DNA of 64,000 nucleotides from Coprococcus eutactus (GTDB taxonomy: Bacteria > Bacillota > Clostridia > Lachnospirales > Lachnospiraceae), in contig NZ_CP102278.1 of the NCBI RefSeq assembly GCF_025149915.1, forward strand, positions 1,038,001 to 1,102,000, written 5' to 3'. The notes beneath the pieces are model-generated. The model was not told the origin of the DNA, searched no databases, and worked only from the letters and a program-made list of their open reading frames with translations. The stretch's first letter is position 1; each line of letters begins with the position of its first letter. Below, piece by piece: positions 1 through 64,000 of this stretch. The position numbers and the translations under genes are program-made.

Positions 1-2
1 AC

Positions 3-428
3 TGGGGCGGAAAGTTTGTGCATTTTGGAAATAACATATATGCCAACTTCAACCTGACAATGGTGGATGACACGCACATATATGTTGGAGACTATACAAT
101 GTTTGGTCCGAATGTCACACTGGCTACGGCGGGACATCCGATAGACGCAGATCTCAGAAAACAGGGATATCAGTACAATGCACCTATAACAATAGGCAAG
201 AACTGCTGGATAGGTGCAGGAGTTACGATACTTCCGGGGGTAACTATAGGTGATAACACCGTCATAGGAGCTGGAAGTATGGTTGCAACGGATATTCCAT
301 CGAATGTGGTTGCTGTCGGAAACCCGTGTAAGGTTCTTCGTGAGGTAAATGAGCGAGATGCAAAGTATTACTTCAAAGATCACAGGATCGACTTCTTCCA
401 GTACAACAACGTAAGTAAGAATGACTGA
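3..428 (+). CDS. Sugar O-acetyltransferase (maltose/galactoside type), 5' end off window
   Basis: This is the last 141 residues of a left-handed beta-helix acetyltransferase of the LacA/Maa (hexapeptide) family, which moves an acetyl group from acetyl-CoA to a sugar hydroxyl in the cytoplasm. The reading frame is open from the first in-frame codon at base 3, so the true start lies left of the window; the GTG at 18 is internal. The visible part has the family's N-N-x-Y-x-N-x-N stretch and TAGHPID (with the likely catalytic His). It is followed by hexapeptide turns such as IGKNCWIGAGVTILPGVTIG and the closing AVGNPCKVLR. Roughly 45-50 residues of a usual ~190-residue enzyme are missing. The exact sugar acceptor cannot be told from sequence. 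Confidence 0.9.
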   Translation, partial: WGGKFVHFGNNIYANFNLTMVDDTHIYVGDYTMFGPNVTLATAGHPIDADLRKQGYQYNAPITIGKNCWIGAGVTILPGVTIGDNTVIGAGSMVATDIPSNVVAVGNPCKVLREVNERDAKYYFKDHRIDFFQYNNVSKND

Positions 429-440
429 TGAGGTGAATGA

Positions 441-1826
441 GTGAAGGTTATATGCAAAAGCTGCGGTAAAAAATTCGATCCTGAAAAGACAGGACATATG
501 TGTCCGAGATGCGGTTCATGGTATGTGGAGAAAAACATAGATGGGCAGTTTGAAAGCGGAGCAGCCTCGGCAGATGCCGGTGATTACAATCAGGATCAGA
601 CATCATATACTGAAGACAAGAATAAACAGTATGGAAACGTGCACAGCGAGTGGTTCAAGAAGAAAGAAAAAGACGTACTCGATAATGAAAAGAGAATGGA
701 AAAAGTCTGCATGATAATTATCATTGTATTTTTCCTGATAATAAGTTTGGGGACCGTTTATTCGGCGCTCACGTCAGATCATGACAAAAGTCTTGGGTTT
801 GATGAAGAATCAGAAGACGAATATGAGGATACAGATGATGAAATATACAGTGGCGATGGGAATTATTATGTTGATAGTATCCCAGTCAAAGGATATGCAT
901 TTGGAGACAAGATGGTGAATGTGGATCCTGATGGAAATGCGGCGTGGTTGACGATCGATTCAGTGAAGCCTATAGATCTGGAAGATGCCGATATTCCCGA
1001 AGGATATGTAGTATATGACATGGAATATGAGATGGATGCTCCGGATGATGGGGATTCAGATGCAGAGGATATGTCAGACGGAGGGGATTATTTTGATGTA
1101 TATCTCAGATCAAAATCCTGTATGATGTTGGAACCTATGAGTCAGGAGAACATAGACATTTTGGTGTCATATGATGGATATGCAGATGCCAATGACATAT
1201 CAGAAGTAGTGGATGCTGATCATGGGCATATGTACTTTATGGTCAGGTCAGGCGATTACGGGTATATGGTTGTATATTGTCAGAATGATGATCCTGATTT
1301 ATTTGAAGGTAAGTCTAGTCCTATAAATAATATATATGTGGTAGGTGAGAAGGCTGATGCGTCGGTTTGGTATGATGTGAGTAAGCTTGACACTCCTAAA
1401 GGAAAGTTATACAAACTATACGATGGAGAGTATGGACAGAAAATTGAGAATGATAAGAAATATACTCTTCCCGGTGGGGCGGAAATTACCACTGATGAGA
1501 TAAGTTATCTGAGTGGAGTAGACTTTGATTATGACAGTTATGACTATTATCTGGTGAGCGATATACTGTTAAATCACGGCGCGAGAATAGGAAGCTTTGA
1601 CATTGTGGTTATAGATACGGGCAGCGATACGGATCCAATAAAGAGAACGATTTCTTATGGCGAATATACAGATGACGCCCTTACTCCAATGTCTGTGGTG
1701 TATCAATATATTGTGTACGGTATTCCGAAGGGACAGGATAAGATTATAGATGTTACATATGAATTTGGATCAGTGTGGGATGAACTGCAGCATGAGAGCG
1801 GAAGACTGCCGGTTCCGGAGCAATAA
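441..1826 (+). CDS. Zinc-ribbon single-pass membrane protein of unknown function
   Basis: A 461-residue protein starting at GTG 441 behind GAGGTGA; it sits 12 nt after the acetyltransferase and may be co-transcribed. The N-terminus is a small zinc ribbon (C5-x2-C8 and C21-x2-C24), followed by a polar linker, one membrane segment at about residues 89-110, an acidic stretch (about 118-140) and a ~320-residue outer domain rich in Asp, Tyr and Gly. The layout is that of a cytosolic ribbon tethered to an extracytoplasmic domain. It resembles the DUF4352/DUF5067-like zinc-ribbon proteins of Clostridia, but I cannot assign a family. A second zinc-ribbon membrane protein lies at 42678, without clear similarity outside the ribbon. 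No function is proposed. Confidence 0.8.
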   Translation: MKVICKSCGKKFDPEKTGHMCPRCGSWYVEKNIDGQFESGAASADAGDYNQDQTSYTEDKNKQYGNVHSEWFKKKEKDVLDNEKRMEKVCMIIIIVFFLIISLGTVYSALTSDHDKSLGFDEESEDEYEDTDDEIYSGDGNYYVDSIPVKGYAFGDKMVNVDPDGNAAWLTIDSVKPIDLEDADIPEGYVVYDMEYEMDAPDDGDSDAEDMSDGGDYFDVYLRSKSCMMLEPMSQENIDILVSYDGYADANDISEVVDADHGHMYFMVRSGDYGYMVVYCQNDDPDLFEGKSSPINNIYVVGEKADASVWYDVSKLDTPKGKLYKLYDGEYGQKIENDKKYTLPGGAEITTDEISYLSGVDFDYDSYDYYLVSDILLNHGARIGSFDIVVIDTGSDTDPIKRTISYGEYTDDALTPMSVVYQYIVYGIPKGQDKIIDVTYEFGSVWDELQHESGRLPVPEQ

Positions 1827-1898
1827 TATTATATATGATGCTATATAGATGAAGGATTATTTATAATATCCTGAATGATATACAGATGAAGTTATAAG

Positions 1899-1949
1899 AA
1901 AAGGCATACATGGACGGTACAGTGAAATGTACTGTCATGTATGCCTTTT
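1899..1949. terminator. Bidirectional intrinsic terminator between convergent genes
   Basis: Arms AAAAGGCATACATG and CATGTATGCCTTTT form a perfect 14-bp stem with A and T runs at both ends. An inner GTACAGT/ACTGT pairing extends it. It can serve both the zinc-ribbon gene (plus) and the SPFH gene (minus, stop at 1967). Confidence 0.85.
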
Positions 1950-1966
1950 GTGATTAATCTCTTTGC

Positions 1967-2923
1967 TTACTGCTTTGATATAGCAGCTGCTTCAGTGCTC
2001 TTGGCAACCTCTACGATAGAAGAGGTGAGACCTGCGATTCCCTGGATCTCGGATGGAATGATGATCTTGGTAGCCTTGCCGTCTGCAGCCTTTGCGAATG
2101 CTTCGAGGCTCTTGAGTGTGATAACCTGATTTGATGGCATTGATTCATTAAGAGCTCTGATACCATCTGCATTTGCCTGCTGTACAGCGAGTATAGCCTG
2201 TGCCTGACCTTCAGCTTCCTTGATAGTTGCTTCCTTCTTAGCTTCAGCACGAAGGATCTGGGATGCCTTCTCGGCCTCAGCTTCGAGGATAACTGACTGC
2301 TTGTTACCTTCTGCGATGAGGATGGCTGACTTCTTCTCACCTTCGGCACGAAGGATCTGCTCACGTCTCTCACGCTCTGCCTTCATCTGCTTCTCCATTG
2401 CATCCTGAATAGCTGCAGGAGGGATGATGTTCTTGAGCTCTACTCTGTTGACCTTGATTCCCCAAGGATCAGTAGCCTCGTCAAGCGTAGCTCTCATCTT
2501 GGTGTTTATTGTCTCTCTTGATGTAAGTGTCTGGTCAAGTTCAAGATCACCGATGATGTTACGAAGAGTTGTGGCTGTCAGGTTCTCAATGGCCATGATA
2601 GGATTCTCAACTCCGTAGCTGAAAAGCTTTGGATCTGTGATCTGAAAGAATACGACAGTATCGATTCTCATTGTAACGTTATCCTTGGTGATAACCGGCT
2701 GTGGTGCAAAGTCAACAACCTGCTCTTTGAGAGTAACCTTTTTTGCAACCTTGTCAATGACAGGCATCTTCATGTGAAGTCCAACAGACCATGTTGCCTG
2801 ATATGTTCCAAGTCTCTCAATTACATAGGCATGTGCCTGTGGCACGATCTTGATCGTACTGCAGATAACAACGATTACGATCAGACATAAAATAATAATT
2901 AGTGCTGTTCCAATTCCGTCCAT
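1967..2923 (-). CDS. SPFH/Band 7 (stomatin/prohibitin-like, QmcA type) membrane protein
   Basis: A 318-residue protein with an N-terminal membrane segment (about 5-25), a Band 7/SPFH domain (about 28-190) and a long Glu/Lys/Ala coiled coil (about 190-255) with ERERREQILRAEGEKKSA, typical of slipin/QmcA proteins. Members oligomerise in ordered membrane microdomains and often work with a NfeD protein. An NfeD gene lies directly upstream on the same strand (3010-3447), which supports this pairing. The start ATG 2923 is preceded by AAGGAGATTAAT. Length is normal for the family. Its client proteins are unknown. Confidence 0.92.
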   Translation of the reverse strand: MDGIGTALIIILCLIVIVVICSTIKIVPQAHAYVIERLGTYQATWSVGLHMKMPVIDKVAKKVTLKEQVVDFAPQPVITKDNVTMRIDTVVFFQITDPKLFSYGVENPIMAIENLTATTLRNIIGDLELDQTLTSRETINTKMRATLDEATDPWGIKVNRVELKNIIPPAAIQDAMEKQMKAERERREQILRAEGEKKSAILIAEGNKQSVILEAEAEKASQILRAEAKKEATIKEAEGQAQAILAVQQANADGIRALNESMPSNQVITLKSLEAFAKAADGKATKIIIPSEIQGIAGLTSSIVEVAKSTEAAAISKQ

Positions 2924-3009
2924 ATTAATCTCCTTAATAATTAAAATAGTGTGTGAATAAGTAATAAAATAATGTACATCAAAGACATGCTGGCCTTTTT
3001 TGCTCTCCG

Positions 3010-3447
3010 TTACCGGTCTGCCTGCTCAACAATAGCTTTTACGCCGGATATCTCGCAGATTACAACTTCGGTACCTGTTGGTATGATATTGTTGCTTTTG
3101 GATCTTGCTGTCCATTCAACCCCATTAATCATAACCTGACCTTTTGACTTGAGATTGTCTATATCATCGGATACGATCACGTGTTTGCCGATGAGACTCT
3201 CTACGTTGGTTTTTACCAGTTTGTTGTCAAGATGTTTCTTGGCAATAGGCCTCGTTGTGAAAAAGAGAATGGTTGTTACAACAAGAAATACAACAATCTG
3301 TAGCGGTAATGAACCGCCGAAAAACGCGATGATCATGGCAACCAGTGCGCCACCGCAGGCCCAGATAGTTGTGAGTCCGAGCGATATGATCTCAACAATG
3401 AGACATACGGCAAATATTATAAGCCAGGTTACAATCTCCCAATTCAT
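3010..3447 (-). CDS. NfeD family membrane protein
   Basis: A 145-residue short-form NfeD protein. The start is placed at ATG 3447, eight bases after GGGAGGTG, rather than at an upstream in-frame codon at 3498 with no ribosome site. There are two or three membrane segments (about residues 5-27 and 31-67) and a C-terminal OB-fold (about 80-143) with IGKHVIV and VMINGVEWTARS. NfeD proteins partner with SPFH proteins, and here nfeD and the SPFH gene are separated by 86 nt on the same strand and are probably one transcript. The protease domain of long NfeD proteins is absent, as usual for this form. Confidence 0.9.
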   Translation of the reverse strand: MNWEIVTWLIIFAVCLIVEIISLGLTTIWACGGALVAMIIAFFGGSLPLQIVVFLVVTTILFFTTRPIAKKHLDNKLVKTNVESLIGKHVIVSDDIDNLKSKGQVMINGVEWTARSKSNNIIPTGTEVVICEISGVKAIVEQADR

Positions 3448-3576
3448 ATAGAACACCTCCCTTGTGTAGGAAATCCTGATATGCGATAAAACTCGCATTG
3501 CCCTTGGCTAGTTTCCATTTTACTAGAAAAATAATTACTAAACAACATAAATATTCTGAATATACAATCCTTTAAA

Positions 3577-3591
3577 GTGCATTATATGCAC
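3577..3591. promoter_or_regulatory. Small palindrome in divergent intergenic region
   Basis: Arms GTGCAT and ATGCAC separated by TAT lie between the divergent nfeD and AI-2E exporter genes. It could be an operator serving either gene; no regulator is known. The rest of the ~300-nt gap (3448-3743) is AT-rich and shows no gene. Confidence 0.3.
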
Positions 3592-3743
3592 GAATTATAA
3601 AATTATTAGGAATAAATAATAAAGGCTTGGTTAAATATGTGTAAGCTGTCTTGCACCATTCGGTAAAAACAAATATAATAAAAAAGCGGTTGCCGGGACT
3701 TTCCGGTGAGCCGTACACAAGCTTATGGATGGGAGAGAAAAAG

Positions 3744-5381
3744 GTGGCGGCAAATAACAAAAAGAGACGAATCTTAAATATAAGCCTGGCGGTTATAGGA
3801 ATAATCGTCGTGGGACTTTTATTTAACAAGATACTTGAACAGTGGGCAGGCTTTCGGGCGATAATAGATAAAATCTCAGGCGCATTTGCACCAATTATAG
3901 TGGGTGCGGTCATAGCGTTTCTTATGAATCCGGTACTTGTATTTTTTGACAGGCTTTTTCATACGATATTTCAGGACAAAGTTATCACGGATAAGAAGAA
4001 ACTGTTTAAGGTATCAAGAACACTGTCGGTTATACTCACAACTATAGTATTTCTGGGAATCATAACTGGTGTAGTATGGCTTGTGGTGCCACAGCTCTAT
4101 GACAGTATCAAGCAGCTGGTTGGCAATATGGATAATTATTATTCCAACCTGCAGAATATGGTGGAGAATATCAATGAGAAATTCCAAAAACTCAATATCC
4201 CTGAGGATGAGCTGAACAAGTATATGAATACAGCATATCTGAAGCTGCAGGACATGTTGAACACAAAGATCATGCCTAATGTAGACAAGATCGTGGTGAA
4301 TATAGGAAGCGGGGTATTTTCCGGATTGAAGTTCCTGTATAATTTCCTTATAGGTATAGTGGCTTCTATATATGTGATGGCAAATAAGGAATATCTAGCA
4401 TCAAGGGGAAAGAAGATCATATATGCTGTGTTCAAGGTAAAGAATGCGAATAATATCCTCGATGGTCTTTCAGAGATGTACAGGATTTTTGGACAGTTTA
4501 TCAATGGCAAAATACTTGATTCACTTATAATTGGAATGATAATGTTTATAGTTTCTACAATACTCAATCTGCCATATGCAGTGCTGATAAGTGTTATTGT
4601 GGGAGTGACAAATGTTATACCATTCTTTGGGCCGATCATAGGAGCTATACCTTGTTTCTTTATCGTACTTATAGCCGATCCGATCAAGAGTCTGGTGCTG
4701 CTTCTTGTTATACTCATATTGCAGCAGTTTGATGGGAATATTCTTGGACCGAAGATCATTGGTGATACCACAGGACTTTCAAGTTTCTGGGTACTTACCG
4801 CGGTTATTGTGGGTGGAGGCCTGTTTGGATTCTTTGGAATGCTCCTGGGCGTTCCTGTATTTGCGTGCTGTTATATGTATATTAACAGGACATGTACTGC
4901 AAAGCTGCAGGATAAGAACCTGGCATTCAAGACCTCTGAGTATGAGAAGATAAAGAGGATTGATGAGGAGACGGGTGAACCGATATACAGGACAGAAGAG
5001 GAAGAGGACATAAGATTCAAGAAAAAGACTCCAGAACAGAAACAGGAAGAGCGTGAGAATAAGAGGAAGCTCAAGCAGAAACAGCATATGCTTCAGTATC
5101 CATCAGATCTACCTGATGATGAATACTCAAAGAAAGAGCCTGCACAGAATATAGATGATCAGGATGGTGATGAAGATGAGTCCGATGATGATCCGATCAG
5201 TATCCTTGATAAATTCATGCATGTTATGAAGAGCGTTGCCAGCAGGGCGGATGCTGAAAAGCTAGCAAAAAATATTGTGGAAAATGATGAAAGTACCGGG
5301 CGTGATCCAGATGATACTGGAAAGCAAACTGCTGGAGAAGATCAGACTGAGGATACCGGAGCCGGAGATCCACACAAATAA
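3744..5381 (+). CDS. AI-2E family transporter with long charged C-terminal tail
   Basis: A polytopic membrane protein of the AI-2E exporter family (PF01594, TqsA/YdiK/YtvI group), which exports small molecules or acts as an ion antiporter. The preferred start is GTG 3744, six bases after GGGAGAG; ATG 3729 and a TTG at 3651 are possible in frame but lack a ribosome site. Hydrophobic segments run through residues about 12-390 with the family's PFFGPIIGAIP and QQFDGNILGPKIIG motifs. After the last segment there is an unusual ~150-residue cytoplasmic tail, first Lys/Glu-rich and then Asp/Glu-rich, not found in most family members. Substrate cannot be predicted. Confidence 0.9.
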   Translation: MAANNKKRRILNISLAVIGIIVVGLLFNKILEQWAGFRAIIDKISGAFAPIIVGAVIAFLMNPVLVFFDRLFHTIFQDKVITDKKKLFKVSRTLSVILTTIVFLGIITGVVWLVVPQLYDSIKQLVGNMDNYYSNLQNMVENINEKFQKLNIPEDELNKYMNTAYLKLQDMLNTKIMPNVDKIVVNIGSGVFSGLKFLYNFLIGIVASIYVMANKEYLASRGKKIIYAVFKVKNANNILDGLSEMYRIFGQFINGKILDSLIIGMIMFIVSTILNLPYAVLISVIVGVTNVIPFFGPIIGAIPCFFIVLIADPIKSLVLLLVILILQQFDGNILGPKIIGDTTGLSSFWVLTAVIVGGGLFGFFGMLLGVPVFACCYMYINRTCTAKLQDKNLAFKTSEYEKIKRIDEETGEPIYRTEEEEDIRFKKKTPEQKQEERENKRKLKQKQHMLQYPSDLPDDEYSKKEPAQNIDDQDGDEDESDDDPISILDKFMHVMKSVASRADAEKLAKNIVENDESTGRDPDDTGKQTAGEDQTEDTGAGDPHK

Positions 5382-5433
5382 AAAAGAATATCAATACGGG
5401 GAATAAAGTCTGAGTCTCTGTATTACATAAGAT

Positions 5434-5474
5434 AAAAGAACAGATTTGCTTTTACACAAATCTGTTCTTTTTTT
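5434..5474. terminator. Shared intrinsic terminator, overlaps the DUF4250 stop
   Basis: AAAAGAACAGATTTG pairs with CAAATCTGTTCTTTT, followed by a run of eight T on the plus strand and TTTTAT on the minus strand. It ends the AI-2E exporter transcript. It also overlaps the last codons and stop of the convergent DUF4250 gene (5452). Confidence 0.88.
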
Positions 5475-5637
5475 CATCGTATGAATAATCTATGGTTGCA
5501 AGCTTTTTCTTTACACCATCCGCATCAACGCATAGAGAACTGCACAATTCGTCAAGGCTTGGATAATCGTCTCTGAGCTTTGTGTTGATGAAACTGAGAA
5601 GGACCATGGGATCCTTTGGGAGTGATGAATATTCCAT
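5452..5637 (-). CDS. DUF4250 domain-containing small protein
   Basis: A 61-residue protein matching DUF4250, a small family common in Clostridia whose function is unknown. The hallmark LPKDPMVLLSFINTKLRD followed by Y-P-S-L-D-E-L is present near the N-terminus. The start is set at ATG 5637, preceded by AAGGAGGTATTTTACT; a longer frame to 5670 has no ribosome site. It is a single gene, convergent with the AI-2E exporter, and its last five codons lie within the shared terminator hairpin. Confidence 0.88.
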   Translation of the reverse strand: MEYSSLPKDPMVLLSFINTKLRDDYPSLDELCSSLCVDADGVKKKLATIDYSYDEKKNRFV

Positions 5638-5833
5638 AGTAAAATACCTCCTTGTGGTATATTGCGTCATAATATATGAAGTGATTATAAATATTATGGT
5701 TGAATTAGCAGCATAAAATTGGTATATATATAGTTTGTGGAAATTGTTCAGTGGCGCATATGCGTGACTTGGTCATGCATGCAACACTTGAATTTTACAA
5801 TATAGATATAGAAATGGCAATAAGGAGTTAAAT

Positions 5834-7486
5834 ATGAGTACAAACACTGGTGCGGAAAAGAAAGGCAAGCTATCAGGAAAAGGAAGTAATCTGGCACTTC
5901 AGGCGGGGATTCTGGCTGGCGCTGGAATCGTGTCAAGGATCATAGGTCTGCTGTACAGATCCCCTCTGTATCAGATACTTGGAGATGAAGGAAATGGGTA
6001 TTATGGATCAGCATATGCCATATATGCAATGGTCATCATGATAGCGACATATAGCATCCCAACTGCGGTATCGAAACTCGTCGCAGGCAAGATAGCAATG
6101 GGACAGTACAAAAGTGCCAGACGTATTTATTATTGTACATTTATATATGTAGTGATAGCAGGAGCTGTGGCGGCACTCATCACATACTTTGGTGCTGAGT
6201 GGTTTGTCAGTGATCAGCCAAATGCTGTGCTCAGTCTTAAGATACTTGCACCTACCATATTTATATCAGGATTCCTAGCCATATTCAGAGGATATCTGCA
6301 GGCATACAATACCATGGTGCCTACATCTATATCCCAGATCATAGAGCAGCTTGTGAATGCCGCGGTAAGTATAATTGCAGCGTACATGCTTGCAAGACCA
6401 TTTGCTGCGGGAACCACAGAACATGCAAAGTACGGATCTGCGGGAAGTGCCATGGGTACAGGTGCCGGAGTCCTTGGGGGATTGATATTTATACTGTTCG
6501 CATATGCGAAGAGAAGAAAAGGCATCATGGAGTCTGTGAAAATGGATACAAGCCCGGACACAGAATCCTATGGAAAGCTGTTTAGAATCATCATAGCAAC
6601 AGTCACTCCAATCGTGGTGGCTGCGGTGGTGTACAATGTATTGACCCCTATAGATATGAAGGTATTTTATGTTGTCATGAAGATGAAGGGAATGGATTCG
6701 CTGGAAATGGCGAAATTGTACGGTATTTATTCTGGACAGTACACGGTCCTCACGAACCTTCCGCTTGCCATAGCAGCTTCAGTAGGAATCGCATACATTC
6801 CTGGAATATCAGGGGCGTATGCACAAAATGATATGAAAAAGACGAACAGACTTCTCAATCAGGCACTCAGTATGTCTATGCTTGTCACGATACCATGTGC
6901 CGTTGGAATGGGAGTTCTGGCAAAACCAATCATACAGCTCCTGTTTTCGGGAGCAGATCCGATGGCGGCTAAGTGTATGTATCTTGGATTTATATCCATC
7001 GTGTTCTTTGCACAGTCCACTGTGACAAACAGTGTGCTTCAGGCGATGGGCAAGGTGATGGCGCCGGTTATCAATGCCACACTTGCACTGGTGATACATG
7101 TGGTTGTCCTTGTGATCATGTTGTATTGTACTGACTGGGCACTGTATGCTCTGGTTCTAGGTTCCATAGTAAATTCACTGCTCATATGTATATTTAACCA
7201 GCGTTCACTTACAAAGTACAAGACCGGCAGGATGGACAACAGGAGAATATATGTTGCACCGACTATAGCATCTATCTTCATGGGCGTTGTCACGATCATT
7301 GTATATGAGGGCTGCCGAAAGCTTATCGGCAACTGGGTCATCTCAATGTTTGTTGCTGTATTTGTGGCGATAATATTCTATGCGGTGGCTATTCTCAAAG
7401 TCGGAGGCTACACTGAAGAGGAGCTCCTCAACATGCCAAAGGGAGGCCTCATCGTAAAGTTTGCGAAGAAATTCAGACTATTGTAA
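5834..7486 (+). CDS. SpoVB/MurJ-type polysaccharide or lipid II flippase (MOP superfamily)
   Basis: A 550-residue protein with about 14 membrane segments, belonging to the SpoVB/YtgP/MurJ branch of the MOP exporters, which flip lipid-linked wall precursors across the membrane. The N-terminal motif AGIVSRIIGLLYRSPLYQILGD is typical of SpoVB-like proteins. The start ATG 5834 follows AAGGAGTTAAAT. Whether it serves vegetative wall growth (MurJ/Amj role) or spore cortex (SpoVB) cannot be decided. Sporulation genes elsewhere in the window allow the latter. The stop codon is only 4 nt before the REP array at 7491. Confidence 0.88.
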   Translation: MSTNTGAEKKGKLSGKGSNLALQAGILAGAGIVSRIIGLLYRSPLYQILGDEGNGYYGSAYAIYAMVIMIATYSIPTAVSKLVAGKIAMGQYKSARRIYYCTFIYVVIAGAVAALITYFGAEWFVSDQPNAVLSLKILAPTIFISGFLAIFRGYLQAYNTMVPTSISQIIEQLVNAAVSIIAAYMLARPFAAGTTEHAKYGSAGSAMGTGAGVLGGLIFILFAYAKRRKGIMESVKMDTSPDTESYGKLFRIIIATVTPIVVAAVVYNVLTPIDMKVFYVVMKMKGMDSLEMAKLYGIYSGQYTVLTNLPLAIAASVGIAYIPGISGAYAQNDMKKTNRLLNQALSMSMLVTIPCAVGMGVLAKPIIQLLFSGADPMAAKCMYLGFISIVFFAQSTVTNSVLQAMGKVMAPVINATLALVIHVVVLVIMLYCTDWALYALVLGSIVNSLLICIFNQRSLTKYKTGRMDNRRIYVAPTIASIFMGVVTIIVYEGCRKLIGNWVISMFVAVFVAIIFYAVAILKVGGYTEEELLNMPKGGLIVKFAKKFRLL

Positions 7487-7490
7487 GTAT

Positions 7491-7623
7491 CAGGGACGTT
7501 CCTTTTGTACCGACGAGTGTCCCCTTGTACCGACGAGTGTCCCCTTGTACCGACGAGTGTTCCTTTGTACCGACGAGTGTCCCCTTGTACTGACGGGTGT
7601 CCCTTGTACCGATGAGTGTCCTC
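7491..7623. repeat. REP copy R1 followed by tandem half-unit array
   Basis: A full palindromic unit (7491-7524) beginning CAGGGACGTTCCTTTTGTAC is followed by further ~20-bp copies of only its right half, TTGTACCGACGAGTGTCCCC. In total there are six half-unit copies, starting at 7505, 7525, 7545, 7565, 7585 and 7604, with a few substitutions and one 19-bp copy. The array begins 4 nt after the flippase stop and ends 3 nt before the RAYT stop. It matches the dispersed units R2-R6 between 8781 and 14694. Confidence 0.9.
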
Positions 7624-7626
7624 CTG

Positions 7627-8418
7627 TCAAGGCTGAGGTTTGCTGTTGTGAGGCATGCCCTCTGTTAAGGTTCGCTGGATGATTCCTTTAGACGTGCCCG
7701 TGAGACGGTTCAGCTGTCTGATAGAAATACCTTGTTCGTGCAAAAGAGCAAGGTGTTTTTTCTTTTCTAAAAGGGGCAGTGATTGAAAATCGGTAATAGT
7801 ATGGCATCCGGTTTCTTTGATAATTAGCTCTTTTGCAACATCATCTGGGAGCCTTTTGGTAAGTTTATGAATGTCTAGGCAATCGGCTTCTTCAGTTTCT
7901 CGATGAAATGTTGTAAATGCCTTCGAACCACCAATTAGATTGTTTATCAGTCCGATATCTACCAATGCCGAATTCCCTGACAGGTAACTGTAGATACTGC
8001 TCCAGGGGTAAGACTCGCCGGGAAAAGCTTCTATGCCAGTTTTGTACGGATTTTGGTGTATGTAGCGGACTACAGTGAGAAGGTATCGTTCATCGTTAAC
8101 AGGTTCACTGTAATATCTGCCTTGCTGTAGGAAACCGGTTCTATCATATTTCATATTAAACCAAACCGCATAACGCGTGTTAATGCGGCGAAATACAGTC
8201 GCCAGTGGGGTGTTAGAGGTATGTATGAGAAGATGAACGTGATTAGACATCAGACAATATGCATAGATTTCAAATTGGCATTCTTTTTTGTAATAGCTCA
8301 GGATATCCAGGTATTTGTCATAATCATTCTTTTCTTCAAACATTTGCTGCCGGTCTGCTCCGCGAATTACAACGTGGTAAATGTTTGATTCAGATATAGC
8401 TCTTGGTTTTCTTGGCAT
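7627..8418 (-). CDS. REP-associated tyrosine transposase (RAYT, IS200/IS605-like Y1 family)
   Basis: A 263-residue single-strand DNA transposase of the Y1/HUH superfamily. The N-terminal fold starts with HVVIRGADRQQMF, and the metal-binding HUH motif is H60-V-H62 in MSNHVHLLIH. The catalytic-tyrosine helix appears as Y119 in VVRYIHQNPYKTG, a typical RAYT pattern. A C-terminal helix-turn-helix (about 220-255, ISIRQLNRLTGTSKG) follows. ATG 8418 is preceded by GGAGGAGGTCC. RAYT proteins act on REP palindromes rather than mobilising classic IS ends. Here such palindromes flank the gene in direct orientation (R1, R2) and lie at four more places nearby. All catalytic residues look intact, so the gene may be active. 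Confidence 0.93.
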   Translation of the reverse strand: MPRKPRAISESNIYHVVIRGADRQQMFEEKNDYDKYLDILSYYKKECQFEIYAYCLMSNHVHLLIHTSNTPLATVFRRINTRYAVWFNMKYDRTGFLQQGRYYSEPVNDERYLLTVVRYIHQNPYKTGIEAFPGESYPWSSIYSYLSGNSALVDIGLINNLIGGSKAFTTFHRETEEADCLDIHKLTKRLPDDVAKELIIKETGCHTITDFQSLPLLEKKKHLALLHEQGISIRQLNRLTGTSKGIIQRTLTEGMPHNSKPQP

Positions 8419-8742
8419 AAAAGGACCTCCTCCAAAGTGATAAAATGTGATGTGTACAGTGTGGAAAAAATAAATGTTAAAATGTGATTCATGAAAACAC
8501 GGTCATCAAAAATATAGCCATCAAAAACCAACCACGATAAGACAAAAAACAGTTATAAAGAGGTAATTGTTGAAAAATTGAAATGACTATGGGTTTCGTA
8601 TAACATGATTCATATAATATCATTCATATGAAAATGGATTTGATTAGATACGATAGCTTAACGATCGTTTAAGAAAATCAAAACATATAATATTATACTA
8701 TATTTTGAAAAGAAGTAAAGCGCTTTGTAGAAGCATATGATA

Positions 8743-8816
8743 GAATGTATCAGGGACGTTCCTTTTGTATCGGAATGTATCAGGGACGTTCCTTTTGTAT
8801 CGGAGAGTGTCCCCTG
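8743..8816. repeat. REP copy R2 with duplicated left half
   Basis: A 30-bp segment starting GAATGTATCAGGGACGTTCC occurs twice in tandem (8743-8772 and 8773-8802). The second copy continues into the full palindrome ending GAGAGTGTCCCCTG. Thus in R2 the left half is duplicated, the opposite of R1, where the right half is amplified. Its orientation is the same as R1, so R1 and R2 flank the RAYT gene as direct repeats. Confidence 0.88.
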
Positions 8817-9017
8817 TCATGCGAAAGGTGAAAACTCGATATGGGGCAATAAAAGGAGTAAAGTTGACATAATTGTTTGAGAGAACCATACGTGCAATGT
8901 CTGCGACAGAAGATGATAAAAAAGTATGATGCAGAAGATGGCAGATGTCAGTTGCAAAAATATTTAGACGAAAATTATTTAGACTTGATTAGGAATATAT
9001 ATCTAATGTGGGACAGA

Positions 9018-9049
9018 GGGACGCTCCTCGTTACAGAAGGAACGTCCCC
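9018..9049. repeat. REP copy R3, abutting the chromate transporter start
   Basis: Palindromic unit GGGACGCTCC...GGAACGTCCCC in the opposite orientation to R1/R2. It ends 12 nt before ATG 9062. Confidence 0.88.
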
Positions 9050-9061
9050 TAGGGATTAATT

Positions 9062-9703
9062 ATGGAAAAAGAAAAAAGAAAGGGCAGGACCCTTTTAAAG
9101 ATATTAATAACAACATTATATCTGAGCACCTTTACCTTCGGGGGTGGATACGTCATCGTGTCTCTTATGAAGAAAAAGTTTGTGGATGAAACTCACTGGA
9201 TAGAGCAGGATGAGATGCTCGATCTTGTAGCTATAGCACAGTCGTCGCCTGGGCCTATCGCAGTAAATGGATCGATAGCGGTGGGATATAAATTGTGTGG
9301 TATAGCAGGGGCATTGGTGGCGATAGTCGGAACGATCATTCCGCCATTTGTTATCATATCCATCATATCTTACTGTTACAGCGCGTTCAGGAGCAATTGG
9401 ATGATAAGCCAGATGCTGGAGGGGATGCAGGCAGGTGTTGCTGCGGTTATCGCATCCGTCACATATGATATGGGAGCAGACATAGTAAAGCAGAGGGATG
9501 ATCTGGGGGTATTGGTCATGATAGCTGCATTTGTTGCATCCTACATATTGGAGATAAATGTCGTGTTCATAGTAATTGTCTGTGGACTTGTCGGTGTTTG
9601 TAGAGGACAGCTTGAGAAAAGAAGAGGGCGTGGGCATAAAAAGACAGAGGATACCTCTGACGAAAATCCTGAAAAACGCTCAGGCAAAGGGGGGATGGAA
9701 TAA
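9062..9703 (+). CDS. Chromate transporter, N-terminal-type half (short-chain CHR family)
   Basis: A 213-residue half-size ChrA-family protein with about five to six membrane segments. It contains FGGGYVIVSLMKKKFV and the signature SSPGPIAVNGSIAVGYKLCG. Short-chain CHR proteins are encoded as neighbouring pairs that work together; the partner follows with overlapping stop and start (TAATG at 9701-9705). The natural substrate in gut Firmicutes is uncertain (chromate/sulfate antiport is established only for other members). The last ~25 residues are polar. The ribosome site is weak (AGGGA), and REP R3 sits just upstream. Confidence 0.9.
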   Translation: MEKEKRKGRTLLKILITTLYLSTFTFGGGYVIVSLMKKKFVDETHWIEQDEMLDLVAIAQSSPGPIAVNGSIAVGYKLCGIAGALVAIVGTIIPPFVIISIISYCYSAFRSNWMISQMLEGMQAGVAAVIASVTYDMGADIVKQRDDLGVLVMIAAFVASYILEINVVFIVIVCGLVGVCRGQLEKRRGRGHKKTEDTSDENPEKRSGKGGME

Positions 9704-10275
9704 TGATCTATTTGCAGTTGTTCCTAAGTTTCTTCCAGATAGGACTTTTCAGTTTTGGCGGAGGTTATGCCGCCATGCCGCTTATACAGGGACAGATAGT
9801 GAAAATACATGGGTGGATGACCATGTCAGAGTTCACGGATTTGATCACTATATCCCAGATGACTCCGGGACCTATAGCTGTCAATTCGGCGACATTTGTG
9901 GGGCTACGGGTGGCCGGATATGCCGGTGCGGCGATTGCCACGCTCGGATGTGTACTCCCTTCATGTATTATTGTAACGGTCATAGTCAGGCTGTATCTGA
10001 AATATCGCAAGCAGGATGTTCTTCAGGAGTTTCTCGGCGGTATAAGACCGGCTGTTGTGGCTATGATCGCGTCAGCGGGAGTTTCGATATTCGTGACGGC
10101 GGTCTGGACTGGTATCGATATGATAAGTCTCGCAGGAACTAAGTGGAATCTTGTGGTGATATTTGCAGTGAGTGTTGTTCTGCTCAGAAAATTCAAACTG
10201 AATCCGGTGTGGGTGATGCTGCTTTCCGGTGCGATGCAGGTGCTGTGTGAAGTGGGGACGTTTCTTTTGTCATGA
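9703..10275 (+). CDS. Chromate transporter, second half (short-chain CHR family)
   Basis: A 190-residue partner of the preceding half-transporter, with the family motif FGGGYAAMPLIQGQIV and TPGPIAVNSATFVGLRVAG. Its ATG overlaps the upstream stop by one base, implying translational coupling. The two halves probably assemble with opposite membrane topology, as known for other paired CHR proteins. The final codons (from about residue 184) and the stop at 10273-10275 are formed by a REP-like palindrome (10254-10286), so the C-terminus VGTFLLS is repeat-encoded. Confidence 0.9.
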   Translation: MIYLQLFLSFFQIGLFSFGGGYAAMPLIQGQIVKIHGWMTMSEFTDLITISQMTPGPIAVNSATFVGLRVAGYAGAAIATLGCVLPSCIIVTVIVRLYLKYRKQDVLQEFLGGIRPAVVAMIASAGVSIFVTAVWTGIDMISLAGTKWNLVVIFAVSVVLLRKFKLNPVWVMLLSGAMQVLCEVGTFLLS

Positions 10276-10286
10276 AAAACGTCCCC
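10254..10286. repeat. REP-like palindrome R4 spanning a stop codon
   Basis: GGGGACGTTT pairs perfectly with AAACGTCCCC around a 13-nt loop that contains the stop codon of the upstream transporter. It is more symmetrical than the other units, and its loop (CTTTTGTCATGAA) retains CTTTTGT. It is followed at once by AAAGGAGGT and, 13 nt after its end, by ATG 10300. Confidence 0.8.
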
Positions 10287-10299
10287 AAAGGAGGTCTAG

Positions 10300-10734
10300 A
10301 TGAAGAAGAAAATATTACTGTGTCTGATAGCACAGCTCATATGCTGGAGCATTATGACGCTGTCTGATTACATAGAAGAAACATATAATGATAGTTATAA
10401 TCTGGTCGTTGTATTTGCTGTACCCCTGATATGCGTAATTCTGTATATTATATTCAGAAAATGGATATACGATAATCAGATTGTGCGGCTGAAAGATGTC
10501 GCCATAATCTGTGCGGCGTGGATGATCTGTGGATTGATACTGGGATTTCTGATTGGTGCTCTGGTTATGAATGAAATGTGGATAGTGCCGCAGGCTACAG
10601 GAGGATGGGAGCATCTGCTGAATGGGATCGAATACATGATGTTCGCCATAACACTTGCAGGAATACCATTTGTGGCGGTGGTTCTGATCGAGTCGGTTGT
10701 GGGGATAGTAAAGGTAGTTAGAAAAAGGGCTTGA
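10300..10734 (+). CDS. Small polytopic membrane protein, unknown
   Basis: A 144-residue protein with four hydrophobic segments (about 4-21, 32-49, 65-89 and 112-136). I do not recognise a family. ATG 10300 follows AAAGGAGGTCTAG. It lies 24 nt downstream of the chromate transporter halves and shares their transcript unless the intervening palindrome acts as a terminator. A strong terminator follows at 10783, so it is the last gene of the unit. Confidence 0.7.
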   Translation: MKKKILLCLIAQLICWSIMTLSDYIEETYNDSYNLVVVFAVPLICVILYIIFRKWIYDNQIVRLKDVAIICAAWMICGLILGFLIGALVMNEMWIVPQATGGWEHLLNGIEYMMFAITLAGIPFVAVVLIESVVGIVKVVRKRA

Positions 10735-10782
10735 CGAGAGCTTTGGTAAAGTTGCCCGGCGCAAGTAATAAGTTTTATAATT

Positions 10783-10822
10783 AAATGCTTCATCTGTGAG
10801 AGAATCAGGTGGAGCATTTTTT
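10783..10822 (+). terminator. Intrinsic terminator
   Basis: AAATGCTTCATCTG pairs with CAGGTGGAGCATTT (one G-T wobble and one mismatch) and is followed by TTTTTT. It closes the chromate transporter unit. Confidence 0.8.
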
Positions 10823-10878
10823 ATGCATGGTGGCTAATGGCTTACGCAGGCATATGAATAGTTTATATATCCTATCCC

Positions 10879-10907
10879 TTGACAAAAAGAGAAAATATGA
10901 ATATACT
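10879..10907 (+). promoter_or_regulatory. Sigma-A promoter of the MarR-MATE operon
   Basis: TTGACA at 10879-10884 and TATACT at 10902-10907 with a 17-nt spacer is near consensus. The expected start of transcription is near 10914. Confidence 0.85.
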
Positions 10908-10915
10908 TACCGACG

Positions 10916-10936
10916 ATAATTACCTAAAGTAATTAT
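10916..10936. promoter_or_regulatory. Probable MarR operator
   Basis: A perfect dyad ATAATTAC-CTAAA-GTAATTAT lies just after the -10 box, overlapping the likely transcription start and 49 nt before the MarR start codon. Size and position fit autorepression by the MarR protein encoded next. Confidence 0.7.
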
Positions 10937-10985
10937 ACGAAATAACAATAAAATAATATTTGATAAATTTACAGGAAGGAGAACC

Positions 10986-11435
10986 ATGACAAAGGAAAAG
11001 ATAAAACAGGTTATGGATGCCTGCTACCAGGCTAAAAGGGTTAGGGATATGATGCCCAAGCTGCCAAATGAAGTGACGCCTACCCACATACATTATCTTG
11101 ATGTGATAACTAAGCTGGAGCTTGACGGCGCGGAGGTGAAGGTCAGTGATATAAGTGATGAACTGGGGCTTCCAAGACCAGGAGTGACAAAGACGATAAA
11201 GGATATGGAACGCCTCGGATTTGTGGAAAAGAAGGCTTCAGAGGCGGATGGACGTATTGTTTATATAAGGAGCACTCAGGCTGGCAGAGATCTGGTTGGC
11301 AAATATGTTGACGAGTATTTTACAGGACTGGGGGAGTCTCTTGTCGATATCACAGATGAAGATGCAGATATTATGATAGCGACCATTGAAAAAATTTATG
11401 ATGTTATGAGCAAAAGGAGTCAAGACATAAGATGA
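10986..11435 (+). CDS. MarR family transcriptional regulator
   Basis: A 149-residue winged-helix regulator. The DNA-binding part (about 45-105) includes VSDISDELGLPRPGVTKTIKDMERLGFVEK and a wing ending VYIRSTQAGRD. ATG 10986 follows GGAAGGAGAACC. It overlaps the MATE exporter gene by 4 nt (ATGA), the usual arrangement for a local, ligand-sensing repressor of a drug exporter. A dyad operator over its own promoter (10916-10936) supports autoregulation. The ligand is unknown. Confidence 0.92.
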   Translation: MTKEKIKQVMDACYQAKRVRDMMPKLPNEVTPTHIHYLDVITKLELDGAEVKVSDISDELGLPRPGVTKTIKDMERLGFVEKKASEADGRIVYIRSTQAGRDLVGKYVDEYFTGLGESLVDITDEDADIMIATIEKIYDVMSKRSQDIR

Positions 11436-12790
11436 GTGTACAGGATAAAACAGATTTTACACAGGGAAGTATAATTAGAAAAATGCTCCCATTCATGGGA
11501 CCGATTCTTGGAGCATTGATACTTCAGGCTGCATATGGTGCGGTTGATCTGCTGGTGGTTGGAAGATTCGGTTCAACGGCGGGACTTTCAGCCGTATCAA
11601 CAGGCAGCCAGGTGCTCAATCTGGTTACATTTGTGATAACAGCACTTGCTATGGGTGTCACAGTGCTTATTGCCAGATATATAGGCGAAAAGAACATGGA
11701 TCAGATAGGAGAGCTTCTTGGAGGCGCCACGACCATATTTGCAATACTTGCGGTGGTGCTGGCAGTTGTCATGGTGACGTTTGCAAGACCCTTGTCCGTG
11801 TTGATGCAGGCACCGTCTGAGGCGGTCACTCTTACATCATCGTACGTGAGGATATGCGGAGGCGGAATATTTTTCATTATGGCTTACAATGTGCTCACCG
11901 CGATATTCAGAGGTTTTGGAGACAGCAAATCACCTCTTATATTTGTGTTTGTGGCATGTATAGTAAATGTTATCGGTGACCTTATTCTGGTTGCGGGATG
12001 TCATCTTGACGCTGCGGGTGCAGCCATAGCAACAGTGGTTGCCCAGGCGGTCAGTGTTGTCCTTGCGCTTGTGCTGCTGAAGAAGAAAAAGCTTCCATTT
12101 AAGATAGCAAGAAAAGATTTCAGATTAAACAGACAGTGCAGAAGATTGCTCTCGGTTGGACTTCCGCTTGCAATGCAGGAATTTCTCACGCAGATGTCAT
12201 TTCTAGCGCTGTGTGCATTTATCAATAGACTTGGCCTGGAGGCATCATCCGGATATGGCGTTGCCTGCAAGATAGTCAGCTTTGCCATGCTGGTACCAAG
12301 TTCGCTTATGCAGTCTATGGCTTCATTTGTATCGCAGAATGTTGGAGCTGGAAAAGAGGACAGAGCGAGAAAAGCGATGCTTACCGGTATGGGCATAGGA
12401 CTCTCTGTCGGCGTGGTGGTATTCATTGGCGTGTGGTTCTTTGGTGACAAACTGACATCAATCTTTACCACTGACGCGGCTGTTATACAGAGGGGCTTCG
12501 AGTACCTGAGGGGCTTTGCACCTGAGACTATACTTACCGCGGTGCTGTTCAGCATGATAGGATATTTCAATGGACATGAGAAGTCACTATGGGTCATGAT
12601 ACAGGGACTTATCCAGACATTGCTCGTTAGACTGCCTCTTGCCTATTACATGAGTATACAGCCGGATGCGAGCCTTACAAATATAGGACTTGCAGCGCCG
12701 ATAGCAACATGCGCAGGTATTGTGCTGAATGTCATATTCTATATGGCTATGTCAGAAAATAAGAAAAAAGCGAAAGAACAGAAAGCATAG
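11432..12790 (+). CDS. MATE family efflux transporter
   Basis: A 452-residue protein with about 12 membrane segments in two related halves, belonging to the NorM/DinF-type MATE exporters that expel cationic drugs or metabolites using Na+ or H+ gradients. The opening FTQGSIIRKMLPFMGPILG and the internal repeat LSVGLPLAMQEFL are typical. It is translationally coupled to the MarR regulator. Its length is normal and no defect is seen. Confidence 0.93.
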   Translation: MSVQDKTDFTQGSIIRKMLPFMGPILGALILQAAYGAVDLLVVGRFGSTAGLSAVSTGSQVLNLVTFVITALAMGVTVLIARYIGEKNMDQIGELLGGATTIFAILAVVLAVVMVTFARPLSVLMQAPSEAVTLTSSYVRICGGGIFFIMAYNVLTAIFRGFGDSKSPLIFVFVACIVNVIGDLILVAGCHLDAAGAAIATVVAQAVSVVLALVLLKKKKLPFKIARKDFRLNRQCRRLLSVGLPLAMQEFLTQMSFLALCAFINRLGLEASSGYGVACKIVSFAMLVPSSLMQSMASFVSQNVGAGKEDRARKAMLTGMGIGLSVGVVVFIGVWFFGDKLTSIFTTDAAVIQRGFEYLRGFAPETILTAVLFSMIGYFNGHEKSLWVMIQGLIQTLLVRLPLAYYMSIQPDASLTNIGLAAPIATCAGIVLNVIFYMAMSENKKKAKEQKA

Positions 12791-12827
12791 TTGAAAGTAT
12801 GCTATACATGGCGAGAAAGCTCAGAGT

Positions 12828-12854
12828 GGATATTTGTTGTATTGACAAATATCC
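12828..12854 (+). terminator. Hairpin, possible weak terminator
   Basis: GGATATTTGT pairs with ACAAATATCC around a 7-nt loop 38 nt after the MATE stop. There is no clear T run (TTATGC), so termination is uncertain. Confidence 0.4.
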
Positions 12855-12866
12855 TTATGCACTATA

Positions 12867-12900
12867 CAATATCGTTATATGATATCGATAAATGATATTG
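12867..12900. promoter_or_regulatory. Dyad upstream of PadR gene, candidate operator
   Basis: CAATATC at 12867-12873 and GATATTG at 12894-12900 form an inverted pair, with a nested ATATC-N7-GATAT at 12869-12885. They lie 18-50 nt before the PadR start codon. PadR proteins often bind such AT-rich dyads at their own promoter. Confidence 0.45.
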
Positions 12901-12918
12901 AGAAAGAGAAGTGATATT

Positions 12919-13236
12919 ATGCCAAAGAAAGCTATGGATATTCTGACGGAATCCATGTTTTATGTGCTTATGGCATTCTCAAAAGGCCCGATGTGTGGGA
13001 TAGATGTGGCAGATTATATAGAGGAGAGAACCGGTGGAAGGGTAAAGATCGGGCCGGCGACTCTGTACACTATACTGGGAAAGTTTGAGAAGGAAAAGTG
13101 GATAAGGGAAATTGAGGTGGAAGGCCGTAAGCGAACATACAGCATCACAGATAAGGGTATATCTGCATATGAGCAGGAAGTGGAAAGACTTAGAATGTGT
13201 GTGCGGGATGCTGAAGATGCAGCAGATGAAATGTAG
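12919..13236 (+). CDS. PadR family transcriptional regulator
   Basis: A 105-residue winged-helix regulator of the short PadR class. The motif GPMCGIDVADYIEERTGG followed by GPATLYTILGKFEKEKWI is diagnostic. The start is ATG 12919 after AGAAGTGA; the in-frame ATG at 12892 lies further from it. It precedes a DUF2812 membrane protein by 59 nt, a standard pairing in Clostridia in which the PadR protein controls its neighbour. Confidence 0.92.
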   Translation: MPKKAMDILTESMFYVLMAFSKGPMCGIDVADYIEERTGGRVKIGPATLYTILGKFEKEKWIREIEVEGRKRTYSITDKGISAYEQEVERLRMCVRDAEDAADEM

Positions 13237-13295
13237 AGATTCATTTGCAGCGGAGTGCGGACTATTCACAAAAAATTTATATGGAGGACTCAAAG

Positions 13296-14504
13296 ATGGT
13301 GGAGAAAAAAGATACAAAAAGTGTGCACCGCATCATACCATGTCCGGATTATGATGTGACCGGAGTTGAGTGCTGGCTCTCATATATGGCGGAGCGGGGG
13401 TATATCTTGCGGGATGGTGGAGTGTTCCGTGGAATAGCTGCGTTTGACAGGTGCGAACCTAAAAAGGTGAGGTATAGGTTGCAGCCGGCTCAGAAAGGAT
13501 TCGTGATATATGACAACGACGGACCAAGTGATGATGAGGTGGAGCTGAACGGCGCTTTTGGATGGAAGTACGTGGCAAAGTATGGAGTATTTAATATATA
13601 CAGAGCAGATGATATGGATGCCAGGGAGATGGACACAGACACTGAGGTCCAGGCGATGGCGATGAATTCGCTGCATAGAAGTCAGAGGTTTAACATAATA
13701 TGGATGTCCATCTGGATAATAGTATATCTTGCAATTGTCTTTACAAGTCAGCCGTTCCTATCGATGGTAAACAGAGGAAGCCTGATAAGTATTGCCCTCG
13801 TATTGTGCGTGATCATATTTATAGTGACCGGTCTGGTTAAGGCTGTGAGTCTGTACAGGCTCCGCAGAAAAATACTTGATGGGGATAGTCTGGGTTCGGG
13901 TACAAACTGGAGAAGAGGCGCCAGAATATACACAGTAAAGGCCGTTGTTGGAATAATTGCATATGTGGCAATGATAGTGTTTGGATGTATGTTTATACTG
14001 AGTGATGGCGTAGACAGAAACCAGATGCCGCTTTCCGAATATCAGGGAGAAGTTCCGTTTCAGACAATAACAGATCTGGTATCCTGCAGCGATATTCAGA
14101 AGGTAGATAACGTGGACGATGATGTGAATACGATCAGCAAATGGTCTGATATTCTGTGGCCTGAAAATTACAAGGTTTATGAGTATGGTGATATAGTTTA
14201 CACAGATGGAAATATATGTCATGGTGGATTGGTGATAACCTATCATGAGGCAAAGAATGAATGGCTGGCAAATAAGCTTTATCAGGCTTATGTGCAGAGG
14301 GCAAAGCATCAGTCTGACTATGAGAAAATTGATATGAAGATAGCTGGGCTGGATGATGTAGATGCTTACTGGGACGGATCAGAGAGCGTGGTCATGAGAA
14401 AAGGAAGGAGACTTATAGTAGCCAGTTTCTACATGAGCGGCGAGAACAGACATGAGGGAGATCTGGAGGAATGGGCTGGCTGCATTGCGGTGAGTCTGGA
14501 ATAA
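13296..14504 (+). CDS. DUF2812 domain-containing membrane protein
   Basis: A 402-residue protein whose N-terminal domain (about 12-110) matches DUF2812, including an ECWLSYMAERGYIL-like helix. Membrane segments lie at about 125-143, 150-172 and 208-232, followed by a ~170-residue outer domain. The start is ATG 13296, eight bases after GGAGG; upstream in-frame codons at 13245 and 13281 are less well placed. DUF2812 genes typically follow a PadR gene, as here. The function is not known; a role in sensing envelope stress is only a guess from context. Confidence 0.85.
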   Translation: MVEKKDTKSVHRIIPCPDYDVTGVECWLSYMAERGYILRDGGVFRGIAAFDRCEPKKVRYRLQPAQKGFVIYDNDGPSDDEVELNGAFGWKYVAKYGVFNIYRADDMDAREMDTDTEVQAMAMNSLHRSQRFNIIWMSIWIIVYLAIVFTSQPFLSMVNRGSLISIALVLCVIIFIVTGLVKAVSLYRLRRKILDGDSLGSGTNWRRGARIYTVKAVVGIIAYVAMIVFGCMFILSDGVDRNQMPLSEYQGEVPFQTITDLVSCSDIQKVDNVDDDVNTISKWSDILWPENYKVYEYGDIVYTDGNICHGGLVITYHEAKNEWLANKLYQAYVQRAKHQSDYEKIDMKIAGLDDVDAYWDGSESVVMRKGRRLIVASFYMSGENRHEGDLEEWAGCIAVSLE

Positions 14505-14530
14505 AGAGAAATTCTTACGCGACTAATACA

Positions 14531-14563
14531 GGGGACACTCCTCGTGACAGAAGGAACGTCCCC
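14531..14563. repeat. REP copy R5
   Basis: Unit GGGGACACTCCTCGTGACAG...GAACGTCCCC, with GGGGAC/GTCCCC and TCCT/AGGA pairing around two A-C mismatches. It starts 26 nt after the DUF2812 stop. This is the cleanest copy. Confidence 0.9.
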
Positions 14564-14580
14564 ATTAAACATTTACAATT

Positions 14581-14624
14581 TAGCCACGTTATAGTATATT
14601 AGAATTTGTATGCGTGGCTATTTT
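14581..14624 (+). terminator. Possible terminator between two REP copies
   Basis: TAGCCACG at 14581-14588 pairs with CGTGGCTA at 14613-14620 and is followed by TTTT. The loop is long (24 nt), and a second GTGGCT copy at 14625 could pair instead, so the call is weak. Confidence 0.4.
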
Positions 14625-14661
14625 GTGGCTGCACTATAATATATAGGAAGAAATAATACAG

Positions 14662-14694
14662 AGGGACACTCTTCGTTACAAAAGGAACGTCCCC
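14662..14694. repeat. REP copy R6, abutting the ychF ribosome site
   Basis: Unit AGGGACACTCTTCG...AAAAGGAACGTCCCC in the same orientation as R3 and R5. It is followed directly by AAGGAGGTATAC and ATG 14707, so it ends 12 nt before the start codon. Confidence 0.9.
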
Positions 14695-14706
14695 AAGGAG
14701 GTATAC

Positions 14707-15804
14707 ATGAAATTAGGTATCGTAGGACTCCCAAACGTGGGAAAGAGTACACTTTTCAATTCACTTACAAAGGCAGGAGCGGAATCAGCTAACTATCCGT
14801 TCTGTACAATAGATCCAAACGTAGGTATCGTTGCAGTACCGGACGAGAGACTGGACAGGCTCACAGAGATGTATAACTCTGCAAAGACAACACCTGCTGT
14901 TATAGAATTTGTAGATATCGCTGGTCTTGTAAAGGGCGCGTCAAAGGGTGAAGGACTTGGCAACCAGTTCCTTGCAAATATCAGAGAGGTTGATGCCATC
15001 GTTCACGTTGTAAGATGCTTTGAGGATACAAATGTCATCCATGTTGACGGTTCCGTAGATCCGATCAGAGATATAGAGACCATCAATCTGGAGCTGATCT
15101 TCTCAGATATAGAGGTGCTTGACAGAAGGATCGCCAAGACCATCAGAGGCGCGAGAAACGACAAGATGCTTGCGAAGGAGCTTGACTTCCAGCAGAGGAT
15201 CAAGGCTCATCTTGAGGATGGCAAGCTTGCAAAGACCATCGAGGTCACAGATGAGGACGAGCAGGCATGGATAGAGGAGTACAACCTTCTCACATGGAAG
15301 CCTGTTATATTTGCAGCAAATGTAGGTGAGGACGACATAGCAGATGACGGTGCGTCGAATGAAAACGTACAGAAGGTAAAGGCGTATGCAAAGGACTTCG
15401 ATGCAGAGGTATTTGTAGTATGTGCACAGATAGAGCAGGAACTTGCAGAGCTTGACGATGAGGAGAAGAAGATGTTCCTCGAGGATCTCGGAGTTAAAGA
15501 GTCTGGTCTTGACAAGCTTATCAAGGCAAGCTACTCACTTCTCGGTCTTATCAGTTATCTGACAGCCGGAGAGACGGAGTCAAGGGCATGGACCATCAAG
15601 AAGGGAACAAAGGCACCTGGAGCAGCCGGCAAGATCCACTCAGACTTTGAGAGAGGATTTATCAAGGCTGAGGTCGTAAGCTACAAGGATCTCATGGACT
15701 GCGGAAGTATGCTTGCAGCTAAGGAGAAGGGTCTTGTTAGACAGGAAGGCAAGGAATATGTGGTTGAGGATGGAGATGTGATTCTCTTCAAGTTTAATGT
15801 ATAG
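14707..15804 (+). CDS. ychF: Redox-regulated ATPase YchF (OBG-family)
   Basis: A 365-residue protein of the Obg/YchF family, an ATP-binding (not GTP) ribosome-associated regulator. The P-loop GLPNVGKST is at residues 6-14, followed by NYPFCTIDPNVG (switch I area) and a DIAGLVKGASKGEGLGNQFL G3 region. A C-terminal TGS domain (about 280-363) contains TAGETESRAWTIKKGTKAP. Length matches the family. ATG 14707 follows AAGGAGGTATAC, which itself abuts REP copy R6. Confidence 0.97.
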   Translation: MKLGIVGLPNVGKSTLFNSLTKAGAESANYPFCTIDPNVGIVAVPDERLDRLTEMYNSAKTTPAVIEFVDIAGLVKGASKGEGLGNQFLANIREVDAIVHVVRCFEDTNVIHVDGSVDPIRDIETINLELIFSDIEVLDRRIAKTIRGARNDKMLAKELDFQQRIKAHLEDGKLAKTIEVTDEDEQAWIEEYNLLTWKPVIFAANVGEDDIADDGASNENVQKVKAYAKDFDAEVFVVCAQIEQELAELDDEEKKMFLEDLGVKESGLDKLIKASYSLLGLISYLTAGETESRAWTIKKGTKAPGAAGKIHSDFERGFIKAEVVSYKDLMDCGSMLAAKEKGLVRQEGKEYVVEDGDVILFKFNV

Positions 15805-15848
15805 AGAAGTCATGTGGTTACATACGGAATAAAGGAGGATGTAATGAT

Positions 15849-16961
15849 ATGACTCAGATATCAGAATATTTTAGAAATATATTTTTCCCAAATCTCGGGA
15901 TAACGCTTAAGAATATAGGCGACCATATCAGTATAGGAAGCTTTGAGATAAGATTCTACGGGATCATCATCATGATAGGTTTCCTGCTGGCGTATGTGCT
16001 TGTCACAAAAGAGGCGAAGAGAACCGGGCAGAATCCTGAGACATATCTGGATTTTATACTGATACTCATAATCCCGGCGATACTTGGCGCAAGACTTTAC
16101 TATATACTGTTCAGGCTTGACCAATATATTGTGAAGGGCGATGCGGGGGCAACCATCAAGGCGATGCTCAACATTCGAGGTGGCGGTCTTGCCATATACG
16201 GAGGAATCATAGCCGGAATCATCACGGCGGTCATCTTCTGTAAAGTGAGAAAAGTTAATTTTGTTCTCATGGCTGATACTGCCACGTTTGGAATACTTAT
16301 CGGACAGATACTTGGAAGATTTGGAAACTTCTTCAACAGGGAGGCATTTGGCGCATATACGAACAGCAAGATGGCCATGGCAATCCCACTTGATTATTAC
16401 AGATCAGAAGGAAATCTTGACTATCTGGAGAGAACTGGTGTTATAACCCAGAAGATGCTTGACAATGTGGTGAATATAGATGGCATGGACTGTATAACGG
16501 TTCATCCAACATTCTTGTACGAGTCTCTGTGGAACCTGATACTGCTTGTTTTCTTATTTATATATAGAAAGCACAAGAAATTCAAAGGAGAGTTTGCGCT
16601 TATATATGTGGGAGGTTATGGCCTTGGAAGATTCATCATTGAGGGACTCAGAAGTGATTCTCTGATGATAGGCAGCACAGGAATCAAAGTATCCCAGGCG
16701 CTTGCACTTGTCTGTTTCATAGCGGCGGTTATCCTGCTTGTTATAAACTATGTAAAGTGTGCGAAGAATGGCTGGCCTGCAGTGGAGATAAGTGGAACGG
16801 ATGACCAGCACGTGGAGACAAGTGGAACTGAGAGCCGATCGGTGGAGACCGATAGTGCCAAGAAGCAGCCGGTGGAGGACAGTGGAGCTGAGAGTCAGCC
16901 GGTGGAGGCTGGTGGAACAGAAACTCTAAAAGCCCACGAAAAAAATAGAGAAAACAAGTAA
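15849..16961 (+). CDS. lgt: Prolipoprotein diacylglyceryl transferase with extended C-terminal tail
   Basis: A membrane enzyme that moves a diacylglyceryl group from phosphatidylglycerol to the lipobox cysteine of prolipoproteins, the first step in lipoprotein maturation. The Lgt signature appears as GRFGNFFNREAFG, with HPTFLYESLWN and the C-terminal GLGRFIIEGLRSDSL. About seven membrane segments span residues 25-305. At 370 residues it is about 80-100 longer than usual. The extra sequence (from about 313) is a polar tail with degenerate ~12-residue repeats of the form SGTES-x-x-VE. ATG 15849 follows AAAGGAGG; it lies 44 nt behind ychF and is probably co-transcribed. Confidence 0.96.
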   Translation: MTQISEYFRNIFFPNLGITLKNIGDHISIGSFEIRFYGIIIMIGFLLAYVLVTKEAKRTGQNPETYLDFILILIIPAILGARLYYILFRLDQYIVKGDAGATIKAMLNIRGGGLAIYGGIIAGIITAVIFCKVRKVNFVLMADTATFGILIGQILGRFGNFFNREAFGAYTNSKMAMAIPLDYYRSEGNLDYLERTGVITQKMLDNVVNIDGMDCITVHPTFLYESLWNLILLVFLFIYRKHKKFKGEFALIYVGGYGLGRFIIEGLRSDSLMIGSTGIKVSQALALVCFIAAVILLVINYVKCAKNGWPAVEISGTDDQHVETSGTESRSVETDSAKKQPVEDSGAESQPVEAGGTETLKAHEKNRENK

Positions 16962-17030
16962 ATTGACGCTGATTTTTGCTCATATGTAAAACGATCATAA
17001 TCAAATATATATTAGAAAATAACATATATT

Positions 17031-17077
17031 AGGGCAGATTCCCCACACAGTGGAGAAAAACTGGGATTTGCCCCCAC
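17031..17077 (+). other. Hairpin-forming stretch between lgt and its terminator
   Basis: GGGCAGATTCCC can pair imperfectly with GGGATTTGCCC, and AGTGG can alternatively pair with CCACT further on. The two pairings are mutually exclusive and precede the intrinsic terminator at 17081. The ~395-nt gap to mraZ holds this, the terminator and the mraZ promoter; no gene is seen. Confidence 0.35.
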
Positions 17078-17080
17078 TAC

Positions 17081-17132
17081 AAAAAAGCCTGTAGATTTAA
17101 CATGAAAAAGTGTTGAATCTACAGGCTTTTTT
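17081..17132 (+). terminator. Intrinsic terminator after lgt
   Basis: AAAAAAGCCTGTAGATT pairs with AATCTACAGGCTTTTTT, a 17-bp stem including the A/T runs, with an 18-nt loop. Confidence 0.92.
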
Positions 17133-17166
17133 ATGCTTTTGCGCACAGTTTTTTTGTATAACAGGG

Positions 17167-17195
17167 TTGCATTTTCAGGGTTGATAGTATAGAAT
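17167..17195 (+). promoter_or_regulatory. Candidate dcw cluster promoter (upstream of mraZ)
   Basis: TTGCAT at 17167-17172 and TAGAAT at 17190-17195 with a 17-nt spacer. Downstream, direct GTGG-containing elements at 17205-17211 (AAGTGGG), 17227-17233 (GGTGGTG) and 17234-17242 (AAAAGTGGT) resemble the repeated GTGG boxes bound by MraZ in other bacteria and may be autoregulatory sites. Confidence 0.55.
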
Positions 17196-17356
17196 AATGG
17201 TTACAAGTGGGTGAACTGTGAAACTCGGTGGTGAAAAGTGGTTTTGAAAGCGGTTTTCATCTATAAGGGAAATACGGTATATCCCGGAATACCTACAACA
17301 ATTTGTTGCCGGCTGCTGAGAATATGCGAAAGAACTAAGAAGAGGAGGAGATCTGA

Positions 17357-17806
17357 ATGTCCAGATGCTTATCAGGTGAATATGAACATAAGCTTGATGC
17401 AAAAGGAAGACTGATCATGCCTCTTAAGCTCCGAGCAGAACTTGGCGAGTCGTTTATGGTTACGAAGGGTATTGATAAGTGCCTTTACGTATACAGCAAT
17501 GAAGAGTGGGAAAGCTTCGTGGAGAAGCTGAACAAGCTTCCTATTACGAACAGGACTGCAAGAACATTTAAGAGACGTTTCCTTTCAGGTGCGGTCAAGT
17601 GCGAACCGGATGGACAGGGAAGAATACTTCTTTCTCCAAAACAGAGGGAGTATGCTGAGATTGATAAGGATGTAATAATCATAGGTAATGGAGAGAAGGC
17701 TGAGATCTGGAGCAAAGCTAACTGGGAAGGCGAAGAGAACGTTACTGATGACGAGAGTATGGCAGAACTTGCGGACAAGCTCGATGAGCTTGATTTTAGT
17801 TTTTAA
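17357..17806 (+). CDS. mraZ: Transcriptional regulator and division/cell wall cluster repressor MraZ
   Basis: A 149-residue protein of two SpoVT/AbrB-type swapped-hairpin domains, with GEYEHKLDAKGRLIMPLKLR near the N-terminus and a second DGQGRILLSPKQREYA block at about 77-92. MraZ forms a ring-shaped oligomer that binds GTGG-type direct repeats upstream of its own gene and damps dcw expression. It is the first gene of the dcw cluster here, as is usual. ATG 17357 follows AGAGGAGGAGATCTGA. Confidence 0.96.
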   Translation: MSRCLSGEYEHKLDAKGRLIMPLKLRAELGESFMVTKGIDKCLYVYSNEEWESFVEKLNKLPITNRTARTFKRRFLSGAVKCEPDGQGRILLSPKQREYAEIDKDVIIIGNGEKAEIWSKANWEGEENVTDDESMAELADKLDELDFSF

Positions 17807-17826
17807 GAGAAGAATGGTAGTTGAGT

Positions 17827-18762
17827 ATGGAATTTGCACACAAGTCGGTCTTACTTGAAGAGACCATAGATAATCTGAATATAAAGCCTGACGGCATTTA
17901 TGTGGATGGTACATTGGGGGGTGCCGGGCATTCAGAACAGATTGTCAGAAGGCTTGGTGAAGGCGGAAAACTCATAGGCATTGATCAGGATGAGGATGCA
18001 ATAGCTGCGGCTACGAAGAGACTTGAACCGTATAAGGACAAGGTGACGATAGTCCGAGATAACTATCAGAATTTCAGAAGAATTTTAGATGAACTGAACA
18101 TACAGAAGGTGGACGGGATACTCCTTGATCTGGGGGTATCTTCATATCAACTCGATAATGCGGATAGAGGATTCACATATCGGGTTGATGCTCCACTGGA
18201 TATGAGGATGGACAACAGGCAGTCGAAGACAGCGAAGGATATTGTGAATGAGTATCCGGAAGCGGAACTGTTCAGGATACTCAGGGATTACGGAGAGGAG
18301 CGGTATGCAAAGAGCATTGCGTACCACATATGTAAGTACCGTCAGGATAAAGAGATAGATACGACGGAGGAGCTTAATGACATAATCCGCGGATCAATTC
18401 CGGCAAAGGCGAGGAATGGACAGGGGCATCCTTCAAAACAGACATTTCAGGCTATAAGGATCGAACTCAACAGGGAGCTTGATGTGCTCCGTGATTCGAT
18501 AGATGGAATGATAGCTAGTCTGAATCCTGGAGGAAGGCTGTGTATCATCACATTTCACTCCCTGGAGGACAGAATAGTGAAGACTGCATTCAGAAAGAAT
18601 GAGAATCCATGCATATGTCCGCCAAATTTCCCAGTGTGCACATGCGGAAGAAAGTCCCGCGGCAGGGTTATAACGAGAAAACCTATCATACCGGGGGAGA
18701 GGGAGCTTATAGAGAATTCAAGATCAAAGAGCTCAAAACTCAGGGTGTTTGAGGCTGTTTGA
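17827..18762 (+). CDS. rsmH: 16S rRNA m4C1402 methyltransferase RsmH (MraW)
   Basis: A 311-residue SAM-dependent enzyme that N4-methylates C1402 of 16S rRNA. The SAM-binding loop [11 protein letters not shown] is near the N-terminus (about 25-35), [14 protein letters not shown] follows at about 98-111, and the C-terminal [12 protein letters not shown] and KPIIPGERE blocks are present. The start is placed at ATG 17827; the in-frame TTG at 17821 gives two more residues. It is 20 nt after mraZ in the standard order. Confidence 0.97.
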
Positions 18763-18788
18763 TATATAAATGAAAGAGGCGATATATA

Positions 18789-19331
18789 ATGGCAGATAGA
18801 AGACGCTACACAGAAGGTAGTTCTGCGAGACAATTGAATGAAGCAAACAGAGCAAGACACAGGGCAGAGGGCGAGAGATATATGAGTGGTTCGGCAGCTC
18901 CGGCAATGGTTCCACAGCCACGGAGAAAGCACCAGAAGACATCCCATCTGACAGAAGAAAACAGAAGAAATATAGCAGCGAGAAAAGCTGAGAAGAAAGC
19001 TGTTACAAATGCGCAGATTAGATACACAGCGGGAATGGTGGTAGCGATAGTGATTGCGGTTGCACTTTGCTGTTATCTGCTGAAGCTAATTTCGGACGTG
19101 AGAGTTGCCAAGAACACGGTGGCGGATCTCAAGGAGCAGGTGGCGACACAGCTTGATGAGAACACGGGATATAGCGCAGGTTTGGATTCGATGGTTGACT
19201 TGAATAATATATATGATATTGCAACACAGAAGCTCGGTATGGTATATTCACAGCCGGGACAAACTTTATACTATTCCCAGAATAGTGATGATTATGTAAT
19301 ACAGTACAAGGATGTCCCTGAGGCTAAGTAA
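18789..19331 (+). CDS. ftsL: FtsL-like divisome protein with extended basic N-terminus
   Basis: A 180-residue bitopic protein with one membrane segment at about 79-99, then a short coiled coil (about 103-122) and the DivIC/FtsL-like ending with IATQKLGMVYSQPGQ. Position between rsmH and a class B PBP identifies it as FtsL, which bridges FtsQ/DivIB and the septal synthase. The cytoplasmic part is ~77 residues, much longer than the usual 20-50, and rich in Arg, Glu and Ala. ATG 18789 follows GAGGCGATATATA. Sequence similarity among FtsL proteins is low, so the name rests partly on context. Confidence 0.85.
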   Translation: MADRRRYTEGSSARQLNEANRARHRAEGERYMSGSAAPAMVPQPRRKHQKTSHLTEENRRNIAARKAEKKAVTNAQIRYTAGMVVAIVIAVALCCYLLKLISDVRVAKNTVADLKEQVATQLDENTGYSAGLDSMVDLNNIYDIATQKLGMVYSQPGQTLYYSQNSDDYVIQYKDVPEAK

Positions 19332-19372
19332 ACCTCAGGGATAATTTTTTGAGGAAGAGGTGGTAAGTACAG

Positions 19373-21817
19373 ATGTCAGCTAGGTCAAAATCATTTTTGG
19401 AAGGAATGAGAAAGAAAAGCAGCTGGGCTGTAATAGTGTTGATTATAGCCATGGTGATATTTATAATACGAGTACTCCAGATAAATATAAAAAATGGAAA
19501 AGAGTATTCTGAGGCGGTTGTTCTGCAGGAGAATTATGAATCGTCAACTATACCCTACGAGAGGGGCGAGATCCTGGACAGAAACGGCAATGTCCTGGCA
19601 AACAGTGAAAAGACATACAGTCTGATAATAGAACCTAATAACATAAGACTGAAAGATGAATACCTGACAGCGACAAGGGCAGCCATACTTAAGTTCTTTG
19701 ATATATCTGAAGAAAAACTTGATGAGAAACTGGCAATTGAAGGAGATTATGGGTATTATCAGAATATAGTTCAGGATCTTTCGTACGACAAAGTAAGAGA
19801 ATTTGAAAATTACTGTAAGACGGATGAGGGAGATAATGTTGTTGGAGTTTATTTTGAAACGAAATACAAGAGAAATTATCCAAATGGAACTTTGGCATGT
19901 CATGTTCTCGGTTACACAGTTGACGGAAATGTGGGTCAGTATGGCATCGAGGGATATTACAACGATGAACTGAACGGAGTTGATGGAAAATCATATAGCT
20001 ACATGTCCGGAACTGACGGTATGGCATCAGAGACCGTGCCTGCGCAGAACGGAGAGACAATAGTATCTACTCTGGATATGAATATCCAGAAGATAATAGA
20101 GGATAATATATCTGAGTATATGCAGAATACTGGAGCGAAGCAGATAGGAATCATTGCCATGGATCCAAACAACGGAGAAGTGCTGGGAATGGCAAGCTCA
20201 CGTGTGTACGATCCAAATGACGCTTCAAATCTGCAGGCGCTGAAGGATAAGATAGTTCCGATTACCCAGGAGGTGGAGGTGGATGGAGCCGATGAGACTG
20301 CAGACAGTCTTATATCGGTAGAGAAGTCCACGGAGAAATCTACAGAAGGGGTATATCTTGAGGGGTCAGATAACAAGAAGAAGGCAGAGAAGTCTGAGGG
20401 AAAATCTACAGAGAGCACCACTGAAAGCAGTACGGATGATGATGATGAATCATCTTCGGAAAATCAGACAACCGAGGAGAAGAAAAATGTTAAGACGGAG
20501 GAGGTCGATTATGACTTCTCGGCCATGACAGACGAGGAATTTAAGGACACGGTAAGCCATTTCACAAAAGAACAGAAGACGGAGGCTCTGAATTATCTCT
20601 GGCAGAATTATTGTATAAGTGATGCACTCGAACCTGGTTCAACATACAAGGCATTTACCATAGCAGGAGCTATGGAGGATGGTGTTATATCAGATGGCGA
20701 TGAATTTTACTGCGATGGTTCACAGACTCCGGTTGAAGGGGAGTCTCCGGTATACTGTAGTTACAGGGCCGGACATGGAACAGTGGATGTAAAAAGAGCG
20801 CTTGCTGTATCATGCAATGATGCGCTTATGCAGATAGCCGAGAAGGAGGGACCGGAGACGTTTGACAAGTACCAGGAGATATTCAACATAGGCTCTAAGA
20901 CCGGAATAGATCTCCAGGGAGAGACCACAGGAATCAAGTACAGTGCAAAATATCTTCACCCTATGGAGCTTGCGACATCCTCATTTGGACAGGGTGTTAC
21001 AACATCCATGATACAGATGGCAGCAGGTTTCTGCTCAGTAATCAACGGTGGAAATTATTATGTGCCACATGTGGTAAAGCGGCTTCTGGATGATGATGGA
21101 AATGTTGTACAGGATATTGAACCAGTATTGGTGAGAAAAACGATATCAAAAGGTGTCTCCGATTATCTCAGAACATACCTTCAGGCGGTAGTTGAAGAGG
21201 GAACTGGATACGCCGCAGGTGTAGAAGGATATACCATTGGAGGTAAGACTGGTACAGCGGAGAAGCTGCCTAGAGGAAATGGAAACTATGTTCTTTCGTT
21301 TATAGGATTTACCCCGGTTGAAGATCCTCAGATCATGCTCTATGTAGTTGTCGATGAGCCTAATGTTGAGGACCAGGAAGGATCGGGAGCCGGTGCAAAG
21401 CTTTTTAGTCAGGTTATGGAGGATCTCCTCCCATATCTCAATGTATATGCAACAAACTCTGATGACGTATCTTATGACGGAACAGATGAGGCTGTTTCTG
21501 CAGATGATGAGACAGTTACAGAGGACGATACAGAGGCAGATATATCATCAGATGATGCAGTGGTAGATGACGGAACGGATGATTCCTACACTGACGATAC
21601 ATCGGATGGAGATTCATCTTACACGGATGACGGTTATATTGACGATTCATCAGGTGATGGCGCATATACGGATGATTCATCGGAAGGTGACTCCTACACA
21701 GATGATACACCGGATTACAGCGCGGATGACTCGTATTCAGATGATAGCTATACAGATGATACCACGACATATGATGAAGATACCGGTGGTGTGGCGGATT
21801 ATTCAGATGGAGAATGA
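19373..21817 (+). CDS. Class B penicillin-binding protein (FtsI/PBP2B-like) with insertion and acidic tail
   Basis: An 814-residue septal transpeptidase. After a membrane anchor (about 17-36) come the dimerisation domain (ERGEILDRNGNVLANS at about 64) and the transpeptidase domain. The active-site motifs are S423-T-Y-K426, S480-C-N482 and K625-T-G-T628, all intact. Two features are odd. A ~100-residue Ser/Thr/Glu-rich insertion (about 300-390) lies just before the catalytic serine region, and a ~120-residue Asp/Ser/Tyr/Thr tail (from about 693) repeats SYTDD-like units. No PASTA domains are seen. It follows ftsL by 41 nt. It probably makes septal peptidoglycan with the FtsW homologue at 26247. 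Confidence 0.93.
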   Translation: MSARSKSFLEGMRKKSSWAVIVLIIAMVIFIIRVLQINIKNGKEYSEAVVLQENYESSTIPYERGEILDRNGNVLANSEKTYSLIIEPNNIRLKDEYLTATRAAILKFFDISEEKLDEKLAIEGDYGYYQNIVQDLSYDKVREFENYCKTDEGDNVVGVYFETKYKRNYPNGTLACHVLGYTVDGNVGQYGIEGYYNDELNGVDGKSYSYMSGTDGMASETVPAQNGETIVSTLDMNIQKIIEDNISEYMQNTGAKQIGIIAMDPNNGEVLGMASSRVYDPNDASNLQALKDKIVPITQEVEVDGADETADSLISVEKSTEKSTEGVYLEGSDNKKKAEKSEGKSTESTTESSTDDDDESSSENQTTEEKKNVKTEEVDYDFSAMTDEEFKDTVSHFTKEQKTEALNYLWQNYCISDALEPGSTYKAFTIAGAMEDGVISDGDEFYCDGSQTPVEGESPVYCSYRAGHGTVDVKRALAVSCNDALMQIAEKEGPETFDKYQEIFNIGSKTGIDLQGETTGIKYSAKYLHPMELATSSFGQGVTTSMIQMAAGFCSVINGGNYYVPHVVKRLLDDDGNVVQDIEPVLVRKTISKGVSDYLRTYLQAVVEEGTGYAAGVEGYTIGGKTGTAEKLPRGNGNYVLSFIGFTPVEDPQIMLYVVVDEPNVEDQEGSGAGAKLFSQVMEDLLPYLNVYATNSDDVSYDGTDEAVSADDETVTEDDTEADISSDDAVVDDGTDDSYTDDTSDGDSSYTDDGYIDDSSGDGAYTDDSSEGDSYTDDTPDYSADDSYSDDSYTDDTTTYDEDTGGVADYSDGE

Positions 21818-21835
21818 TCTTATCAAATATATATT

Positions 21836-21882
21836 AAACAGCCCATGGATATAAGATATAAACGTATCCATGGGCTGTTTTT
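21836..21882 (+). terminator. Intrinsic terminator inside the dcw cluster
   Basis: AAACAGCCCATGGATA pairs with TATCCATGGGCTGTTTTT, followed by GTGG. It lies between the two PBP genes, so the downstream half of the cluster needs read-through or its own promoter. Confidence 0.85.
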
Positions 21883-21930
21883 GTGGTTTGAGGAATAGAA
21901 CAGAGATAACAGTAATACTATAGTAAAAAA

Positions 21931-23760
21931 ATGCAGGACGATCGAGTGAAAGTATATAGCTACAACAGACGGAGGATAAAATATATATTTGTTATGGTGT
22001 GCATAGCTGCTACGGTTATAATCGGTAGACTGGCATACATAATGGTCTTAAAGGCTAAATACTATAGTGAGCGGGCGGATAATCTTCACGAGCGTGAGAG
22101 AAGTATAAAAGCACCCCGAGGCAGGATATACGACAGAAATGGAAATATACTTGCGGACAACAGGGCAGTATGTTCGGTGTCCGTCATACATAGCCAGATA
22201 GAAGATGAGGAGGCGGTCATAGATCTGCTGGAGAAGTATCTGGATAAATCTCCGGAGGAGATCAGGAAAAAGGTGACAAAGGTATCGTCCAGGGAGATCA
22301 TAGCGGTAAATGTCAGCGAGGAGACAGGTGACATGATAAGAGCTGCGGCACTGCCGGGGATCAAGGTGGATGAGGATTACAAGAGAAATTATCCGTATGA
22401 TGAACTGGCATCCAAGATGCTCGGATTCACAGGCGCGGATAATCAGGGAATACTCGGACTTGAGGTGTCTTACGACAGCGTGCTAACCGGAGTTCCCGGA
22501 AGTATAAATGCCGTTACGGATGCGCGGGGAATAGAACTTGCGGAATACGCGGAGACGAGAAATGATCCGATTCCAGGCGATGACCTTGTGACAACGATAG
22601 ATATTAATATACAGAAGTATGCAACCCAGGCGGCATACAAAGTCATGACTGAAAAGAATGCGAACAGGGTGTGCGTGCTGGTCATGAATCCACAAAATGG
22701 TGAGATATATGCCATGGTCGATGCGCCAGAATACAATCTCAACAAACCATTTGAACTGATAAATGACGGTGAAAAGTCAGCGGAGAGCACAGAGAATGGC
22801 ATAGAAAAAGACACAGATGCACGAAAAGAGGAGGCAAATGATCAAGCTTCGGGCAATATACATACTGTCATGAGTCAGATGGATAAGCTCAATAATATGT
22901 GGAGAAATTATCTTATAAGTGATACATATGAACCGGGATCCACGGCAAAGATGATCACTCTCACGGCGGCTCTTGAGACTGGGGCTGTGGATAAGAGCAA
23001 TTCGTTTTACTGCCCCGGATACAGGATAGTTGAGGATCGACGGATAAGGTGCAGCAAGACAACAGGGCATGGAAGCCAGACTCTTGAACAGGCTCTCATG
23101 AATTCCTGTAATCCTGCATTTATGGATATAGGGGAGAGGACAGGAGTGGATGGTCTGTACGAGTACTATCACAAGCTAGGACTCTTTGATAGGTGTGGTA
23201 TAGATCTTCCAGGTGAGGCAAATTCCATAATGCATAAAAAGGAAAATGTTGGACCGGTGGAGCTTGCAACGATCTCGTTTGGACAGTCGTTTCAGGTGAC
23301 GCCTATACAGTTTATGTCCGCTGTGGCTTCAGTCATAAATGGCGGTTACAGCATAACTCCGCACATAGGACAGAAGGTGATGGATAGCGAGACAGGGGAG
23401 ACAAGTGTGTTGGGATTTGAAGAGAAAAAACAGGTTATAAGTGAGAACACTTCGCTTCAGATGCGGGAAATGCTCGAGAAAGTGGTTGCAGAAGGCGGCG
23501 GTTCAAAATGTGCCATAGAGGGCTACAGGATAGGTGGTAAGACTGCTACAAGTGAGAAGCTGCCGAGAGGTACAGGAAGATATATTTCATCATTTATAGG
23601 ATTTGCTCCGGCTGATAATCCGGTTGTTATGGCAGCCGTACTGATAGACGAGCCGGAGGGAACTTATTACGGTGGAACCATTGCTGCTCCGGTGGTGAGG
23701 GATATATTTTTGAACATTCTTCCCTATTTGGGAATTGACAAAGTATCAAATGAGTATTAA
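21931..23760 (+). CDS. Second class B penicillin-binding protein (SpoVD/FtsI-like), KTAT variant
   Basis: A 609-residue transpeptidase paralogous to the preceding gene, with a membrane anchor (about 16-36), dimerisation domain (APRGRIYDRNGNILADN) and transpeptidase domain. Active-site motifs are S337-T-A-K340 and S392-C-N394, but the third motif reads K537-T-A-T540 where KTGT is standard. No PASTA domain is present. Position in the dcw cluster next to the first PBP recalls the pbpB-spoVD pair of Bacillus, where the second enzyme builds spore cortex. That role is an inference. ATG 21931 has no clear ribosome site; GTG 21946 is an alternative start. Confidence 0.9.
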   Translation: MQDDRVKVYSYNRRRIKYIFVMVCIAATVIIGRLAYIMVLKAKYYSERADNLHERERSIKAPRGRIYDRNGNILADNRAVCSVSVIHSQIEDEEAVIDLLEKYLDKSPEEIRKKVTKVSSREIIAVNVSEETGDMIRAAALPGIKVDEDYKRNYPYDELASKMLGFTGADNQGILGLEVSYDSVLTGVPGSINAVTDARGIELAEYAETRNDPIPGDDLVTTIDINIQKYATQAAYKVMTEKNANRVCVLVMNPQNGEIYAMVDAPEYNLNKPFELINDGEKSAESTENGIEKDTDARKEEANDQASGNIHTVMSQMDKLNNMWRNYLISDTYEPGSTAKMITLTAALETGAVDKSNSFYCPGYRIVEDRRIRCSKTTGHGSQTLEQALMNSCNPAFMDIGERTGVDGLYEYYHKLGLFDRCGIDLPGEANSIMHKKENVGPVELATISFGQSFQVTPIQFMSAVASVINGGYSITPHIGQKVMDSETGETSVLGFEEKKQVISENTSLQMREMLEKVVAEGGGSKCAIEGYRIGGKTATSEKLPRGTGRYISSFIGFAPADNPVVMAAVLIDEPEGTYYGGTIAAPVVRDIFLNILPYLGIDKVSNEY

Positions 23761-23830
23761 ATTTATGACAGTCTGAAAACAGTAAAAGAAATACATAGTC
23801 CATGATGTGTGGACAGGTAAGGAGTACAAA

Positions 23831-24790
23831 ATGAATTTAGATTTAAAGATTATTTTACCGGTAGTGATCGCGTTCTGCATCAGCGTAGTGTTATGTCCAA
23901 TAGTGATTCCATTTTTGAAGAAACTGAAGTTTGGACAGTTTGTCAGGGATGATGGTCCGCAGGCACATCTCAAAAAAGCAGGTACACCTACAATGGGTGG
24001 ACTTATCATACTGCTTTCATTTACGATCACAACTCTTATATATATGAAAGATTACCCTGATGTTCTTCCAGTTCTTTTTGTAACTCTGGGATTTGGACTG
24101 ATAGGATTTATAGATGATTATATCAAGGTTGTAATGAAGAGATCCATGGGTCTCCGTGCATGGCAGAAGATGCTGGGACAGATAGTAGTAACAGGTGTAT
24201 TTGCATATTATGTAGAGAAGTATTCAACAATTAACAATGAACTTATAATACCATTTGTGGGCAAGACAATTCAGCTTAACAGTGTACTTTATGTTGTACT
24301 GTTATTCTTTATAGTGCTTGGAACTGTAAACGGTGCAAACTTTACTGATGGACTTGACGGTCTTGCTTCGTCAGTCACAGTTCTCATTGCGACATTCTTT
24401 GCGGTTGTTGCAGTCGGAACAGGTTCAGGTGTTGCACCTGTGTCATGTGCTGCAGTTGGAAGCCTTCTCGGATTTTTGGTATACAATGTATATCCGGCAA
24501 AGGTGTTCATGGGTGATACAGGTTCATTGGCACTTGGAGGATTTGTTGCTTCTACAGCTTACATGCTCAAGATGCCGATATTCATAGTGATTATAGCATT
24601 TATATACTTCCTTGAGGTATTGTCAGTTATAATACAGGTTGTATCATTTAAGCTTACAGGAAAGAGAGTGTTCAGAATGGCACCAATACACCATCATTTT
24701 GAGCTTGGCGGATGGCCGGAGTCAAAGGTTGTTGCCATATTCTCTATCGTGACAGCAGTACTCTGCGTTGTGGGACTTCTGGCACTTTAA
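23831..24790 (+). CDS. mraY: Phospho-N-acetylmuramoyl-pentapeptide-transferase MraY
   Basis: A 319-residue polytopic enzyme that attaches phospho-MurNAc-pentapeptide to undecaprenyl phosphate, making lipid I at the inner face of the membrane. Diagnostic blocks are DDGPQAHLKKAGTPTMGG, GFIDDYIK, NGANFTDGLDGLA, MGDTGSLALGG and PIHHHFE. ATG 23831 follows TAAGGAGTACAAA; an in-frame GTG at 23807 is less likely. It is the first lipid-cycle gene of the cluster and is followed by murD. Confidence 0.97.
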   Translation: MNLDLKIILPVVIAFCISVVLCPIVIPFLKKLKFGQFVRDDGPQAHLKKAGTPTMGGLIILLSFTITTLIYMKDYPDVLPVLFVTLGFGLIGFIDDYIKVVMKRSMGLRAWQKMLGQIVVTGVFAYYVEKYSTINNELIIPFVGKTIQLNSVLYVVLLFFIVLGTVNGANFTDGLDGLASSVTVLIATFFAVVAVGTGSGVAPVSCAAVGSLLGFLVYNVYPAKVFMGDTGSLALGGFVASTAYMLKMPIFIVIIAFIYFLEVLSVIIQVVSFKLTGKRVFRMAPIHHHFELGGWPESKVVAIFSIVTAVLCVVGLLAL

Positions 24791-24850
24791 TGGATTTAGA
24801 TAGCTTTAATATAGTCATATATAGTTCTATATAGCCATAGAAAGGAGAAA

Positions 24851-24869
24851 GTGGCGTAGATTACGCCAT
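24851..24869 (+). promoter_or_regulatory. Hairpin between ribosome site and start codon of murD
   Basis: GGCGTA-GAT-TACGCC (24853-24867) forms a 6-bp stem directly between AAAGGAGAAA (24841-24850) and ATG 24868. Without the hairpin the ribosome site is about 20 nt from the start. Folding would bring them to a normal distance or, if extended into the A of the start codon, hide the start. Confidence 0.45.
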
Positions 24870-26241
24870 GGTGAAGATTATGGAGATAAAGACAGCAATA
24901 GTAGCAGGAACAGGAAAAAGTGGAATCAGTGCGACGAAGCTCCTGATAAATCATGGAGTTTCGGTATATCTGTTTGATGAGAACAAGGACAGAGATATAG
25001 ATAAGATAAAGGAGTCAGTGGATAATTCGGAGCTTGTAAATGTTGTTCTGGGTGAACTTAGCGAGGAAGCACTTTCGGCATCGCAGCTCATGGTCATAAG
25101 CCCTGGAATACCGGTTGACGCTCCGTTCACAGACATAGTCAGAAATGCTGGAATACCTATCTGGAGTGAGATAGAACTTGCATATCATTATGGCAAGGGC
25201 AAGATAGCAGCAATAACCGGAACAAATGGCAAGACAACAACGACAGCTCTTGTGGGCGAGATAGTAAAGGCATACAATGCCAGCACGATAGTTGTTGGAA
25301 ACATAGGAATCCCTTACACTGAACTGTGTGATACAACAAATGAGGATTCTGACACAGTAGCAGAGATAAGCAGCTTCCAGCTTGAGACAGTCATAGATTT
25401 CCATCCGAATGTGAGTGCCATTCTGAATCTCACACCGGACCATCTGAACAGACATTATACATTTGAGAATTACGGCAATGTAAAATTCTCAATAACCAAG
25501 AACCAGACCATGGATGATGTGACAGTTCTCAACTATGATGACGAGCATACAAGAGCCATGGGTGAGAAAGCAAAATCCCACGTCCGTGTCGTATATTTCA
25601 GCAGACTGGAAAAGCCTGCCGGCGGTGTGTATGTTGAGGATGGAAATATAGTGCTTGAGGACGGAGACAAGAAGATAAATGTGCTTGCACTCAGTGATCT
25701 TAAGCTTCTCGGAGCACATAATGTTGAGAATGTGCTTGCAGCGGTTGGAATCTCATACTACATGGGAGTACCAGTTGATGTCATAAGAAATGTGGCAACA
25801 TCATTTAAGGCAGTTGAGCATAGAATAGAGTATGTTGATACTATAAACGGTGTTGCATATTATAATGATTCAAAGGGAACGAACCCTGATGCGGCCATCA
25901 AGGGTATTCAGGCTATGGTATCACCTACATATCTAATCGGTGGCGGATATGATAAGGGTTCAGAGTATGATGAGTGGATAGAGGCATTTGGTGGAAAGGT
26001 GAAGTGCCTCGTACTTATAGGACAGACAGCACAGAAGATAGCAGACTGTGCAAAGAGACATGGTTTCAATTCCATAGTGTTTGAGGAGAACCTTCAGGAA
26101 GCAGTGGCGTACTGCCATGAAAATGCAGTTGATGGTGATGCGGTGCTTCTCTCGCCTGCATGTGCAAGCTGGGGACAGTTCAAGAACTATGAGGAGCGTG
26201 GAACTAAGTTCAAGGATTATGTAAGAAGCTATAAGGAGTGA
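24868..26241 (+). CDS. murD: UDP-N-acetylmuramoyl-L-alanine--D-glutamate ligase MurD
   Basis: A 457-residue ATP-dependent Mur ligase that adds D-glutamate to UDP-MurNAc-L-alanine in the cytoplasm. The N-terminal nucleotide-binding fold starts AGTGKSGISATKLL, the ATP loop is GTNGKTTTTALVG (about 116-128), and the C-terminal domain includes VEHRIEYVDTINGVAYYNDSKGTNPDA-type sequence. Start at ATG 24868 (or 24880); the ribosome site is separated from it by a small hairpin. Length is typical. murG and the other mur ligase genes are not nearby. Confidence 0.96.
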   Translation: MVKIMEIKTAIVAGTGKSGISATKLLINHGVSVYLFDENKDRDIDKIKESVDNSELVNVVLGELSEEALSASQLMVISPGIPVDAPFTDIVRNAGIPIWSEIELAYHYGKGKIAAITGTNGKTTTTALVGEIVKAYNASTIVVGNIGIPYTELCDTTNEDSDTVAEISSFQLETVIDFHPNVSAILNLTPDHLNRHYTFENYGNVKFSITKNQTMDDVTVLNYDDEHTRAMGEKAKSHVRVVYFSRLEKPAGGVYVEDGNIVLEDGDKKINVLALSDLKLLGAHNVENVLAAVGISYYMGVPVDVIRNVATSFKAVEHRIEYVDTINGVAYYNDSKGTNPDAAIKGIQAMVSPTYLIGGGYDKGSEYDEWIEAFGGKVKCLVLIGQTAQKIADCAKRHGFNSIVFEENLQEAVAYCHENAVDGDAVLLSPACASWGQFKNYEERGTKFKDYVRSYKE

Positions 26242-26246
26242 TATGA

Positions 26247-27410
26247 TTGCGTGGTGAACCTGTAGTTTCAGAAGATAGGTTGACTAAGGCACGAAAGCAC
26301 GGGAGGAGATCCTGGGATGGATATGTGGATTTGCCTATGTTGATATGCCTGTCTGCTATTCTGATATTCGGGTTAGCCATGATATACAGCACCAGCAGTT
26401 ACAGAGCGATGGATCTGTACGGTGACGATATATACTTCTTCAAGAGACAGACGGTATACATGCTTACAGCGGTATTGTTGATGTGCGGTGTATCCGGGAT
26501 TGATCATACATTTTTCTTCAGGTATTCTAAACTGATACTCATATCATCATTGCTATTGCAGATACTTGTGCTTGTGATTGGAACGGCAAGCCACGGCTCC
26601 TCCAGATGGATATATATCGGGCCGATAGGATTTCAGCCATCGGAATATGCAAAGCTGGCGATAACGGTGTATACGGCGGCACAGGCGGCAGTAAAAAGCC
26701 GGGATCTGTGCCGGGCCGGATGCCTGATAAAGGTTATGGTGTTTCCGGTAATAACAATAATCCTGATAGGAGTAGAAAATCTCAGTACAGCGATAATATG
26801 CTTCGTAATCATGTTTGCCATATTATTTGTGGCAAGCCCGGGCATAAAGCATTTTGTTGTTATAGGGATATGTGGTATAGTTGGGTGTGTACTGTTTATA
26901 TTATTTGCCGGATACAGGGCTGATCGCGTGAGGATCTGGCTGGATCCGGAACAGTATGCCGACGGATATCAGACTGTCCAATCGCTGTACGCAGTAGGTT
27001 CAGGCGGACTTTTTGGCGTGGGCTATGGCAAGAGCGTGCAGAAGATGGGCTTTATTCCAGAATCACACAATGACATGATCTTTTCAGTTGTGTGTGAGGA
27101 GCTGGGAATGGTGGGAGCAATCGCTCTTATAGTACTTTTTATAGTATTTTTGTACAGACTGGCGCTGATAGCAATGAATGCGGATGACCGGTTCGGAAGT
27201 CTGGTTTCCTGTGGAGTGATGACACATGTGGCCGTCCAGCTTCTGATAAATATGGGTGTTGTCACAAATACGATACCGCCTACGGGAGTTCCTATGCCTT
27301 TTATAAGTTATGGCGGAAGTTCGATCATTTTTATTCTCATAGAGATAGGGATAGTCATGTCTGTCGCGCGGGGAAGAACAGTGGGTACAGATGTCAGAGA
27401 CATTCCATAA
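26247..27410 (+). CDS. FtsW/RodA/SpoVE family peptidoglycan polymerase
   Basis: A 387-residue protein of the SEDS family with about ten membrane segments, polymerising lipid II together with a class B PBP. Motifs include STSSYRAM, GSSRWIYIGPIGFQPSEYAKLA, FIPESHNDMIFSVVCEELG and the closing PTGVPMPFISYGGSS. Gene position between murD and ftsQ indicates FtsW or its sporulation form SpoVE. The start is TTG 26247, eight bases after AAGGAG; an ATG at 26243 opens only four codons. The two PBPs upstream are its likely partners. Confidence 0.94.
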   Translation: MRGEPVVSEDRLTKARKHGRRSWDGYVDLPMLICLSAILIFGLAMIYSTSSYRAMDLYGDDIYFFKRQTVYMLTAVLLMCGVSGIDHTFFFRYSKLILISSLLLQILVLVIGTASHGSSRWIYIGPIGFQPSEYAKLAITVYTAAQAAVKSRDLCRAGCLIKVMVFPVITIILIGVENLSTAIICFVIMFAILFVASPGIKHFVVIGICGIVGCVLFILFAGYRADRVRIWLDPEQYADGYQTVQSLYAVGSGGLFGVGYGKSVQKMGFIPESHNDMIFSVVCEELGMVGAIALIVLFIVFLYRLALIAMNADDRFGSLVSCGVMTHVAVQLLINMGVVTNTIPPTGVPMPFISYGGSSIIFILIEIGIVMSVARGRTVGTDVRDIP

Positions 27411-27461
27411 ACTGATAACTCATAAACTGATAAACGACAGATCCTGAAAAGGAAGATATTG

Positions 27462-29057
27462 ATGAGTGAAGACAATAGAACATACAATAATAGAACCGGT
27501 AAAAATACCGGAAACAACAGAAGATATTCCGGATCCAAAGGCGGGGCGAACAGGCCGGAGACGAGAACATCTGACAGAAATGGCCGCGGTCGTAGCCTGA
27601 ATGATTACAGTGTTGATGTTGCGGCTCAGCGCGGTGTGGTGAGAGATGACAGCGCACTGAGAAGGAACAAAAGACCTGGAGATGTGAAGATGGCACCTGC
27701 AAGAAGATCGTCGCGAAGTGATCTGACCGAGAACAGGCCTGCCCAGAGAGAGCGCTCCGCGGACGAACAGATCAGGAAAAGCAGAAATGTCGATGTGGCG
27801 GATGCGAGGAGACAGAGCGGTAAGGTTGATGTCGAGACTGGAAGGCGCCTTGATGGACGTGTGCGTGTTCCTGTGGACAAGAGACGAGTTCCGCCATCAC
27901 AGCCATCTCAATCTCGGTCATCACAGATGTCGGGCAGAAAAAACAGCAGGATGCAGGAAGGTCGGAGACCGTCGGATGGTGGGCAGAGGCGGAGCAAGAC
28001 TGACAACGGGCAGCGCACAGCTCAGGATAAACGCAGACGTCCCGACGAAGAATCTCGCAGAACCCAGGATAGACACAGACGCTCTGCTGAAGAACAGCGC
28101 AGAGTCCAGAACGGACACAGACGCCCTGCTGAAGAACAGCGCAGAGTCCAGAACGGACACAGACGCCCTGCTGAAGAACAGCGCAGAGTCCAGAACGGAC
28201 ACAGACGCCCTGATGAAGAACGGCGCAGAGTCAGGACTAAAAAGGTTAAGCGCAAGCCGACACCGCAGGAGATCGAGAGAAAACAGAGACTTAAGCAGGA
28301 GAGGCTCGAGAGAAGAAAGCAGAGACGTGAGAGGGCTGCGAAGGTTTTTCTCATCATACTCAGGGTGCTTCTTGTACTGATCGTGATAGCAGCTATATCG
28401 GCAGCCATAATCAACAGCTGCTATAAGCTAAAAAAGATAAATGTCAGCGGAACAGATCACTACACAGACCAGCAGATGGAGGATATAGTTTCCGGAGGAA
28501 AGAAATACAGCAATACGCTGTTGTTCATTCTCAACAACAAGATAAATCCTCCTGGTGATGTGACATTTATAGATAAGATAGATGTTTCATATGTAAACAG
28601 AAACACCGTGTCAATAACAGTTTATGAGAAAGCAATGGCGGGATGTATCGAGCATAATGGCAAGTATGCATACTTCGACGGAGATGGAATTGTTCTTGAG
28701 ATATCAGATAAGAAGCTGGATGATGTTCCGTGTATAGAGGGACTGACAAGCGACAGAGTTGAGCAGGGCAAGAAGCTTTCGGTGGGAGACAATAGTTTCT
28801 TCCAGGAGATACTGACTATGACGCAGCTGATATACAAGAATGAAATACAGATAGATAAGATAACATACGATAACAAGCAGAATCTAATACTTCACAAGGA
28901 CGGAATAAAGATAAGAATAGGCAATTCGGATAACCTGGAGAGCAAGTTTATGAATCTTGAAAATATCCTGTCCACACTGAAGGGCAAGAAGGGTACGCTT
29001 GACATGTCGAATTACAGTGCATCCGATGGTAATGTTATATTTAAAGAAAATAAATAA
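27462..29057 (+). CDS. ftsQ: FtsQ/DivIB divisome protein with very long repetitive cytoplasmic domain
   Basis: A 531-residue protein of which only the C-terminal ~235 residues are the normal FtsQ/DivIB part. The membrane segment is at about 295-320 and the POTRA domain starts KINVSGTDHYTDQQM. The beta domain runs to the end. The first ~294 residues are cytoplasmic, strongly basic (Arg, Gln, Ser) and contain 14-residue tandem repeats such as AEEQRRVQNGHRRP (about 193-258). Usual DivIB cytoplasmic tails are 20-60 residues. ATG 27462 follows AAAAGGAAGATATTG. The position before ftsZ agrees with the call; ftsA is missing between them. Confidence 0.9.
   Translation: MSEDNRTYNNRTGKNTGNNRRYSGSKGGANRPETRTSDRNGRGRSLNDYSVDVAAQRGVVRDDSALRRNKRPGDVKMAPARRSSRSDLTENRPAQRERSADEQIRKSRNVDVADARRQSGKVDVETGRRLDGRVRVPVDKRRVPPSQPSQSRSSQMSGRKNSRMQEGRRPSDGGQRRSKTDNGQRTAQDKRRRPDEESRRTQDRHRRSAEEQRRVQNGHRRPAEEQRRVQNGHRRPAEEQRRVQNGHRRPDEERRRVRTKKVKRKPTPQEIERKQRLKQERLERRKQRRERAAKVFLIILRVLLVLIVIAAISAAIINSCYKLKKINVSGTDHYTDQQMEDIVSGGKKYSNTLLFILNNKINPPGDVTFIDKIDVSYVNRNTVSITVYEKAMAGCIEHNGKYAYFDGDGIVLEISDKKLDDVPCIEGLTSDRVEQGKKLSVGDNSFFQEILTMTQLIYKNEIQIDKITYDNKQNLILHKDGIKIRIGNSDNLESKFMNLENILSTLKGKKGTLDMSNYSASDGNVIFKENK
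28039..28232 (+). repeat. 42-bp in-frame tandem repeat inside ftsQ
   Basis: Three near-identical 42-bp units (28081-28122, 28123-28164, 28165-28206) are flanked by a diverged copy before (28039-28080) and a partial one after. Each unit encodes 14 residues ending NGHRRP. The near-identity of the middle units points to recent copy-number change. Confidence 0.92.
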
Positions 29058-29064
29058 AAAAATC

Positions 29065-29093
29065 TTGCGTATTGATATAAAAAATCGTATTAT
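29065..29093 (+). promoter_or_regulatory. Candidate ftsZ promoter
   Basis: TTGCGT at 29065-29070 and TATTAT at 29088-29093 with a 17-nt spacer, 8 nt after the ftsQ stop. It would give ftsZ its own ~110-nt leader. Confidence 0.6.
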
Positions 29094-29204
29094 ATAGGTA
29101 CTAATGCGATAAAGCGGACTAGTTATGCCCGTATATTGTGATCTATCAGATAAACAGAGATAACAGATATAATAATAGAGAATAATATTAAGGAGGATGC
29201 AACC

Positions 29205-30509
29205 GTGCTTGAAATAAAATCAAATGACGAGAGAACACCAGCAAGGATTCTTGTTATCGGTGTCGGCGGTGCAGGTAATAATGCTGTAAACAGAATGATT
29301 GATGAGAATGTTGAAGGAGTGGAGCTTATTGCTATCAACACAGATAAGCAGGCTCTTTCACTTAGCAGAGCAACAACAAAGATCCAGATAGGTGAGAAGC
29401 TTACAAAGGGTCTTGGTGCCGGAGCAAAGCCTGAGATTGGTGCCAGTGCAGTGGAGGAGAATAGAGAAGAAATCGTTGATATCATCAAGGATGCCAACAT
29501 GGTGTTTGTCACATGTGGTATGGGTGGTGGAACCGGTACAGGTGCCGCTCCTGTTGTAGCAGAGATGGCAAGAAATCTCGGAATCCTTACTGTTGGTGTA
29601 GTTACAAAGCCATTTGGTTTTGAGGGCAAGCCACGTATGAGAAATGCCCAGGAGGGAATTGCAAGACTTAAGGAGAACGTTGATACACTTATCGTTATCC
29701 CTAATGACAAGCTCCTCCAGATATGTGATAAGAGAACAAGTATTCCTGATGCACTCAAGAAGGCAGATCAGGTTCTTCAGCAGGGTGTTCAGGGTGTAAC
29801 AGACCTGATCAACAAGCCAGGTCTTATCAACCTCGACTTTGCAGATATCCAGACAGTTATGAGAGATAAAGGTATTGCCCATATCGGTATCGGATCAGCA
29901 AGCGGTGAGAACAAGGCTGTTGATGCCATCAAGGAGGCTATGGATTCACCACTTCTTGAGACAACAGTATCAGGTGCTACAGATATTATCGTTAACTTCT
30001 CTGGTAATATCGGAATCGTTGAGGCATATGATGCAGTTACATACCTCACAGAGCAGGCCGGAGACGGTGTCAACATCATATTTGGTACAGTTGACAATGA
30101 CAACATGGGTGAGGATATAAGCATCACTATTATAGCAACAGGTCTTGAGAGATCAGGAGAAAGTGATGTTACATCAAGATATGCTGGAACAGCATCTCCG
30201 ATGGGAACTATGACAACAACTCCAAAGCCGGCTGTTGCAACAACTCCTGTATCAGAGCCTAGAACAGCAACATATGCAGGTCAGAGCATAGGTACGCACA
30301 GTACAGCATCACAGTCAGTTGCTGCAAGCAGACCTTCATTTATGAATAACAGTTCAGCTGCAACAGAGCCGGCAACAAAGCCTGCATACACCGCAGCTAC
30401 AACATCACAGCAGAGCAGTCCGGTCACATCCACACCAGTTGAGCCGGTTCATGTTCCAAGACCAAAGACAGAGAGCATAAAGATACCTGATTTCCTCAAG
30501 AAGAGATAA
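29205..30509 (+). CDS. ftsZ: Cell division protein FtsZ
   Basis: A 434-residue tubulin-like GTPase that forms the Z ring. GTP-binding signature [17 protein letters not shown] follows the N-terminal [13 protein letters not shown]; the T7 loop region [13 protein letters not shown] is intact. After the core (to about 320) comes a ~100-residue Thr/Ser/Ala/Pro linker and the conserved C-terminal peptide [10 protein letters not shown] that binds membrane tethers. The start is GTG 29205 behind AAGGAGGATGCAACC. ftsA is not adjacent, so the tether may be SepF or an FtsA elsewhere. Confidence 0.98.
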
Positions 30510-30536
30510 TTAGATAATTAAGTAAATGTCAGAATC

Positions 30537-30571
30537 AAAACGGATAATTTCGTGAGAAATTATCCGTTTTG
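30537..30571 (+). terminator. Intrinsic terminator after ftsZ
   Basis: Perfect 15-bp stem AAAACGGATAATTTC / GAAATTATCCGTTTT with a GTGA loop; it closes the dcw cluster. Confidence 0.93.
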
Positions 30572-30603
30572 TCACATAATAAGCGGATAGGAGATGAATA
30601 TAT

Positions 30604-32118
30604 ATGTTTTATCTTCCGGATAGAGATGAGATGCAGGAGATAGACAGACGCACCATCAAGGAGCGGGGAATCCCGGGAATACTTCTGATGGAGAGAGCGG
30701 CTATATCGATTTTGGAGGAGATAAATGCAAGAAAGGATACAGTACTTCCAGCACGTGTCAAATGTCTTATCGTTGTGGAGGGAGGAAATAACGGCGGGGA
30801 CGGACTGGCTCTTGCAAGACTTCTGGCACAGCAGGGAGATCAGGTCGAGGTGTGTTATATAAGCGGACTGTCAAAGGTGAGTGATAGCTTTGCATACCAG
30901 CTGGATATAGTGCGGAATCTCGGTATCCAGGTCACAGATGAGATCTCACAGAAGGAGTATGACATTATAGTCGATGGAATCTTTGGAGTCGGTTTGAAAC
31001 GTGATGTGGCAGGAATATGGAAGAATGTCATAGAGCAGATGAACAACATGCCGGGATACAAGATCGCTGTGGATCTGCCATCGGGAGTGGATGCCACCAC
31101 CGGTCAGGTGCTTGGGACTTCCTTCAGGGCTGATCTGACAGTGACATTTGGTCTTAACAAGAGAGGACTTGTGTTGCACCCGGGATGCGATATGGCTGGG
31201 CAGGTAGTTGTAAGAGAGATTGGATTTTCGGATAGAGAGGTTCAGGACATAGCACCTGAGGCTTATGGCTATGATCTGTCAGATCTTGCGCGTCTTCCAA
31301 AACGCAGCGACAACTCCAACAAAGGAACATATGGCAGGGCTGCGGTCATCGCTGGAAGTGCTGATATGTCCGGAGCTGCAGTATTTGCTGCAGAGGCTGC
31401 ATACAGGACAGGAACAGGGCTTGTCAAGGTTTATACACACAGTTTAAACCGTACGGTGATTGGAAATAGGATACCGGAGGCTGTTCTTATGACATACAGT
31501 GACGAAGTTGAGGCTCTTAAGTGTGCAGAGGATGCAGTTTCGTGGGCGGATGTCATTCTTGTGGGACCTGGACTTGGCAGGTCAGGGGAAGCTGAAGAAC
31601 TTCTCCGCTATGTGATATGTGAGGCAGAGCAACCCCTTGTTCTGGATGCAGATGCGCTGAACATCATATCTCAGGATTTGGAACTTCTGAAAAAGCACAG
31701 GGGTGAGGTCACAGTTACTCCGCATCTCGGGGAGATGTCAAGACTCACAGATATAGCTATACCGGATATCAAAAAGAATATATTAAGGGTGTGCAAAGAC
31801 TTTGCTATGGAGTATAATGTTATAGATGTGCTCAAGGACTCCAGGACATGTGTCAGCAGAGGTGGTGACATTTACATCAACACCTCGGGAAACAATGGCA
31901 TGTCCACAGCCGGTGCAGGTGATGTGCTTGCAGGGGTGATCACGGGACTTATAGCCACGGGTAGTTCACCGTATGAAGCGGCTAAGCTTGGTGTGTATAT
32001 CCACGGGCTGGCAGGTGATCTTGCAGCTGAGCGCATGGGAAAAAATGGGATGATAGCCAGAGATATAGTTGAATCCATACCTATGGTGATAAAAGGAGTG
32101 GAAAATGAGAAATTATAA
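30604..32118 (+). CDS. nnr: Bifunctional NAD(P)H-hydrate repair enzyme (epimerase and ADP-dependent dehydratase)
   Basis: A 504-residue fusion of the YjeF N-terminal epimerase (about 1-215; NNGGDGLALARLLAQQG and VDLPSGVDATTGQVLG) and the ribokinase-like dehydratase (about 225-500; KGTYGRAAVIAGSADMSGAA, LVLDADALN and NGMSTAGAGDVLAGVITG). Together they restore hydrated NADH and NADPH. Key glycine and aspartate motifs are present in both halves. ATG 30604 follows GATAGGAGATGAATATAT. The 3' end overlaps alr by 14 nt, so the two are co-translated. Confidence 0.95.
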   Translation: MFYLPDRDEMQEIDRRTIKERGIPGILLMERAAISILEEINARKDTVLPARVKCLIVVEGGNNGGDGLALARLLAQQGDQVEVCYISGLSKVSDSFAYQLDIVRNLGIQVTDEISQKEYDIIVDGIFGVGLKRDVAGIWKNVIEQMNNMPGYKIAVDLPSGVDATTGQVLGTSFRADLTVTFGLNKRGLVLHPGCDMAGQVVVREIGFSDREVQDIAPEAYGYDLSDLARLPKRSDNSNKGTYGRAAVIAGSADMSGAAVFAAEAAYRTGTGLVKVYTHSLNRTVIGNRIPEAVLMTYSDEVEALKCAEDAVSWADVILVGPGLGRSGEAEELLRYVICEAEQPLVLDADALNIISQDLELLKKHRGEVTVTPHLGEMSRLTDIAIPDIKKNILRVCKDFAMEYNVIDVLKDSRTCVSRGGDIYINTSGNNGMSTAGAGDVLAGVITGLIATGSSPYEAAKLGVYIHGLAGDLAAERMGKNGMIARDIVESIPMVIKGVENEKL

Positions 32119-33268
32119 CAGGGTACAGGCAGTGATAAATCTTGATAATATAAGACATAATGTGGCGGCTATGAAGTCTCTAGTGGATAAGGATAAGAAG
32201 ATGCTGGCGGTTATTAAAGCAGATGCATATGGTCACGGAGCAGTGGAGGTGGCACATGCACTCAATGATATGGTAGATTTCTTTGCGGTTGCTTTCATTG
32301 ATGAGGCAATTGAACTCAGGAATGCAGGTTTTAAAAAACCGATATTGATACTGGGGTATACTGATCCTGAGGACTATAAGCTTCTGATAGATTTTGATGT
32401 ACGTCCGGCGATATACGATGTAGATGATGCACGAAAACTGTCGGAGACAGCCGTTGGTAAAGGTGCAAAGGCTAAGATTCATATAAAGGTTGATACGGGC
32501 ATGGGAAGAATAGGATTTTCATGTGATGATGCCGGGGTAAAACATATAGAAGAGATAAGCAGGATGCCAGGGATAGAGATAGAGGGAATGTTTACCCATT
32601 ATGCCAAGGCTGATGAGCTTGACAAGACAGCGGCAAAAGGACAGCTGGACAAATTCAGATGGATCAACAGACAGCTTGAGGATAAGCACATATATATTCC
32701 TGTCAGACATATATCGAATAGCGCAGGTATCATGGAGATGGATAATTCTGACTTTGATATGGTGAGATCTGGAATCGTAACATATGGACTTTATCCATCA
32801 GAAGAAGTGGACAAGAGTATAGTGGATCTGAGACCAGCCATGAGCCTTACATCAAAGGTAATATTTGTGAAGGACGTAAAGGCTGGAACCGGAATAGGAT
32901 ATGGATGGTCATACATAGCAGACCATGATATCAGGGTTGCCACAGTGTCAGCCGGATATGCAGATGGATATCCGAGAGCGCAGTCCAACATAGGTCGAGT
33001 CATAATACATGGACAATATGCGCCGATCATAGGCAGAGTGTGTATGGATCAGTTCATGGTCGATGTGAGTCATATAGATGATGTAAAAGTCAGAGATGAT
33101 GTCATACTGATTGGCAGAGCTGGAGACAAGGTTATCACAGTTGAAGAGGTTGCAGAGCCAGCGAACAGCTTTAATTATGAGCTTGTATGTAATATATCAA
33201 GACGAGTTCCGAGAGAGTACATAAGAGATGGCAAAGTTCTTGGACAGGTGAATTATCTGTTGGATTGA
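32105..33268 (+). CDS. alr: Alanine racemase
   Basis: A 387-residue PLP enzyme converting L-alanine to D-alanine for the wall. The PLP lysine lies in VIKADAYGHGAVEVA near residue 37. The second catalytic residue, tyrosine, is in the SAGYADGYPRA block. Two-domain length is standard. ATG 32105 is preceded by AAAGGAGTGGAAA inside the end of the repair-enzyme gene. The next gene is a MazF toxin, as in Bacillus (alr-ndoAI-ndoA), except that the antitoxin gene is absent. Confidence 0.97.
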   Translation: MRNYNRVQAVINLDNIRHNVAAMKSLVDKDKKMLAVIKADAYGHGAVEVAHALNDMVDFFAVAFIDEAIELRNAGFKKPILILGYTDPEDYKLLIDFDVRPAIYDVDDARKLSETAVGKGAKAKIHIKVDTGMGRIGFSCDDAGVKHIEEISRMPGIEIEGMFTHYAKADELDKTAAKGQLDKFRWINRQLEDKHIYIPVRHISNSAGIMEMDNSDFDMVRSGIVTYGLYPSEEVDKSIVDLRPAMSLTSKVIFVKDVKAGTGIGYGWSYIADHDIRVATVSAGYADGYPRAQSNIGRVIIHGQYAPIIGRVCMDQFMVDVSHIDDVKVRDDVILIGRAGDKVITVEEVAEPANSFNYELVCNISRRVPREYIRDGKVLGQVNYLLD

Positions 33269-33364
33269 TGAATAACCAATAATGACACTGGAAATACTTT
33301 TTTTAGAGTGGAATACATAATATGTATAAAGCCACATTTATAAAGTATTTATGGGGTGATAAAT

Positions 33365-33709
33365 TTGGTTATAAGAAGAGGGGACATATATTATGCAGAT
33401 CTAAGACCTGTTGTGGGTTCAGAGCAGGGCGGAATCAGACCTGTGATCGTGGTCCAGAACGAGGCAGGCAATAAGCACAGTTCAACTGTCATAATAGCAG
33501 CGATAACGAGTAAGATGAAGAGACCAAAGCTGCCGACGCATATCATGCTGGATTCTGCGAGATGCGACATTGCAAAGGATTCCGTTATACTGCTTGAGCA
33601 GCTCAGGACCATAGATAAACAGAGGCTTAAGGAAAAGGTATGTCATGTGGATTCAGATGTACTGAAAAAGGTAGATGAGGCGCTGAAGATCAGCCTGGAG
33701 CTGGTATGA
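33365..33709 (+). CDS. MazF/NdoA-type mRNA interferase toxin without adjacent antitoxin
   Basis: A 114-residue PemK/MazF endoribonuclease very like Bacillus NdoA: RRGDIYYADLRPVVGSEQGG at the start, then RPVIVVQNEAGN, a central LPTH and the closing DSVILLEQLRTIDKQRL. The start is TTG 33365, six bases after GGGGTG; the GTG at 33356 overlaps that site. The residues of the NdoA active site (R, T and S/T positions in QGGIRPV and VIIAAITS) appear intact. The 96-nt gap after alr is too short for an antitoxin gene and shows none, so control must come from elsewhere. Confidence 0.93.
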   Translation: MVIRRGDIYYADLRPVVGSEQGGIRPVIVVQNEAGNKHSSTVIIAAITSKMKRPKLPTHIMLDSARCDIAKDSVILLEQLRTIDKQRLKEKVCHVDSDVLKKVDEALKISLELV

Positions 33710-33750
33710 TATACGAATCAATAAATATATGAGGTGATAAAAGCTAAAGT

Positions 33751-34551
33751 ATGAAGATTTTTAACAAGAAGTCGGATGAGGAGAAGGTAGAGGAAGAGAT
33801 CATATCGATGGTGAACGAGGGAAATGAGCAGGGATTTATAGAGGATTCCGAAGCTCAGTTCATCACGAACATATTTGAGTTTACTGATAAGGAGAGCAGG
33901 GATGTCATGACGGCAAGACTTAACGTCATGGCGATCGATAAGAATGCAGAGCTGGATGAAGTCATGGAGATAATGCTTGAGAACAACTATTCCAGATACC
34001 CGGTTATAGACGGTGATCTTGACAATGTTGTCGGTATAATATATTTCAAGGATTTCGTCAAGGAATATTTAAAGGACAAAAAGAAGAAGCTTGCTGATAT
34101 TATGGTTGAGGCGACATTTGTGCATCCTACATATAATATCGCGAAACTGTTCCGAAGGATGCAGACGGCAAAGATACATATGGTTATAGTTGTTGATGAG
34201 TACGGCCAGACTGAGGGTATAGTGACCATGGAAGATATACTGGAAGAAATAGTGGGAAACATACTCGATGAATACGATGATGCCAGCGATGATATCAAGA
34301 AAAGAGGGGATGTGTACATAGTCAGCGGAAAGGCTGAACTGGATGAGGTCAGTGATGTGCTGGGTATAGAATTCCCTGATGAAGATTTCCAGACGATGAA
34401 CGGTTTTTTGCTCTATGAGCTGGGAAGACTGCCGTACGCGGATGAGGAGATAGAGATAGTATATCAGAATTATAAATTTACTTCGCTGTCTGTAAGTAAC
34501 AACATGATAGGGGAAGTAAAGATCACAAAGGTTGAAAAAACACAGCAATAG
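33751..34551 (+). CDS. CorC/HlyC-type CBS-domain protein lacking the membrane domain
   Basis: A 266-residue soluble protein with a pair of CBS domains (about 50-175) followed by a CorC_HlyC/transporter-associated domain (about 190-262). Motifs DVMTARLNVMAID, NNYSRYPVIDGDLDNVVGII and VVDEYGQTEGIVTMEDILEEIVG are standard. The DUF21 membrane part of the larger CNNM/CorC-type magnesium transporters is missing, as in the short CorC form. Its role in ion homeostasis is presumed from the family. ATG 33751 has a distant GAGGTGA site. Confidence 0.9.
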   Translation: MKIFNKKSDEEKVEEEIISMVNEGNEQGFIEDSEAQFITNIFEFTDKESRDVMTARLNVMAIDKNAELDEVMEIMLENNYSRYPVIDGDLDNVVGIIYFKDFVKEYLKDKKKKLADIMVEATFVHPTYNIAKLFRRMQTAKIHMVIVVDEYGQTEGIVTMEDILEEIVGNILDEYDDASDDIKKRGDVYIVSGKAELDEVSDVLGIEFPDEDFQTMNGFLLYELGRLPYADEEIEIVYQNYKFTSLSVSNNMIGEVKITKVEKTQQ

Positions 34552-34597
34552 TGTTAATATACGAAATTAGTAATCAAGAAAAAGAGGAGAATTAACG

Positions 34598-35344
34598 ATG
34601 TCAGGACATTCAAAATTTGCAAACATCAAGCACAAGAAGGAAAAAAATGATGCAGCAAAGGGAAAGATCTTCACAATCATAGGTAAGGAGATCGTGGTTG
34701 CTGTTAAGGAAGGCGGAGCAAATCCTGAGAATAACAGCAAGCTTCGTGATGTAATTGCCAAAGCAAAGGCAAACAACATGCCTAATGATACTATCAAGCG
34801 TGGTATCGAGAGAGCAGCAGGAGATGCCAACTCAGTAAATTACGTAGTGAATACATATGAAGGCTACGGTCCAAGTGGTACCGCCATCATAGTAGACACT
34901 CTTACAGACAATAAGAACAGAACAGCAGCAAATGTGCGTAACTGCTTCACAAAGGGCGGCGGAAACGTAGGAACAACAGGCTGTGTATCATATATGTTTG
35001 ACCATAAGGGTCAGATCATCATTGCAAAGGAAGACTGTGACATGGATGCAGATGACCTTATGATGATGGCACTTGACGCAGGTGCAGAGGATTTTTCAGA
35101 CGAGGACGACAGCTACGAGATCATCACAGCACCTGAGGATTTCTCACAGGTAAGAGAGAGCCTTGAGAAAGAGGGTATCAAGATGGCTGAGGCCGAGCTT
35201 ACAATGATACCTCAGAATTACGTTGATATAACAGATCCTGAAGTTGTAAAGAAATTCACAAGAATTATTGATATGCTTGAGGAGGATGATGACGTACAGG
35301 CTGTATATCACAACGCAAATCTTCCAGATGAGGATGAGGAGTAA
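34598..35344 (+). CDS. YebC/PmpR family regulator (TACO1-like)
   Basis: A 248-residue protein starting [20 protein letters not shown], the hallmark of YebC. It also contains [17 protein letters not shown] and [14 protein letters not shown]. Family members bind DNA as regulators in some bacteria, and recent work links them to translation of polyproline stretches. Length and motifs are normal. ATG 34598 follows AAAGAGGAGAATTAACG. It is transcribed alone or with the CBS gene and ends at a hairpin at 35422. Confidence 0.96.
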
Positions 35345-35421
35345 TATCAGACAACAATATTGAATGGCAGTTGGTTAAGTGACAATAGTCGTTATGTGAC
35401 AATGGCCATTGAACCAGAATT

Positions 35422-35459
35422 TAGAACTTCCACATTATGCATAATATGTGGAAGTTCTA
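35422..35459 (+). terminator. Stem-loop after yebC, probable terminator
   Basis: TAGAACTTCCACAT pairs with ATGTGGAAGTTCTA around a short AT loop, followed by TTTGAG. The T run is short. A separate 12-bp palindrome CAATGGCCATTG lies upstream at 35400-35411. Confidence 0.6.
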
Positions 35460-35533
35460 TTTGAGTACAGATATATGACCGAGTATAAGTATCAGACTGC
35501 TATTTGCGGAAAAAGGTATTGATAGGAGAAGAG

Positions 35534-37270
35534 ATGAAAGGAATACTTAGATATCTAAAGGACTACAAGAAAGAGTCCGTACTTGCCCCCCTCTTTAAGA
35601 TGCTGGAGGCAACATTTGAACTGCTCATACCTATAGTCATGGCAAACGTCATCGATGTGGGTATAGCCGGTCGTGACATAGGCTATGTTGTAAAGATGTG
35701 CCTTGTCATGATACTTTTGGGAATTATCGGTCTGGTGTGTTCTATCACGGCACAGTACTTTTCTGCCAAGGCTGCAACAGGCTTTGGAACGGCACTTAGA
35801 AATGACCTTTTCAGACATATCACATCACTTTCTTACACGGAGATCGACAGTATAGGAACTTCCACACTGCTCACAAGAATGACCAGTGATACGAACCAGG
35901 TGCAGACCGGAGTCAATATGGTGCTCAGACTGTTCCTCCGTTCGCCATTCATAGTGTTCGGTGCCATGATCATGTCATTTACGATCGATGTGAAGTCTGC
36001 CATGACATTTGTTGTGACAATACCGGCACTTTCAATAGTGGTGTTCGGAGTTATGGCGCTCAGCATACCGCTGTTCAAGAAGGTACAGAACAGACTAGAC
36101 AGAGTCACACTGCTCACTCGTGAGGGCCTTGAGGGCGCGAGAGTTATCAGAGCTTTCAACAGACAGGACAAGGAATTTGAGGATTTTGATAAGTCAACAG
36201 ACGATCTGATGAAGTTTCAGCTTCTTGCAGGACGTATATCAGCGTTCATGAACCCTGTAACATATGTGATAATCAATCTCTCAACTGCAGCTATCATATG
36301 GATAGCAGCGGGACAGACTGAAGCAGGTATAATTACACAGGGTAAGGTCGTCGCCCTTGTCAACTATATGTCACAGATACTTGTGGAGCTGATCAAGCTT
36401 GCAAACCTTATTGTGACGATCACCAAGGCTGTTGCCTGTGCAAAGAGAATAAATGCAGTCATGGATCAGCAGCCATCGATAACAGATGGAACAGGGAAGG
36501 TATCAGGATCAGAAGCAAATGCTGTAAAGGTGAGCTTCAAGGATGCCAGCCTCAGATATGCCGGTGCCGGAGCGGATTCTCTGTCTGATATAACATTTGA
36601 CATTGCACCGGGAGAGACGGTGGGAATCATAGGCGGTACGGGATCAGGAAAGAGCTCTCTTGTAAACATGATCCCAAGATTTTACGATGTCAGCCATGGA
36701 AGCGTCAGCATAGACGGAGTGGATGTAAAGGACTACACCTTGGACGAACTCAGACATAAGGTGGGCGTGGTTCCACAGAAGGCAGTGCTGTTCGCCGGAA
36801 CCATAGCAGACAATATCAGATGGGGAAAGCAGGATGCAACTGAGGCTGAGATAGACGAGGCTCTCGAGATAGCTCAGGCGAAGGAATTTGTGGATGGCAA
36901 GGAGAATGGAATAAATTTCAAGATCACTCAGGGAGGAAAGAACCTGTCAGGCGGACAGAAGCAGAGACTCACCATAGCTAGGGCGATTGTGAGAAAGCCG
37001 GATATATTGATACTTGATGACAGCGCATCGGCACTCGACTTTGCAACGGACGCGGCACTCAGAAAAGCAATCAGGGAAAAAACAAAGGGTATGACAGTGT
37101 TCCTCGTATCACAGCGAGCGTCAACCATCATGAATTCGGATAAGATCATAGTCATGGACGATGGCCAGATAGCAGGAATAGGAACTCATAGGCAGCTGCT
37201 TTCTACCTGCGAGGTATATAGGGAGATATGTCAGTCACAGCTTTCGGAGGAGGAACTGGCTCATGAGTAA
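35534..37270 (+). CDS. ABC exporter half-transporter with degenerate ATP site
   Basis: A 578-residue type IV exporter subunit: six membrane segments (to about 310) fused to an ATPase domain. Walker A GGTGSGKSS is at residues 367-375 and the signature LSGGQKQR starts at 471. Walker B ends D495-D496, so the catalytic glutamate is replaced by aspartate. That is the mark of the non-hydrolysing partner in heterodimers such as TM287/288. ATG 35534 follows GATAGGAGAAGAG. It overlaps the next exporter gene by 8 nt, and the two form one transporter. The substrate is unknown. Confidence 0.94.
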   Translation: MKGILRYLKDYKKESVLAPLFKMLEATFELLIPIVMANVIDVGIAGRDIGYVVKMCLVMILLGIIGLVCSITAQYFSAKAATGFGTALRNDLFRHITSLSYTEIDSIGTSTLLTRMTSDTNQVQTGVNMVLRLFLRSPFIVFGAMIMSFTIDVKSAMTFVVTIPALSIVVFGVMALSIPLFKKVQNRLDRVTLLTREGLEGARVIRAFNRQDKEFEDFDKSTDDLMKFQLLAGRISAFMNPVTYVIINLSTAAIIWIAAGQTEAGIITQGKVVALVNYMSQILVELIKLANLIVTITKAVACAKRINAVMDQQPSITDGTGKVSGSEANAVKVSFKDASLRYAGAGADSLSDITFDIAPGETVGIIGGTGSGKSSLVNMIPRFYDVSHGSVSIDGVDVKDYTLDELRHKVGVVPQKAVLFAGTIADNIRWGKQDATEAEIDEALEIAQAKEFVDGKENGINFKITQGGKNLSGGQKQRLTIARAIVRKPDILILDDSASALDFATDAALRKAIREKTKGMTVFLVSQRASTIMNSDKIIVMDDGQIAGIGTHRQLLSTCEVYREICQSQLSEEELAHE

Positions 37271-39023
37271 AGATAAAGGTAACAGATCAGTAAACAAAAA
37301 GACAATACTCAGAATACTGAGGTACATCAAGAGATATAGATTCCTTGTTGTTCTGTCACTCATATGTGCAGCCATTTCGGTGGTGCTCACACTGTATGCA
37401 CCGATCATTATGGGACATGCGGTTGACAAGGTCGTTGGACCTGGAAATGTAGACTTCACAGGACTTAAAGGAATGCTTGCAAAGCTTGTTGTGGTGGTTA
37501 TCATAACGGCTGTTGCGCAGTGGATCATGAATGTACTTAACAACAGGATCACATATAAGGTTGTAAATGATGTCAGGACAAAGGCATATGAGAAACTGGG
37601 CAATCTGCCTCTCTCATATGTGGATTCACACACACATGGAGATATAGTCAGCAGGATCATAGCCGATGTAGACCAGTTCTCAGACGGACTTCTGATGGGA
37701 TTTACACAGCTCTTTACAGGAGTGATGACGATAGTGGGAACACTCTGTTTTATGATTTCAATCAACTGGATCATAGCTCTGGTTGTTGTGTGTATCACAC
37801 CTGTTTCGCTGTTTGTTGCATCATTTATAGCTAGGAAAACATACAGCATGTTCAAAAAGCAGGCTGAGATAAAGGGAGAACTCACATCACTTGTAAATGA
37901 GATGGTAGAGAACCAGAAGGTGGTTACGGCGTTTTCCATGGAGGATGAGACTTGTGAAAGGTTCCAGGAGATCAATGGAAGACTGGGCGTTGCAGGACTT
38001 CAGGCAACATTCTTCTCGTCTATAACAAATCCGAGCACGAGATTCGTAAACAGCCTTGTTTATACAGGTGTTGGAATTATAGGTGCCATAACGGCTATAA
38101 AGGGCTTTATATCAGTTGGACAGCTCACAAGTTTCCTGAGCTATGCAAACCAGTACACAAAGCCATTCAATGAGATATCGGGCGTTGTAACGGAGCTTCA
38201 GAATGCGCTGGCATCAGCGGCCAGAGTATTTGAGCTGATAGATGAGGATGCAGAGGTGGCAGAGCCTGCCGATGCACACGAGCTCACAGATGTACATGGT
38301 GAGGTCAATCTAGAGAATGTTGACTTCTCATACAATAAAGATGTGGAACTTATAAAAAACCTCAATCTGAATGTAAAGGATGGACAGAGGATAGCGATAG
38401 TAGGACCTACCGGATGTGGCAAGAGTACGGTCATCAATCTGCTAATGAGATTTTATGATGTGGATGCCGGAAGCATATCGGTGGATGGATACGACATAAG
38501 AGAGGTTACAAGAAAGAGTCTCCGTGGCAATTATGGAATGGTACTTCAGGAGACATGGCTTAAGAGCGGTACGATCAGGGACAACATAGCATATGGAAGA
38601 CCTGATGCAACAGATGAGGAGATCATCGAAGCTGCAAAGCAGTCACATGCACACAGCTTCATAAAGAGGCTTCCTGACGGATACAACACATTTATAACAG
38701 AGGATGGAGGTAACCTGTCACAGGGACAGAAGCAGCTTCTCTGTATAACCAGAGTCATGTTGGATCTCCCTCCTATGCTCATACTGGATGAGGCGACATC
38801 GTCCATAGATACCAGAACAGAGATCAGGATACAGAGGGCATTTGCCAAGATGATGAAGGGACGAACGAGTTTTGTTGTGGCGCACAGACTGTCGACCATC
38901 AAGGAGTCGGATGTCATCCTTGTCATGAAGGATGGACACATCATCGAACAGGGAAATCATGAGACGCTGCTTGCAAAGGGTGGCTTCTATACGAACCTGT
39001 ACAATTCCCAGTTTGCAAGATAA
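37263..39023 (+). CDS. ABC exporter half-transporter, catalytic partner
   Basis: A 586-residue partner of the preceding half. Six membrane segments (to about 330) precede the ATPase domain with Walker A GPTGCGKST (K387), signature LSQGQ (from 485, with Gln for the first Gly) and Walker B LILDE (E510), followed by ATSSIDTRTE. The LSQGQ signature with an intact glutamate, paired with LSGGQ plus aspartate in the partner, matches the asymmetric layout of TM288/TM287. Start ATG 37263 lies inside the upstream gene. Confidence 0.95.
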   Translation: MSKDKGNRSVNKKTILRILRYIKRYRFLVVLSLICAAISVVLTLYAPIIMGHAVDKVVGPGNVDFTGLKGMLAKLVVVVIITAVAQWIMNVLNNRITYKVVNDVRTKAYEKLGNLPLSYVDSHTHGDIVSRIIADVDQFSDGLLMGFTQLFTGVMTIVGTLCFMISINWIIALVVVCITPVSLFVASFIARKTYSMFKKQAEIKGELTSLVNEMVENQKVVTAFSMEDETCERFQEINGRLGVAGLQATFFSSITNPSTRFVNSLVYTGVGIIGAITAIKGFISVGQLTSFLSYANQYTKPFNEISGVVTELQNALASAARVFELIDEDAEVAEPADAHELTDVHGEVNLENVDFSYNKDVELIKNLNLNVKDGQRIAIVGPTGCGKSTVINLLMRFYDVDAGSISVDGYDIREVTRKSLRGNYGMVLQETWLKSGTIRDNIAYGRPDATDEEIIEAAKQSHAHSFIKRLPDGYNTFITEDGGNLSQGQKQLLCITRVMLDLPPMLILDEATSSIDTRTEIRIQRAFAKMMKGRTSFVVAHRLSTIKESDVILVMKDGHIIEQGNHETLLAKGGFYTNLYNSQFAR

Positions 39024-39045
39024 TGCAGAAAAATGTATAAATATA

Positions 39046-39088
39046 AAAGGACTGTGCTTCAAGGAGTTTCTCAAAGCACAGTCCTTTA
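39046..39088 (+). terminator. Intrinsic terminator after the ABC exporter pair
   Basis: AAAGGACTGTGCTT pairs with AAGCACAGTCCTTT (14 bp) around a 13-nt loop. Confidence 0.82.
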
Positions 39089-39128
39089 GCATGTTTTAGA
39101 GCAATTATCTGTTATATTTTATGAATGC

Positions 39129-39157
39129 TTGCCAGTAGCGGACTTTGTGTATATAAT
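39129..39157 (+). promoter_or_regulatory. Sigma-A promoter of the aminotransferase gene
   Basis: TTGCCA at 39129-39134 and a perfect TATAAT at 39152-39157 with a 17-nt spacer, about 80 nt before the start codon. Confidence 0.8.
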
Positions 39158-39239
39158 GTATGCGGAACATATACAAAAATAATAAAGCTATACGTTAGTT
39201 TAGGTAATTGCGAAACTAGGACAAACATCAAAGGAGAGA

Positions 39240-40466
39240 ATGATGAAGGTTAGTGAATCAGGTTATACAAAAGAAGAACTCTTGGAGATAGTAGATACAT
39301 ATCTGGCTGAACAGTCAAGAAGATGGGATTTTATAGAGGAAAAGGGCGATGGCATGTATGTGTACGCTGAGAACGGCGACAGATATCTTGATTTCTTTGC
39401 CGGAATAGCGGTCAGCAGTGCGGGAAATGCCAACAAGAAGGTCGCAAAGGCGATAGCAGATCAGGCGGCGAATGTTATACATGCATCAAATTATGCATAT
39501 ACACTTCCGATGATACTCTTAGCTAAGAAGGTGTGTGACACGATCGGTATGGAGAAGATAGTATTCCAGAACTCAGGAACAGAGGCAAATGAGGCCATGA
39601 TCAAGATGGCAAGAAAGTATGGAGTAGATCATTACGGACCTGAGCATTACAAGATCGTTACTGCAAAGAACAGCTTCCATGGAAGAACATACGGTGCACT
39701 GTCGGCAACAGGACAGCCGGATTCTGCATGTCATAAGGGATTTGCACCGCTGCTTCCTGGATTTACATATGCAGAATATAATAACCTTGAAGATTTCAAG
39801 AGTAAGTGTGATGAGAACACCATAGGAATCATGGTGGAGCCTGTGCAGGGAGAGGGCGGAGTATATCCGGCAGATCCTGAATTCCTGAAGGGACTCCGAG
39901 AGTTCTGTGATGAGAAGAAGATACTTCTTATGTTTGACGAGGTTCAGACCGGATGGGGAAGAACCGGAGAGATCATGGCATATATGACATACGGTGTTAA
40001 GCCTGATATGGTATCCATGGCGAAGGCCATCGGAGGCGGCATGCCTATAGGTGCTATGTGTACAAACGCAGAGATAGCGAAGGTATTTACCCCTGGTGCT
40101 CATGGATCAACATATGCTGCCAATCCGGTTTGTTGTGCGGCTGCACTTGCAGAGATAGATGAGATACTTGACAATAAGCTTTATGAGAACGCAAAGGAAG
40201 TCGGAGCTTATTTCATGGAGCAGCTCAAGTCACTTCCGTGTGTAAAGGAGATAAGAGGACTTGGACTCCTGATAGGAGTTGAGTTTGAGAAACCTATAGC
40301 GTTTGAAGTTAAGCACAGGGCAGTAGAGAACAAGCTTCTCATAACGGCGGTAAGGGACAGTATTATAAGAATGGCGCCTCCTCTTATCGTTACAAAGGAG
40401 CACTGTGATGAGGCAATAAAGCTTCTGAAGAAGTCAGTTGAGGAAGCCTTGCAGGAACAGTCATAA
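39240..40466 (+). CDS. Class III aminotransferase, acetylornithine transaminase-like
   Basis: A 408-residue PLP enzyme of the ArgD/GabT class. The cofactor lysine lies in SMAKAIGGGMPIGA, with VFQNSGTEANEAMIKMARK, HGRTYGALSATGQ, VEPVQGEGG and LLMFDEVQTGWGRTG as family blocks. Sequence style and length favour acetylornithine aminotransferase (arginine synthesis), but no other arg genes are nearby and related omega-aminotransferases are not excluded. Start ATG 39240 (or 39243) follows AAAGGAG. It has its own near-consensus promoter. Confidence 0.88.
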   Translation: MMKVSESGYTKEELLEIVDTYLAEQSRRWDFIEEKGDGMYVYAENGDRYLDFFAGIAVSSAGNANKKVAKAIADQAANVIHASNYAYTLPMILLAKKVCDTIGMEKIVFQNSGTEANEAMIKMARKYGVDHYGPEHYKIVTAKNSFHGRTYGALSATGQPDSACHKGFAPLLPGFTYAEYNNLEDFKSKCDENTIGIMVEPVQGEGGVYPADPEFLKGLREFCDEKKILLMFDEVQTGWGRTGEIMAYMTYGVKPDMVSMAKAIGGGMPIGAMCTNAEIAKVFTPGAHGSTYAANPVCCAAALAEIDEILDNKLYENAKEVGAYFMEQLKSLPCVKEIRGLGLLIGVEFEKPIAFEVKHRAVENKLLITAVRDSIIRMAPPLIVTKEHCDEAIKLLKKSVEEALQEQS

Positions 40467-40530
40467 AACTGGAAAATAGAATAAATCTAGTTGGAATCGA
40501 GCGGCAATAACATAAATACAGGAGATCGAA

Positions 40531-41025
40531 ATGGGAAGAAGTAAAGAAGAGATGGAGGGCGTGACTCTCCTTGGAAATAAAGATGTGAAGTATAGCATGA
40601 ACTATGCACCGGAGATGCTTCAGACATTTGACAACAAGCATCCGGACAATGACTATTTTGTAAAGTTTAACTGCCCGGAGTTCACAAGCCTTTGTCCTAT
40701 CACGGGTCAGCCGGATTTCGCAACGGTGTACATATCGTATGTTCCGGGGAAGAAGATGGTTGAGAGTAAATCGCTCAAGCTGTATCTGTTCAGCTTCAGA
40801 AATCATGGTGATTTCCATGAGGACTGCATGAACATCATCATGAAGGACCTCGTAAAGCTCATGGATCCGAAATATATCGAGGTATGGGGCAAGTTCACAC
40901 CAAGAGGAGGAATATCCATAGATCCATATTGTAACTATGGAAGACCTGGAACAAAGTGGGAGGAGGTTGCCTGGAACCGTCTGGCAAACCACGACCTCTA
41001 CCCTGAGAAAGTAGACAATAGATAA
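40531..41025 (+). CDS. queF: NADPH-dependent 7-cyano-7-deazaguanine reductase QueF
   Basis: A 164-residue unimodular (type I) QueF, reducing preQ0 to preQ1 in queuosine biosynthesis. The catalytic cysteine is in [16 protein letters not shown], and the NADPH-binding [24 protein letters not shown] block follows. The other family residues (His, Glu, Asp) are intact. ATG 40531 follows CAGGAGATCGAA, 64 nt after the aminotransferase stop. queC, queD and queE are not in this window, so preQ0 would come from genes elsewhere or from uptake. No preQ1 riboswitch was recognised upstream. Confidence 0.96.
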
Positions 41026-41030
41026 TATAG

Positions 41031-41115
41031 TCTGAGATCTTGTCTTGCTTATGATAATTTTATGATTATATACGAGTACACAAATAAGATGTACATAGCA
41101 AGACAAGATCTCAGA
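41031..41115. repeat. Long inverted repeat between queF and folC
   Basis: The arm TCTGAGATCTTGTCTTGC (41031-41048) has a perfect 18-nt complement at 41098-41115, with a further TATG/CATA pairing inside and a 40-50-nt AT-rich loop. It begins 6 nt after the queF stop and ends 18 nt before the folC start. It has no T run on the plus strand, so it is not an ordinary terminator; it may be a leader structure or a small mobile palindrome. Confidence 0.85.
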
Positions 41116-41133
41116 CAGATAAGGAGAATTATT

Positions 41134-42468
41134 GTGGCGGATTACAGAGAGACCGTGGATTATATATTGGGTATTCCGCTTTTCGCGCAGAAGATTGGTA
41201 AGGAGAACCTTTCCAGTCTTTTGTGTCGTTTAGGGAACCCTGAAAAATCAATACCGGCTGTTCATGTGGCTGGAACTAACGGAAAGGGATCTACCTGCAG
41301 AGCTCTGGCACAGATGCTGACGGGCATGGGATACAGAGTGGGACTGTTCATATCCCCCCATCTCGTGTCGATAAATGAGCGTATACAGATTGACGGCGAG
41401 AATATATCTGATGCTGACTTTGTGTGGGCATTTGAGACCGTGAAGGAGAAGTTCACCCAGCATCCATCATTCTTTGAGGTCATGTTTGCCATGGCAGCAG
41501 TCTATTTCAGAGAGAAGAAGTGTGATTTCGTGGTGTATGAGACAGGAATGGGAGGAAGGCTTGATGCCACAAATGTTCTCATGCCTGAGCTTTCGATCAT
41601 AACATCGGTCGGCATGGATCATATGGAGTACCTCGGGGATACTATAGAGAAGATAGCCGCAGAGAAAGCGGGGATCATAAAGCCGGGGATCCCTATCATA
41701 TATTTCAAGCGAGATGAGGCCGTGGCGAAAGTTATAGAGGATACTGCCAGAGGGCAGAAATCCCCGGTTATTATGGTCGAAAAACAGGATTATATAATAA
41801 ATCATTTGGGTGACAAAACCATTGATTTTTCATTGCATAGTCGGTATTATAGTTATTGCAATTTGGTTATACAGAAGACATCGCTATATCAGCTGGAGAA
41901 TATAAGCCTTGCTGTTATGGCGTTTTACGGGCTCATGAAGGCCCGGAACGCATCGGAGGAAGATATAGAGAAGGGCATAAGGGAGACTCTTCCTGAGTTC
42001 TATTGGGAGGGGCGTATGGAAGAGATCGCTCCGCATATATATGTGGATGGCGCACACAACGTCGAGGCAATCAGGGCATATATAGACACTATGCGGACAC
42101 TCCATAGAGATGACAGGAAGATACTCGTATTCGCGGCTGTCAGGGACAAGGAGTATGGTGCTATGATAAGTATGCTGGCAAGTCAGTTGAAGTGGGACCG
42201 CATTATAGTCACCAGTGTGGACAGTAGCAGAAAGGCAGATTCCGGGAAACTGGCTCAGATATTTGCAGATAACACGGATGTGCCGGTCTTGGTAAGCGAT
42301 GAAATAGATGAGGCTATGGATATGGCAGTGGCACTTAGGACAGATATAGGGACGGATCTGGAAAGATGCGGAGGACAGGGTATAGATGACGTAGATATAT
42401 ATTGTGTCGGATCGCTGTATCTGGTCGGCGGTGTCAAGAGATGGAGGAAGAAACATGATCAATTTTGA
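41134..42468 (+). CDS. folC: Bifunctional folylpolyglutamate synthase / dihydrofolate synthase
   Basis: A 444-residue Mur-ligase-like enzyme that adds glutamate to dihydropteroate and folates. The ATP loop HVAGTNGKGSTCRAL (about 48-60) and the FISPHLVSINERIQIDG block, plus ETGMGGRLDATNV, are diagnostic. The preferred start is GTG 41134, seven bases after AAGGAG, giving an N-terminus ADYRETVDYILGIP. The longer frame from ATG 41062 would be encoded by the inverted repeat and has no ribosome site. It overlaps a 48-residue gene at its 3' end. Confidence 0.94.
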   Translation: MADYRETVDYILGIPLFAQKIGKENLSSLLCRLGNPEKSIPAVHVAGTNGKGSTCRALAQMLTGMGYRVGLFISPHLVSINERIQIDGENISDADFVWAFETVKEKFTQHPSFFEVMFAMAAVYFREKKCDFVVYETGMGGRLDATNVLMPELSIITSVGMDHMEYLGDTIEKIAAEKAGIIKPGIPIIYFKRDEAVAKVIEDTARGQKSPVIMVEKQDYIINHLGDKTIDFSLHSRYYSYCNLVIQKTSLYQLENISLAVMAFYGLMKARNASEEDIEKGIRETLPEFYWEGRMEEIAPHIYVDGAHNVEAIRAYIDTMRTLHRDDRKILVFAAVRDKEYGAMISMLASQLKWDRIIVTSVDSSRKADSGKLAQIFADNTDVPVLVSDEIDEAMDMAVALRTDIGTDLERCGGQGIDDVDIYCVGSLYLVGGVKRWRKKHDQF

Positions 42469-42601
42469 TGAAGAGATAAAGAGATTCAAGCCTGCACTTG
42501 AGCTTGATCAGGCAGAGGATGCCATATATAACAATGACCTGAAAGATATCATGGACATCATGCAGGAGATGATGAGAGTTGCAAAGGAAGCCGAAAAGTA
42601 G
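42455..42601 (+). CDS. 48-residue acidic helical protein, unknown
   Basis: A small gene starting at ATG 42455 within the last codons of folC, with GGAGG seven bases upstream. The product is acidic and almost wholly helical (FDEEIKRFKPALEL, then DAIYNNDLKDIMDIMQEMM). The strong ribosome site and the coupled position behind folC support a real gene. The family is not recognised; its size suggests a partner-binding peptide, but that is a guess. Confidence 0.7.
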   Translation: MINFDEEIKRFKPALELDQAEDAIYNNDLKDIMDIMQEMMRVAKEAEK

Positions 42602-42677
42602 AGCAGATAAATAAAGCTTTTGAATAAAGCAGAAAAGCGAAGCGGCAGAGACTACAGATAGATCAGGAGATTATGTT

Positions 42678-44336
42678 ATGGCAGATGTACTTAACTGTAA
42701 ACACTGCGGAGGCCCGATAGCTGTCACAGGCTATTGTACCCGATGCGGTCTTAAGATAGATTACGTGAACAAGGCTCTTAACTCGTCCAAGTATTATTAC
42801 AATATTGGACTTGATAAGGCCAGAGTAAGGGATATGACCGGAGCTGAGGAGGCGCTGAGACTTGCCCTTAAATATGACAAGATGAATATTGATGCCAGGA
42901 ATCTTCTTGGACTTGTGTATTACGAGACAGGCGAGATAGTACAGGCACTCAGCCACTGGGTCGTCAGCGTGAATTACTTTGACGGCAAGAACGTGGCAAA
43001 GAGATATATAAAAGAGATAAAGTCAAATCCCCACAGATTGGAGGCTATAAACAACGTCACAAGAAAGTATAATCAGGCTCTTGTGTATGCAAAGCAGGGA
43101 AGCAAGGATCTTGCATTCATACAGCTGAGAAAGGTCCTGTCAGATAACTCCAGGTTCATACAGGGATATCTGCTCCTTGCCCTTCTCTTCATAGATGAGG
43201 GAAGAGATGACAAGGCGAGAAAGGCGCTGAAGCGCGTCATAAAGATAGATAGAACAAATCCTGTGGCAGTCAGATACTTTAATGAGCTTGGACACACAGA
43301 CGAGGAGATTATGAATTTCCGCGATTATCCACAGGAGGATTATGATGTTGATTCACTGTTCGTCGATGACCAGAAGAAACTCATAGCAGGAAATAGTGAG
43401 GTCGATTTTGACGGCGATCCGGTTCCGGTTGGAAGATATAAGGATATCAATTTTTACAAATACTCCATAGCATATATCATAGCTGGAGTTGTACTGGGGC
43501 TTGCAGCCATGTGGACATTGATAATTCCGAACAGGGATAAGGCTGCAGACAATTCACAGAGAGATTTGCAGATAACCTTCAGCCAGGAGATATCAGACAA
43601 GAATGTGAAGATATCTGAGCTTCAGTCACAGGTAGATTCTATGACAAACAAGCTTCAAAACGCGGAGACAGAGACTAAGACATTGAAGAATCAGATATCA
43701 AAGTATGGAGATTACGCATCACAGGTGCTCTCGGACGACAACAAGGCGAGGGTTCAGTCAGCGATATCAAAGTACGAGAATATGTCATATGAGGCTGCAA
43801 TGGATGATCTTAACAGGGTGCTTCAGGATACACCGAATAGTGATGTGGCACTTTATTACAAGGGCATGTGTTACCTCAAGCTGTCGGACGAGAACAATGC
43901 AACACTTGTATTTAACCAGCTGGTAGAGAACTGTCCTAATTCAGTATATTATGCGTATGCCTGCGAACATGCCGATGACGAGGCGATACAGGCGGGCAAG
44001 GATAAGGCTGCACAGAAGACAAGTGCAGCTGCAGGAACAGAAGGATCGGCTGTGGCAGATAGTACAGATACATCTGTGGCAGATCAGTCAGATACGTCTG
44101 GAACAGATACATCCGGACCAGATACCACAGATGGAAATACAGATTCTTCCTACGGATATGATGATACGGCAGGAGCAGATGATCAGGGTGACGGATACAC
44201 AGATGGCACAGACAGCACAGACAGCACTGAGCCTGATTACTCGGCAGATGACACTACAGACGGAACAACAGATGGAGTTACAGACGGAACAGCAGATGGT
44301 GCTGACACCGGAGACTCAGCCGATGGCGTTTATTAG
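42678..44336 (+). CDS. Zinc-ribbon TPR membrane protein with acidic C-terminal tail
   Basis: A 552-residue protein with an N-terminal zinc ribbon (C7-x2-C10 and C20-x2-C23), cytoplasmic TPR repeats (about 35-200), a membrane segment at about 257-281, a coiled coil (about 300-345), a second TPR pair (about 355-430) and a ~115-residue Asp/Thr/Ser/Gly tail with DGT-type repeats. The layout suggests a scaffold linking cytoplasm and envelope, but no function is known. ATG 42678 follows ATCAGGAGATTATGTT. The tail resembles those of the PBPs at 19373 and 53058 in character, not in sequence. Confidence 0.82.
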   Translation: MADVLNCKHCGGPIAVTGYCTRCGLKIDYVNKALNSSKYYYNIGLDKARVRDMTGAEEALRLALKYDKMNIDARNLLGLVYYETGEIVQALSHWVVSVNYFDGKNVAKRYIKEIKSNPHRLEAINNVTRKYNQALVYAKQGSKDLAFIQLRKVLSDNSRFIQGYLLLALLFIDEGRDDKARKALKRVIKIDRTNPVAVRYFNELGHTDEEIMNFRDYPQEDYDVDSLFVDDQKKLIAGNSEVDFDGDPVPVGRYKDINFYKYSIAYIIAGVVLGLAAMWTLIIPNRDKAADNSQRDLQITFSQEISDKNVKISELQSQVDSMTNKLQNAETETKTLKNQISKYGDYASQVLSDDNKARVQSAISKYENMSYEAAMDDLNRVLQDTPNSDVALYYKGMCYLKLSDENNATLVFNQLVENCPNSVYYAYACEHADDEAIQAGKDKAAQKTSAAAGTEGSAVADSTDTSVADQSDTSGTDTSGPDTTDGNTDSSYGYDDTAGADDQGDGYTDGTDSTDSTEPDYSADDTTDGTTDGVTDGTADGADTGDSADGVY

Positions 44337-44386
44337 TCGGCTGGAGAAAATATAGAATATAATATAGGTCATAGATGAGAATAGAG

Positions 44387-44440
44387 AGATACGAAAGAGA
44401 TTGATGTAAAGATCAGCAATTTCTTTTGTATCTTTTTTTG
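44387..44440 (+). terminator. Intrinsic terminator upstream of spoIIAA
   Basis: AGATAC-G-AAAGAGATTG pairs with CAATTTCTTTT-GTATCT and is followed by TTTTTTT. It separates the TPR gene from the sigma-F operon. Confidence 0.82.
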
Positions 44441-44457
44441 TTATAGGAGGCGTGGGT

Positions 44458-44781
44458 ATGAATATTTATGAGAAAATGGGGGATACTGTCATTGTATATA
44501 TGCCCTCAGAGGTGGATGATTATGCAGCCGGGAAGATCACTGAGGCGACCGAAGAGATCTTTGAGGGACAGGATATAAGACATGTTGTGTTTGACTTCAG
44601 GATAACCACGTTTATGGACAGCTCAGGGATTGGGATCATAACAAGACGGTTCAGGCAGGTACAGACGAGAGGAGGAAGCGTGGGTGTCATAAATGTAAAT
44701 GGGAGGATAGACAGGATACTGCTCATGTCAGGAATATACAGAATAGCGGTAAAGCTCGATGGCGGGCTGAAGGATGCCTAG
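44458..44781 (+). CDS. spoIIAA: Anti-sigma F factor antagonist SpoIIAA
   Basis: A 107-residue STAS-domain protein. The phosphorylated serine is in TTFMDSSGIGIITRR. Unphosphorylated SpoIIAA binds SpoIIAB and frees sigma F in the forespore. ATG 44458 lies seven bases after GGAGG; GTG 44452 is less suitable. It heads the conserved spoIIAA-spoIIAB-sigF order and follows an intrinsic terminator. No clear sigma-H or Spo0A site was recognised in the short leader. Confidence 0.95.
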   Translation: MNIYEKMGDTVIVYMPSEVDDYAAGKITEATEEIFEGQDIRHVVFDFRITTFMDSSGIGIITRRFRQVQTRGGSVGVINVNGRIDRILLMSGIYRIAVKLDGGLKDA

Positions 44782-44825
44782 CAGTTAGATATCAGTGAGT
44801 ATAGAAAACAAGGAGAGTAAAAAAT

Positions 44826-45263
44826 ATGGACAAGAACAGATTAGTCGTGGAGTTTGGCAGTGATGCGAGGAACGAGTCGGTTGCGAGGGTAGTGGTTGCG
44901 GCAATGATGACGAGGATAAACCCTACACTTTGTGAGGTAGAGGATGTGAAGACAGCCGTATCCGAGGCAGTAACAAATTCCATAGTTCATGGCTACAGGT
45001 CAGGGACTGGAGTTATAACGGTCGAGGTATACATAGAGGACAGGACGATATACATAACAGTCAGGGATCAAGGCTGCGGAATAGAAAATGTTGACAAGGC
45101 TATGGAGCCGATGTACACGTCGGTCACGGATGGAAGCCGTTCAGGTATGGGATTTTCGTTTATGGAGGCATTTATGGACGGACTTGAGGTATTGTCGGCA
45201 CCAGGAGAGGGGACAGTGGTAAAAATGAAAAAGATGATCGGAAATAGTCAGGAGATGTATTGA
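44826..45263 (+). CDS. spoIIAB: Anti-sigma F factor SpoIIAB (serine kinase)
   Basis: A 145-residue GHKL-fold kinase that holds sigma F inactive and phosphorylates SpoIIAA. The N box is VSEAVTNSIVHGYRSG, the G1 box VRDQGCGIENV and the G2 box SGMGFSFMEAF. ATG 44826 follows CAAGGAGAGTAAAAAAT. Its stop overlaps the sigF start by one base (TGATG), which keeps the two at fixed ratio. Confidence 0.97.
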   Translation: MDKNRLVVEFGSDARNESVARVVVAAMMTRINPTLCEVEDVKTAVSEAVTNSIVHGYRSGTGVITVEVYIEDRTIYITVRDQGCGIENVDKAMEPMYTSVTDGSRSGMGFSFMEAFMDGLEVLSAPGEGTVVKMKKMIGNSQEMY

Positions 45264-45937
45264 TGACAGATAATCTTCAGCTGCTCAGGCTTGCAAAGGA
45301 AGGCGACATTACAGCGAGGGACAGACTGATAACTGAGAATATGGGGCTTGTGGTAAGCGTGGCAAAGAGGTACATTGGCAGGGGACAGGAGCTTGAGGAT
45401 CTTATACAGATAGGACTTATAGGACTTATAAAAGCTGTAGACAGATTTGATCTTGAATACGATGTTATGTTCTCCACATACTCAGTTCCGCTCATACAGG
45501 GGGAGATAAGGAGGTTCTTAAGGGATGACGGACTGGTGAGAGTCAGCAGAAATCTGAAAACGATACATTACAGGGCGGAGAAATACCGGCAGGAATACCA
45601 ACGGACAAATGGCAGGGAGCCAACTGTGGACGAGATATGCGCGAAGATAGGCAGTGATCCGGAAGAGCTGGTCATGGCAATGGAATCTGCGGTAGATATA
45701 TCTAATATTGAGGAGATGGGAGAACTTCAGACCAGCCGCCGGGAGGAGGAAAGAGTAGTGGAAAAGCTGTATGTGAAGCAGCTTCTGGACACCTTACCGG
45801 AGAGGGAAAAGAAACTGATAACATTGAGATATTTCGGTGAAAAGACACAGGGGGAGATTGGAAGGATACTGGGTATGAGCCAGGTTCAGGTCAGCAGACT
45901 GGAGAAGAAGATTCTGCGGGAACTCAAGCGGGCGTAG
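45263..45937 (+). CDS. sigF: RNA polymerase sigma-F factor, early forespore
   Basis: A 224-residue sigma-70 factor. Region 2 has ELEDLIQIGLIGLIKAVDRFD and MFSTYSVPLIQGEIRRFLRD; region 4 ends with GRILGMSQVQVSRLEKKIL. It directs forespore transcription including the spoVA genes that follow. The start is ATG 45263 (a TTG at 45260 is in frame) after CAGGAGATGTATTG. Order and coupling match the Bacillus spoIIA operon. Confidence 0.97.
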   Translation: MTDNLQLLRLAKEGDITARDRLITENMGLVVSVAKRYIGRGQELEDLIQIGLIGLIKAVDRFDLEYDVMFSTYSVPLIQGEIRRFLRDDGLVRVSRNLKTIHYRAEKYRQEYQRTNGREPTVDEICAKIGSDPEELVMAMESAVDISNIEEMGELQTSRREEERVVEKLYVKQLLDTLPEREKKLITLRYFGEKTQGEIGRILGMSQVQVSRLEKKILRELKRA

Positions 45938-46035
45938 AGTGCAGATGCTGGATAAAAAATGGAATATATTGGAATAATATCAGCCGTACACATGGACAGA
46001 CTATTCTTAGAGGAAAAGAACAGGAGTATAAGTGT

Positions 46036-46659
46036 ATGGCTGATTGTGTTTATTTAAAGCTTTCAGAGAGCTGTCTGGCTGAGAAGAAAAAAGTCAGAAT
46101 AAAGGATGTTGCCACGGTGGTCAGCGGTAATCCTGATGCGAAGTATGATATAGAGAAGATGGAGCTGGCGAGTTTTACTGGTACAAAGGAGCAGAAGGTG
46201 ATCTCTGTAATGTACATTATAGAACTGATACAGCAGAAATACCCAGAGCTGCAGGTGGAAGCACTTGGGGCGACGGATGTAGTGGTATATTACAGGACTT
46301 ATGATACCAGTGACAATGTCAAGCAGATACTGAAATTCATAATGATATGTCTGATAGCCTTCTTTGGCGCCGGGTTTTCGATCATGTCATATAACTCAGA
46401 TGTGAATATGGTGGGACAACTGGATGTCATGGAAAATATATTTGTGGGAAAGGCGAGGGAAGCCTACCCTGTGGCGGGAATAGCATATTCTCTGGGACTT
46501 TTCATAGGCATCATCATATTTTTTAACCACGGAGTCAAGAAGAAGTTCACAGATGATCCTACACCGCTCCAGGTTCAGATGCGCCAGTATGAGCAAGATG
46601 TCAACCAGACAGTTATAACAGATGCAGAGAGAAAGAAGGAGTGCAAAGATGCTGATTAG
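46036..46659 (+). CDS. spoVAA: Stage V sporulation protein AA
   Basis: A 207-residue SpoVAA: an N-terminal soluble domain (about 1-95, ADCVYLKLSESCLAEKK) followed by two membrane segments (about 99-117 and 147-166). It is part of the SpoVA apparatus that moves dipicolinic acid into the forespore and out on germination. ATG 46036 follows CAGGAGTATAAGTGT. A possible forespore-type promoter, GGATA and GGAATAATA with a 16-nt gap, lies at 45950-45979. It overlaps spoVAB by 11 nt. Confidence 0.93.
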   Translation: MADCVYLKLSESCLAEKKKVRIKDVATVVSGNPDAKYDIEKMELASFTGTKEQKVISVMYIIELIQQKYPELQVEALGATDVVVYYRTYDTSDNVKQILKFIMICLIAFFGAGFSIMSYNSDVNMVGQLDVMENIFVGKAREAYPVAGIAYSLGLFIGIIIFFNHGVKKKFTDDPTPLQVQMRQYEQDVNQTVITDAERKKECKDAD

Positions 46660-47065
46660 ATATGTTTTGCTTGCGCTGGCGTGCTTTGCTAGTGGAATAG
46701 CCATATCCGGCGGCTATTTTGCATTCATATCGCTTATAGGAATATTTCCGAAGCTGTTAGAGAAGGTCAAGGGAGCAAGGCATTACATGTTGATAGAGAG
46801 CCTTCTGGCGTTTGGAGCAACTCTTGCAAATGCGGTGTATCTGTTTGATATACCGGTGAGGGTAACCTGGCTTGGGTATTCTGTCGTGTGCCTGTTTGGA
46901 GGCATATTTGTCGGATGTCTTGCGGGAGCGCTCACGGAGGTGCTGAACGTGATACCGATTGCGGCAAGACGTTTCAGCGTGAGAAGAAATCTGCCTTACG
47001 TTATATATGCGTTGGCGGCGGGAAAACTTATAGGCTCCCTGATCAGTGTTGCCGTGGGAATGTAG
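46649..47065 (+). CDS. spoVAB: Stage V sporulation protein AB
   Basis: A 138-residue protein with four membrane segments, matching SpoVAB, including ALACFASGIAISGGYFAFIS and IPIAARR near residue 105. The start is ATG 46649 after GAAGGAGTGCAAAG; the longer frame from 46622 lies in spoVAA and lacks a site. Co-translated with spoVAA. Confidence 0.93.
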   Translation: MLIRYVLLALACFASGIAISGGYFAFISLIGIFPKLLEKVKGARHYMLIESLLAFGATLANAVYLFDIPVRVTWLGYSVVCLFGGIFVGCLAGALTEVLNVIPIAARRFSVRRNLPYVIYALAAGKLIGSLISVAVGM

Positions 47066-47113
47066 GGGAGTCTATTTAAATATAAAACAAATCAATAAGG
47101 AGGATCTTTGATC

Positions 47114-47563
47114 ATGAAATTTGAGCCAAATGAAAGCGATTACAATGAGTATGTGGAAAATGTCACACCGACATCCAGTGCCCCAAGAAACTGTCTGTGG
47201 GCGTTTATTGTGGGAGGCATAATATGTACAATAGGACAGTTGATATTTAATATATTGACAAGATTTGATGTGAAGGAGGATGAGGCTTACGCGTACGTTT
47301 CTCTCATACTTGTGCTTGCCAGTGTTATACTTACGAGCTTAAATCTGTACAAGAAGATCGCAAAATACGGAGGTGCTGGAGCCCTTGTGCCTATAACAGG
47401 ATTTGCAAATGGAGTGTGTGCACCGATAGTTGAGTTTCAGACAGAGGGCGAAGTATTTGGAAAGGGTGTCAAGGCGTTTACCATAGCCGGACCGGTCATA
47501 TTGTATGGTATATTTACAAGCTGGCTGCTTGGAATTATTTATTGGATCATCTCTATATGGTAG
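47114..47563 (+). CDS. spoVAC: Stage V sporulation protein AC
   Basis: A 149-residue membrane protein with SpoVAC hallmarks: AFIVGGIICTIGQ, KYGGAGALVPITGFANG and FTIAGPVILYGI. SpoVAC is a channel component for dipicolinic acid, opening on osmotic change in Bacillus. The start is ATG 47114 (or TTG 47108) after AAGGAGGATC. In Bacillus spoVAD follows directly; here it is about 4 kb away behind three unrelated genes. Confidence 0.95.
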   Translation: MKFEPNESDYNEYVENVTPTSSAPRNCLWAFIVGGIICTIGQLIFNILTRFDVKEDEAYAYVSLILVLASVILTSLNLYKKIAKYGGAGALVPITGFANGVCAPIVEFQTEGEVFGKGVKAFTIAGPVILYGIFTSWLLGIIYWIISIW

Positions 47564-47682
47564 ATAGATACGGATAACCAGTTAAAAAATGGGCTTTTTA
47601 CTAAAGAGATGTTGACTTTGGTAAAAAAAACAACATAATGATGTATAGACAAAAGACGATGGTTTGTGAGGATGATAGTTGT

Positions 47683-48069
47683 ATGAAAAAAATATTTGCC
47701 ATGAACCTGCCGGCTGACAAAGAGACGGTGGTTAAAGAGATATGTGGTGTACTTGGAGCTGTGTACGAGACAATTGACAGTGGCTGCGGTATGGTGAAGG
47801 TGTCAGATATTCTAGACGGTGTGGAATATACCGGCGCTACCGGTTTGAAAGAAAGTGACAGCCGAAAACTCAACATGGAGATGGTGGTATTTGCCGGGAT
47901 AAGCAGCCGTGAACTGGATATATTCCTCGACAGGTACAGGAAGTCCGGGGTGGCGCCGATAGCACTCAAATCGGTGGCTACGGACACGAACAGGACATGG
48001 ACAGTGGAGAAGCTCTATTCGGAGCTTGCGAAGGAATATCTGTTTTATAAGATGCATGGCAGAAAATAG
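47683..48069 (+). CDS. DUF3783 domain-containing protein
   Basis: A 128-residue soluble protein. The C-terminal part (from about 60) matches DUF3783, with MVVFAGISSRELDIFLDRYRKS and TWTVEKLYSELAKEYLF. The function is unknown. The start is set at ATG 47683, behind GAGG at about 11 nt; ATG 47641 is possible. The gene lies between spoVAC and the VanW-family gene. Confidence 0.8.
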   Translation: MKKIFAMNLPADKETVVKEICGVLGAVYETIDSGCGMVKVSDILDGVEYTGATGLKESDSRKLNMEMVVFAGISSRELDIFLDRYRKSGVAPIALKSVATDTNRTWTVEKLYSELAKEYLFYKMHGRK

Positions 48070-48131
48070 GATAAATCATTTGTATACTGGACAAAAGATA
48101 AAGTACAACATACGATAATGAGGATGAGAAT

Positions 48132-49895
48132 ATGGAAGACAGGAGACCCAGAAATTCAGGGAACAAACCGGTGAGACCGGCGAATGATTCCCAAAAACGA
48201 GGCGGGATGACTGACAGCCAGCGGATGGAGCTACAGCGGATGAGAACCCGCAGACAAAAATTACAGAGACAGTATAAGATAGTGAGCTGGATACTTACAG
48301 GTATATTTGTCGTTATATTATATGCGGTCATATGCCTTATAATTGGAAACAGAAAGTTCTATGACAAGACCAGCATAAATGGCATAGACGTTGGAAAGAT
48401 GAAGCCCACGGAAGCCGCCAGACTGGTCAGCAACCAGTACGACAGGGATTACAGCAGCGCCAGCGTCAGGATTGAATTAAACGGACAGAGATACACGTTG
48501 AATATATCTGAAGCTCTCGACAGAGATTCATACAGTTCAGTCAAGGATATTCAGGACAGAACTCACAGGTTCTGGATAAGAGGATATGGTTTCCTGAAAT
48601 CGAAGATTGGTGGAACTGATTACAATATATATCCGGAGATCGGAGATGCACAGAAGCTGAAGAAGCTCGTGGAAAGCAGCGATATCATGAAGGCAGATCT
48701 GAGCAGGGAGGATGGCTACAAGATAGATAATGACAAGCTTATCCTCACGAAGGGCAAGGGTAGCTATGCCGTGGATGTGGATAAACTTGTCAGGACCATA
48801 AGCAGACAGACCGGCAAGGGCGATTACGACACGGTCATAAAGTGCCCGGAAAAACAGTCGGACGTTGACATGGATGCGCTTTATGAAAAGATACACTGTG
48901 AACCGCAGGATCCTACGCTGGATCCCGACGATGACTATAAGGTCATAGAGGCAAAGGACGGAGTAGATTTTGATCTGGATGCGGCTAAAATGGCTCTGAG
49001 TGGGGCAAAGTCAGGGGAGAAGGTTGAGATACCTCTTGTACTTACAAGCGCTGATCTGACGACAGCAGAGTATGAGAAGCTTCTGTTTAGGGATCAGATA
49101 AGCAGTTATTCCACTGAGGTTGATGGATCTGACAACAGAAAGACAAATGTCAAGCTTGCGGCTCAGTATTGTGATGGAACGATACTCATGCCAGGAGAGT
49201 CATTTTCCTACAACCTGGGAGTTGGAGAACTCACTGAGGAGAGAGGCTTCCTTCCTGGACCTTCATATGCAGACGGAGAGTCGGTTCTGGATATGGGAGG
49301 TGGAATATGTCAGGTATCGTCAACCCTCTACATGGCTTGCCTTTATGCCAATTTGGAGATAGATGAGAGACATTGTCATCCATATCCTGCATCTTACGTG
49401 CCTGCGGGACTTGACGCAACAGTTGCTTGGGGAGGCTGTGATTTTGTGTTTACAAACGATACAGACTATCCGATAAAGATAACGACTACATATGATGGAT
49501 ATTCCACATCATGTACGATATGGGGAACTGTCACTGAGCCATTCAGCGTGGAACTCTACACTGAAACTCTTGAGACTGAGCCATATGAGACGAAGTACGA
49601 GCTTGACAAGAGCCTAGGAAAGGATGAACAGATCCTCGATACTACAGGAATAGAGGGACTTACGATCCAGTCATACAGAAGAGTGTATGATGGTGAGGGC
49701 AATGTTATATCGGATAATCCTGAGGCTGTGAGCGTGTACTCCGTCAGGGACGAAGTATATAAGGTCGGTAAATTGCCAAAGAAGGCTAAGAATGATGATA
49801 AGTCCGGCGATAAGACGACGGACGATTCAGGAGAAAAGACGGAGTCAGACTATGACGAGGATTCAGAAGAATCGTCCACATCGGAACAATTGTAG
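48132..49895 (+). CDS. VanW family protein with peptidoglycan-binding-like domain
   Basis: A 587-residue single-pass membrane protein: basic N-terminus, membrane segment at about 54-77, a YoaR/PG_binding_4-like region (about 85-300), then the VanW domain (about 325-480) with PGESFSYNLGVGELTEERGF, DMGGGICQVSSTLY and HCHPYPASYVP. A G5-like stretch may follow. It is extracytoplasmic; the biochemical role of VanW proteins is not settled. The C-terminal Ser/Glu/Asp tail stops at 49895. The -1 frame continues the same composition to a stop at 49972, hinting at a frameshifted tail. Confidence 0.9.
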   Translation: MEDRRPRNSGNKPVRPANDSQKRGGMTDSQRMELQRMRTRRQKLQRQYKIVSWILTGIFVVILYAVICLIIGNRKFYDKTSINGIDVGKMKPTEAARLVSNQYDRDYSSASVRIELNGQRYTLNISEALDRDSYSSVKDIQDRTHRFWIRGYGFLKSKIGGTDYNIYPEIGDAQKLKKLVESSDIMKADLSREDGYKIDNDKLILTKGKGSYAVDVDKLVRTISRQTGKGDYDTVIKCPEKQSDVDMDALYEKIHCEPQDPTLDPDDDYKVIEAKDGVDFDLDAAKMALSGAKSGEKVEIPLVLTSADLTTAEYEKLLFRDQISSYSTEVDGSDNRKTNVKLAAQYCDGTILMPGESFSYNLGVGELTEERGFLPGPSYADGESVLDMGGGICQVSSTLYMACLYANLEIDERHCHPYPASYVPAGLDATVAWGGCDFVFTNDTDYPIKITTTYDGYSTSCTIWGTVTEPFSVELYTETLETEPYETKYELDKSLGKDEQILDTTGIEGLTIQSYRRVYDGEGNVISDNPEAVSVYSVRDEVYKVGKLPKKAKNDDKSGDKTTDDSGEKTESDYDEDSEESSTSEQL

Positions 49896-49955
49896 ATAGA
49901 TCAGATGAGACTTCCAGTGACGGAACATCGGAGAGTTCATCAGAAGATAGTGCAG

Positions 49956-49983
49956 AAGCTGTATCGGAATGATACAGCTTTTG
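49956..49983. terminator. Terminator between convergent VanW and ClC genes
   Basis: AAGCTGTATC pairs with GATACAGCTT around GGAAT and is followed by TTGTTT. It lies 1 nt from the ClC stop and may act in both directions. Confidence 0.7.
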
Positions 49984-49984
49984 T

Positions 49985-51337
49985 TTACTCTACATCGTCA
50001 GCGTCATCTTCACGGATTCTGAGAAATCCCTCCAGAAATCCCGGTTCTTTAGTCCGTATTTCCTGGTTGGTATAGAGATTCACATAGTGAGGACGGAGCT
50101 TGGAGTAGATGATCTTCTGTTCGTTGTACAGGCTGTAGTAGCCGGACAGCATATAGCTGACGGCGCAGCCGATGGTGAAGAACATGATGCCGTTTGCACC
50201 AAAAAGCTCGATACTCAGGAACAGTGAGGTGAGAGGGCAGTTTACAACTCCGCAGAAGAAGCAGACCATTCCGAGAGCCGCTGCAAATCCTGGATCCATT
50301 CCCATGAGGCCTCCGGCTACACAGCCAAATGTGGCACCAACGAAGAATGACGGAACAATCTCACCACCTCTGAAACCGCAGCCTATCGTTATGGCTGTAA
50401 ACAGCGCTTTCAGAAGGAAAGCCGCTGGCTGGGCATTTCCATTTAACGCTTTGGCAATGATATTCATACCGGTACCGTTGTAATCTGTTGTTTTTAAGAC
50501 TATGTTCAGGAGTACAAGCATTAAACCACCCGCAAACACGCGTAGATACTGATTCTTAAAATATTTTCTGAACAGCTTGTGTACTATGGTCATAAATATG
50601 CAGAACAGACTGCTCAAAATGGCGCAGAGGATCGCAAGTCCTATGACTTTAAGCACCATGACAACATCTATGGATGAAGGTATCCCGGTGATATCGTAAT
50701 GCTCATGGACGACGTGCAGCTTTTGGGTTATGGCGTAGGATATAACGGATGAGAACAGACACGGAACGAATGCACAATAGTACAGTATTCCTATACTGAT
50801 GACCTCCATGCTGAATAGGGCGGCTGTTATAGGCGTTCCGAACAGCGCAGAGAATACTGCACTCATACCACACAGAGTCAGTATGTGCTTATCGCTCTCA
50901 TCTAGTTTAAGGATCTTTCCTATTGATACACCGATACTTCCACCGATCTGGAGAGCGGCACCCTCACGGCCGGAGGAGCCTCCGAACAAATGTGTTATAA
51001 CCGTTGACACAAATATGAGCGGAGCCATACGCGAGGGAATCTCGTTCTCCACACTTCTGATGGAACCAATTACGAGGTTCGTGCCTTTGGAATGTCTGAT
51101 TCCGCATATGCGATAGATAAATACGATCACAACGCCCGCCAGAGGAAGAAAATATATGATCGGATGGTGACTTTCCCTGAAGCCGGTTGCGTACTCAACA
51201 CAGATGTGGAATGCGGTTCCCACAAGTCCGCATATCGTACCCATGATCAGTGAAAAAATAATCCATTTTATAAATGTCTTTGTATATCTGATGCACCTGT
51301 TAAAACAGTTTATCCAATATTCCTTTGTAAATTCCAC
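49985..51337 (-). CDS. ClC family chloride channel / anion-proton antiporter
   Basis: A 450-residue CLC protein with about ten to twelve membrane helices. The central motif is GSSGREGAALQIG with the gating glutamate at E125. The usual GSGIP anion-binding motif is replaced by KGTNLVI at about 84-90, as happens in divergent CLCs including some fluoride exporters. No CBS domains are present; the end is acidic (EDDADDVE). ATG 51337 follows GGAGATTTATTG. The gene is antiparallel and sits inside the otherwise co-directional spoVA region. Chloride versus fluoride specificity cannot be decided here. Confidence 0.92.
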   Translation of the reverse strand: MEFTKEYWINCFNRCIRYTKTFIKWIIFSLIMGTICGLVGTAFHICVEYATGFRESHHPIIYFLPLAGVVIVFIYRICGIRHSKGTNLVIGSIRSVENEIPSRMAPLIFVSTVITHLFGGSSGREGAALQIGGSIGVSIGKILKLDESDKHILTLCGMSAVFSALFGTPITAALFSMEVISIGILYYCAFVPCLFSSVISYAITQKLHVVHEHYDITGIPSSIDVVMVLKVIGLAILCAILSSLFCIFMTIVHKLFRKYFKNQYLRVFAGGLMLVLLNIVLKTTDYNGTGMNIIAKALNGNAQPAAFLLKALFTAITIGCGFRGGEIVPSFFVGATFGCVAGGLMGMDPGFAAALGMVCFFCGVVNCPLTSLFLSIELFGANGIMFFTIGCAVSYMLSGYYSLYNEQKIIYSKLRPHYVNLYTNQEIRTKEPGFLEGFLRIREDDADDVE

Positions 51338-51572
51338 AATAAATCTCCATTTCTACACATGTACTTTTCTATTTAACGTCTCTGGTAATGTTAAAGCATA
51401 CATGGCTTTTTGTCCAGTACTGGTTGATGGCGTATTCCTTTTCTGACATAAAATACCATGATGAAAATTTAAAATTCAGGGAAATATAGTATCAGAGACA
51501 GATATGCATATCAGTAAGGAGATATAAAAAATCTTCAAAACTGAATCGCCGAGCGAAAGGGAGTTGCGGAGT

Positions 51573-52601
51573 ATGAAGGAAAAGGTAGGAAAGCAGAGTT
51601 TAAAATTTGAAAATGCGCCCTATATCATAGGAGCCGCATCTGTTGCGGGGCCCAAGGAGATAGACGGTCCTATGGCAAGGTATTTTGACAGGGTGAGCGA
51701 GGATCCGACATTTGGAAAGGATTCCTGGGAAGAGGGAGAGAGCGAGATGGTGAGACAGGCGGTGATGCTTGCCATACAGAAGGCTGGAGTGAATAAGGAC
51801 GACATAAGATATGTATTTGCCGGGGATCTGCTTGGACAGCTCATAGCATCCACATTTGGAATAAAGGATATGGAGATACCGGTATTCGGTCTGTATGGGG
51901 CGTGTTCAACGTGCGGAGAGGCGTTGTCACTGGCAGCTATGACAGTTGCTGCAGGGTATGCTGACAATGTTGTGGCGGAGGCATCCAGTCACTATGGAAG
52001 CGCAGAAAAGCAGTTCAGGTTTCCCCTCGAATATGGAAACCAGCGGCCCCTGTCAGCTACCTGGACGGTTACCGGAAGCGGAGCCTTTGTGGTGTCGGAC
52101 AGAGAGTCGGAAGTATGTATAAAGGGCATAACAACAGGACGGATAGTAGATTATGGAGTTAAGGATTCACTCAATATGGGGGCGTGTATGGCGCCAGCTG
52201 CTGCGGATGTGATATATCAGAATCTGCAGGACTTTGATATCGAGCCGACATACTATGACAGGATAATAACAGGCGATCTAGGAAAGGTCGGAAAAAAGAT
52301 CCTTACAGATCTACTCAAGATGAACCAGGTTGACATATCGGACAATCATATGGATTGCGGCATAGAGATATTTGACAATGAGGAACAGGACACACATTCA
52401 GGTGGCTCCGGATGCGGCTGCTCTGCCACGGTGCTGGCTGGTTATATATTGAAGAAGGTCAGCTCCGGGGAGTGGAAGAGGGTTCTGTTTGTGCCGACAG
52501 GTGCGCTTCTCTCAACAGTGAGTTTCAATGAGGGGCAGACGATTCCGGGAGTTGCACATGCTGTGGTGATAGAACATCATGAAATGTCGAAAGGAAAATG
52601 A
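51573..52601 (+). CDS. spoVAD: Stage V sporulation protein AD
   Basis: A 342-residue thiolase-fold protein that binds dipicolinic acid on the SpoVA complex. It has the SpoVAD opening FENAPYIIGAASVAGPKEIDG, the active-like GLYGACSTCGEALSLAA and the closing VPTGALLSTVSFNEGQTIPG. Length is typical. The start is ATG 51573 behind GGGAGTTGCGGAGT (the TTG at 51564 is in frame). The ~235-nt upstream region is shared with the divergent ClC gene and would need its own promoter. Confidence 0.96.
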   Translation: MKEKVGKQSLKFENAPYIIGAASVAGPKEIDGPMARYFDRVSEDPTFGKDSWEEGESEMVRQAVMLAIQKAGVNKDDIRYVFAGDLLGQLIASTFGIKDMEIPVFGLYGACSTCGEALSLAAMTVAAGYADNVVAEASSHYGSAEKQFRFPLEYGNQRPLSATWTVTGSGAFVVSDRESEVCIKGITTGRIVDYGVKDSLNMGACMAPAAADVIYQNLQDFDIEPTYYDRIITGDLGKVGKKILTDLLKMNQVDISDNHMDCGIEIFDNEEQDTHSGGSGCGCSATVLAGYILKKVSSGEWKRVLFVPTGALLSTVSFNEGQTIPGVAHAVVIEHHEMSKGK

Positions 52602-52602
52602 T

Positions 52603-52959
52603 ATGGATTATATAAAAGCTTTTGTGATAGGTGGAGTGATATGCGCACTTGCGCAGATCCTTATGGACAAGACTAAGCTGATGCCAGGCAGGATCATGGT
52701 GATCCTGGTGTGCTCAGGTGTAGTTCTCGGAGCACTTGGACTTTATGAGCCGATATTGAAGTATGCGGAGTGTGGTGCCTCAGTACCTCTTACGGGATTT
52801 GGTTACAACCTGTGGAAGGGTATAACGGAGGCGGTTGACAAAGATGGTTTCATAGGACTTTTCAGGGGCGGATTTCAGATGGCTGCGGTTGGCAGTTCAG
52901 CAGCGCTGATATTTGGTTATCTGGCTTCACTGATATTTAAACCGAAGATGACAAAATAA
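52603..52959 (+). CDS. spoVAE: Stage V sporulation protein AE (SpoVAEb type)
   Basis: A 118-residue membrane protein with three to four segments. It starts MDYIKAFVIGGVICALAQ and carries KYAECGASVPLTGFGYNLWKG, typical of SpoVAE and distantly like SpoVAC. The start is ATG 52603, one base after the spoVAD stop, with GAAAGGAAAATG upstream. It is the last spoVA gene here; spoVAF and gerA-like genes do not follow. Confidence 0.94.
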   Translation: MDYIKAFVIGGVICALAQILMDKTKLMPGRIMVILVCSGVVLGALGLYEPILKYAECGASVPLTGFGYNLWKGITEAVDKDGFIGLFRGGFQMAAVGSSAALIFGYLASLIFKPKMTK

Positions 52960-52986
52960 TGGTATTTAGTTAGCATTTGATAAAAT

Positions 52987-53026
52987 AAAAAAGTCCTGCC
53001 ACAATGATCGTGGCAGGACATATTTT
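52987..53026. terminator. Bidirectional terminator between spoVAE and the class A PBP
   Basis: GTCCTGCCAC pairs with GTGGCAGGAC around a 7-nt loop, with AAAAAA before and ATTTTT after, so it can end both convergent transcripts. Confidence 0.88.
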
Positions 53027-53057
53027 TATATCGATATTGAGCAGATCATCAGAAGCA

Positions 53058-55829
53058 TTATTCACCTCCAGATTGATCTTCGGTGGTTACAATATCTTCT
53101 GATGTCGTAGGATCCTCACTTGTAGGTTCATCCGTTGGTGGATCCTCACTTGTAGGTTCATCTGTTGGTGGATCCTCACTTGTAGGTTCGTCCGTTGGTG
53201 GATCCTCACTTGTAGGTTCCTCAGTTGTAGGTTCTGGCGTAGGTTCCTCAGTTGTTGTAGCCTCAGTCGTCTGAGTAGTTTTCTGAGTTGTGGTCTTTTT
53301 ATCCTTCTTCTTGTCGAGATGAATGTTACAGTGCTCCTTCAGAAGTGATTGATCCCACATGTATCCATCGAGAACATACTCACCGTCTGAATTGAGCTTG
53401 TATATATATGTTGTGGTCTCCGGACACGCTTTGTTTGCAAGCATGTGGGACTCGTTACATACGGTAACCTTCTTAACACCAGGACAATACTTTGTAGGTA
53501 ACTTTGATGCATCAAAGTAATCTGTTACAGTAGGACATCCGTTTGATGGGAGAAGTCCTGTATCAGAACATACAGTAGCCTGAACGATTCCATCCGGCAT
53601 TTCAAATGTGACGGATGTGTCAAGTCCCTTCTTTTCGATGATCTGATCCATGATATCTCTCCACATATAACACTTTATTGAGCCTGGACTGTAAGTTATA
53701 TTCTCGTCATTTCCAAGCCATATAGAAGCGGTGAAATAAGGGTTATATCCACAGAACCAGTTATCAAAGTCGCCTGAGGTTGTACCGGTCTTACCTGCTG
53801 TGTACATACCCGTTGATGAGTTTGCACCGGAACCTGTACCTCCTACTACAACATCGTGCATAGCACTTGTGAGAAGCCAGGCGGTCTGTTCGGATATGAC
53901 ACGTGTCTTTTCTGGTTCTCTGTTGTCTATCAGAATGTTGCCATCGTGGTCATATACCTCTGTATAGAATACGGGCTTTATATAGTTACCGCCGTTTGCT
54001 ATGGTTGCATATGCGGCTGTGATCTCAAGGTTGGTGATACCGTTTGTCAGACCACCGAGGGCGAGAGACTGGTTTATATCTGAAAGAATAAGTCCGTCGC
54101 TGTCTGTCTTTCTGTCTACAAGGGTTGTAAATCCAAGCTTTAACAGATAATCGTATGCAAGCTGAGGTGTGACATCTGTGATACACTTTACAGCTATGAT
54201 GTTCATGGATTCCATGATTGCATATCTGATGGTCTTTGGTCCCCAGTAACCGCCATACCAGTTGAATACCTGATTACCATTCTCGTAGTAATATGGGGCA
54301 TCGTCGTACACAGTGGCGAGAGACATGTTGCATGCCTCAAGTGCTGGGAGATATGTTGCAACGATCTTGAAGCAGGAACCAGGCTGTCTGGTTGCTTCAG
54401 TGGCACGGTTGAATGATCTGTTCTCGGTCTTCTCACCACGTCCTCCGACAAGTGCCTTTACCTGACCTGTCTTTTGATCCATGAGGGTAAATGAGACCTG
54501 TGGCTGGATGACAAGCTTGAATGTCTCAAGAAATACATCGTCACCGCTCTTTTCGATCATGGCAGCTTTGAAAGTGTCTGCATCAGCCCTAGCCTCATCC
54601 TCACTGTAGTATCTCGCACTATATTCGTATCCCTGCTGTTCGGTGAACCAGCTCTCCATATTCTCAACACTGTAGTTGGTCTGGACCTTTGTCTCCTTAT
54701 CAATAAGTGTGAGAGCATAGTTCAACTGGTATACAGGTTCTGGCCAGTAAGAAGCATCGTTTACGACTGAATCAGCGATCTCCTGGATCTCCGGATCCTG
54801 GCAGACGATAACTTTGAGACCGCCGGACCATATCATAGTCTCGGCATCTTCCTCTGAGTATCCCTTGGCTTCCAGATCAGACTGAAGCTGCTTGATGACC
54901 TCGTCTGTGTAATATGAGTTGACCTCTGTCTTCTCCTCTTCACTGTCTTTCTTAGATATCTTTGCTATTCTGTCATACACCTTATCGTTTAAGGCCTCAT
55001 CGTACTGAGCCTTTGTTATATATTCAAGATCCAGCATATATTTCAGAACCATTTTTCTTCTTTTAGCATTCTCCTCAGGATAAACTATGGGATCATACTT
55101 TGATGGGTTCTGAGGAATTGATGCAAGCACTGTACACTCGGAAACAGATAGCTGGCTGAGATCTTTATCAAAATAATTCTTGGCAGCTGTCTCAACACCG
55201 TAGCAGCCCTGGCCAAGGTATATCGTGTTCAGATAATACTCGACTATGTGTTCCTTGCTTATCTGCTTCTCCATCTCAACAGCGAGATACTGTTCCTGAA
55301 CCTTACGTTCAAGAGACTGCAGGAAAGTGGTCTCGTTAAGACCAACGTTGAAAACGTTGTTCTTGATGAGCTGCTGTGTGAGGGTTGAAGCACCCTCGTC
55401 GAAGTCACCCTTGCTGAGACCCTGTATGAAAGCTCTTGCAATACCCTGTACATCGATACCGTTGTGCTCCCAGAAACGCCTGTCCTCTATTGCAACAAAT
55501 GCGTTTACAAGGTCTGCCGGTATGGAGTCATAGTATACATACTCTCTGTTGGAATTAAAGTTTGCAAGAGTAGTGATCTCCTTGCCATTCTGGTATACAA
55601 GTTTCGTCTTGTATCCTGTAGGTATAAGTGCCTCTGCATTTACATTTGGCGTGTCATCAAGGATTCCCTTCAGCGCGCCGAAACCGGCGCCCACACCAAC
55701 GATGACAAATGCGAGGATCAGAACCAGAAGCGCTTTAAAAAACGAGATACTGAACTTCCTCCGGTTCCTTGGGAGTTTTGATACCAGCTCTTTTTGAGCC
55801 TTGACCGCTCCCTTTTTAGTAAAATCCAT
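53058..55829 (-). CDS. Class A penicillin-binding protein (PBP1A-type) with repetitive tail
   Basis: A 923-residue bifunctional enzyme that polymerises glycan strands and cross-links them. After a membrane segment (about 29-51) comes the transglycosylase domain with catalytic glutamate E115 in EDRRFWEHNGID and the TLTQQLIKN block. The transpeptidase domain has S485-C-F-K488, the SMN motif in MESMNIIAV and K680-T-G-T683. The C-terminal ~75 residues are Thr/Glu/Pro/Asp-rich with 10-residue repeats TSEDPPTDEP. ATG 55829 follows AAGGAGGTCTTTTT. Two GGGA dyads lie just upstream (55849-55915). Confidence 0.95.
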   Translation of the reverse strand: MDFTKKGAVKAQKELVSKLPRNRRKFSISFFKALLVLILAFVIVGVGAGFGALKGILDDTPNVNAEALIPTGYKTKLVYQNGKEITTLANFNSNREYVYYDSIPADLVNAFVAIEDRRFWEHNGIDVQGIARAFIQGLSKGDFDEGASTLTQQLIKNNVFNVGLNETTFLQSLERKVQEQYLAVEMEKQISKEHIVEYYLNTIYLGQGCYGVETAAKNYFDKDLSQLSVSECTVLASIPQNPSKYDPIVYPEENAKRRKMVLKYMLDLEYITKAQYDEALNDKVYDRIAKISKKDSEEEKTEVNSYYTDEVIKQLQSDLEAKGYSEEDAETMIWSGGLKVIVCQDPEIQEIADSVVNDASYWPEPVYQLNYALTLIDKETKVQTNYSVENMESWFTEQQGYEYSARYYSEDEARADADTFKAAMIEKSGDDVFLETFKLVIQPQVSFTLMDQKTGQVKALVGGRGEKTENRSFNRATEATRQPGSCFKIVATYLPALEACNMSLATVYDDAPYYYENGNQVFNWYGGYWGPKTIRYAIMESMNIIAVKCITDVTPQLAYDYLLKLGFTTLVDRKTDSDGLILSDINQSLALGGLTNGITNLEITAAYATIANGGNYIKPVFYTEVYDHDGNILIDNREPEKTRVISEQTAWLLTSAMHDVVVGGTGSGANSSTGMYTAGKTGTTSGDFDNWFCGYNPYFTASIWLGNDENITYSPGSIKCYMWRDIMDQIIEKKGLDTSVTFEMPDGIVQATVCSDTGLLPSNGCPTVTDYFDASKLPTKYCPGVKKVTVCNESHMLANKACPETTTYIYKLNSDGEYVLDGYMWDQSLLKEHCNIHLDKKKDKKTTTQKTTQTTEATTTEEPTPEPTTEEPTSEDPPTDEPTSEDPPTDEPTSEDPPTDEPTSEDPTTSEDIVTTEDQSGGE
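53110..53230 (-). repeat. 30-bp tandem repeats in the PBP1A tail
   Basis: Four near-identical 30-bp units (plus strand GGATCCTCACTTGTAGGTTC followed by a TCCGTTGGT-like end) plus a partial unit encode the TSEDPPTDEP repeats. They differ at one or two positions, suggesting recent slippage. Confidence 0.9.
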
Positions 55830-55848
55830 AAAAAGACCTCCTTAAATG

Positions 55849-55915
55849 TGGGAAACAATATTCCCAGATATTTGATTGTAAGTTAATTTCATAAAATAAT
55901 GGTGGGATATCCCAC
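55849..55915. promoter_or_regulatory. Two related GGGA dyads upstream of the class A PBP
   Basis: TGGGAA-N6-TTCCCA (55849-55866) and the perfect palindrome GTGGGATATCCCAC (55902-55915) lie 20-86 nt upstream of the PBP start. The shared half-site TGGGA suggests a pair of operator sites. The remaining ~160 nt to the next gene are AT-rich with no gene. Confidence 0.5.
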
Positions 55916-56078
55916 AAATACATACTTCAAATTAGTATATCAAATATAAGTATAATAATAAAGAAAAAAATAATGCAACAAAACAAAAATTAATAAAAGT
56001 GAAAAGACGGAACAAACCGGTTGCCTGAAATAAGGACCGATGTTAAAGTATAGACAGCAATAGTTAAGGAGGTACGGT

Positions 56079-56390
56079 ATGTTTGCATCAATAGAGGAAG
56101 CAGTAGAGTACTGGAAAGACGAACTTTCTTATGTGGAAGACGCGAAGATAATAGGTTATGAGGGCGGATATCCTATAGTAGAATTTACTATAAAGGATGC
56201 GGCCTGGGATCTGGTGAAGGACAAGAAAAAATTTCCAAGGATAGTGAGATCATCCGAGATGGAGGGCGGAATAGAAGTTGGCGTGTCAACATGTTTTTAT
56301 AAAACAGCTTCGCTTGAATGGAATCCACCAGTCATGAGGATATGCGGATATCCGGAGGTCATAAACAGGATTCTGAACAAGGTCATGTAG
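56079..56390 (+). CDS. 103-residue soluble protein, unknown
   Basis: A small soluble protein with a strong ribosome site (TAAGGAGGTACGGT before ATG 56079) and its own terminator (56436). The sequence mixes helix (IEEAVEYWKDEL) and beta segments and ends in a basic helix. I do not recognise a family. It is monocistronic, between the class A PBP (divergent) and the spore protease gpr. Its function is not proposed. Confidence 0.75.
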   Translation: MFASIEEAVEYWKDELSYVEDAKIIGYEGGYPIVEFTIKDAAWDLVKDKKKFPRIVRSSEMEGGIEVGVSTCFYKTASLEWNPPVMRICGYPEVINRILNKVM

Positions 56391-56435
56391 GACCTCGCGA
56401 TGACTGATTGACAGGAGTTATATATTTGATGAACT

Positions 56436-56482
56436 AAAAATACCCCTGCAGATACATAAACAGGTATCTGCAGGGGTATTTT
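56436..56482 (+). terminator. Intrinsic terminator
   Basis: AAAATACCCCTGCAGATAC pairs with GTATCTGCAGGGGTATTTT, a perfect 19-bp stem with an 8-nt loop. Confidence 0.93.
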
Positions 56483-56562
56483 AATCATGGGGACGGCAGA
56501 TAAATTTGCGGATAAAAAGAGAAATGATGGCAACAGTGAAATCAAATATTAGGAGGATGATC

Positions 56563-57465
56563 ATGAACAGAGAGATACGTACAGATCTTGCTATAGAGCT
56601 CAGGGAGAGTGCCGGCGGGAATACAGAGATGGAGGGAGTACGTGTAAAGACAGTTGTAAATGAGGACAAGAGTATAAGAACTACTACTATAGATGTTATC
56701 AATGAGGCGGGGGAGAAAAATCTGAAGAAGGCAAAGGGCAGATATATAACAATAGAAAGCCGACACCTAAAAGAGCCAGACGAGACGATAAATGAACAGT
56801 TGAAGGATGAACTCGGAGAAAGACTCAGACTCCTCACGGAGGGATGTGATAACATACTGGTGGTGGGGCTTGGCAACAGGCAGGTCACGCCAGATTCCAT
56901 AGGTCCTCTTGTCGTTGACAATCTGTTTATAACAAGACACCTTGAGCCTTCACCGAAAGGAGGTGTGACGCTGAGTGCCATATGTCCCGGAGTTATGGCA
57001 CAGACAGGCATAGAGACTCTGGATATAGTCAGGGGAATATGCGATAAGATCGATGCGGATGCAGTGATAGCGGTCGATGCCCTTGCCGCAAGAAGCAGCA
57101 AAAGACTCAACACGACCATACAGATAACAGATACTGGGATAAGTCCGGGATCAGGAGTTGGGAACAACAGAAAGACGCTCAGCGCAGACAACCTTGGAAG
57201 GCGTGTCATAGCACTTGGAGTTCCTACGGTGATATCAGTTCCATCCATCATAGATGATTCCTTAGATGAGATGGCTGATGCGTTTAACGAGACATATGGC
57301 AGAAAGATCATGAGAGAATTTACAGAGGGACAGAGATATCAGATAGCTAGAAGTCTCATAGATGAAGACATGGCTGATATGTTTGTCACACCGAAAAATA
57401 TAGATGAGCTTGCGAAAAGAATAAGCTATACCATATCCGAGGCGATAAATGCCCTCACCCTGTAG
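56563..57465 (+). CDS. gpr: GPR germination protease (SASP endopeptidase)
   Basis: A 300-residue protease that degrades small acid-soluble proteins during spore germination. The N-terminus EIRTDLAIE resembles the SASP cleavage motif and is the site of zymogen processing in this family. Blocks VVGLGNRQVTPDSIGPLV, SAICPGVMAQTGIET and VDALAARSSKRLNTTIQI are diagnostic. ATG 56563 follows AGGAGGATGATC; upstream in-frame codons (56506) are not needed. It precedes spoIIP, the usual order. Confidence 0.96.
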   Translation: MNREIRTDLAIELRESAGGNTEMEGVRVKTVVNEDKSIRTTTIDVINEAGEKNLKKAKGRYITIESRHLKEPDETINEQLKDELGERLRLLTEGCDNILVVGLGNRQVTPDSIGPLVVDNLFITRHLEPSPKGGVTLSAICPGVMAQTGIETLDIVRGICDKIDADAVIAVDALAARSSKRLNTTIQITDTGISPGSGVGNNRKTLSADNLGRRVIALGVPTVISVPSIIDDSLDEMADAFNETYGRKIMREFTEGQRYQIARSLIDEDMADMFVTPKNIDELAKRISYTISEAINALTL

Positions 57466-57591
57466 GTTTATATGCATTGGTGTCACACCATGATAATCAT
57501 ATGTGCCGGATTTGGGTAATGTTTTTCGCATTATACACATATACTTGAATGATAGGATCCGTAAATGACCTTGTTTGAGGGGTGTGTTGTT

Positions 57592-58800
57592 ATGAATAAG
57601 AAGATCAGAGACAAGATATTGTATATTCTGGCATGGATCATCATGGTATGTGCCGGGATACTCATACAGACAGGTGAAACAGACCGGCTGTGGCAGATAA
57701 TATACAGGGGAGTTTATGACAATACCGCGGGAGGAAACGCCGGCTCAGTGAGAAGCTGCGTGGATACAGATGTCGAGGATTATGTAAATTACTGGGAATC
57801 CCAGGTGAGGGAGGTATGCGATGACGGCATAAGGGATGCAGGAAAAGGCGGTGGGAGTGGAGCCCTGACTGAAAATGGTGCAGACTGTGAAAATTCCAGC
57901 GGAGCAGAGTCAGCCGGTGAGACAGAGAATACAGATACTGCGGATGATGAGGCGGTGAAGGCTGCAAAAACCCAGGCGAGAGCTGAGCGGGTCCGCGGAT
58001 CTGAGAGCACAGTACCTGTAATGGCAGATATATCAAGTTCGTATATAGGAATGGATCCGGATACGCTGCTGTCATACTGCTACAACGCCACCTATCCAAA
58101 ATGTGTAAAGAGCGATGAGCTGGATGCGGAGGATCTGCTAGGAAAGGATATGTCGCTGGACATGAGCACGGGAGGTTATAAAGTCCTGATATACCACACG
58201 CACAGTTCTGAGGCATATGCGGATTCACGCTCCGGCGAAGTAGATGATACAGTGGTTGGACTTGGACAGCAGCTTGCAGATATACTCACGGATACCTATG
58301 GAATACCGGTTTACCACGACACGACGCCGTACGATATGATGACGGGAACCTTAGACAGAAATGCGTCATATGATTACTCGAGGGAGGGTGTATCAGAGAT
58401 ACTTGCGGAGCATCCTGAGATAGAGGTGATGATAGATCTGCACCGTGATGGAGTGCCAGACGATACCAGACTGGTAACTGAGGTAAATGGAAACGAGACA
58501 GCTCAGATAATGCTCATAAATGGTATGTGCCGTGATGAGGAGGGAAATGATGTGGATTACTGGAGCAATGATAACAAGGTAGACAATATGGCATTTGCAC
58601 TCCAGACGTACCTTGCGGGCAGGGGGAACTATGGTGATATAATGCGAAAGATATATATAAGCACCTGCCGTTACAACATGGATCTTATGCCTCACGCCAT
58701 GCTGGCGGAGATTGGCGCTCAGACAAACACGATCGAGGAGGCCAGAAATGCTATGGAACCATTTGCGGCGATGCTGGCAAAGGTACTGCTTGAACAATAA
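57592..58800 (+). CDS. spoIIP: Stage II sporulation protein P (engulfment hydrolase)
   Basis: A 402-residue membrane-anchored amidase/endopeptidase that helps the mother cell engulf the forespore. A membrane segment at about 8-24 is followed by a poorly conserved ~130-residue linker and the catalytic domain (about 195-400) with YKVLIYHTHSSEAY, DLHRDGV and MLAEIGAQTNTIEEA. These hold the expected zinc-binding His and Glu residues. Start ATG 57592 after GAGGGGTGTGTTGTT. It lies downstream of gpr with a 126-nt gap. Confidence 0.94.
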   Translation: MNKKIRDKILYILAWIIMVCAGILIQTGETDRLWQIIYRGVYDNTAGGNAGSVRSCVDTDVEDYVNYWESQVREVCDDGIRDAGKGGGSGALTENGADCENSSGAESAGETENTDTADDEAVKAAKTQARAERVRGSESTVPVMADISSSYIGMDPDTLLSYCYNATYPKCVKSDELDAEDLLGKDMSLDMSTGGYKVLIYHTHSSEAYADSRSGEVDDTVVGLGQQLADILTDTYGIPVYHDTTPYDMMTGTLDRNASYDYSREGVSEILAEHPEIEVMIDLHRDGVPDDTRLVTEVNGNETAQIMLINGMCRDEEGNDVDYWSNDNKVDNMAFALQTYLAGRGNYGDIMRKIYISTCRYNMDLMPHAMLAEIGAQTNTIEEARNAMEPFAAMLAKVLLEQ

Positions 58801-58839
58801 GTGCTGAATAATAAGCCAAATAATAAGTAATCTTTTCTC

Positions 58840-58869
58840 TTGCAGAGGAATGACAATACATGATATATT
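58840..58869 (+). promoter_or_regulatory. Possible lepA promoter
   Basis: TTGCAG at 58840-58845 and TATATT at 58864-58869 with an 18-nt spacer. The match is moderate. Confidence 0.4.
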
Positions 58870-58919
58870 AACGTCAAATGCGTAAATCAGATACAGGATA
58901 AGGATGTGGAGAGATAAAC

Positions 58920-60734
58920 ATGGAGCATATAGATCAGTCCAAGATAAGAAATTTTTGCATAATTGCCCATATAGACCACGGCAAGTCTACACTTGCCGAC
59001 AGGATCATAGAGAAGACAGGTACACTTACAAGCCGTGAGATGCAGAACCAGGTGCTTGACAACATGGACCTTGAGAGGGAAAGAGGAATAACCATCAAGG
59101 CGCAGTGCGTCAGAATCATATACAATGCGAGTGACGGTGAGGAGTACATATTTAACCTCATAGATACCCCGGGACATGTGGACTTCAATTACGAGGTCTC
59201 ACGAAGCCTTGCAGCATGTGAGGGAGCGATACTCGTTGTCGATGCAGCACAGGGTATAGAGGCACAGACTCTGGCGAATGTATATCTTGCCATTGACCAT
59301 GATCTCGATGTCATGCCGGTCATAAATAAGATAGATCTTCCATCGGCTGATCCGGAAAGAGTAGTGAACGAGATAGAGGATGTTATCGGAATAGAGGCTC
59401 AGGATGCACCGAGGATATCGGCAAAAAATGGTATTAATATAGAAGAGGTACTGGAACAGATAGTCACAAAGATACCTGCACCACACGGCGATCCAAATGC
59501 ACCACTCAAAGCACTCATATTTGACAGTCTGTATGACTCATACAAAGGAGTTATCATATTCTGCAGAGTGTTTGACGGCTGTGTGTCCAGGGGAACCGTT
59601 ATAAGGATGATGGCGACGGAAGCGGAGGCAGAAGTTGTAGAAGTTGGAATATTTGGCGCGGGAAGATTTGTGCCGTGCGATGAACTGTCAGCAGGGATGG
59701 TTGGCTATATAACAGCCAGTCTCAAGAATGTCAAGGATACGACAGTCGGAGATACGGTGACACAGGCGGATATGCCATGTGCTGAGGCACTTCCGGGCTA
59801 CAAGAAGGCACAGCCTATGGTGTACTGTGGTTTATATCCGGCAGATGGTGCAAAATACCCGGATCTCAGGGATGCACTTGAAAAACTCCAGCTAAATGAT
59901 GCAGCACTCAGTTTTGAGCCGGAGACATCGATAGCACTCGGATTTGGTTTCAGATGTGGATTCCTTGGACTTCTCCATCTGGAGATCATACAGGAGAGAC
60001 TGGAGAGGGAATTCAACCTCGATCTGGTGACGACCGCACCGGGAGTTGTGTACAAAGTCCATACCACGGATGGCAACGTCATAGAACTTACCAATCCTTC
60101 AAATCTCCCTGATCCTTCAAGCATAGAGTATATGGAGGAGCCATTTGTTTCAGCTGAGATCATGGTGACAACGGAATTTGTAGGAGCAATCATGCAGCTT
60201 TGCCAGGAGAGGCGTGGAGTGTATAAGAGCATGGAGTACATGGAGGAGACCAGAGCGCTTCTCAAGTACGACCTTCCGCTCAATGAGATCATATACGATT
60301 TCTTTGATGCGTTGAAGTCACGCTCAAGAGGGTATGCGTCATTTGACTATGAGATGAAGGGTTATGTCCGCTCTGAGCTTGTAAAGCTGGATATACTTAT
60401 CAATAAGGAAGAGGTTGATGCTCTGTCATTCATCATACATCAGGATACAGCCTACGAGAGAGGAAGAAAGATGTGTGAGAAGCTCAAGGAGGAGATCCCG
60501 AGACACCTGTTTGAGATTCCGATCCAGGCTGCTATAGGTAACAAGGTGATCGCTCGTGAGACAGTCAAGGCGATGAGAAAAGATGTCCTTGCTAAGTGCT
60601 ACGGCGGTGATATATCGCGTAAGAGAAAGCTCCTTGAAAAGCAGAAAGAGGGCAAGAAACGAATGAGACAGGTCGGCAATGTGGAGATACCGCAGAAGGC
60701 ATTTATGTCTGTGCTGAAGCTGGACGAGGAATAG
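58920..60734 (+). CDS. lepA: Elongation factor 4 (LepA)
   Basis: A 604-residue ribosome-dependent GTPase. G1 [13 protein letters not shown], the RGITIKAQ switch I region, G3 DTPGHVDF and G4 [13 protein letters not shown] are intact. The LepA-specific C-terminal domain ends [22 protein letters not shown] sequence and [13 protein letters not shown]. Length is standard. ATG 58920 follows GGAGAGATAAAC. It precedes hemW, as in many Firmicutes, with a terminator between them. Confidence 0.98.
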
Positions 60735-60766
60735 AGATACAGACAGATTATATGCAATAGATCCTG

Positions 60767-60806
60767 AAAAGCCGTTAATAAGAAGATTCTTAATAGCGGC
60801 TTTTTT
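60767..60806 (+). terminator. Intrinsic terminator after lepA
   Basis: AAAAGCCG pairs with CGGCTTTT across an inner, imperfectly paired AT stem, followed by six T. Confidence 0.75.
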
Positions 60807-60850
60807 AGTGGGCTATATTGCGTATACATATACAAAGAGGATGATCGAAA

Positions 60851-62131
60851 ATGATAGATATTATAGAAGATGAGAGCGGTGTCAAGTACGACGATGGCAG
60901 CAGCTACGAGAGAAGAGAACTTAGCATATACATACACATACCGTTCTGTGTGAAAAAATGTGTGTACTGTGACTTCCTGTCATTTCCTGTGGGAACATCC
61001 TGCATGCAGGGATATGGCGTGTATAGGGAGAAGTACATAGAGGCTCTGTGCGAAGAGCTCAGAAGCTATGCGTACCTGGCGGAGACGCACAGCGTGAAGA
61101 CGATATATATAGGAGGCGGTACGCCTTCGCTGCTGGAAGCTGACGAGATAACAATGATAATGACGACAGTGAGAAGCATATTTGATGTCGCAGAGGATGC
61201 AGAAATAAGTATAGAGGTCAATCCGGGAACCCTCACAAGCCGCAAGGCGGCAGACTACATAGCAAATGGAATAAACAGGATGAGCATAGGCCTTCAGTCT
61301 GCGCAGAGGGACGAACTTCAGGTGCTCGGAAGGATACACAATTATGATCAGTTCCTCGCCGCATTTGATATGGCGAGGGAGGCAGGATTTAGAAATATCA
61401 ACATAGATCTGATGTCGGACATTCCCGGACAGACCATGAGATCATATCTGGATACTCTGGAAAAAGTCCTCAGATGCAAGCCGGAGCACATATCGTCCTA
61501 CAGCCTCATAGTGGAGGCTGGTACCCCGCTTGCAGCTTCACCGGAACTCATTTCAAGGATTCCTGATGAGGACGTGGATAGGGAAATGTACGATATAACA
61601 AATAAACTTCTGGATTCAGGAGGATATCACAGATATGAGATATCAAACTATGCCCGCCATGGCTACGAGTGCAGGCACAATATAGTCTACTGGACGCTGG
61701 GCGAATATATCGGTGTCGGTATCGGCGCAGCCTCTTTCCTATACGGCCGCAGATACACGAACACCAGCGACATAGGAGAATACATAGACACAATGGAAAA
61801 CTGTCATGAACTGGTCACATATGGAGATCCCGTGGCAAATTCAAGAAAGGTCCGTGATCTGCTTGAGCAGATGAGAACAGTGGATGAAGAACTAAACACA
61901 GACAGGCTGATGGAGGAATATATGTTCCTTGGACTGCGTATGATATCAGGTGTGAGCGCCGAAAGATTCAACGACTACTTTGGACACTCCATCTACGACA
62001 TCTACGGTCCCGTCATAGACAAATACAAGGTATCAGGCCACCTCGAAGACGACCACGGCCTGATCCGCCTCACAAAAAAAGGAATAGACGTAAGCAACAC
62101 GATCCTGGCAGACTTTCTGATAGAAGATTGA
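60851..62131 (+). CDS. hemW: HemW-type radical SAM heme chaperone
   Basis: A 426-residue radical SAM protein of the HemN/HemW group. The cluster motif is C-x3-C-x2-C in PFCVKKCVYCDFLSF, with GGGTPSLLEADEI and SIGLQSAQRDELQVLGR following. Members of this position (next to lepA and hrcA) are HemW, which delivers heme, rather than the coproporphyrinogen oxidase HemN. The HemN-specific N-terminal extension is absent. ATG 60851 follows AAAGAGGATGATCGAAA. Confidence 0.93.
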   Translation: MIDIIEDESGVKYDDGSSYERRELSIYIHIPFCVKKCVYCDFLSFPVGTSCMQGYGVYREKYIEALCEELRSYAYLAETHSVKTIYIGGGTPSLLEADEITMIMTTVRSIFDVAEDAEISIEVNPGTLTSRKAADYIANGINRMSIGLQSAQRDELQVLGRIHNYDQFLAAFDMAREAGFRNINIDLMSDIPGQTMRSYLDTLEKVLRCKPEHISSYSLIVEAGTPLAASPELISRIPDEDVDREMYDITNKLLDSGGYHRYEISNYARHGYECRHNIVYWTLGEYIGVGIGAASFLYGRRYTNTSDIGEYIDTMENCHELVTYGDPVANSRKVRDLLEQMRTVDEELNTDRLMEEYMFLGLRMISGVSAERFNDYFGHSIYDIYGPVIDKYKVSGHLEDDHGLIRLTKKGIDVSNTILADFLIED

Positions 62132-62159
62132 TAAAAAAACAAAAAAATTCGTTATTTTG

Positions 62160-62188
62160 TTGACAAAAAGGGGCGGCGGTGTTAGATT
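62160..62188 (+). promoter_or_regulatory. Promoter of the hrcA-grpE heat-shock operon
   Basis: A perfect TTGACA at 62160-62165 and TAGATT at 62183-62188 with a 17-nt spacer, just upstream of the CIRCE element. Confidence 0.75.
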
Positions 62189-62199
62189 ATGTTTAGTGG

Positions 62200-62226
62200 T
62201 TAGCACTCGGATATATTGAGTGCTAA
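62200..62226. promoter_or_regulatory. CIRCE operator bound by HrcA
   Basis: TTAGCACTC, nine bases, GAGTGCTAA: a perfect match to the CIRCE consensus. It lies at the expected transcription start and 38 nt before hrcA, so HrcA represses its own operon and heat relieves it. Confidence 0.98.
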
Positions 62227-62264
62227 TAAAACTAAAAAAACAAGTAATAAAGGGAATGATAGTC

Positions 62265-63299
62265 ATGGAACTTGACGAAAGAAAAGTCAGAATTCTTAAA
62301 GCGATCGTTTCTAACTACCTTGAAACAGGCGAACCGGTTGGATCAAGAACCATATCAAAGTTGGCAGACATGAATGTCAGCCCGGCTACAATCAGGAATG
62401 AGATGTCGGATCTTGAAGAGATGGGATACATTTGTCAGCCGCATGCATCGGCAGGAAGAGTGCCGACGGATGCCGGTTACAGATTTTATGTTGACAGCAT
62501 TATGGCAGACCGAGAAGAAGAGAAAGCTGGCGATCAGGAAGAGAGAGAGAATCTTCTTCAGAGAGTCGACAAGTTGGAAAAACTTCTCAAGCAGGTAGCA
62601 AAGGTGCTTGCAGCGAATACACAGTATGCAACACTTGTCACTATGCCTCAATACAACAACACGGTGAAGTTCATTCAGCTGTCACAGGTTGATGAGACCA
62701 CGTTGCTGGCAGTTATCATGGTAGATGGCAATATTGTTAAGAATAAGCTTATAAAGACTACTTATAGTCTGAAGAATGAAGAGATATTAAAATTTAATAT
62801 ACTGCTCAATACATTTCTTCAGGGGGCGTCGCTGGAAGACATTAACCTGGAGCTTATACAGACTATGAAGTTACAGGCTGGAGAATATGCTGAGATATTG
62901 GAAACAATATTTCAGGGAATCATGGAAGCGATCCATGAGGCTGATGACCTGAAGGTATATACAAGTGGCACAACCAATGTTCTGAAGTATCCGGAATTGG
63001 CAAATTCGTCTTCAGCAGAGAAACTGCTTGGAACACTTGAAGATATAGAGGACAAAGAGGAATTTGCAAAGCACGTAGAGGACGTGATACAGCAGGACAG
63101 TGATATACAGATTCTGATTGGGCAGGAGAACAGTGATGAGAATCTCAAAGATTGTTCCCTTGTAACGGCGACATATAAGATGCCGGAGGGGGCAAAGGGT
63201 ACCATAGGAATTATAGGACCAAAGAGAATGGATTATAAGAAAGTGGTAACAATGCTCAAGGAACTTACCGGAGAGCTTGATGATATATTTAACAGTTAG
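62265..63299 (+). CDS. hrcA: Heat-inducible transcription repressor HrcA
   Basis: A 344-residue repressor. The winged-helix N-terminus has ELDERKVRILKAIVSNYLETGEP, VSPATIRNEMSDLEEMGYI and the ASAGRVPTDAGYRFYVD wing. A GAF-like dimerisation domain follows. The start is ATG 62265 behind AAAGGGAATGATAGTC; earlier in-frame codons at 62220 and 62256 overlap the CIRCE element or crowd the site. It represses the operon through the CIRCE site just upstream; GroE and DnaK chaperones modulate it in other species. Confidence 0.97.
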   Translation: MELDERKVRILKAIVSNYLETGEPVGSRTISKLADMNVSPATIRNEMSDLEEMGYICQPHASAGRVPTDAGYRFYVDSIMADREEEKAGDQEERENLLQRVDKLEKLLKQVAKVLAANTQYATLVTMPQYNNTVKFIQLSQVDETTLLAVIMVDGNIVKNKLIKTTYSLKNEEILKFNILLNTFLQGASLEDINLELIQTMKLQAGEYAEILETIFQGIMEAIHEADDLKVYTSGTTNVLKYPELANSSSAEKLLGTLEDIEDKEEFAKHVEDVIQQDSDIQILIGQENSDENLKDCSLVTATYKMPEGAKGTIGIIGPKRMDYKKVVTMLKELTGELDDIFNS

Positions 63300-63402
63300 A
63301 TTGTTAAAAAGACATTATAAAAAGACATTAAAAAAGATGTTAAAAGTAATTTAAGGTACTAAAAACAGTACACCAAAAAGATGATGAATAGGAGGATATG
63401 TA

Positions 63403-64000
63403 ATGGCTGATAGCGAAAACAGCAATGCATCCGACAAGAAGGTGAAGACAGAGCAGACCGCTTCTGAGACAATAGTTGGAGATGCTTCAGCAGAGATAAA
63501 AGACAGTGCAGAATCATCGGTGGATGTAACGGAAACGGTTGATGTTCCAGAGGAACAGGCAGAGGCGGCGAAGCCACAGCATGTTGCAAAGGAAAACAGA
63601 CGCGGAGGCAAGGCACTGCGTGAGGAGAATGAGAAACTCAAGGAGCGCTGCAAGGATGCAGAGGCTAAGTATACAAGACTTCTCGCTGAGTGTGAGAACA
63701 TCCGGCAGAGAAATGAAAAGGAATCAGGTAAGTTGTACGACATAGGTGCGAAGGGAGTCCTTGAGAAACTGCTCCCGGTAGTAGATAACTTTGAGAGAGC
63801 ACTAGCAGCCATACCTGAGGACGAAAAAGGAAGACCATTCGAGTCAGGAGTTGCAAACATATACAAGCAGCTTATGACTTCATTGGATAGCATAGGCGTT
63901 AAGCCTATGGACTGTGCGGGACAGCAGTTTGATCCGACATATCACAATGCCGTGATGCATGTTGAGGATGATAGCTACGAAGAGAATGTTATCGTCGAAG
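63403..64000 (+). CDS. grpE: GrpE nucleotide exchange factor, 3' end off window
   Basis: The first 199 residues of GrpE, the cofactor that releases ADP from DnaK. An acidic disordered N-terminus (about 1-65) leads into the long coiled coil (LREENEKLKERCKDAEAKYTRLLAECENIRQR) and the start of the beta domain (KLLPVVDNFERAL and the conserved GVKPMDCAGQQFDPTYHNAVMHV). ATG 63403 follows GGAGGATATGTA. The gene runs past the right edge with only the last ~10-20 residues missing; dnaK is expected next. Confidence 0.96.
   Translation, partial: MADSENSNASDKKVKTEQTASETIVGDASAEIKDSAESSVDVTETVDVPEEQAEAAKPQHVAKENRRGGKALREENEKLKERCKDAEAKYTRLLAECENIRQRNEKESGKLYDIGAKGVLEKLLPVVDNFERALAAIPEDEKGRPFESGVANIYKQLMTSLDSIGVKPMDCAGQQFDPTYHNAVMHVEDDSYEENVIVE

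Follow-up and report, generated by a model that had tools for sequence, protein, structure and literature searches.

The closest described relatives of the repeats studied here are the REPs and REPINs with their transposases, the RAYTs (TnpA-REP). In that system as in this genome, palindromes of about 31 nt with mismatched stems form inverted pairs and lie mostly outside genes, and a Y1/HUH transposase is flanked by its own repeats. However, this genome holds only 27 copies. Their ends read CGTCCC(C/T), no GTAG tag was seen, and the outer ends often touch a stop codon or the SD of the next gene. A passage on P. fluorescens SBW25 describes the doublets as random in extragenic space (PMC3116915).

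The TIRYT, or TIRtron, also resembles our locus. It has a Y1 transposase between terminal inverted repeats and a small repeat family in dimers and clusters. Sections of Di Nocera 2013 report that TIRYT terminal repeats often carry GGGGWSAS, which holds for only some TIRYTs (PMC3733652). In another work, TIRYTs are placed mostly in TnpA-REP subclass 2.1 (PMC6006769). For GTAG REPs, a TAG stop supplied by the repeat end is already described, and REPs in the same direction lie near the 3' end of the upstream gene, at varying distance from the downstream gene (PMC3733652). In contrast, the downstream end here often touches the SD. The main text of that article mentions neither Firmicutes nor any word in Clostridi-.

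Y1 transposases are shared with the IS200/IS605 single-strand transposons. Single-strand chemistry is expected of a family of this type. However, the NCBIfam IS200 model scores our transposase at 21, far under its cut-off of 55. Cleavage by TnpA-REP at CT and CA (PMC8266576) would be in line with the outer ends observed here, which are C|T and C|A. Finally, the pneumococcal attB upstream of ychF receives prophages and integrative elements, according to PMC8637289. The address before ychF is the same, but those are tyrosine recombinase elements, and we saw no relation to REPs. Our search of an open-access library turned up no paper on REPs or RAYTs inserted at ychF or at an SD. REPIN/RAYT and TIRYT systems are a known kind; contact with the SD and the ychF address appear new in that literature.

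The RAYT element and its repeats

We analyzed a stretch of 64,000 nt of Coprococcus eutactus (contig NZ_CP102278.1, positions 1,038,001 to 1,102,000), called the window. Its relevant features, in window coordinates, are the following:

7493..7523, minus strand, REP at the left terminus of the RAYT element, 6 nt past the flippase stop codon
7627..8418, minus strand, RAYT-like Y1 transposase gene, 263 aa, open (Pfam PF01797, 64.3 bits)
8783..8813, minus strand, REP inside the RAYT element, accompanied by a half copy (8753-8772)
9018..9049, plus strand, R3, REP at the right terminus of the RAYT element; 12 nt separate its outer end from the chrA ATG
9062..9703, plus strand, chromate transporter gene 1 (chrA; Pfam PF02417)
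9703..10275, plus strand, chromate transporter gene 2, stop codon inside R4
10255..10286, minus strand, R4, single nearly symmetrical REP, 13 nt before the ATG at 10300, also in G002
10300..10734, plus strand, small membrane protein (label from the first-pass annotation)
14532..14562, plus strand, R5, single REP, 143 nt from a start and so not near one
14663..14694, plus strand, R6, REP with its outer end in contact with the ychF SD
14695..14701, plus strand, ychF SD AAGGAGG
14707..15804, plus strand, ychF, redox-regulated ATPase YchF (TIGR00092, 493.6 bits)

The first-pass annotation had placed R3, R4, and R6 at 12-13 nt before three start codons. This is confirmed: the repeats were found at the same coordinates, and the ATGs at 9062, 10300, and 14707 follow their ends by 12, 13, and 12 bases. 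It had also noted that R4 and R6 run straight into the SD, which is correct. The next bases are AAAGGAGG after R4 and AAGGAGG after R6. The outer end of R3 is followed by TAGGGATT, a weak SD. R4 has the opposite orientation to R3 and R6, and its likeness to R3 is only 61%. A start of chrA at 9062 is plausible, given that its Pfam domain opens at residue 13; the ORF caller had put the start 153 nt downstream. The protein at 10300..10734 had no match in Pfam or NCBIfam.

R3, R4, and R6 form the ends of a RAYT transposable element and of its small copies, which are non-autonomous and occur as REPs or as paired REPINs. The transposase carries a Y1 domain (64.3 bits against 23 for PF01797), with HVH from residue 60 and YIHQNP with Tyr119. 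We take HVH to be the HUH motif and the tyrosine of YIHQNP to be the catalytic one. NCBIfam NF047646 is the best model, but its 64.9 bits fall below the cut-off of 80; therefore, we term the gene RAYT-like and do not assign it to that equivalog. A PDB sequence search with the RAYT gave no match. The gene is flanked by a repeat dispersed in the genome (REPs at 7493, 8783, and 9018), and a degenerate tandem array extends inward from the left terminal REP (about 7504-7642). R3 closes this element, and the sister genome G002 has one REP at that junction with no RAYT found. R3 as a separate insertion was ruled out on these grounds.

Eight inverted pairs of REPs are spaced 51-56 nt start to start (for example, 1250877/1250928 and 1263685/1263736) and one at 88; the remainder are single. 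The outer ends read ..AACGTCCC and ..ACCGTCCC. No GTAG was seen at the unpaired 5' foot, where the inner foot is CAGG, CACG, CAGA, ACAG, and similar. The family is not of the CGTC type either: CGTC lies in or beside the paired arm, and the RAYT is flanked by the repeat. GGGGWSAS is matched by 13 of the 25 aligned copies, as GGGGACAC. The others read AGGGACAC (six), AGGGACGC (four), GGTGACAC (one), and GGGGACGC (one). Other families (G728, G725, and G677) have REPs whose core is similar but whose outer ends differ; these were kept out of the counts.

Distances of repeat ends to starts and stops

The tally holds 107 ends: 28 from this genome (G000), 7 from G002, 22 from G218, 20 from G803, 13 from G156, 6 from G027, 4 from G114, 6 from G179, and 1 from G215. 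Both ends of R4 contribute to this total, and a single G027 palindrome, read once on each strand, accounts for two entries. Not included are the REPs of G163, G263, and G303, the G156 match C16:23630, and the half copy at 1046753. G803 is a sampled genome, whose copies come from ten fetched stretches around listed places. Genes were called with a simple codon-usage script, not a published gene finder. Three distances were corrected by hand: R3 from 165 to 12, and in G218, C1:379291 from 193 to 14 and C10:25242 from 346 to 12. The small proteins after these two G218 repeats score 33.9 and 26.0 bits as FeoB_associated (cut-off 27). RAYT was not detected in G002, G027, G114, G179, and G215, which do have REPs; three of these five genomes are 60-75% complete.

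In this bacterium, small REP hairpins often sit in the seam between the end of a gene and the ribosome-binding site of the next. Start-facing ends lie at 11-15 nt from the start in 7 of 14 cases in this genome, and at 10-17 nt in 10 of 12 in G218, which belongs to another genus. The fractions were only 2/9 in G803 and 0/4 in G179. So, the distance peak expected from the first-pass annotation exists in this genome and in G218, but it is not universal. The constant is contact with the SD rather than a ruler of 12-13 nt. Stop-facing ends fall within 12 nt of the stop in 10/13 cases in G000, 7/7 in G218, 8/9 in G803, 5/8 in G156, and 3/3 in G027 (elsewhere, G114 0/2, G179 0/1, G215 0/1, and G002 1/2). 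In 13 of the 40 stop-facing ends of the first five genomes the junction is TA|G, where the first G of the element completes the stop codon. Eleven of all ends lie within a called gene, and two have no called neighbour.

The SD-like flank AAAGNAG follows 8 of 17 C-type ends in G803, seven of them away from starts, against a background of 0.0007 per position. It follows 7/13 in G218. In this genome it follows only 1/15; therefore, a target motif is not established for this RAYT. The suggestion that the transposase targets ribosome sites thus stands in part. Ends meet the SD more often than random placement predicts, and the G803 flanks agree. Against it are the many ends at stops, the flanks in this genome, and the few near-start ends in G803.

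We lean slightly towards an explanation with two components. The RAYT would insert the element as single-stranded DNA at a short, loosely specified target similar to a stop codon, an SD, or both (AAAGNAG in the genus that includes G218 and G803). Purifying selection would remove the copies that broke an SD or a gene. A loose target and selective removal together would leave REPs in the seam. In this genome, recombination at REPs would later have put a REP-bounded block, from chrA to R5, between the RAYT element and ychF. R3 would thereby have ended up in front of chrA, and R6 in front of ychF. The mRNA hairpin would then be a by-product.

Selection and gene geometry alone are a possible, though doubtful, alternative. 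Insertion would be random, and in packed genes harmless room would exist only between a stop and the next SD. In several cases the REP indeed lies within a tight gene pair, 0-6 nt past the upstream stop, and the low near-start fraction in G803 also fits. As a null for the counts, ends were taken to fall at random within upstream gaps no shorter than 10 nt; the chance of a distance of 10-17 nt to a start is then p=0.052 (window) or 0.0375 (G218 stretches). The probabilities are P=2.6e-6 for 7/14 in this genome, with R3 placed by hand, and P=3.4e-13 for 10/12 in G218, with two small genes placed by hand; the counted ends are not all independent, since pairs and shared loci are included. With only 30 nt upstream open to insertion, P becomes 0.053 in this genome and 6.9e-5 in G218. 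The narrow value for this genome fits geometry. The narrow value for G218 and the recurrence of the G803 flank motif away from starts argue against geometry alone. Moreover, upstream gaps have a median of 99 nt (window) and 123 nt (fetched G218 stretches), and three of the ten G218 REPs that touch an SD lie 117, 144, and 222 nt from the closest gene called upstream (C17:24422, C10:25242, and C17:15977).

ychF as neighbour of the RAYT clade

The transposase gene of this REP family stands by ychF in several related bacteria. In the RAYT tree (37 rows, L321 omitted for length; 30 of 61 listed RAYT places came with DNA), this RAYT falls in a clade of seven with support 100/99. L079, G241, G218, and G263 have a RAYT beside ychF and a REP arm at the ychF SD, with a gap of 0-1 nt in the first three and 4 nt in G263. 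In this genome, a block of 5.6 kb separates RAYT and ychF. In G303, the RAYT lies 3 kb from ychF, behind feoAB, and the ychF SD has no REP. For the other 30 RAYTs, ychF was not found within the fetched 1.5 kb, some of these stretches being cut by contig ends. The two RAYTs found in G803 (35 and 43% identity) show no REP arm nearby.

The right-hand flank of R6 differs in G002, which marks a synteny breakpoint. The flippase is directly upstream of ychF in G001. Integrase-like genes stand directly before ychF in G002, G004, G801, and G805 (Pfam was run on the G004 gene alone).

The first-pass annotation had treated the three downstream genes as unrelated, which overstates their independence: R3 terminates the RAYT element, and this RAYT clade usually has ychF as its neighbour. 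A single event may underlie the ychF cases, which do not count as independent targeting. We dropped the reading of the ychF REPs as independent hits in two genera because of the RAYT-ychF linkage. A stronger version of targeting, which we consider rather unlikely, is that this transposase lineage targets the seam between stop and SD. Its master copy would be fixed at the ychF ribosome site, so that across several genera the leader of ychF permanently includes the terminal repeat, and offspring copies would mark other ribosome sites.

Hairpin, ribosome-binding site, and meaning of the seam

Retention of the hairpin beside the SD, for tuning translation or protecting the mRNA, seems improbable. 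Near-start REPs fold somewhat better than the others in this genome (median -11.7 against -9.2 kcal/mol; 7 and 20 copies) and in G218 (-8.8 against -7.4; 10 and 12), but the sign is reversed in G803 (-7.2 against -9.4; 2 and 18). The leaders of R3 and R4, folded in isolation, make the hairpin, whereas the best fold of the R6 leader lacks it. Five lineages have a REP arm at the SD of ychF; however, the stem is lost in two of the five copies (G241 and G263; -4.6 and -3.9), and the native ychF of G001, G003, and G303 has no REP. The predicted probability that the SD is unpaired does not differ from that with shuffled REPs (the fraction of shuffles that equal or exceed it is 0.40, 0.16, and 0.10 for R3, R4, and R6). 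It also stays close to the value obtained after removal of the REP: with the REP and with it removed, this probability is 0.048 and 0.063 (R3), 0.203 and 0.274 (R4), and 0.034 and 0.022 (R6). Covariation gave no two-sided pair changes, but five of nine pairs are invariant, which is little evidence either way. Hence, the proposed tuning of translation or mRNA stability is unsupported, and we rejected the hairpin as a conserved RNA element, with folding, accessibility, and covariation all weak. Since near-start REPs are slightly more stable in two of three genomes, a small hairpin effect may remain.

That the element brings its SD along, as a mobile ribosome-binding site, is very improbable: AAAGNAG follows C-type ends in G218 and G803 as if element-borne, but its fifth base varies among near-identical copies, the flanks at stop codons differ, and the SD bases are common to REP-free relatives, on which we rejected a REP with its own SD. 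We compared orthologous loci that lack the unit, as the first-pass annotation had proposed, and the SD is present there. In G805, which has no REPIN, GGAGAA precedes the MoxR-like gene; in G002 the SD at the 2721922 site is AGGATATACATTTG. AAGGAG also precedes ychF in G001, G002, G003, and G004. Where compared, the SDs are older than the REP. In the two clean empty-site comparisons (336764 and 2721922), native bases had been lost in addition to the insertion, which counts against the two-component explanation. At junction 558644, of G000 and G002, one has a REPIN and the other a single REP.

How RAYTs choose the sites of REPs, and why REPs persist, are questions of target choice and domestication. 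A sharp, countable preference for the stop-SD seam, together with the link of a RAYT clade to a single conserved gene across several genera, makes both directly testable. The case also brings a caution: distances from REPs to starts can mimic regulatory hairpins.

REP copies of the window and the RAYT element

The palindromes R3 (9018-9049), R4 (10255-10286) and R6 (14663-14694) lie 12-13 nt before the starts at 9062 (chrA, chromate transporter), 10300 (small membrane protein) and 14707 (ychF). These coordinates and distances, taken from the first-pass annotation, were confirmed. Likewise, R4 and R6 run straight into a Shine-Dalgarno sequence (SD), AAAGGAGG after R4 and AAGGAGG after R6. R3 adjoins a weak SD only. 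The start codon at 9062 is plausible, because the ORF that it opens enters the chromate transporter domain at residue 13.

We searched the REP pattern in G000, the window's own genome (3.11 Mb, one contig). It matched 26 times on the forward and 27 times on the reverse strand, compared with 2 and 5 times for the reversed control. Most places match both strands because the unit is palindromic. A covariance model made from 25 copies finds 27 places, 25 of them by construction, being its own copies. In eight inverted pairs the two starts are 51-56 nt apart, and in one further pair 88 nt. This paired arrangement is a REPIN; the remaining REPs stand alone or form arrays. At the outer end the sequence is ..GGAACGTCCC, sometimes slightly altered, and then C or T (C-type, T-type). 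The inner foot is variable in sequence. Large REP families with a common CCGTCCC core and different outer ends occur in G728, G725 and G677 (161, 71 and 13 forward matches).

The window encodes a transposase in this region:
7627-8418, minus strand, Y1 transposase ORF (PF01797)

Its best NCBIfam model is the REP-associated tyrosine transposase (RAYT), with a score under the cut-off. The outer ends of the REPs at 7493 and 9018 point away from this ORF. Therefore, the RAYT element spans 7493-9048, and R3 is its right end. Beside the RAYT 3' end (7484-7642), a REP arm has given rise to a degenerate tandem array of 20-nt units (TTGTACCGACGAGTGTCCCC); arrays judged by eye to resemble it occur at G000 336764, in G156 and in G241.

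The sister genome G002 is 88-95% identical to the window over this region. Its order is flippase, one REP, then chrA, and this single REP also ends just before the chrA start. No RAYT was found at this junction or elsewhere in G002. At position 558644, the same two junctions hold a REPIN in G000 and one REP in G002. REP copies with no RAYT detected are present in G002, G027, G114, G179 and G215, three of these genomes being 60-75% complete.

Distances to starts and stops, and the flanking motif

We tallied 107 outer ends from nine genomes. Eleven of them fall within called genes, and for two no neighbour was called.

Table. Outer REP ends facing the next start or the previous stop.
Genome; start-facing; stop-facing at 12 nt or less
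G000; 7/14 at 11-15 nt (R3 placed by hand); 10/13
G218; 10/12 at 10-17 nt (two small genes placed by hand); 7/7
G803; 2/9 near a start; 8/9
G002; 2/4 near (both at loci that G000 also has, one of them hand-placed as R3 was), one at 9 nt lacking an SD, one far; 1/2
G156; n=2, one at 10 nt; 5/8
G027; one, at 22 nt; 3/3
G114; n=2, one at 19 nt; 0/2
G179; 0/4 near a start; 0/1
G215; -; 0/1

The spacing first noticed at three genes is a peak in G000 and in G218, and does not hold in G803 or G179. Under random placement in upstream gaps, P is 2.6e-6 (G000) and 3.4e-13 (G218). With only 30 nt open to insertion, P is 0.053 and 6.9e-5, respectively. At thirteen stop-facing ends, including all seven of G218, the element's first G completes a TAG stop.

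The first-pass annotation offered two explanations, a transposase targeting ribosome-binding sites and a hairpin that tunes translation or mRNA stability. The first is partly supported by the flank AAAGNAG. In G218 it follows 7/13 C-type ends, all seven at starts, and 0/9 T-type ends. In G803, another species of the same genus, it follows 8/17 C-type ends, seven away from starts, and 1/3 T-type ends (background 0.0007 per position). Its fifth base differs between near-identical copies. This points to AAAGNAG as a target-like flank resembling an SD. Against the same explanation, only 1/15 C-type ends in G000, namely R4, and 0/13 ends in G156 carry the motif; therefore, it is at most a candidate target of the window's RAYT.

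Pre-existing SD and the hairpin

The MoxR-like gene (AAA domain) has GGAGAA before its start both in G218, with a REPIN, and in the relative G805, without it. AGGATATACATTTG at 2721922 is common to G000 and G002, though G002 lacks the REPIN; this empty site and that at 336764 are not clean, as they also differ by loss of native bases. In G001-G004, ychF has an AAGGAG-type SD and no REP. Since the SD is present in REP-free relatives, the REP arrived at an already existing SD at these places.

Tuning of translation by the hairpin has a low probability on the following results. Near-start copies and the others have overlapping folding energies (near-start slightly better in G000 and G218, worse in G803). 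G241 and G263 have lost the stem in the ychF leader. At R3, R4 and R6 the predicted accessibility of the SD is inside the range of shuffled REPs, and no two-sided changes were seen in the REP stem pairs. In the best predicted folds, the hairpin forms in the R3 and R4 leaders and is absent from that of R6.

ychF as an address of the RAYT clade

A tree of 37 RAYTs puts the window's gene in a clade of seven (support 100/99): an uncultured Lachnospiraceae MAG, G218, G241, G263, G000, G303 and G156. Of the named RAYTs found, that of the MAG is nearest (56% identity), which suggests a Lachnospiraceae-like origin of the window. In the MAG, and in G218 and G241, the RAYT is directly beside ychF and its terminal REP touches the ychF SD; G263 shows the same neighbours with a 4-nt gap before the SD. 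In G000 the distance is 6.3 kb, with R6 at the SD. G303 has feoA-feoB between the two genes and no REP at the SD, and the G156 neighbourhood is cut by a contig end. For the other 30 RAYTs, the 1.5 kb of neighbourhood fetched contains no ychF (G303 was examined further out).

The block from chrA to R5 (14532-14562) seems to have come in between RAYT and ychF at a later time, because a flippase gene directly precedes ychF in G001. The REPs would be its recombination points. The R6 site (14663-14707) breaks synteny: in the window ychF comes after it, in G002 (C45:1-303) a second, inverted flippase gene. The feoA-feoB block of G303 (locus L329, 4908-8592) parts the RAYT element from ychF as the chrA block does. 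G218 has a REP at the SD of two FeoB-associated-like small genes. Flippase, MoxR-like and FeoB-associated are family-level names from Pfam-type matches.

In G002 (L121), G004 (L129), G801 (L263) and G805 (L268), the gene directly before ychF is tyrosine integrase-like and stops just short of the ychF SD; the Pfam Phage_integrase match is shown for the G004 gene only. Over the 580 bases before the ychF start, G002 and G004 share 578, although ychF itself differs. From these sequences, integrative elements too appear to use the ychF leader as an attachment site.

REP families, REPINs and RAYTs are already known. The closest named kind is the TIRYT elements (PMC3733652, PMC6006769), many with GGGGWSAS repeats, a motif that fits 13/25 REP copies here. 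PMC3733652 also describes REPs whose ends can provide a TAG stop and fall no more than 20 bp from 3' ends, and variable distances to the downstream gene. The open-access literature searched held no report of REP or RAYT insertion at SDs or at ychF. As far as it shows, it is new that REPs touch the SD and that this RAYT has ychF as its address.
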